From positions 18,959 through 46,884 of IMG/VR virus record IMGVR_UViG_3300001450_000062: DNA of 27,926 bases. One strand, 5' to 3'. The notes below the pieces were generated by a model. That model did no database searches and was not told the DNA's origin. It was given only the letters and a program-made list of their open reading frames with translations. Positions 1 through 27,926 of this stretch are shown here, piece after piece (within the stretch, counting starts at the first letter, position 1; each line of letters starts with the position of its first letter). The position numbers were made by a program, and so were the translations under genes. Source of the stretch: a virus.

Positions 1-2
1 CA

Positions 3-3000
3 GATAATTTACCTGGAGGAGTAAACCATAATATTACTACGTTTGTTCCTAATAACGTTTGTTGTTCAGGATGTTTACTGCAAGTTGAAGCAATTACGCA
101 GTGTGTAGGTTTTGGCCGAAGTGATGGATATATAGAAGTTACAACTACTGATCCTCCGTGGACTAGTATAGTTCCAACAGGAGACCCTTTTGCTAGTGGT
201 AGTAAATTTACATATACTTTAGCTTTAAGTAATGGAACATCGTTAACTCAAACAACGCCTCCAACAGGAGGAAATACAGTTACTCAAGCTAGTTGTGTAA
301 CAAACACAACAGGTGGAACAGAACATCAAGTTACTTGCCCATCTAGTAGTACTATTGTACCTTGGATGGAAGTAAGTGGGGCGGGGATACCAGCTGGAAC
401 TTATGTTGATACTATTTTGACTGGAACAGCGGGTACTAATGTAACAAGGTTTTCACTTCAAGATGCAGTAGGAAATACTGTTCAAGCAACAGCAGCTGCT
501 ACAGTAACTTTAACTTTTGCAGCTGGATTTAGATTTTATTTTGGAAGTCTTGCTCCTAATGAAGGCGCTTTAGCAGGAACACATTATATTTTAACAGTTA
601 CAGATGACTCGGGATGTGTAATTACAACAAATGTAACTCTTACGCAATGTCCACCTCCTGATGGCTGTACTGATAATACTGCAATAAATTATGACGCTTC
701 TGCAGTTAATGACGATGGAAGTTGTCTTTTATGTGATGCTACTACAGGAAAATTAGAAGATACAAATGGAAATGATTTAGGAGATCTATTTACTAATCAT
801 ACAGCTGTTATTACTGATGCAACTGTAAATGCAAGTAATGTTCCACAATCTGACGGTATTGCCGCTATAGGAACAATTTTAGATCCTGCTTTACAATCAT
901 ATGTAAGTCTTGGGTCTACTGAGACTTATACAATGGCTATTTATCCTGTTACAATACCTGGAGATCCTACTACTATAGGATCAGTAATTTCAACACAAAC
1001 AGGGATAGCTTCTACTACTTTTAGTTACAATCCTCAGAATTCTTTTACAGGTTTAGCTTATGGGCACTATGCGGTTAAAGTACAATTTGTTGATTCAAAT
1101 CATGTTTTAGAAGTTGAAGAGTGTTTTACTTGGATATATATTACAGTAAAAGTTCCGGTTTGCGATGACCCATTAAATCCAGATTATAACACAACAGTGC
1201 CAAGTGACTTTAGAATACCTGATGCTTCACTATGCTCTAGTGTTTCTAACCCTAATTGTCCAGTTGCAATTCCTGCAATAGAAATAAGTGATGACCCTAA
1301 TTATAACTTTTGTGATTGCGTACCAAATTGCACTAATAATTTACTTAATGCAAGTTTGTGTAATCCAACCGTGTGGGGAGCTTTTATGGTTGGATATGGA
1401 GGAGCTGGTTGTAATGGTACTGGATTTGCTGCTGGTACATTTATGACAGGTGCAGATGGAGGATTTCGTACTCAGGTTTGGTTATTTAATGGCGTTCCTG
1501 TTGCTAATCAATTTACACAAGGAGCGGCTAATGATGTTTCTGGCTATGGGCTAGGAGTAACAGGTCCGGAAAGTAATGGTGGGCAAATGGGGACTAATAG
1601 TCTACTAATAGATTCAACCTCTACTTCTCTTATGAATCAATATGGGACAGGTACATATACTTTTGAATTACATAGACTTTTAGCAGATGGTACTCCGTGT
1701 ATTTATAGTGTTAGTATTTATTGGACACAACCTAGTGATGGGTGTTTAGATCCACTGGCACTAAATTATAATCCGGTTGCTCAGTGTCCAGGACCTTGTA
1801 TATTTGAATCTTATAATTGCGATCCTGTGCTTGGATGTGTTGATCCAGGTGATGGTACAGGTACTTATGCAACTGTAATAGATTGTCAAGTTAACTGCTT
1901 ACCTTCTGGTTCAGATGGGTGTACAGATTCTTGTGCAATAAATTATGATCCTGCCGCAACAGTAGATGATGGTACTTGTGAGTATAAAGCATGTTTAGAT
2001 CCTGCAGCTACTAATTTTGAATACAGTTGTGATTGTGGAATATATATTCCTACAGCAACTGTTAGTGATCCGCCATGTTGTAACTTACCTTGTGCAGATC
2101 CACCTAATATACTTATTACAACTACAGATGCTACTGGTACTTGTACGGGTCCAAATTCAGATGGACAACTAACATTTACATATAATTCTACAAATGGATC
2201 TACAGCTTTCCAAGCAGCTATTTTTACTGGAGTATGTTGTAGTTCTGCAAATCAAATTTGGGACCACTTTGCATTTTACGGAACTTTAGCGCTTGACGGT
2301 GCTACAGTTATAGTTACAGGACTACCTCCAGGAGTATATGTATTACGTACAATAGATAATCTTTCTTGTATTGTAGAAACAACTTTTTCTATAAGCTCTA
2401 GCGCTCCAGGAGCTGGATGTACAGATCCTTTAGCAGTTAATTATGATCCAACAGCAACTTGTGATGATGGAAGTTGTATCTATGGAGGTTGTACAGATCC
2501 TAACGCAGCAAATTATAATCCTAATGCAATAACAGATGATGGTAGTTGTGAGTACATAAATGAAAAAAATAGATGCATACCTAAACATTTAAAAAAAGCT
2601 ATATTAACACTAAAAGCTTGTTTAGCTCAAAAAGGTAGTAATTGGCTTGATGAATATAAAATAGGTACAAATGTAGATTGCTCTACAATGAATAAGTGGA
2701 AACTAATACTATTAGGATATGTGTTAAAAGCTGCTAAAAGTGAAAATGGATTTGGATTAGGATGTTTATTTAATTGTGCAGATAAAGGAACACCTGACAT
2801 AAATACTATTATTAATAATTGTAATGACCTTTGGGTGCAAGGCAGTAAATATACAGGTTTAAATGATGCTGCAACAAGTGGGTCTCCTGTTTTAGGAACT
2901 TCGTGGACATCTGGAGAAGGAACTACAATTACTGATCCTGCATTATTTTTTGTAGCTAGTCATAAACTTGGTTTAGGAGATGTTATTAAAATGCCTAGCG

Positions 3001-3233
3001 GATTAATTTGGAAAGTAATAAGTATAACTACTAATCAAGGAAGTCCATTTGCATTTGCTTTAAATGGTTTAAATCCAGAAACAGCAACTGGAATTGCTAG
3101 TGGAAATTATGCACAGTGTTCAGATAATAATTTTGTAGATATAACTACAAATATCAATTATTACGATAATTTTCTTAAATTTGTAAATAAATATTGTAAA
3201 GACTGTAACATACCACCTGCTTGGCAACAATAA
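3..3233 (+). CDS. Cys-rich tail fibre/adhesin, 5'-truncated by window edge
   Basis: The reading frame is open from the first bases of the window to the TAA at 3231-3233. The ATG at 366 is therefore probably internal, and the true start lies upstream. The visible part is about 1076 residues, Thr/Gly/Asn-rich and unusually rich in cysteine. It has five to six copies of a roughly 25-residue GC(T/L)DP-A-NYDP-A-DDGSC repeat (near 660-735, 1740-1800, 1914-1986 and two adjacent copies at 2412-2555), plus Ig/SprB-like beta stretches between them. The last ~220 residues, from about 2560, are different: a Lys/Cys-containing mixed domain ending in a CKDC motif. There is no T9SS-type C-terminus. Its position with other fibre genes suggests a virion appendage that binds the host surface; this is inference. 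It could also be a secreted host-surface protein if its missing N-terminus carries a signal peptide. Confidence 0.7.
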   Translation, partial: DNLPGGVNHNITTFVPNNVCCSGCLLQVEAITQCVGFGRSDGYIEVTTTDPPWTSIVPTGDPFASGSKFTYTLALSNGTSLTQTTPPTGGNTVTQASCVTNTTGGTEHQVTCPSSSTIVPWMEVSGAGIPAGTYVDTILTGTAGTNVTRFSLQDAVGNTVQATAAATVTLTFAAGFRFYFGSLAPNEGALAGTHYILTVTDDSGCVITTNVTLTQCPPPDGCTDNTAINYDASAVNDDGSCLLCDATTGKLEDTNGNDLGDLFTNHTAVITDATVNASNVPQSDGIAAIGTILDPALQSYVSLGSTETYTMAIYPVTIPGDPTTIGSVISTQTGIASTTFSYNPQNSFTGLAYGHYAVKVQFVDSNHVLEVEECFTWIYITVKVPVCDDPLNPDYNTTVPSDFRIPDASLCSSVSNPNCPVAIPAIEISDDPNYNFCDCVPNCTNNLLNASLCNPTVWGAFMVGYGGAGCNGTGFAAGTFMTGADGGFRTQVWLFNGVPVANQFTQGAANDVSGYGLGVTGPESNGGQMGTNSLLIDSTSTSLMNQYGTGTYTFELHRLLADGTPCIYSVSIYWTQPSDGCLDPLALNYNPVAQCPGPCIFESYNCDPVLGCVDPGDGTGTYATVIDCQVNCLPSGSDGCTDSCAINYDPAATVDDGTCEYKACLDPAATNFEYSCDCGIYIPTATVSDPPCCNLPCADPPNILITTTDATGTCTGPNSDGQLTFTYNSTNGSTAFQAAIFTGVCCSSANQIWDHFAFYGTLALDGATVIVTGLPPGVYVLRTIDNLSCIVETTFSISSSAPGAGCTDPLAVNYDPTATCDDGSCIYGGCTDPNAANYNPNAITDDGSCEYINEKNRCIPKHLKKAILTLKACLAQKGSNWLDEYKIGTNVDCSTMNKWKLILLGYVLKAAKSENGFGLGCLFNCADKGTPDINTIINNCNDLWVQGSKYTGLNDAATSGSPVLGTSWTSGEGTTITDPALFFVASHKLGLGDVIKMPSGLIWKVISITTNQGSPFAFALNGLNPETATGIASGNYAQCSDNNFVDITTNINYYDNFLKFVNKYCKDCNIPPAWQQ
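2412..2555 (+). repeat. Two tandem GCTDP/NYDP/DDGSC protein repeats
   Basis: Two adjacent repeat units of about 24 residues lie within the Cys-rich fibre. Each starts with Gly-Cys-Thr-Asp-Pro, has NYDP or NYNP in the middle and ends DDGSC. The paired cysteines suggest one disulfide per unit, and the Asp/Asn residues suggest calcium binding; both are inference. Single, more diverged copies occur earlier in the same gene, and a longer array of the same unit is found in the adhesin at 8516-11278. Confidence 0.8.
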
Positions 3234-3259
3234 TAAAAAATAATATAAATAATTAAAAA

Positions 3260-4708
3260 ATGATACAAAATTTACAAACTTTAGCAAAAACTAGTGTAGA
3301 CAATATATATGATTTTATTGAAGTTCAAAATCAAAGTACTGGAGCTTTAAAAAAATTACTAGTTGCAGGTTTATTTCCTACAATGTCAACTACAGGTACT
3401 GGAGGACAAGATTTATTTATAAGTGCTACAAATAAAAATCAATTAAACTTTAAGGGTATAAAGTCTGCAGACACAGCTAAATTAACAGCAACTACAGATA
3501 CTAATAATATATTATTAACTTTAGTAGAATCTGGTATAGATTTATCTAAGTGTAGTAATGAAACTTCTGGATTTTTAACATCTATGAATTTTGCACAAAT
3601 TATTACAGGGCAATGTCCTGTAGTAAATGGAGGTACAGGTTTAGAAACAATAGCAAAAGGCTCATTGCTTTATGCTAGTGCAGACGATGTAATTAAAGCT
3701 ACTTCTCCATTGTCTACAAATGGACAATTACTTATAGGTAATTCAACAACTGGAATTCCTACTTTAGCAACACTTACAGCAGGCACAGGGGTAACAATTA
3801 CAAACGGTGCAGGAAGTGTGTCAATAGCTGCAACTATTGCAAATGCAACAGCAAATATAGATTTATATGATGGTACTGCAACTACTTATAATATAGATAC
3901 TAATAATGGGGCTGGATGGCTTTCTGGAGATGGAACAGATGAAGGAATTGCAGTAGATAATGACGGTAAAGTATTTATAGGGCAATCTGGACCTACAGCA
4001 GCTTTTGCTGAAAGTTTAAATGTAAAAGGTAGTATTAGGTTTACTAATGACACTGCACCTACAATTAAACCAACTGCTACAGCAAGCTCTACAGCAGGTC
4101 AAAAACTTACAATTGAAGGAGGAAGTAGTGCTTCTGGAAATGCAGCAGACTTAGAATTAAAAGCTGGTAGTGCTGCATCTGGAGGTGGTAATGGAGGAAA
4201 TCTTAGTTTATTTGGAGGTAATGAAGCTGGGGGAACTGCAGGTAGTATTAGAAGCTATACATATGATGGATCTGGAAGTGCTGTTGCTGGTACAACTTTA
4301 ACTGGAGGTTCAGCTGCTCCAGATCTTCAAATTGAAGTAGGTAATTTACAGATAACTGCAGCAACTAAAGGAATTATACATGCTGGCAGTGGAACGGTTA
4401 CTCAAGCAACAGATCATACAACTGCAGTTACAATTAATGCAACTTCAGGAGTAATTACACTAGCAGCAGTAGCTTTAGCTGCTACAACAAATGCAGAATT
4501 TACAGTAACTAATAGTACTGTACAAGCAGATTCAGTAATTCTTGTTACTATGCAAGATGAAAATACTGTAAATAATAAACAACTTGCTTGTGCAATTCAC
4601 ACAATAGCTGGAGGCAGTTTTAAAATTAGTATTGTAAATCCACATTCTGCTAGTTCTACCTCTACAACAGCAAGTAAAATTCACTTTTTAGTGATAAACA
4701 ATAGTTAA
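3260..4708 (+). CDS. Tail fibre-like protein with NGGTG modules
   Basis: This is a 482-residue protein, low in Cys and rich in Thr, Ala, Gly, Ser and Asn. The N-terminal ~50 residues (helical, LAKTSVDNIYDFIEVQN) probably anchor it to the particle. The middle contains the motif VVNGGTGLETIAKGSLLYAS followed by LLIGNSTTG and TAGTGVTITNG, a pattern I recognise from phage tail fibres and needles that form trimeric beta-structures. Residues ~260-380 are a Gly/Ser/Ala-rich shaft. The last ~100 residues look like a beta-sandwich tip. The ATG at 3260 follows an A/T-only leader after the upstream stop. Its role as a receptor-binding or shaft protein is inferred from composition and neighbours. Confidence 0.7.
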   Translation: MIQNLQTLAKTSVDNIYDFIEVQNQSTGALKKLLVAGLFPTMSTTGTGGQDLFISATNKNQLNFKGIKSADTAKLTATTDTNNILLTLVESGIDLSKCSNETSGFLTSMNFAQIITGQCPVVNGGTGLETIAKGSLLYASADDVIKATSPLSTNGQLLIGNSTTGIPTLATLTAGTGVTITNGAGSVSIAATIANATANIDLYDGTATTYNIDTNNGAGWLSGDGTDEGIAVDNDGKVFIGQSGPTAAFAESLNVKGSIRFTNDTAPTIKPTATASSTAGQKLTIEGGSSASGNAADLELKAGSAASGGGNGGNLSLFGGNEAGGTAGSIRSYTYDGSGSAVAGTTLTGGSAAPDLQIEVGNLQITAATKGIIHAGSGTVTQATDHTTAVTINATSGVITLAAVALAATTNAEFTVTNSTVQADSVILVTMQDENTVNNKQLACAIHTIAGGSFKISIVNPHSASSTSTTASKIHFLVINNS

Positions 4709-4732
4709 TATTAACAAAAACCAATATATAAA

Positions 4733-5146
4733 ATGACAACAATTAAAGCAAAAAAAGGAGAATTCGTAACTATTATAAACGGATTGTTTTCAGTTCAAGA
4801 ATTAAAAGGGAAAAAATTTAGTTTAACAGTAAGTAAAAATATTGTTATTCTTCAAAAAGCCCTTAAAGAGTTAGAAGAGGCAGGTAAACCTTCTGAAGAA
4901 TTTATGAAATTAGCAGCAGAAGTAAATCAACTTGCTAATCTTAATTCAGAAGATTCTAAAGAAAAGATAAATAAATTAGAAGAAGAGAATAAAGAATTAG
5001 TAGAAAGTAGACAAAATCAAATGGAAGAAGTTCAAAAAATGATGGAAGAAGAAGTAGAAATAGAACTTAATATTTTTGAAGAAGAAAATTTACCTGAAGA
5101 GATTACAGCTAAACAAATTAATAATTTAATAAAAATAATAAAATAA
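4733..5146 (+). CDS. Coiled-coil protein of unknown function
   Basis: This 137-residue acidic protein starts with a short beta-type segment (KAKKGEFVTIINGLFSVQEL). It continues as a long helical, Glu/Lys-rich coiled coil from about residue 40 to 115, with heptad-like Leu/Met spacing, and ends in a short ITAKQINNLIKIIK helix. The stop codon overlaps the ATG of the next gene (TAATGG), so the two are likely translated together. I do not recognise a family. Its size, coiled coil and place between two structural genes would fit a fibre chaperone or a small tail component, but this is a guess from context. Confidence 0.6.
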   Translation: MTTIKAKKGEFVTIINGLFSVQELKGKKFSLTVSKNIVILQKALKELEEAGKPSEEFMKLAAEVNQLANLNSEDSKEKINKLEEENKELVESRQNQMEEVQKMMEEEVEIELNIFEEENLPEEITAKQINNLIKIIK

Positions 5147-5499
5147 TGGCAAAATCACGTACGCAAGACTTATGTTGTTGTGAAGAAAATAAAAAGCATA
5201 ATCAAATAGCGGTTTATCAATCACATACAACTTATATAACTAATACTGTAAGACATTGTGGACCTTTTTATGCAATATCTGCAACAGAAGATACTGTAAT
5301 TGATGTTAGTGAAGGTCTTACAGGAATTAATGAGTTTGATGCAGGAACAAAAAGACCTGTAGCAAATAATATATCAGTACCTAAAGGTATGACAATATAC
5401 TCTGATTTTCAATGTATAGAACTAGACAGTGGTAAAATATTAGCATACTCTAAAGGAATTGCTGGAGAAGCTAAAGAACCAACAGCAGACGAATCTTAA
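5146..5499 (+). CDS. Small structural-type protein with CCC cluster
   Basis: This is a 117-residue protein whose start overlaps the upstream stop by one base. Near the N-terminus is a triple cysteine (residues ~10-12, DLCCCEEN), with two further cysteines later (RHCGPF, FQCIEL). The rest is predicted beta structure with the motif VPKGMTIYSDF; a similar VIPKGVTLKYDYSDLEF occurs in the 157-residue protein at 14060. That shared pattern suggests a small beta-sandwich virion decoration or fibre-attached protein. No enzymatic motif is visible. The CCC cluster could bind a metal or form disulfides outside the cell, but nothing in the sequence decides this. Confidence 0.6.
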   Translation: MAKSRTQDLCCCEENKKHNQIAVYQSHTTYITNTVRHCGPFYAISATEDTVIDVSEGLTGINEFDAGTKRPVANNISVPKGMTIYSDFQCIELDSGKILAYSKGIAGEAKEPTADES

Positions 5500-5511
5500 A
5501 AAATATAAACT

Positions 5512-6267
5512 ATGGCACCAATGTTAGGATTAGGAGTAAGCATGGCTAAACCTCAGTATTTAGATGCACCAAAAGTATCTTTGCATTCACTAGCACTTGA
5601 CGGAACAACTGACTTTGTTACTTTTGAAGATCAGACATATGAAATAAATGCTGGAGGAAATAATCTTACTATATCTTTTTGGGCTAAAAGAACTGACAAT
5701 AATGATGAAGCTGTTGTACTAGGGCATTCAGGATCAGGATCATTTAAACGTCTTTATTTTGATTCTGCTGGCGATAAACTTTATATAGAAAGTGATTTAA
5801 ATGGTCAAGAAGCTTATGCTGCTGTTACTGCTGATACTAATTGGCATCATTATGCTATAACTATTACAGGGAAAACCGGAGATGCCGCAACTGTTGCCGC
5901 ATTTGAAGATGGAAGTGCTGTTGTTGTATCTAATACAAATTTTGGCGCATCTGAATCTAGAAATATTACTTTCAATAGAATTGGTGATGATAACGCTGCT
6001 GGCAATCAAGCATTTAAAGGGTTACTATATCAAGTTGCTATACACAACAAATTATTAGCTGGTGCAGAAATACTAAATTTATATAATAGCGGAGTACCAA
6101 TTCCAGTAGACGGTAATGCAGGTAATTATATATCTTCTCTTAACTTACTAAATTTATGGAAATTTAATGAAGGAGAAGGAACTTCAATAGCTGATTTTGG
6201 ATTTTTAAATTTAACTGGAACATTAAGTGGTAATGCAACTTTTAGCTTAACAACACCAATATCTTAA
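5512..6267 (+). CDS. LamG/concanavalin-like lectin domain protein
   Basis: This 251-residue protein has one LamG-type jelly-roll domain (about residues 28-190). The signs are the order SLALDGTTDFVTFED, LTISFWAKR, a LYIESD strand, NWHHYAITI and an FKGLLYQVAIHNKLL strand before a final WKFNEGEGTSIADF segment. These are the classic strand signatures of Laminin_G_3/concanavalin-like lectin domains. No signal peptide is present, so it is more likely a virion component than a secreted protein. In phages such domains usually bind glycans on the host surface. An internal ATG (residue 11, SMAKPQ) could also start translation; the first ATG is preferred because it follows the A-rich leader. Confidence 0.75.
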   Translation: MAPMLGLGVSMAKPQYLDAPKVSLHSLALDGTTDFVTFEDQTYEINAGGNNLTISFWAKRTDNNDEAVVLGHSGSGSFKRLYFDSAGDKLYIESDLNGQEAYAAVTADTNWHHYAITITGKTGDAATVAAFEDGSAVVVSNTNFGASESRNITFNRIGDDNAAGNQAFKGLLYQVAIHNKLLAGAEILNLYNSGVPIPVDGNAGNYISSLNLLNLWKFNEGEGTSIADFGFLNLTGTLSGNATFSLTTPIS

Positions 6268-6277
6268 TTTAAGTAAT

Positions 6278-7423
6278 ATGAAAAAAATAATTTTAGTTTG
6301 TATAATTTTTAAGATAATACTAGTTTCGTGCTTAACACCTAAAAAATGTTGTTCGCAAGAAACTAATACTGATATAAAATCATATTTACAAAATTTTGAT
6401 ATAAAGAAAACTTTAAAAAAACATTTAAAATTTTCGACAGTTTATGGAGCAGTAAATGGGGGTACTTCTGTATCTGATGCAAAAACATTTTCAGTAACAT
6501 CAGGACAACTACAAGAAGGAATTATATCAACTCCTTATGACTATTCTTTAACTGTAGGTATAAGAAAGATTGCCAGATTTGGTTATGAAAACAGAGCAAA
6601 TACTTTTTATGATGGTACAGAGTCAAACTATACAGACGCAGCTACAGTAGGTAAGGTGCAAGGGTTTGAATATCTTTTTGAAGTAGATTATGCTAGACAA
6701 CAAGGAGTAGATTATATAGATCAGCATCATTTTATTAGATATAGCTCAGATGATAATTGTGATGGTCCTTTATGTGTTGATCATTTTGCTGCAAAAGTAG
6801 AGTATTTAAAAGACGGTTTTGCTGACATAGAATATTTTGAATTGTCAGAAAGATATAGATGGAAAAAAAATGCAGATTTATCTTTTAGTATAGGTGCTGC
6901 GCATAGATTAGCTGAACCTTATGGGTATAATCCTTTAGAAGAATGGATGCTAAACAATGGAAATTTACATTATACGTATTTAGCTATACAAGAGGGTTAT
7001 AACGTGAATGTATATGCAAATGAATATAGTGATCCTACTGGAAATATAGTTGCTACAAATGCTGAGGTATGGAAAGAAGTTGTTGTTCCTCAAGTTTTAT
7101 CTGACTATTCTGAAAGAAAAAGAAATGAATTAGAAAAACAAATTCAACACTCTTTAATTATAGGATTTGATTATTATAAGTACACTAAAAAAACATGGTT
7201 ACACGCATGGGGTAATTTATTACCTTGGCATTACAATGATGGTAGTGAGTTTTCATATCATAACTATATAGAAGACGACCAGTGGTACGACTATTCTGCA
7301 GGTTTAATATATGGGATAAAAGTAAATAAAAATCTAGGATATTTTGTTGAGGGTAAGTATAACAAATACTGGAACAGAGAGTGGTACGACTTTAAATTAG
7401 GAGTTAATTATATAATATTTTAA
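6278..7423 (+). CDS. Putative outer-membrane beta-barrel lipoprotein
   Basis: The 381-residue product begins with a hydrophobic export signal and a lipobox-like LVSC (Cys18). A Lys at position 12 interrupts the hydrophobic core, which is unusual. Two more cysteines follow (KKCCSQE), so signal peptidase I cleavage near there is an alternative. The mature part consists of alternating aromatic/polar strands (for example SLTVGIRKIARFGYE, LSFSIGAAHRLAE, HSLIIGFDYYKY, WYDYSAGLIYGI) and ends FKLGVNYIIF. A terminal Phe strand is the usual signature for insertion of outer-membrane barrels. The phage therefore seems to place its own protein in the host outer membrane. Receptor masking or superinfection exclusion is a reasonable but unproved role. 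It opens the block of envelope-directed genes that ends at 11278. Confidence 0.6.
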   Translation: MKKIILVCIIFKIILVSCLTPKKCCSQETNTDIKSYLQNFDIKKTLKKHLKFSTVYGAVNGGTSVSDAKTFSVTSGQLQEGIISTPYDYSLTVGIRKIARFGYENRANTFYDGTESNYTDAATVGKVQGFEYLFEVDYARQQGVDYIDQHHFIRYSSDDNCDGPLCVDHFAAKVEYLKDGFADIEYFELSERYRWKKNADLSFSIGAAHRLAEPYGYNPLEEWMLNNGNLHYTYLAIQEGYNVNVYANEYSDPTGNIVATNAEVWKEVVVPQVLSDYSERKRNELEKQIQHSLIIGFDYYKYTKKTWLHAWGNLLPWHYNDGSEFSYHNYIEDDQWYDYSAGLIYGIKVNKNLGYFVEGKYNKYWNREWYDFKLGVNYIIF

Positions 7424-7435
7424 AACAATAAAATT

Positions 7436-7525
7436 ATGGCAAAATGTGCATGTGGTAAGACAAAATCTGAAGATGGGAGCTGCGATGGTTCTCACGAAAA
7501 AACAACTAAAACTGAAACGAAATGA
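7436..7525 (+). CDS. 29-residue CDGSH-type iron-sulfur mini-protein
   Basis: A short ORF starts at an ATG with the same AATTATG leader as many neighbours, and its TGA overlaps the next ATG (ATGA). The product begins MAKCACGKTKSEDGSCDGSH and ends in a Lys/Thr tail. This carries all four ligands of the CDGSH [2Fe-2S] motif: Cys4, Cys6, Cys16 and His20. Compared with the usual C-x-C-x2-(S/T)-x3-P-x-C-D-G-S-H, there is one extra residue between Cys6 and Cys16 and the Pro is missing. Known CDGSH proteins are normally longer (about 60 residues or more, often dimeric), so this is a minimal version. A redox or iron-sulfur-carrier role is inferred. Alternatively it binds zinc or works as part of a complex with the coupled ORF. 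Confidence 0.7.
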   Translation: MAKCACGKTKSEDGSCDGSHEKTTKTETK

Positions 7526-7692
7526 ATTGGATTAATAGTTGGGCTAAAGGAAATAAAAAAGAAAAGTATGAAATTACTTTTAGATTAGGTAGAATAACAG
7601 TATTAGAAATGAAGGTATGTTTATTCTGCACAAAAGATTGTACTTCTAATAGATTTAGAATTATAGTATTGAATTTTGGATTTGAATTATAA
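7522..7692 (+). CDS. 56-residue ORF coupled to CDGSH mini-protein
   Basis: The ORF starts at the ATG inside the ATGA overlap with the CDGSH mini-gene and ends at TAA three bases before the next ATG. It encodes a basic protein (MNWINSWAKGNKKEKYEITF...) with predicted beta strands (YEITFRLGRITVLEMKVCLF, FRIIVLNFGFEL) and two cysteines in the spacing CLFCTKDC (three in all). I do not recognise a family. The tight packing on both sides supports it as a real gene. The Cys pattern next to a CDGSH protein may hint at metal binding, but that is speculation. Confidence 0.5.
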   Translation: MNWINSWAKGNKKEKYEITFRLGRITVLEMKVCLFCTKDCTSNRFRIIVLNFGFEL

Positions 7693-7695
7693 GCT

Positions 7696-7905
7696 ATGCC
7701 TATTACTAATAAACAAATACACGAAGAGTTAAGAGATTTAAAAGAAGATGTGAGATTTATTAAAAAAAGATTGTTAGATCCAGACGATGGAACTATCTCA
7801 CGAGTTAATAGAAATACTAGTTTTAGAAAAGCTACTCAAAAAACCCTTTGGTCTATTTGGTTAGTTTTAATAGGTATATTAGGTAAATTAATATTTTGGA
7901 ATTAA
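7696..7905 (+). CDS. XhlA-like small membrane protein
   Basis: This 69-residue protein has an N-terminal coiled-coil-like helix (IHEELRDLKEDVRFIKKRL), a short polar linker and one C-terminal transmembrane helix (about residues 51-67, LWSIWLVLIGILGKLIFW). This topology resembles XhlA/haemolysin-type accessory lysis proteins, in which the tail anchors the protein in the inner membrane with the coil in the cytoplasm. The gene lies one base before the next TM/coiled-coil gene, suggesting joint translation. An accessory role in lysis or membrane targeting is inferred from topology alone. Confidence 0.5.
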   Translation: MPITNKQIHEELRDLKEDVRFIKKRLLDPDDGTISRVNRNTSFRKATQKTLWSIWLVLIGILGKLIFWN

Positions 7906-7906
7906 A

Positions 7907-8188
7907 ATGGCTAAAGAGTTAAATGAAGATACTGGATTTAATATAAGTGTTAAAACACTTATAGCTATAAGTTTTGCAATGGCAACTATAATAGGCATGT
8001 GGTTTGCTTTACAAGCTGATATAGAAGAAGCTAAAGAGTTGCCGGCACCTCCAGATCCAGAAGTTACTAGAATGGAGTTTGACATGAAAGATCAAATGAT
8101 TCGTAACACTATTATAACAACTCAAAAAGATGTAGAAGAAATTAAAAAATCTATGGAAAAAATAGAAGATAAATTATATAACCGATGA
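7907..8188 (+). CDS. Single-TM coiled-coil protein, spanin-like topology
   Basis: A 93-residue product with a short N-terminal cytoplasmic part, one TM helix (about residues 16-35, TLIAISFAMATIIGMWFALQ) and a C-terminal domain. That domain has a PAPPDPEVTRMEFDMKD hinge and a coiled coil (TQKDVEEIKKSMEKIEDKLY). An N-in inner-membrane anchor with a periplasmic coiled coil is the layout of inner-membrane spanins. It overlaps the next gene by ATGA, and that gene encodes an exported protein, as spanin pairs often do, but the partner lacks a lipobox. I rate it as a possible lysis or envelope-stress protein, not a proven spanin. Confidence 0.5.
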   Translation: MAKELNEDTGFNISVKTLIAISFAMATIIGMWFALQADIEEAKELPAPPDPEVTRMEFDMKDQMIRNTIITTQKDVEEIKKSMEKIEDKLYNR

Positions 8189-8514
8189 GATATATACTTA
8201 TCTTAATAATATTTTTTACAGGAGGAGGAGCTTTTGCGCAGATTACAGCAAAGCATTTTAATGCTGAGTGGAATAAAGCTAATGATGTTGAATGGTTTAT
8301 GGGGTTATCTGAGTGTCAAACAAAAGGCTACATAGATATAGGTAAGAGTTCTGATGATGCAAAAAAATATAAAATAGCAGTTGTACCTACTATTATAATA
8401 TTTAAAGATGGAGAAGAAGCACTTAGGTTTCAAGCTGACTTGTCTTTTAAAATGGTATCAACAAAAAAAGAAGTACAAGAAGAAATAGATGAATTATTAA
8501 TGAGCGATTTTTAA
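8185..8514 (+). CDS. Exported thioredoxin-fold protein lacking CXXC
   Basis: The 109-residue product has a clear signal peptide (residues 1-19, ending AFAQ). The mature part has a thioredoxin-like pattern: FNAEWNKAND where the CXXC helix normally begins, then YKIAVVPTIIIFKDGEEALRFQ, which matches the cis-Pro loop (Pro68) and the following beta strands. No CXXC is present; the only cysteine is Cys44 in SECQ. It is therefore unlikely to be a normal disulfide reductase and may act as a binding or chaperone-like thioredoxin-fold protein in the periplasm. I recall similar small proteins in marine Bacteroidetes phages, function unknown. Its start overlaps the upstream TM gene (ATGA). Confidence 0.65.
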   Translation: MRYILILIIFFTGGGAFAQITAKHFNAEWNKANDVEWFMGLSECQTKGYIDIGKSSDDAKKYKIAVVPTIIIFKDGEEALRFQADLSFKMVSTKKEVQEEIDELLMSDF

Positions 8515-8515
8515 A

Positions 8516-11278
8516 ATGAAAAAACTATTATTATTATTATTACTATTACCTTTTATAGGGATTGGGCAAGTTAATACTTTTCCTTGGGTACATAATTTTG
8601 AAAATAATTTACCATTACAACAAGATCAAAATGATGATGGTGATTGGTTGTTAAAAATAGGTGAAACATCCTCATTTAATACAGGCCCACAAGGAGATCA
8701 CACAACTAGTAATGGTGTTTATTTTTATGTAGAATCATCATCTCCTAATTATCCTAGTAAACAGTTTATAACATATACACCAACATTTGACGTATCTGTT
8801 ACTCCTGGCAAGGTATTATCTTTTTGGTATCACATGTTTGGACCAGCAATGGGAGAGCTTGAAGTAGCTATAGTAGATAGCTTTGGTAATTATATTTTTA
8901 TAGATGCATACAACGGAGATCAAGGTATGGCATGGAAATTAGGTTATTATCCATTAGACAGTTTTAATCTACAAAATAACTTTAAAATAGCATTTGTAGG
9001 AAATACTGGGACTAGTTTTACTAGCGATATATGTATAGATGATATAATGATTAGTAATCCATATTCTATAATTTATGGGTGTACAGATACTGTAGCACCT
9101 AATTATGATTCTACAGCTACTATAAATATTGGTTGTATTTATATTAATGGCTGTATGAACTCTTTAGCAGAAAATTATAATCCGTGGGCAAATGTAGACG
9201 ATGGCACTTGTGTAATGGAAGTCAGTTGTAGTTCTGGACAATCATTAATAGAAGTTGCAATACTATTAGACAATTGGCCTGGCGAAACTTCTTGGGAAAT
9301 AACATCTGGTGGTAATATAATATATACTGTGCCAGCTGGGACATATGACTATACACAAACAGGACAAACAGTATTTACTGAAGTTTGTGTGCCTATTAGT
9401 GATACTATTGTATTTACTATAAACGATACCTACGGTGATGGTATTGGAGGTGGTTCTGTAGTTGGTAGCTGTATTGTAAAAAACTTAGACTGTGAAGATA
9501 CAGTGTTTATTTTAAATCCACCTAACTTTGGGTACAGTGCTTCATCAAATCCTTATGCTTCAGATTCATGTAGTAATGATACTACTATATATGGCTGCAT
9601 TGATGAAGATTACTTAGAGTACAATGAGTTAGCTACAATTGATGACGGTAGTTGTAGTACAATAGCATTATATGGGTGTATAGATTCAAGTGCTTTTAAT
9701 TATGATCCAGCAGCACATAGAATGGAATTAACATCTCCATGCACTTACGATTTAATATTATATGATGCTGGAGGTGACAGTTGGGGTAATTGTTGGTTAG
9801 GAGTAAGACAAGGCACTAATTTATGGCAATTTAGAATTAATTCAAATGGTGTATATTCTGATACATTTAATTTATCACTAAGTGCATATGAAGAAGTATA
9901 TCTTTATTATTTTGAAATACCTACTCCTCAACAAAATGCACAACAATTAGATATACAAACAATACAAAATTCATTTAAGTTAGAAAATACGTATGGAGTT
10001 ATACTCTATGAAGGTGACAACCCTTGGCCTGGACCTAATGAAAATAAATTAAAAAACTTTAAAAATCCAGAAGATATTTATACTGCTTTACCTTACTGTG
10101 GAAATGAGTGTATAGATATAATTTATGGATGTTTAGATCAATCTGCGTATAACTATAATGATACAGCTAATACAGCAGATACATGCTACTACAATCCTGG
10201 ATGTACAAATCCTGGGTATTTACAATACTATACTCAAGGTTTTGTAGCTGATATAGATAATGGTAGTTGTAATAATTTAGCTGTTTTTGGATGTACTGAC
10301 CCAAATGCATTTAATTTTAATCTTTCTGCTAATGTAGATAATGGAGGGTGTGTTCCTGTTGTAGTTGGGTGTATGGTAGTTGGTTCTTTTAATTACAATC
10401 CACAAGCAAATACACCTGGTTCTTGTACTCCAATTATTTATGGATGTACTTCTCCTATAGCTTTTAATTACAATATTAGTGCTAATACAGATGACGGTAG
10501 TTGTATAGGAGTAACATATGGTTGTATGGATCCGGATGCTTTTAACTATAATCCTCTTGCAAATATTACTGATGAAAGTTGTATTCCTGTAGTCTATGGT
10601 TGTATGGATGCTACTATGTTTAATTATGACCCATTAGCAAATACAGATAATGGAAACTGTATTCCATTTGTTTATGGTTGTACAGATTCAATAATGTTTA
10701 ATTTTAACCCTTTAGCCAATGTTGACAATAATTCTTGTATATCTTTTATTTATGGTTGTACTGATCCTAGTATGCTTAATTACAACTCATCCGCTAATAC
10801 TGAAGATTTTAGCTGCGTTCCTTATGTTTATGGGTGTATGGATAATACTGCTCTTAATTATGATTCAACAGCTAATACTGATAACGGTTCGTGTATTACT
10901 GTGGTGCAAGGCTGTATGGATGTCAATGCGTGGAATTATAATATTGAAGCTAATGTTAATGACTCTGCTTCTTGCTTATATAGCGCTGATTGTATCACTG
11001 GTCCGGGTAGTCCTTATTGGCTCAATGACCCTTGTTACGCCTGGGTAATAGATGTAGATGAATATTGTTGTGAAAATGAATGGGATACTATATGTCAAGC
11101 TACATATGATTATTGTCAAGGTACTTGGTCTGGGCCTTTACTTAAAAGAGGAGCTAAAACTTTAATAATGATTACAGATTTATTAGGAAGACCAGTAAAT
11201 ACAATTAGAGACAATACACTTTTGTTGTTTATATATGACGACGGAAGTGTAATTAGAAAAATAAAAATTAATAAATAA
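8516..11278 (+). CDS. Secreted MAM/repeat adhesin with T9SS-like C-terminus
   Basis: The 920-residue protein has four parts. Residues 1-18 are a signal peptide. Residues ~22-182 form a MAM domain (FENNLPLQQDQNDDGDW, tGP-DHT, LSFWYHMFGPAMGELEVAI and DICIDDIMI). Residues ~185-822 carry about fifteen GC(T/M)D-A-NYNP-AN-DDGSC repeats, with larger inserted beta regions between the early copies. Residues ~825-867 hold a DEYCCENEWDTIC segment of a type I associate with flavobacterial surface proteins. The last 39 residues (LIMITDLLGRPV ... FIYDDGSVIRKIKINK) resemble the sorting tail of T9SS cargo in flavobacteria. Together this predicts export by the host Sec and type IX systems to the cell surface, not assembly into the virion. 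The role may be surface modification, adhesion or exclusion of other phages. Confidence 0.75.
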   Translation: MKKLLLLLLLLPFIGIGQVNTFPWVHNFENNLPLQQDQNDDGDWLLKIGETSSFNTGPQGDHTTSNGVYFYVESSSPNYPSKQFITYTPTFDVSVTPGKVLSFWYHMFGPAMGELEVAIVDSFGNYIFIDAYNGDQGMAWKLGYYPLDSFNLQNNFKIAFVGNTGTSFTSDICIDDIMISNPYSIIYGCTDTVAPNYDSTATINIGCIYINGCMNSLAENYNPWANVDDGTCVMEVSCSSGQSLIEVAILLDNWPGETSWEITSGGNIIYTVPAGTYDYTQTGQTVFTEVCVPISDTIVFTINDTYGDGIGGGSVVGSCIVKNLDCEDTVFILNPPNFGYSASSNPYASDSCSNDTTIYGCIDEDYLEYNELATIDDGSCSTIALYGCIDSSAFNYDPAAHRMELTSPCTYDLILYDAGGDSWGNCWLGVRQGTNLWQFRINSNGVYSDTFNLSLSAYEEVYLYYFEIPTPQQNAQQLDIQTIQNSFKLENTYGVILYEGDNPWPGPNENKLKNFKNPEDIYTALPYCGNECIDIIYGCLDQSAYNYNDTANTADTCYYNPGCTNPGYLQYYTQGFVADIDNGSCNNLAVFGCTDPNAFNFNLSANVDNGGCVPVVVGCMVVGSFNYNPQANTPGSCTPIIYGCTSPIAFNYNISANTDDGSCIGVTYGCMDPDAFNYNPLANITDESCIPVVYGCMDATMFNYDPLANTDNGNCIPFVYGCTDSIMFNFNPLANVDNNSCISFIYGCTDPSMLNYNSSANTEDFSCVPYVYGCMDNTALNYDSTANTDNGSCITVVQGCMDVNAWNYNIEANVNDSASCLYSADCITGPGSPYWLNDPCYAWVIDVDEYCCENEWDTICQATYDYCQGTWSGPLLKRGAKTLIMITDLLGRPVNTIRDNTLLLFIYDDGSVIRKIKINK
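10283..10981 (+). repeat. Tight tandem array of nine GC(T/M)D-NYNP repeats
   Basis: Nine consecutive units of about 24-26 residues, each of form (V/I)YGC(T/M)D-A-(F)NYNP-AN-DDGSC(I), occupy this part of the adhesin. Units differ from each other at both codon and residue level, so this is an old or diversified array rather than a recent duplication. About six further copies lie upstream from 9071, separated by longer insertions. The arrangement would give a rod of disulfide-pinned, possibly calcium-binding modules that lifts the MAM domain away from the T9SS-anchored C-terminus. Confidence 0.85.
11159..11275 (+). other. T9SS-like C-terminal sorting segment
   Basis: This stretch encodes the final 39 residues of the MAM adhesin. 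Key positions are the DLLGR motif after a hydrophobic strand, a polar NTIRDNT turn, the aromatic FIYDDG strand and a basic terminal KIKINK strand. I recognise this as the flavobacterial variant of the type IX secretion C-terminal signal (D-LGR ... (F/Y)IYDDG-V-(K/R)). It implies host T9SS recognition. Confidence 0.7.
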
Positions 11279-11289
11279 AATTAAAAATT

Positions 11290-11655
11290 ATGGGAACATT
11301 AACAGTAAAATTAGGTTTAACTAGTACTAATGCTACTAGTGACAGTCTAACTTTGAATCAATCAGATACTGTAGCTTTTACTAAAGATGTGGTTCAAAAA
11401 AGATTTGCTACTTCAACAAATGCTGCTAAATTTTTAGAAGCAGATGATTATGGTAAATGTTATGTGTATCTAAAAAACTTAAGTATAAAAACAACAGAAA
11501 AGATTCATATCAGAACTGGAGCAACTGATTCTGCAAATATTCATGATATAGGAGCACAAGAATTTATATTCTTTTCATGGTCTGGAGATGAGGATTTGTG
11601 TTATGATGCAGACGCTGGTACACCTGTTATGGAATTGCTTCTATTTGAAGTATAA
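11290..11655 (+). CDS. Small structural-type beta protein, tandem paralog 1
   Basis: This 121-residue protein starts MGTLTVKLGLTSTNATSDSL and is predicted to be mostly beta strands. Its order (LTLNQSDT, KCYVYLKNLSIK, KIHIRTGA, a hydrophobic GAQEFIFFSW strand, MELLLFEV end) matches the next gene's VYLKVIS, VQVKFGG, VGEFAYMPI and VLEYGYW. The two are therefore probably diverged duplicates with the same fold. Size and context suggest small virion decoration or fibre-accessory proteins; no function is recognisable. The start is preceded by an A/T-only leader shared with 24683. Confidence 0.6.
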   Translation: MGTLTVKLGLTSTNATSDSLTLNQSDTVAFTKDVVQKRFATSTNAAKFLEADDYGKCYVYLKNLSIKTTEKIHIRTGATDSANIHDIGAQEFIFFSWSGDEDLCYDADAGTPVMELLLFEV

Positions 11656-11684
11656 TAATAATAATTAAAATAAAATAAAATAAT

Positions 11685-12047
11685 ATGGCAACACTAAAAG
11701 TAGGCTTAACACTATCTAGCAACGATGCTATGACCGATGTATTAGGCGTAACAGTAAACGATAGCTTAGCAACAACAAACCCAACAGAATTATCTAGAAA
11801 GTCTATAGCTACAGGTTCAGCGCAGGATGTAGTAGCAAGTAACTCAGCTTTTTCTTATGTATATTTAAAAGTAATTTCTTCTGAGAACAATGCATCATTT
11901 GTGCAGGTAAAATTTGGGGGAAATCACATATTAAAATTACGAGTAGGAGAGTTTGCATATATGCCTATATATAATTCTTTAGCAATTGCTGCGGAAGCTT
12001 ATACAGCAGCATGTGTACTTGAGTATGGATATTGGTCAATAGCATAA
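11685..12047 (+). CDS. Small structural-type beta protein, tandem paralog 2
   Basis: This is a 120-residue, mainly beta protein with the same strand order and similar start (MATLKVGLTLSSNDAMTDVL) as the preceding gene, separated from it by a 29-base A/T leader. Identity is low but the pattern SYVYLK ... VQVKFGG ... LRVGEFAYMPI ... CVLEYGYW aligns along the whole length. No Cys cluster, TM helix or signal peptide is seen. It is likely another small virion protein, function unknown. Confidence 0.6.
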   Translation: MATLKVGLTLSSNDAMTDVLGVTVNDSLATTNPTELSRKSIATGSAQDVVASNSAFSYVYLKVISSENNASFVQVKFGGNHILKLRVGEFAYMPIYNSLAIAAEAYTAACVLEYGYWSIA

Positions 12048-12049
12048 TT

Positions 12050-12508
12050 ATGATAAGTAAGCATATAAGTGATAAAGAAGGAGTTTATAGTAATACTGCT
12101 ATTAGAAGGGGTATTAATAATAGACCGGGTGAAAAGCAGCTGTATAATATGAAAATTATAGCTAAACAAATATTTGAGCCGGTAAGAAATTGGGTTAGCG
12201 GTCCTGTAAAAATTAATAGTTTTTTTAGGTCTGAAGAATTAAATACAGCTATAGGAGGGTCAAAAAGTTCACAACATTGTAAAGGTCAGGCTATAGATAT
12301 AGATGATACTTTTGGGCATAAAACAAATGCAGAAATGTATAAGTTTATAAAAGAAAATTTAAATTTTGATCAGCTTATATGGGAATTTGGAAATGAAAAA
12401 AATCCTGCATGGATACACGTAAGTTATGTTTCTGAAGAAAAAAATAGAAATAGATGCTTACTTGCATATAAAAATGAAAGTAATAAAACAAAATATAAAG
12501 TAATATAG
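12050..12508 (+). CDS. M15-family peptidase, probable endolysin
   Basis: This 152-residue enzyme fits the Peptidase_M15_3 family (zinc D,D- or L,D-type peptidoglycan peptidase). It has INSFFRSEELN, the SSQHCKGQAIDID motif (zinc ligands His76 and Asp83) and the third ligand His123 in WIHVSY. All three zinc ligands are present, so it should be active. There is no signal peptide, so it would need a holin for access to the wall, as expected for an endolysin. An in-frame ATG 18 bases upstream (12032) overlaps the previous gene; 12050 is preferred because it follows the AATTATG leader used by many genes here. Holin candidates lie at 14535 and 14751. Confidence 0.85.
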   Translation: MISKHISDKEGVYSNTAIRRGINNRPGEKQLYNMKIIAKQIFEPVRNWVSGPVKINSFFRSEELNTAIGGSKSSQHCKGQAIDIDDTFGHKTNAEMYKFIKENLNFDQLIWEFGNEKNPAWIHVSYVSEEKNRNRCLLAYKNESNKTKYKVI

Positions 12509-12509
12509 A

Positions 12510-14057
12510 TTGAAGTGGATTGGTCAACATATTGTAGATTTTATAGCTAGATTTAGATCTGATGTTTATTTAGATGATATATCTACTGGCACGATAGCTA
12601 GTGGAAGTAATTTAGGTTTAGATTCTAATAATAAAGTAGTTAAAGCAACTGTTAGTAGTGGAGATATAACTGGAGTAGATTTAACTGCAGGAGAAGGCAT
12701 TACTATATTAGATGAGCTAAATACAGATGCTGGTGATTATTCAGCAACAGTAGGTCATGGCAATACATCATCACAATCTAGTGTAAATAATAGTGGGAGA
12801 ACGTTTGTTCAAGATTTAACTCTAGATGATTTTGGGCATGTGACTGGTATTACTTCTGCTGTAGATACTGATTCTCAAGTAGGTACAGTAACAAATTTTA
12901 CTGTAACAACAGATTCTGGTTCTGCAGCTAGATATACGTCTGGTACCACACCTAGTATTTCAATTTTAGGAGCAACTGGAGTAGGGGTTACAAATAGTAG
13001 TGGTACTATTACGGCAACAGCTGTTCCTAGTGAAATAGATCACGATTCACTATCTAACTTTGTAGCGGCTGAGCATGTTGATTGGGCAGGAGCTAGTGCT
13101 GGCACAATACATTCTAGTAACATAGGAACGCTTAATCAAGATACAAGTGGTATAGCGGCCTCAGCAACAATCTTAGAAGACTCAAGGACAATAGGTGGTA
13201 TTGCATTTAATGGTTCAGCTAATATTAATTTACCTGGTGTAAATACTGCTGGTAATCAAAATACTAGTGGAACAGCTGCTATAGCAACAGCCTCAACTGT
13301 AGTAGCAGCCAATAGTACTGCTGGTAGTCACTACATGACGTTTGTTGATGGAGCAACAGGAACTCAAGGTTTAGAAACAGACACAGCTTTATCATACGTA
13401 CCTCAAACAAATCTTTTAACAGCTGGTGGTTTTGTGGGTGCTGGAGGTGGTTTAACTGGTCTAGACAGTTCTAATATTACAGCGTCTACTTCTAATGCTT
13501 TAGGTATAGGATCTATAGAATTAGGCCATGTTAATGACACTACTATAGCTAGAAGTGCTTCTGGCGTAGTTACTATAGAAAGTAATATAGTACAAACAAA
13601 AAATAAAGTAATCTATATGGAAACAGCTAATTTTACTGATGATATAGATGTAACAGCTCATTACATACCTTTTGTTACAACAAGTGAAAGTCCTTCATTT
13701 ACAAACGTAGTAACACCTATGATAGCTCCTACAGCTGGTAAATTATTAAAAGTTCATTATAAATCAAATCAACATCATCACACTAGTAGTAATCAAATAA
13801 CATTTGCTCTTGATAGAGTTCCAGCTGGTAGTAATTGGACTACTGGTAACACGGCCACACTAGGAACAAAAGCTATTGCAGGAGTTAATAGAGTTGACGA
13901 AGGAACAGCTGATTTTACAACATCTATTACATCTGGTACGAATATTTTTGCAGCCGGAGATTTAATAGGTGTTAGTATGAAAAATTCTGTAGATTTAGGA
14001 CTTACTGCAAAATATGTTGTAACTTTAGTTTTTGAATTAGATTTTAATAGTTATTAA
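12510..14057 (+). CDS. Tail fibre with KWIGQHI N-terminus, TTG start
   Basis: This 515-residue fibre begins at a TTG one base after the upstream stop; the first in-frame ATG is far inside. Its N-terminus (KWIGQHIVDFIARFRSDVYL) is a form I recall from marine phage tail fibres, and it supports the TTG. The rest is Thr/Ser/Gly/Ala/Asn-rich shaft with repeats such as DLTAGEGITIL, HGNTSSQSS, TLDDFGHVTGI, IGGIAFNGSANINLPGVNTAGNQ and GGGLTGLDSSNITA, typical of trimeric fibres. Residues ~365-515 form a beta-rich tip (FTDDIDVTAHYIPFVTTSESP ... VVTLVFELDFNSY) with a triple-His stretch. A receptor-binding role is inferred from the module order. Confidence 0.75.
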   Translation: MKWIGQHIVDFIARFRSDVYLDDISTGTIASGSNLGLDSNNKVVKATVSSGDITGVDLTAGEGITILDELNTDAGDYSATVGHGNTSSQSSVNNSGRTFVQDLTLDDFGHVTGITSAVDTDSQVGTVTNFTVTTDSGSAARYTSGTTPSISILGATGVGVTNSSGTITATAVPSEIDHDSLSNFVAAEHVDWAGASAGTIHSSNIGTLNQDTSGIAASATILEDSRTIGGIAFNGSANINLPGVNTAGNQNTSGTAAIATASTVVAANSTAGSHYMTFVDGATGTQGLETDTALSYVPQTNLLTAGGFVGAGGGLTGLDSSNITASTSNALGIGSIELGHVNDTTIARSASGVVTIESNIVQTKNKVIYMETANFTDDIDVTAHYIPFVTTSESPSFTNVVTPMIAPTAGKLLKVHYKSNQHHHTSSNQITFALDRVPAGSNWTTGNTATLGTKAIAGVNRVDEGTADFTTSITSGTNIFAAGDLIGVSMKNSVDLGLTAKYVVTLVFELDFNSY

Positions 14058-14059
14058 TT

Positions 14060-14533
14060 ATGAGTTTATATTATAATATAACAAATAATACAGCACAACG
14101 TTTAGAGTTAAAAGAACTTTATAGTAGCTCTGAAAATCCTAAATATGTGTGTTTTACTAATGTACATAGTACAGATGCTGTAAGTATAGATTTATATATA
14201 ACAAGACAAAACGACTTAGTTTCTTTTGGATTAGGTCAAGATGAAAATGGTGATGACATAATAGATGAAACAGAATCTAGAGTACAAAATTATTATAGGA
14301 ATGAGATTACTCCTGCACAAAACACAAATGATTATACACAGACTTCTGCAGCACAATATAGTCAAAGTGCTACTAGTATTGTAGAAACTTATTACTATAT
14401 AAAAAATTTAGTTATACCAAAAGGTGTTACTTTAAAATACGATTATAGCGATTTAGAGTTTAACAGAGACAAATATATTTTAAAAATTAAATTAAATAAC
14501 AGCGATAGTGCTGTAGATATAATAATAAAATAA
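14060..14533 (+). CDS. Small virion-type beta protein
   Basis: This 157-residue protein begins two bases after the fibre stop. It has N-terminal beta strands (YYNITNNTAQRLELKELY, KYVCFTNVHSTDAVSIDLYI), an Asp/Glu/Gln-rich central loop, and a C-terminal part with YYIKNLVIPKGVTLKYDY. The IPKGVTLKYD pattern also occurs in the CCC-cluster protein at 5146, suggesting a shared fold. The context after a tail fibre suggests a fibre-associated or decoration protein. I do not recognise a named family. Confidence 0.6.
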   Translation: MSLYYNITNNTAQRLELKELYSSSENPKYVCFTNVHSTDAVSIDLYITRQNDLVSFGLGQDENGDDIIDETESRVQNYYRNEITPAQNTNDYTQTSAAQYSQSATSIVETYYYIKNLVIPKGVTLKYDYSDLEFNRDKYILKIKLNNSDSAVDIIIK

Positions 14534-14534
14534 A

Positions 14535-14747
14535 ATGGAAATATTTAAAGACAATAACAATTGGAATGAAAAATCTATCATAGGTTTTATTGCATTTGCA
14601 ATAATGTGTGTAATTATGATAGTAGATCTTATAACTGGTTGGATAGGAAGAGATCTAATGATTAACGAGTTTGTATATGATTCCTTTGTATTTGTAGTAC
14701 TTGGGTGCTTTGGTATAAGTGGTATAGAAAAATTTGCAAAAAAATAA
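14535..14747 (+). CDS. Small two-TM protein, holin candidate
   Basis: This 70-residue protein has two predicted TM helices (about residues 15-33 and 48-65) with a short polar loop containing GWIGRD and a basic C-terminus (KFAKK). Size, topology and place immediately before a better holin candidate suggest a holin, antiholin or other lysis-timing membrane protein. Nothing in the sequence distinguishes these. Confidence 0.5.
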   Translation: MEIFKDNNNWNEKSIIGFIAFAIMCVIMIVDLITGWIGRDLMINEFVYDSFVFVVLGCFGISGIEKFAKK

Positions 14748-14750
14748 ATT

Positions 14751-15143
14751 ATGAGTATATTAACAAAATTATTTTCAGGTGGAGCAGCCGATCTTGTAAA
14801 AGGTGTTGGGGGAGTTATAGATAATTTACATACAAGTAAAGAAGAAAAACTAGAAGCAGAAAGAAAAATAAAAGAACTTGTAGCTAGTTATGAAATAGAA
14901 ATGGAAAAACAAATTAGCGATAGATGGAAAGCTGATATGAACAGTGATTCATGGCTTAGTAAAAATGTAAGACCAATGGTACTAGTATTTTTAGTTGTTA
15001 GTACTGTATTAATGATATTTATAGACGCAGGTACAATAAATTTTGAAGTTGAACCTAAATGGACAGACTTGTTACAATTAGTTCTTATTACTGTTATAGG
15101 AGCTTATTTTGGAGGGCGGTCTATTGAAAAAAGAAAAAAATAA
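14751..15143 (+). CDS. Holin of the 3TM phage holin type
   Basis: This 130-residue protein has an amphipathic N-terminus, a charged helix (EEKLEAERKIKELVASYEIEMEKQ) and the segment DRWKADMNSDSWLSKNVRPM leading into a TM helix (about residues 74-92). A second TM helix follows at about 106-121, and the tail is basic (EKRKK). The RW-SD-LSKNVRP pattern before the membrane helices is characteristic of the GTA/phage 3TM holin family as I remember it. It would let the M15 endolysin reach peptidoglycan. It overlaps the next gene by one base (TAATG). Confidence 0.7.
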   Translation: MSILTKLFSGGAADLVKGVGGVIDNLHTSKEEKLEAERKIKELVASYEIEMEKQISDRWKADMNSDSWLSKNVRPMVLVFLVVSTVLMIFIDAGTINFEVEPKWTDLLQLVLITVIGAYFGGRSIEKRKK

Positions 15144-15835
15144 TGACATTAAACGAAATTGCATATAATCTACTAAACTTAGTTAGAGGAGGAAGATCTA
15201 CCACAGATGAGCATATATCTTTAGAGCAGCTTAAATTTAACATTAAGCATTATAGAGCTATGTTTGTTAGAAGAGATTATTCTAGAAACGGATTTAATAG
15301 TAGGCATCTTGAGCAAGATTTAGGGTGTGTCCACTTAGAGCCTGTAGATGCTTCTAAGTGCTGCTCTTTACCAACAACATGTTCTGTGTATAGAAGTAAA
15401 AAACGCATACCAAAAACTATAAGGTATAATTTTGAAGAAGCAATTTCTTATGTTGGAGATATTACTGGAACAAAAACTATTCCATTTGTTCCTTCTAATA
15501 CTATTCAATGGTTGCCTTATGATAAATATACAACTGAAAACTTAAAAGCATATATGATTGAAGATTATATATATATTTACAACGCTGAAGGATTAGAAGC
15601 AATTAACATACGAGGAGTGTTTGAAGACCCAGAAGATATAGCTAGATTTGATGGGTGTGAAGAAGGGGGGTGTTATAATCATGACACAGAGTACCCACTT
15701 CCTTTAGATATGTTAAATATGATTAATAGTGGATTAATAAACGGAGAGCTAGGGTTATTGTCAGGGACATTTAGTGATACAGCAAATGATAGAATGCAAG
15801 ATAATAAAACAATAGCAGCTAAAAAAAGTAAATAA
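15143..15835 (+). CDS. Ring/neck-type tail protein of crAss-like phages
   Basis: This 230-residue protein begins MTLNEIAYNLLNLVRGGRST, followed by EHISLEQLKFNIKHYRAMFVRR, a Cys-containing segment (LGCVHLEPVDASKCC ... TCSVYRSKKRIPKTI), a PFVPSNTIQWLPYDKYT segment, and the conserved-looking EDYIYIYNAEGLEAINIRG VFEDP motif. I recall this pattern from ring/neck structural proteins of crAss-like and marine Bacteroidetes phages, where such proteins connect portal to tail. It starts the tail-base block, two genes before the small conserved structural protein and three before the second ring-like protein. The family label is from memory and needs a profile search. Confidence 0.65.
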   Translation: MTLNEIAYNLLNLVRGGRSTTDEHISLEQLKFNIKHYRAMFVRRDYSRNGFNSRHLEQDLGCVHLEPVDASKCCSLPTTCSVYRSKKRIPKTIRYNFEEAISYVGDITGTKTIPFVPSNTIQWLPYDKYTTENLKAYMIEDYIYIYNAEGLEAINIRGVFEDPEDIARFDGCEEGGCYNHDTEYPLPLDMLNMINSGLINGELGLLSGTFSDTANDRMQDNKTIAAKKSK

Positions 15836-15837
15836 TT

Positions 15838-16242
15838 ATGGCAAAAATGATAAAAAGAAAAGATGGTTCTTACTCAAAACGAGGTCTTTGGGATAATATT
15901 AGAGCAAATAAAGGTAGTGGCAAAGCGCCAACAAAAGAAATGTTAGAACAAGAACGTAAAATTAAAAACAAAAATAAAATGGGAGGATTAAAAAAGAAAA
16001 AGAAAGGAGGATTTCCTGATAATAATAAAGACGGTGAAATTACTCAAGCTGATATTTTCTTACAAAAGAAAAAAACAGGTACTATAAAAAAACACGGAGG
16101 TGTACATAAAAAAAAGAAAAAGAAAATGTCTATGTACAAAGATGGTGGTAAGAAAAAGATGATGGGGGGAGGAATGAAAAAAATGATGTATAAATCAGGT
16201 GGATTTATAGAGCCGCCTATTGCTAATATAGACGACTTGTAA
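15838..16242 (+). CDS. Lys-rich small virion protein with EF-hand loop
   Basis: This 134-residue, very basic protein contains WDNIRANKGSGKAPTKEMLEQE near the N-terminus, poly-Lys tracts, and a canonical EF-hand-type loop at residues 61-72 (DNNKDGEITQAD: Asp1, Asn3, Asp5, Gly6, Ile8, Asp12). The second half repeats KKHGG, MYKDGG, MMGGGM and MYKSGG, motifs shared with the proteins at 23307 and 24683. A positively charged protein inside the structural block may bind packaged DNA or be an internal protein. Calcium binding by the loop is inferred. No known family name can be assigned with confidence. Confidence 0.6.
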   Translation: MAKMIKRKDGSYSKRGLWDNIRANKGSGKAPTKEMLEQERKIKNKNKMGGLKKKKKGGFPDNNKDGEITQADIFLQKKKTGTIKKHGGVHKKKKKKMSMYKDGGKKKMMGGGMKKMMYKSGGFIEPPIANIDDL

Positions 16243-16243
16243 A

Positions 16244-16720
16244 ATGCTTTACACTTTAAAAGATATATATCAAGATTATATTAAAGAATCTAAAAATTAT
16301 GTAGATAAAAGTATTTACAATAATATAGTACAAGAATTTAATATAATGATAATTGACTACATCTTAGAAGGTAAAGAGTTTAATATGGGGAATAATCTTT
16401 CAACGCTATCTATAATTAGGAGAGATAGAGATCCAAGGTCTCCTAGATTAGATTGGGGAGAAAGTAATAAGTATAAGAAAGAGTTACTAGATGAAGGAAA
16501 ATCTTTATATAATATAAAAACTGGAGAAGGAGTAAAATGGCATATATATCATACTGATGAATATTATTGTAAATACTATTGGAGAAAAGGTAAATGTAAA
16601 ATTCCAAATAAATCAGTATATAGATTTGACGCTACAAGAGGATTAAAGGGAAATAAAGAAAGATTAATATATTTATTAAGAGAAGACGACTTAGCATATT
16701 TAAAATTTAAAAAACATTAA
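16244..16720 (+). CDS. Small conserved structural protein, crAss-like tail block
   Basis: This 158-residue protein has an N-terminal helical part (LYTLKDIYQDYIKESKNYVDKSIYNNIVQEFN) and the motifs GKEFNMGNNLSTLSI, DWGESNKYKKEL, KWHIYHTDEYYCKYYWRKGKC and YRFDATRGLKGNKERL. I recognise this motif set from a small conserved protein next to the ring genes in crAss-like and marine Bacteroidetes phages, where related proteins were annotated as HU/IHF-like. The HU/IHF assignment is uncertain for this sequence. Its fixed place between ring-type proteins suggests a structural role in the tail collar rather than free DNA binding. Confidence 0.55.
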   Translation: MLYTLKDIYQDYIKESKNYVDKSIYNNIVQEFNIMIIDYILEGKEFNMGNNLSTLSIIRRDRDPRSPRLDWGESNKYKKELLDEGKSLYNIKTGEGVKWHIYHTDEYYCKYYWRKGKCKIPNKSVYRFDATRGLKGNKERLIYLLREDDLAYLKFKKH

Positions 16721-16721
16721 T

Positions 16722-17606
16722 ATGGCAGTATATAAAACAAAATCAAGTAAAACAATAATAAGGAAGATTTTTAGAGATTTAAGACCTAAGAATGATGATT
16801 GGATTGATGATGCTATTGAGTGGATAGGAGAAGCTTTAGAGCATATTGGAGCAGCTTCACAGCTGTGTCAAAAACAATGTGTTTTAGATATTAGTAATCA
16901 CAAAACATTAATGCCGTCAGACTTATATTATATTAATCAAGTATCAATTAATAACAGTGTTGCTGCTGTAGATTCTAATGAGTTAGATAGTTTAATAACT
17001 AAAGTAACTGAATTAAAAGATGAGATTAAAAGTGCTAAAGATAGTGGTGTATCTTATGATAGTACAACAGCTATACTGCATCAAATAAATAATAGAATAG
17101 TTGTACTTGAAAATGCTTATTTTAATAATAGTAATCAACTACAACCACTACAATACGGAGCAAGTAATTTTCATAAAAGTATGCATTGTGAAGGATGTGT
17201 TAATGAAAACGCAAGTTCTGAAGATACATATATTGTAGATTGTGATTATATAAAAACTTCTTTTTCTAGTGGAAAAATATGTATAAGTTACATGGCGTTT
17301 CCAATTGATGAAGATTGTTATCCTTTAGTACCAGATGATATTAGTTTTTCAGAAGCTATGTTTTGGTACATATACAAAAAAATATTATTGGCTAAACCAG
17401 ATTTTAAAAATAATGGTATAGATTATAGTTTTGCAGAACAACAATGGAAATATTATTGTACACAAGCTAGAAATGCAGCTAACTATCCAGACATAGATAG
17501 ATACGAATCATTTATGAATCAATGGGTTAGGTTAATTCCAGACATAAATAAACACGATGTAGGATTTGAAAATTTAAACACAAGAGAAGATTTATATAGA
17601 AGCTAA
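16722..17606 (+). CDS. Ring/gatekeeper-type tail protein before the muzzle
   Basis: This 294-residue protein begins MAVYKTKSSKTIIRKIFRDLRPKNDDWIDDAIEWIGEALEHIG, a pattern I associate with a ring protein of crAss-like phages. A coiled coil follows at about residues 88-130. Near residue 195 is YMAFPIDEDCYPLVPDDISFSEAMFWYIYKK, resembling the DEDGFPLIPD-A-WYI motif of tail gatekeeper-like proteins. The C-terminal part is helical with a WKYYCTQARNAANYP segment. The stop overlaps the muzzle start (TAATG), so both should be made in linked amounts. A structural role in the tail tube is likely; the exact ring number cannot be given. Confidence 0.65.
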   Translation: MAVYKTKSSKTIIRKIFRDLRPKNDDWIDDAIEWIGEALEHIGAASQLCQKQCVLDISNHKTLMPSDLYYINQVSINNSVAAVDSNELDSLITKVTELKDEIKSAKDSGVSYDSTTAILHQINNRIVVLENAYFNNSNQLQPLQYGASNFHKSMHCEGCVNENASSEDTYIVDCDYIKTSFSSGKICISYMAFPIDEDCYPLVPDDISFSEAMFWYIYKKILLAKPDFKNNGIDYSFAEQQWKYYCTQARNAANYPDIDRYESFMNQWVRLIPDINKHDVGFENLNTREDLYRS

Positions 17607-20600
17607 TGGCAGAAAAAAGATTTATAAAAGGATTATTTAAAGATACAGGGAATATTGACCAACCTGAAGGAAGTTGGAGATATGCTAAGAATACTATCAT
17701 TAATGAAAAAAAAGGTTCTGTTTCTAATGAAGGAGGAACAAAACTTAATGCACAGTTAAACTTTGAGTCGTCTGGGCAAACAGAAAAAATTATTGGAGCT
17801 ATAGAAGTTAATGAAGATAAGGTTGTTCTTTTTCTTAAAGATGTTGTAACTACTCCTAATCCTAGAAGCGAAATAGGTATATGGGAAGATGGTCTCTATA
17901 AAAGAATTTTTAATCCTCTTCTTTCTCCTCCTAGTAAATTAACAAATGATTTAAATTTTCAAGAATTACACCCTATAGAAGGTACTTTTAAAATAGACTC
18001 TAAAGGAGATTTAGTAGTTTATTGGACAGATGATTTAAATCCTCCTAGAGCATTTAATATAGATAGACAGCGAAGAACTAGTTTGGCTACTAGTGATCTG
18101 TATGGTATAACATCTCCAAATATTGACAATATAAATATATTAAATTTATTTCCTTATTCTGGTCCAGTGCCTCATACATTTTTGCATGATATTTATTGGG
18201 CATTTAATCCTTTCCAAAAATCAGTTAATTCTGGAGGAGGTTTATTAACTGGAGTGTATTATTTAGCTTTAGCATATGTAGATGAAGATAACGTAGCTAC
18301 TAATTTTTTAACTGTTAGTAATCCTGTATCAATTGTAGAAGAATTTGACTCTACTAAACCTACCACTAAAAAAGATGGTATGAGGCATGGTAGTCAAACT
18401 ACAAAATGTATTGCTTGGAAAGTTAATAATTTTAATACAAATTATAAATATATTCGTCCTGTTGTGATTAGAAAAATGGGGGATGCTACAGAAGCATTAA
18501 GAATAAATGATATAGAAATAAACCCTAGTGTATTTGGAGAGCAAAAAATAACTTTTACAGGATTAGAGGGGTTTACACCAGGCTCTGTTAAAGATATAAT
18601 TATAGATACTGTATCGTATGAAACTGCAAAAACTATTAGTCAATTAGATGGTGTTTTGTATTTAGGTAATTTAACTAGCTCACCAGATTTAGGGTATCAA
18701 AAATATGCAAACAATATTAAATTACTTCCTGAAGTTAGGAAATTTAATGATTTTGATAGGTACATTGCATCAGTAGATAATTTTCAAACAGGATGGGGAA
18801 GTACTCCTGTAGATAATTTTGGGGGAGGAGTAATTACTGTTAAACCTGCAGAATCATATAGATACGCTCCTAATGCTTTTCAACGGAAAGGATATATGAG
18901 GGGTGAAGTGTATGCATTTTATATCGCTTTTATTATGAAAGATGGCTCTATGAGTTATGCTTATCATATACCGGGAAGAGAGCCTCAAGATGATGAGTTA
19001 GCAGATGTAACTAGTTTAGCTGGTAATCTTTATGGAGGATTATGGACAGACTTTGAGCTGTTATCTACAGGACAAGCTAAAAGATTTCACTACTTAGATT
19101 CAAAGAGTCATCCCGGCGCTAATGCTGGTAATTGGAGTTTAGCTCTTTATAGAAATATGAACTACTGGCAAAACAATACAGAATTTTACCCTAACAATAG
19201 TAATTTTGAAATATGGGATTTATCTGGGTATACAGGAAATAATATACAGGGGAATCACGTAAGACACCATCATTTTCCTTCAAATAGACATGAAGAATAT
19301 AAAACTATAACAGATGAAAGAAAGTGTAGAACTACAGGATCTATAGGAACTACAGCTGGACAGCCAGCTTGGAATGGAACTTTAGTTATGATTTATGGAA
19401 AAAGACAAACTACTAACACAGCTCATCCTGAGTGGTATAATAACAGTAGTAATTGGAGTAGGAATATATTTAATATGGGGAATAATGGTCCTGCTAGCTG
19501 TAGTAACCCTTCGAATGCGGGATCTCAAAATGATCCAGCTATGGAGGCGGCTCTATGGGATTTTAATAATAACTATTTTAAAGCTGATCAAACTATGACT
19601 GTTACAGTTAGGTGGCAGGTAGTGCATAGACAAAAAAGTTCTAATGATCCTAATGGTGATATAGTTACTAGACTTATATCTAACACAGCTGCTAGTGGCT
19701 GGGTAAATGAAGCGTCAGATACAGATGCTCCTAATATTAATTGGACTAACGGTTCTAATGCTACAGGTGGTGCTTTTAGTGGTCCTTGTGGGCATGCAAA
19801 TGCGGACTGTGGTTGTGGGACTACAGGTCAAAATTGGGTTGGTTATAATAGTTGGAGAAACAGTGGAGCACAAACAATTGCTTTAGGTCCTGGTGATACT
19901 ATTTATTTAGAATCTCAAAAAACAACTGGTAATGGGAGTTCTATGTTTCAAGCAGGTTATGATAAATATTGTCATAATTGTATAGACTTTGGTTATAATT
20001 ATAGTTTTATAGAATTTGTAATTACATCAGGAGCGGGGGCTTCAACTTTAGCTGACTATAATGATGCAGACATTAATCACCAAGTTCAAAGATTAGGTTT
20101 TACACTAGAAGATGTACAAATACCTAGATCAATAGCTGACAAAGTTCAAGGATTTAGAGTATACTATGCAAAAAGAACACACGCAGATAGAACTGTATTA
20201 GGGCAGTCTCCTATAATTCCAGGTTTAATGCATAAAGATCAAATAGGATTGTGTCAAGAAGCTGCTGCTGGTACCGCAGGTCAGGTTGCAGAATCTAATC
20301 AGATTTTAGCAACACTTCAAGATCAACCTGAAGTATTTTATAACTTAGATCCTTGGATGAGGGATTGGCAAGATTATCCAAATCTACCTTTTTATGATGA
20401 AGGTAATTTAGCTGTAGGTCCAATAACTTCAGATGAGCCTGCTATGGATGTATTTTCATTTCATGATTTTTATTTATTAAGAACTAAAAATAGTTTAGCG
20501 TCAGCAACACATATAAGTATTGAATACTACTCACAAAATTTAGTTTGGAATGGTCCTGGTTTAGAGCAAGATAAAAAAATGGTTACTAGGATTAAAACTA

Positions 20601-23305
20601 ATGCTGCTACAAATATTGATGAAATAGAAGAAACTTGGGGGTGGGATGCACAATTTAATTGTTACCCTCAATTTATGAAGTCAGCTATTTTTATTGGGGC
20701 TATTTATGCTACTCCCACATTTTTAACTATGCCTAGATTAATTGGGCAAAAAGCTAAAACATATTTATTAGGAGACAGTATATTTGAAGGTAAAGCTTTA
20801 GGTTTTGGAGGAAAATTATTTAATGAGTTTGGTGAAAGTTGTATAGTATTTAAATTAATGAATGATCACGCTCTAACATCTACAAATAATCTTATAAGTT
20901 ATCCAGGACAAACTCAATCTAGTACTGGTGATGGTGGGGGAACAGGGGGAGATAATGCAGGATTTTTTGATGGTCAAAATACTATATTAGGGGAGTATGG
21001 TATTGGTGGTTTAAATGATGCTATACTTGTTAACACTTTAGATAATACTGGTAATTGGTCTGGAACAGGTAATGGAAGAGTTAGAAGTAATTCAGCTATT
21101 GTAAATTTAAGAGCATTTAAAACAGATGTATATAAATCTATAGATGATCAAGAATTAATTTGGACAGGGTTTGAAGTGTTAGGTCAAGATTTAAATAATT
21201 TTATATTTGAAAATGGAGCGCCTATACTTTTTGATTGGGAAGGTCCTACTGGACAAACTTATACTTATAATGCAGATTTTTCTGTAACTACTTTACAAAG
21301 TACAATACAAAGAGATTTTAATGAAAATCCAATTGACGCAAGTCAAACAGGTATATTTGGAGGAGACACTTTTATATGTAGATATGGACTAACTACATCT
21401 ATTAAGCATAATCAATCAACATTAACTTCAGAGCCTCAAAAAGGTATACACTATCACATAGTCGAAAGTACAGATAATATTAACTTTAGACATCAAGAAG
21501 ATGGTGATAGTCAATATTTTCCTCAAGGAGTAGCTAAATCTATTCTTAGAGATTCAGGACCAAAAGATTTTATGCATTTTGACAATTTAAAATATAACAG
21601 TAATTACTCTGAAAATAATGACATAAGACCAGCTATACCTTTACCTATAAAACAACTTGATCAAACTGATTTTCCTACAAGAACACACAGAAGCACAAAG
21701 AATGATCCTACTAGTTTAATTGATAACTATAGAATATTTTTAGCAAATCAATTTAAAGACTTACCTAAAAATAGAGGTGACTTATGGAAGCTAGCTACTT
21801 TTAATAATTTATTGTATTTCCACATGGAAGAAAGTTTATTTGCAGCTAAAGGTAAACAGTCTATGCAGATGAAAGATGGTAGTGAAGCTTTTGTAGGAAG
21901 TGGTGATATATTCCAACAAGAGCCAGACGAAATAATCCAAACAAGTGATGGGTTTGCGGGGACTCAATCTCAATACGCAGCATTAACTACTAGATATGGT
22001 TACTTTTTTGTAGATGTAGCATCTAAAAAAGTTTTTATGATGAAGCAAGAATTATCAGAAATAAGTAGTTTAGGGCTAGAAGATTGGTTTAGAGATAATT
22101 TAAGATCAAAATTAGAAATTTACGGTTTCAGCAACTTGTGCATTGATAATCCAATATTAGGGTTAGGTTTCCATAGTATTTATGACCCTAAATATAAACG
22201 TATTATATTAACTAAAAGAGATTTAGATCCTACACACTTTTTTATTGATGGAATAGCTATAGCAAATTCAAATCCTAATGTGTCTCCTCCTCCTTTGGGC
22301 TCTATTTTCTGGAGTTCAAGTCTATGTAAATTTACACTAGAATCGTCAAATAAAATTACAAATATACAAGAAACAATAGTTATTGAATTTGATGACGAAA
22401 AATATTTTACAAAAGGAGGGTGGACAATATCTTATTACCCTGAAATGGGTATGTGGTGTAGTTTTCATGACTATGTGCCTTATATTTATTTTAATACATC
22501 TACAAATTTTTATTCAGCAACAGATAAATATGCAAGACCTGGATGGAATTTTGGACCGATGACTCCTGCAGCTAGTTGGGTTGGATCTACACTTTGTAAT
22601 TTAGGAATATGGGAACATAATGCTGAAGATAATCACGGTATACTTTATCAAGAAAATAAAAATGGGTATTATACAGATGCGGAGTTTAAAGCTGTTACTT
22701 ACTATTACCCTTTTGAATTTGAGTTTATACATAATGAAACTAAAAGTATAGATTCATTAACTGCTAATATAAGTTATACTTTAGAAACATTTAATCAAGC
22801 AGGTATTAGTGTTTTAGAGCATGGCTTTACTAGCTTCTTAATATATAATACAATGCAGATTTCAGGCATTGGGTCTTACTGGCAAGATTTAGCGGGAGTA
22901 GGACAAACTACTGCTGATGGTACACTACTAACTCCTTCTAACATAGATAAAATAGAATACTTAATTAATACAAGACGAGTTGGTAATGAGTGGAAAATAA
23001 ATCAATTTAGAGATTTAGCTAATTTAGCAAAAGATACAGGAGCTTATTATACAGCTACAGGATCTAATGTTGTAGGGGGAGCTAACACTGGAACTATAAC
23101 AACTTCTTCTATAAATAACATGTTTATAATAGACGGTATGAATGAGATTGTAAACGCAGCTTATATAGATTTAGCTAAGAATTGGGATAAAAAGAGAAAA
23201 TTTATAGATAAATGGGTAGGAATCCGATTAATTTATGACAATGTTACAAATAATTTACTAAATTTGTATTCCACGAATGTGGGTGCAAGAAAAATACACA
23301 GGTAA
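17606..23305 (+). CDS. Giant muzzle/stabilization-type tail protein
   Basis: This 1899-residue protein starts with KRFIKGLFKDTGNIDQPEGSWRYAKN, matching the N-terminus of the large 'stabilization' or muzzle protein of crAss-like phages (end piece of the short tail, counterpart of the T7 gp12 nozzle). A second conserved core lies at about residues 1385-1500: FKDLPKNRGDLWKLATFNN, MEESLFAAKGKQ, FVGSGDIFQQEPDEII, GFAGTQSQYAALTTRYGYFFVD and ISSLGLEDWF. Between them is a long, Cys-containing, Gly/Asn/Trp-rich region, which may be an inserted host-interaction domain. It is larger than the members I remember. It would form the DNA exit and carry host-contact surfaces. The end of the gene is one base from the next ATG. 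Confidence 0.75.
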   Translation: MAEKRFIKGLFKDTGNIDQPEGSWRYAKNTIINEKKGSVSNEGGTKLNAQLNFESSGQTEKIIGAIEVNEDKVVLFLKDVVTTPNPRSEIGIWEDGLYKRIFNPLLSPPSKLTNDLNFQELHPIEGTFKIDSKGDLVVYWTDDLNPPRAFNIDRQRRTSLATSDLYGITSPNIDNINILNLFPYSGPVPHTFLHDIYWAFNPFQKSVNSGGGLLTGVYYLALAYVDEDNVATNFLTVSNPVSIVEEFDSTKPTTKKDGMRHGSQTTKCIAWKVNNFNTNYKYIRPVVIRKMGDATEALRINDIEINPSVFGEQKITFTGLEGFTPGSVKDIIIDTVSYETAKTISQLDGVLYLGNLTSSPDLGYQKYANNIKLLPEVRKFNDFDRYIASVDNFQTGWGSTPVDNFGGGVITVKPAESYRYAPNAFQRKGYMRGEVYAFYIAFIMKDGSMSYAYHIPGREPQDDELADVTSLAGNLYGGLWTDFELLSTGQAKRFHYLDSKSHPGANAGNWSLALYRNMNYWQNNTEFYPNNSNFEIWDLSGYTGNNIQGNHVRHHHFPSNRHEEYKTITDERKCRTTGSIGTTAGQPAWNGTLVMIYGKRQTTNTAHPEWYNNSSNWSRNIFNMGNNGPASCSNPSNAGSQNDPAMEAALWDFNNNYFKADQTMTVTVRWQVVHRQKSSNDPNGDIVTRLISNTAASGWVNEASDTDAPNINWTNGSNATGGAFSGPCGHANADCGCGTTGQNWVGYNSWRNSGAQTIALGPGDTIYLESQKTTGNGSSMFQAGYDKYCHNCIDFGYNYSFIEFVITSGAGASTLADYNDADINHQVQRLGFTLEDVQIPRSIADKVQGFRVYYAKRTHADRTVLGQSPIIPGLMHKDQIGLCQEAAAGTAGQVAESNQILATLQDQPEVFYNLDPWMRDWQDYPNLPFYDEGNLAVGPITSDEPAMDVFSFHDFYLLRTKNSLASATHISIEYYSQNLVWNGPGLEQDKKMVTRIKTNAATNIDEIEETWGWDAQFNCYPQFMKSAIFIGAIYATPTFLTMPRLIGQKAKTYLLGDSIFEGKALGFGGKLFNEFGESCIVFKLMNDHALTSTNNLISYPGQTQSSTGDGGGTGGDNAGFFDGQNTILGEYGIGGLNDAILVNTLDNTGNWSGTGNGRVRSNSAIVNLRAFKTDVYKSIDDQELIWTGFEVLGQDLNNFIFENGAPILFDWEGPTGQTYTYNADFSVTTLQSTIQRDFNENPIDASQTGIFGGDTFICRYGLTTSIKHNQSTLTSEPQKGIHYHIVESTDNINFRHQEDGDSQYFPQGVAKSILRDSGPKDFMHFDNLKYNSNYSENNDIRPAIPLPIKQLDQTDFPTRTHRSTKNDPTSLIDNYRIFLANQFKDLPKNRGDLWKLATFNNLLYFHMEESLFAAKGKQSMQMKDGSEAFVGSGDIFQQEPDEIIQTSDGFAGTQSQYAALTTRYGYFFVDVASKKVFMMKQELSEISSLGLEDWFRDNLRSKLEIYGFSNLCIDNPILGLGFHSIYDPKYKRIILTKRDLDPTHFFIDGIAIANSNPNVSPPPLGSIFWSSSLCKFTLESSNKITNIQETIVIEFDDEKYFTKGGWTISYYPEMGMWCSFHDYVPYIYFNTSTNFYSATDKYARPGWNFGPMTPAASWVGSTLCNLGIWEHNAEDNHGILYQENKNGYYTDAEFKAVTYYYPFEFEFIHNETKSIDSLTANISYTLETFNQAGISVLEHGFTSFLIYNTMQISGIGSYWQDLAGVGQTTADGTLLTPSNIDKIEYLINTRRVGNEWKINQFRDLANLAKDTGAYYTATGSNVVGGANTGTITTSSINNMFIIDGMNEIVNAAYIDLAKNWDKKRKFIDKWVGIRLIYDNVTNNLLNLYSTNVGARKIHR

Positions 23306-23306
23306 T

Positions 23307-24670
23307 ATGAAAACAAAAAAACTTAAAAAAATATCAAAAGAACTTTTAAAAGCTTCTGCTATGCATAAAGGCCAAGCACAACGAATTAAATCTATGATGC
23401 AATCTGGAGGTGTGCGCTCTAGATATGATTCAGAGGTTAATAGATTTACAGACGCTAAAAAAAGTTTAGAAGAGATAAAAAAAGCTAAACGAAATTCGTC
23501 TAGATATATGAAGAAGGGTGGTTATATGGAACGCATGTATCAAGGAGGTGGAATGTATGCTGATAATACAGTAGCTTCTGCTGGCCAAGGTAATGCAGGG
23601 ACTACCGCTAATATTGTATATCAAGAAAGCAATCCTCAAATTCAAGAACAAAGATTATCTGATTTTGAAAGCGAAAAAGAAAGTTTAACTAGACAGGCTG
23701 ATATAGATTCACAAGAAATGGAAGCTCAGCAAGAAGAAGACAAACTAACTTTAGAACAAAAAGCTGCAGAGCAAGAACAAAAATCTCAGATGGTAGGGGG
23801 AACAATAAGCACTGGGCTAGAAGGTGCACAAAGTCTTGGTCTTATAAAAGGTCAAAAAAGTGCAGGCTCATCAATTAAAGATGCTGTAAAATCTTTTAAG
23901 ACAGTTCGAGCAGCTAATAAAGCAGCTAAAGGATTTCAAGCAGCTAAAACTACTATGGCTGGATTTCAAACTGCTAAAAATCTTAAAAGCGGATTTGATA
24001 TTGCTAAAAGTTCAGCAAACGTTGCTAAGATAGGGCAACAAGGTTTGCAGGCAGGTAATACTTTATCACAAGGATTTCAATTAGGAAAAACAGCAACGGG
24101 ACTTGGAGGGACAGCAACTCAATTTGGAGGAACTGCTACAAATCTTGCTAGCACAGCTGGATCTGCTTCAGCAGTAGGATCAGCAGCAAGCGCTTTAAAT
24201 AATGTAAATGTTTATGCAGCTGCAGCAAATGTTGCAGGAAAAGGAATTAAAAAATTATCAGATGATAATGACGCTACAACATGGACTGCAGGTGAGGCGA
24301 CAGGAGATACATTATCTAAAGCTGGAGAATATGCAGGATACGGAGCTATGCTTGGTTCTGTTATCCCTGGTGTAGGAAATGTAGTTGGAGCTGTAGGAGG
24401 AGCTATAATTGGACAGGTGTAGGGCTATACCAAGGACTTACAGGAAGGAAAAAAGCAAGAGAAGAAGAAGAAGAGTTAGAGGCTGAAAGAAAAGCATTTG
24501 CAACTAAAAGTAATAAAAAATTACGTAAGAAATTTGGAGAACAGTTAGTAGCATCTAGAGCAGGAGCGTTAAAAGCAAAAACTTACTCAGGTTATGATTT
24601 AGGTAGAAATGTTATTGCGCAGATGGGGGGTATGAGAATGGGTACGCCTAGATATGGGTATGCCGCTTAA
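23307..24670 (+). pseudogene. Internal/cargo-type protein gene with apparent -1 frameshift
   Basis: The ATG at 23307 follows the muzzle stop (TAATATG) and opens a 371-residue frame that ends TAG at 24420-24422. It is basic at first, has KKGGYMERMYQGGGMY motifs (about residues 70-90), a coiled coil, Ala/Gly/Lys-rich FQAAKT/FQTAKN repeats, and a hydrophobic GSVIPGVGNVVGAVGGAIIGQ segment. Immediately after the stop, the -1 frame continues as GLYQGLTGRKKAREEEEELEAERKAF to TAA 24668-24670, with no ATG, GTG or TTG near its beginning. The two parts join naturally into about 454 residues, so one base seems missing near 24411-24419. No clear slippery heptamer is present, which favours a mutation or assembly error over programmed frameshifting. 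Role inferred: a virion internal protein delivered with DNA. Confidence 0.65.
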
Positions 24671-24682
24671 AAATTAAAAATT

Positions 24683-27600
24683 ATGTATAGAAAAAAATTC
24701 ATAGATAAACTAAGAGATAAGTATCAATCAGGAGGAGTAAAATATAATACGATGGATAAAATCCAAGATACTCTTACTGTTGGGGGGTTAACTCCAGGAA
24801 TTGGTATTATTCCTGATGCTGTAAATACAGGTATATCTGCTATAAGATCAGGATATAACTATTTAACAGGAGATAAAGCCAGAGCTAAAAGTCAAATGGG
24901 AGATTTAGCTTTAAATGCTGGATCTATGATTCCAGGACTTGGACAAGCAGCGGGAATAGCTAAATTAGGTACAAGAGGCGCAAAAGTTATGAAAGGAATA
25001 AAAGTAGCTAAAAAAGTAAAAAAAGGTAAAGCAGCTTTTAGTCTTGCTGAAAGCATTAAATTACCAACTCCAGGATTAGGTAAAGGCCCTTTATTAGCAT
25101 TAAACGCAGGAGAGAATAACATTGACTTTGGATTGAATCTTAATAAAATGCAAACAGGTGGTATGTATGATCAAATGCAACAATACCAACAAGGTGGAAT
25201 GGCATTACCAGGAGGAGAAATGCAGCCTATACCAGGAAGTGATGCAGTACAATTTAATGGGCAAACACATGATGAAGGTGGTATTATGATGGATAGTCAA
25301 ACAGAAGTAGAAGATGGAGAGACTATGGATAAAGTAAGTATGGCTAAGAAAGGAGGTAAAAGAGATTATTTCTTTTCATCTTACCTAAAGAAGGGTGGTA
25401 GATCATTTGCTGATATGCATAAAGACATACTAAGAGATGGTGGAGATCAAAACGAAATTAACTTACTTGCTAAAATGCAAGAGCAAGCTGCAGGTAGAAA
25501 TCCTAACAAAGTTCAAACAGCTAAGCTAGGAGGAGTAATGAAGTATCAAACAGGTGGAGAGTTAGAGACCGCAGAAAATGCTTATAATACACATGAAGCT
25601 ACTAAACCTACACCCCCTACTTTTAATTTAAAAGAACCTAAGTTTAAAAAAACTAGTTATTTTGGTAGAACACCTACAACAGCTGAAATGAGAGCAGATA
25701 AGAAAAAAGAAGAAGCTTTTCAAAAAGAATTAGAATCTTATAATAATGCTAAAGCAGAGCATGAACAAGCAATGTCAAATTATCAAACAGAGTTATCAGA
25801 ATGGGAAAATACAGAATCAGAACTATCTGATGCTATAGAACAAGAACAAATGATAGTAGATCAACAAGAAAGAGAAGTTGAACAAAAGGCTGCGGAACAA
25901 AAAGCAAAGAATGACGAATTAGTAGCAAGGGGTAAAGAGCTTAATATACCTGTTTCTGAAATGAAAACTATGAGTGTAAAAGAACTTGAAAATGCAATTA
26001 AACAAGAAGAGTTAAAGCAAACTACAGATCTTAAGCCAGATCCAGAAAGAGAAGGTACTACACAAGGGCAAACAAAAGAAACAATTGGAGGTAAAAACTA
26101 TAGAGTAGACAAAGGGTCTGATACAGAAAAATTAATAAATGCTTTGGGAGATAATTTTCCAGATTACTGGATGGGTAAAGTAGATCAAGAAGTACTTGAT
26201 GCAGCTGGTATTACTGACTTTGATGCTATGTTTAATGAAGATGGAGAATCAAATTATGATACTGTTATAGCTTATCAAAAAGCTTATAATGCTAAATACG
26301 GGACACCAGATAATCCAAAACCATTAGGCGAGGATGGAATTTTTGGAAATGATACTACTGAAACTGCAATAGAAAAAAATACTACTATAAGTCAAGCACT
26401 AGACGAAGTTGTAGTTGAAGAAAATAAAACAAAAGAAATTCCTAGGATACCAATGCAAAACACAGTACTACCTTCAGAAAATGAAGGTGAGTTAATTCAA
26501 GATACCGGCCCAGCGCCAGTAGGTGGAAATACAGACAGGTTTGATGAAGCAGCTAAAGATCTTTTAAATTTAGATATTCAAAGTGTAGAAGATTATGAAA
26601 AAGCTGAAGACAACTTACAGTATAATGATGATACAGATCAGTGGGAATTAAAACCTCAACTTAGTAATTTTACATTAGATACAAATCGTGAAATAGGTCC
26701 GCAAACAGATTCTACTATAACTAAAGATGATGTATTAGACGACGGTGTAACAGAAACAAGGGATCCTTCTCCACAGTATACTATGATAACTAATCCAGCA
26801 TTAACAGAACAAACAACATATACAGACAGTGAGGGAACTGAATATACATTAGATGCTAATAATAATTGGTTTGAAGGAGATAGACAATTAGATTACGATC
26901 CTAGTGAGTCTGGAGATTTAACTAAAGTTAAGCAAAATAAAGACAGAAGCGCTAGAATTCCTGGAGCAGCTTATTTAGGTATGGCAGCAGGTATAATACC
27001 GGCAGCTTATTCTTTGTTCCATAAGCAGCCAGCCGCACAACAAGCAGAATATACGCCAGGATTTAAAAGTCCTATTGTAGCAGAAGAAGGTAGGGCTCCA
27101 AGACTAGAAAGATATGATTATAATCTAGACATATCTAATGTAGGCTCCGAAGTAAGAGGTATGAATAAATACATTGAAACTTCTGGTGGAGGCCCAGCCA
27201 ATATGATTAATAAAATGATGGCGTTTAGTAAAGGACAAGATGCTAAAGCTAACATTAGAGCTGCAGAAACTAGAGCTAATATTGGAGTACAGAACACTGA
27301 AGCTCAGTTAAAACAACAAATGACTTTAGATAATATGAGACGATCTCAACAAGCGTCTATATTTAATGCTCAAATGATTAGATCAGAAGCTGCTAGAAAA
27401 GATCAAATAGATGAATCTAATACAGCTAGAAGACAAAAACGTCAAGACGATATGGAATTCCAAAAGTATGCAGGAGTAAGTAGTTTTGCTTCAAGTCTAC
27501 AAACAGGGTTTGGTGATATACTAGACTATAAAGCAGATATGGCTATGGCAGATGCTATAGGCTCTGATACAGGAGTATACAATAGATCTACTTTAGCTTA

Positions 27601-27709
27601 TTTAGATAATGGAGGTAGAGGTAATCTAGTGTGGGATGAAGAAACTAAAAGCTACAAAGAGTCAAATAAGTTTGGAGGACTAAGAAGGATGAGAAACTAT
27701 AAAAAATAA
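24683..27709 (+). CDS. Large internal/cargo-type protein with PG-binding-like domain
   Basis: The 1008-residue protein has these parts in order: an N-terminal Gly/Ala-rich hydrophobic region (to about residue 90); GG-motif repeats (KYQSGG, MQTGGMYDQMQQYQQGG, YLKKGGR, KYQTGGE, residues 15-300); an NGQTHDEGGIMMDSQTEV motif at about 191-210; a Glu/Lys/Gln-rich coiled coil (~330-470); a domain near 490-570 ending GEDGIFGNDTTETAIEKN, which matches the DG-FG-T-A core of peptidoglycan_binding_1; an acidic linker; a hydrophobic GAAYLGMAAGIIPAAYSLF segment (~760-780); and a helical Ala/Arg/Gln C-terminus. The layout fits large cargo/ejection proteins of crAss-like phages. It may cross the envelope during DNA entry. 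Cargo function is inferred. Confidence 0.65.
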   Translation: MYRKKFIDKLRDKYQSGGVKYNTMDKIQDTLTVGGLTPGIGIIPDAVNTGISAIRSGYNYLTGDKARAKSQMGDLALNAGSMIPGLGQAAGIAKLGTRGAKVMKGIKVAKKVKKGKAAFSLAESIKLPTPGLGKGPLLALNAGENNIDFGLNLNKMQTGGMYDQMQQYQQGGMALPGGEMQPIPGSDAVQFNGQTHDEGGIMMDSQTEVEDGETMDKVSMAKKGGKRDYFFSSYLKKGGRSFADMHKDILRDGGDQNEINLLAKMQEQAAGRNPNKVQTAKLGGVMKYQTGGELETAENAYNTHEATKPTPPTFNLKEPKFKKTSYFGRTPTTAEMRADKKKEEAFQKELESYNNAKAEHEQAMSNYQTELSEWENTESELSDAIEQEQMIVDQQEREVEQKAAEQKAKNDELVARGKELNIPVSEMKTMSVKELENAIKQEELKQTTDLKPDPEREGTTQGQTKETIGGKNYRVDKGSDTEKLINALGDNFPDYWMGKVDQEVLDAAGITDFDAMFNEDGESNYDTVIAYQKAYNAKYGTPDNPKPLGEDGIFGNDTTETAIEKNTTISQALDEVVVEENKTKEIPRIPMQNTVLPSENEGELIQDTGPAPVGGNTDRFDEAAKDLLNLDIQSVEDYEKAEDNLQYNDDTDQWELKPQLSNFTLDTNREIGPQTDSTITKDDVLDDGVTETRDPSPQYTMITNPALTEQTTYTDSEGTEYTLDANNNWFEGDRQLDYDPSESGDLTKVKQNKDRSARIPGAAYLGMAAGIIPAAYSLFHKQPAAQQAEYTPGFKSPIVAEEGRAPRLERYDYNLDISNVGSEVRGMNKYIETSGGGPANMINKMMAFSKGQDAKANIRAAETRANIGVQNTEAQLKQQMTLDNMRRSQQASIFNAQMIRSEAARKDQIDESNTARRQKRQDDMEFQKYAGVSSFASSLQTGFGDILDYKADMAMADAIGSDTGVYNRSTLAYLDNGGRGNLVWDEETKSYKESNKFGGLRRMRNYKK

Positions 27710-27714
27710 TTAAT

Positions 27715-27926
27715 ATGGCAAGATACCAATTACCCGCTCCACAATCAATGTATAGAGATACTGGAGCAGTTGAGATGACAAAAATGTTTAGAGATAGATA
27801 TTTGCAAAATGTAGCAGCTGATGATGCAATAGCACAAGCTGTTTTAGAAATGCAATCTTTAGATCAAGATGATGATACTAAAAAATCTCTTATAGAAACA
27901 TATAATGCTAAGTTAAAGCAAAGAGC
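27715..27926 (+). CDS. Gene cut by right window edge, helical virion-type protein
   Basis: An ATG at 27715 follows the previous stop by five bases with the TTAATATG leader. The frame stays open to the end of the window, giving 70 residues: MARYQLPAPQSMYRDTGAVE, then helical stretches with EMTKMFRDRYLQNV and DDAIAQAVLEMQSLDQDDD. It is probably the start of the next virion structural or internal gene. No function can be assigned from this piece. Confidence 0.6.
   Translation, partial: MARYQLPAPQSMYRDTGAVEMTKMFRDRYLQNVAADDAIAQAVLEMQSLDQDDDTKKSLIETYNAKLKQR

Follow-up and report, generated by a model that had tools for sequence, protein, structure and literature searches.

The gene at positions 8516-11278 raised the question of whether a phage may encode its own cargo for the type IX secretion system (T9SS) of its host, and of what directs the product there. 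The window (the whole stretch of DNA analysed, 27,926 nucleotides) was taken from an IMG/VR virus record of 46.9 kb, in which it spans positions 18959-46884. Judged from sequence, the product is very probably a phage-encoded cargo of the host T9SS, and its predicted export to the cell surface is well supported.

Phage-encoded T9SS cargo has already been proposed. In Cryophage, T9SS cargo proteins were proposed to use the host system and superinfection exclusion was suggested (Bellas et al. 2020, PMC7468147). As here, Cryophage genes encode proteins with T9SS sorting domains, but its recognised type A domains sit on an endoglucanase, a GH39 protein and a PA14 protein (PMC7468147), whereas the present cargo is adhesin-like, occurs in many marine phages and mostly carries an unmodelled tail. 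Gut crAss-like phages likewise contain T9SS sorting-domain genes, near the head gene block; they differ in their gut habitat, their BACON domains and their recognised sorting domains (PMC6949934). An unmodelled class of short tail, natural tail swaps and a gene cassette common to two phage groups look new. Full-text searches of open-licence literature returned no earlier report of the short tail class or of a tail swap.

Genomic setting and architecture of the cargo gene

The virus record is a contig of a crAss-like phage. Membership was judged by capsid, muzzle and ring, all of which were found: Crass_capsid (E 8e-81, upstream of the window), a crAss muzzle protein at 17606-23305 (E 2e-39) and Ring_3_4 (4e-6, slightly short of its cut-off). 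A P22-like portal (4e-7) was also matched upstream of the window. Among the closest named relatives of the muzzle protein, at approximately 24-28% identity, are phages of Flavobacterium psychrophilum and the gut phage cr127_1. The cargo gene sits in the phage late region, co-oriented with tail-fibre-like genes, virion genes and the gene for an M15 peptidase, probably the endolysin. Its placement inside a phage structural region, as claimed in an earlier reading made from the sequence only, was confirmed by this crAss-like late region. A neighbouring phage protein (366-3233) contains GCxD repeats resembling those of the cargo and lacks a sorting tail; the repeats of the two proteins are homologous (26-62% identity in matches to cargo loci).

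The open reading frame is a real gene, and its features are listed in the table. The N-terminal Sec signal peptide expected of a T9SS cargo was identified by reading the sequence and from its conservation across relatives, not with a dedicated predictor. Nearly all intact relatives begin with an MKK(I/L)LLLLLLP-like stretch, and the signal ends in a small residue plus Q. Fifteen GCxD repeats were counted by pattern, with GC positions spanning residues 188-799. Signal peptide, MAM domain, approximately 15 repeats and a terminal DLLGR segment had all been noted by the sequence-only reading, and each was recovered. Searches of Pfam, NCBIfam and PHROGs with the cargo protein returned nothing beyond MAM, and no enzyme domain was found with Pfam or NCBIfam. 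The N-terminal domain differs among relatives, being MAM in some and another domain elsewhere, a variation that would fit a ligand-binding role.

Table. Cargo gene, its parts and the genes upstream of it (positions in the window).
Feature	Position	Strand	Evidence or remark
Putative outer-membrane beta-barrel with signal peptide	6278..7423	+	homologue in 52 of 62 cargo loci
Small protein, one apparent TM segment and probable coiled coil	7907..8188	+	homologue in 55 of 62 cargo loci
Thioredoxin-like exported protein, directly upstream of cargo	8185..8514	+	homologue in 55 of 62 cargo loci
T9SS-type cargo gene, 920 aa	8516..11278	+	signal peptide, MAM, 15 GCxD repeats, Cys-rich module, short tail
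Sec signal peptide MKKLLLLLLLLPFIGIGQ, approximate	8516..8569	+	read from sequence; kept in relatives
MAM domain, residues 34-180	8615..9055	+	Pfam PF00629, E 5e-20
GCxD-repeat region with interspersed domains, residues 188 to about 824	9077..10987	+	pattern; conserved in relatives
Cys-rich module CITGPGSPYWLNDPCYAWVIDVDEYCCENEWDTICQATYDYC, residues 826-867	10991..11116	+	common to short-tail and canonical-tail relatives
Candidate short T9SS-type sorting tail, core residues 880-918 AKTLIMITDLLGRPVNTIRDNTLLLFIYDDGSVIRKIKI	11153..11269	+	sequence profile match

The short tail and its exchange with type A domains

The tail segment runs from DLLGR to IYDDGSVIRKI (residues 880-918). It comprises about 40 residues, or about 47-49 if the count starts at the GPLLKR segment. 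Neither TIGR04183 nor PF18962, the type A models, nor any other T9SS model of NCBIfam or Pfam matched the window protein, and the isolated C-terminus (last 79-119 residues) returned no match from NCBIfam at E values up to 10. The search against T9SS sorting profiles called for by the sequence-only reading was therefore negative. As no curated profile matched, other evidence was sought.

Relatives of the cargo at 39-78% identity were collected from 62 IMG/VR loci in a first viral scan. A second scan, with the tail alignment as query, gave 80 loci that partly overlapped the first 62, and all newly fetched loci contained the same cargo family. Contig-cut and frameshifted copies aside, the approximately 130 complete phage relatives all terminate in one of two ways, with the short tail (92 non-redundant) or with a type A domain of the canonical kind (15). 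Both tail types start directly after the same Cys-rich module. All 15 canonical-tail relatives match TIGR04183 as well as PF18962, reaching the type A cut-offs that the window protein does not. A profile of the canonical tails matched the CTDs of NucA and FspA from the T9SS complex of F. johnsoniae (8glk, 8glj), with E values of about 1e-9 (NucA, 8glk chain D, 1.2e-9). The model of a canonical homologue has five strands and matched T9SS CTD structures including that of RgpB; against 8glk chain D the E value was 1.3e-4, with a TM score of 0.76 by target length. In one locus, L014, the cargo body and the tail lie in two overlapping ORFs, an apparent frameshift that may be an assembly error.

The exchange is most direct in the pair L025 and L036. 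Their DNA is 92% identical over 2.4 kb (5414 to 7833) and homology ends at the tail. The two proteins hardly differ as far as GPLPxR; beyond it, a type A domain follows in one and the short tail in the other. In a tree of the cargo body, made with the tail excluded by a quick search with SH-aLRT as sole support, tail type switches at least 10 times, of which at least eight are forced by well-supported branches. Since a module is swapped in an otherwise unchanged gene, the two tails are suggested to perform the same job. Exchange with TIGR04183 domains was the measure by which the short tail was judged as a sorting domain; the exchange itself was observed, and from it we infer the function. If this is correct, tails interchange between nearly identical phage genes, and the swap is a natural experiment that exposes a class of sorting tail missed by curated databases.

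The fold of the tail was modelled with AlphaFold2. A small beta-sandwich had been expected by the sequence-only reading; the model instead has a three-stranded sheet (residues 128-162 of a 165-residue construct) at modest confidence (pLDDT about 80 in the tail, construct mean 50), as against the seven-stranded Ig-like sandwich of type A. No significant PDB match to this model was obtained with Foldseek; 8gl8_D, a T9SS complex chain at rank 20 (E 3.4), was dismissed as evidence. A search of PDB sequences using the short-tail profile gave chance matches only. Short and canonical tails aligned in the expected register with hhalign, at a score too weak to prove homology (E 0.016, probability 2.8%).

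The short tail resembles the type A domain (TIGR04183/PF18962) in lying at the extreme C-terminus of a signal-peptide protein, each replacing the other in phage homologues, and in the order of its motifs (D/N-x-x-G turn, strand, basic end). It differs in length (about 40 against about 70 residues), in being undetected by curated models, in the absence of the YPNP segment and in having LLxYIYxDG where the alignment places the motif D GxY of known CTDs. A closer parallel in size comes from Prevotella intermedia, whose short CTDs, 43-55 residues long and each predicted to form one three-stranded sheet, have been shown experimentally to be cleaved (Open Biol 2025, PMC11969387). Those authors describe it as the sole species of the phylum for which long and short CTDs have been reported together (PMC11969387). 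The window tail has a similar length and, at the modest model confidence given above, the same number of predicted strands, and in both cases short and long CTDs can occur in one genome. The P. intermedia CTDs, unlike the marine tail, have GxY or GxN in motif D, and the lineage is different. Lacking the GxY of motif D in its sequence, the short tail is filed neither under type A nor under the P. intermedia short class. For HBP35, the final 22 residues of the CTD have been reported as sufficient for GFP secretion (review, PMC10202324); together with the P. intermedia CTDs, this makes a functional sorting tail of 40 residues plausible by analogy.

The sequence-only reading had named the lack of any profile hit, combined with a C-terminus other than a small beta-sandwich, as grounds for giving up the T9SS assignment. 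Taken literally this is what was found, yet these grounds are too strict, because homologues carry a type A domain at the same position and because cleaved, short, three-stranded CTDs are known in P. intermedia (PMC11969387).

Short tails in cellular genomes

A genome scan for the short tail gave matches in 183 places, of which 80 were retained. By record title, the retained matches are almost all from Flavobacteriales or unclassified Bacteroidetes, and their source genomes are mostly metagenome-assembled or single-cell. In Flavobacteriales the tail forms the extreme C-terminus of otherwise unrelated proteins, most of them with a signal peptide. These include PHB depolymerase-like esterases (L068, L109), a protein containing an HExxH motif like that of metalloproteases (L072) and an endonuclease I-family protein (L142) from Brumimicrobium oceani, a named isolate that has both tail types. 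The label endonuclease I is also given to NucA, the T9SS substrate whose structure is in 8glk. Two host proteins with the short tail also contain GC motifs (six in L079, three in L139). No curated profile recognised the short tail.

A profile built solely from the cellular tails scored 54.3 bits at the C-terminus of the window protein, against a best score of about 10 bits for 2000 shuffles of the same protein, and matched no second ORF of the record. The assignment of the gene product to the cargo of the host T9SS gains support from this score, from the cellular short tails and from the tail exchange.

The short tail was found in 96 of 296 sampled Flavobacteriales genomes, compared with 3 of 296 genomes spread across the phylum Bacteroidota, the latter count serving also as the specificity control. 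Twelve Flavobacteriales genomes with short tails contained 1-51 of them per genome alongside 33-150 type A tails, and SprA is encoded in 11 of the 12. G001, G003, G011 and other Flavobacteriales have dozens of short-tail proteins per 1.5-1.9 Mb genome. Such proteins would escape current T9SS profile annotation. If the assignment is correct, then at up to about 50 such proteins per small marine genome, the secretomes of many marine Flavobacteriales have probably been underestimated.

Proposed route, purpose and neighbouring cassette

In the proposed route, the cargo would be exported by Sec and would fold in the periplasm. Its last 40 or so residues, as a short three-stranded sorting tail, would then be recognised by the host T9SS through the SprA translocon and a PorV-type shuttle, and the adhesin-like body would either stay displayed at the surface of the infected, putatively flavobacterial cell or be released from it. 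Recognition by SprA/PorV and surface anchoring are steps that we infer. The position of the cargo among late genes suggests that it acts late in infection, when an altered cell surface could mask receptors and so limit superinfection or the loss of progeny to debris. Of the roles put forward in the sequence-only reading (superinfection exclusion, receptor masking, cell aggregation), any of which the cargo might have, receptor masking late in infection was tentatively judged the likeliest. If the route is correct, a large set of marine phages displays its own protein on the host by means of the host's secretion machine.

The same gene order could be read differently. A position among co-oriented structural and lysis genes, next to a protein with GCxD repeats and no sorting tail, would suit a virion component, that is, a tail-fibre or decoration adhesin whose C-terminus is a small beta-structured tip and not a sorting signal. 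The conserved Sec signal peptide, however, would take such a protein out of the cytoplasm, where virions are assembled; the C-terminal domain is interchangeable with TIGR04183 domains, and the short tail is also present on cellular esterases and an endonuclease. Because of the signal peptide and the tail, a virion role was judged highly improbable. Export by a route other than the T9SS, with the short tail as an export or anchoring signal peculiar to marine Flavobacteriales, was given a similarly slight chance. It would account for the failure of curated T9SS profiles to find the tail and for the missing YPNP segment and GxY motif of canonical tails. It is harder to reconcile with near-identical proteins in which the short tail stands in for a type A domain, with the presence of the tail in SprA-bearing genomes, and with a length and predicted strand number like those of the short T9SS CTDs of P. 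intermedia (PMC11969387).

A further alternative concerns purpose only and is compatible with a T9SS cargo: the protein may be a secreted adhesin for aggregation or particle attachment, or a host-derived metabolic surface protein. The MAM domain and GCxD repeats are adhesin-like, similar GC motifs occur in short-tail host proteins, and N-terminal domains that vary among relatives are expected where ligands differ. The lack of an enzyme domain weighs against the metabolic form, while adhesion itself meets nothing specific against it. This purpose was considered possible, if somewhat doubtful.

The cargo gene is accompanied in most of the 62 loci by homologues of the three genes listed upstream of it in the table. 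The thioredoxin-like protein keeps the conserved VPT, lacks CXXC and adjoins the gene for the cysteine-rich cargo. The TM segment and coiled coil of the small protein were read from the sequence without a predictor. The putative barrel protein is strongly conserved (mean column identity 73% over 16 phages), and its C-terminal pattern suggests an outer-membrane barrel. It matched no Pfam family (PorP/SprF included) and no PDB entry, and no homologue was found in 20 host-like genomes; on these grounds, its identification as PorP/SprF was rejected. A cargo gene near a putative outer-membrane barrel gene recalls type B T9SS cargo with its clustered PorP/SprF barrel (PMC10202324), but the phage tail matches no type B model and the barrel no Pfam family. 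No cultured phage carrying the barrel-like or thioredoxin-like gene was found.

By capsid, carriers of the cassette fall into two groups. Nine of 50 records have a crAss capsid and 40 a capsid related to those of Maribacter phage Panino, the Flavobacterium elemo phages and Cellulophaga phages; one record has both. The crAss capsid being present in just nine, it was ruled out that all carriers are crAss-like, and the split indicates a cassette common to both phage groups. Panino itself has neither tail type. A broader proposal is that these two capsid-distinct groups would share one surface-remodelling cassette, in which the T9SS cargo is accompanied by the barrel as a dedicated shuttle or anchor and by a thioredoxin-like protein that would help the cysteine-rich cargo in the periplasm, and that the short tail forms a separate class of sorting signal accounting for a large share of the marine Flavobacteriales secretome. 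As a whole, this was regarded as speculative and rather unlikely. At one cargo locus (L002:9676-10689), an ORF past the portal gene contains a DUF192 domain (E 1e-7).
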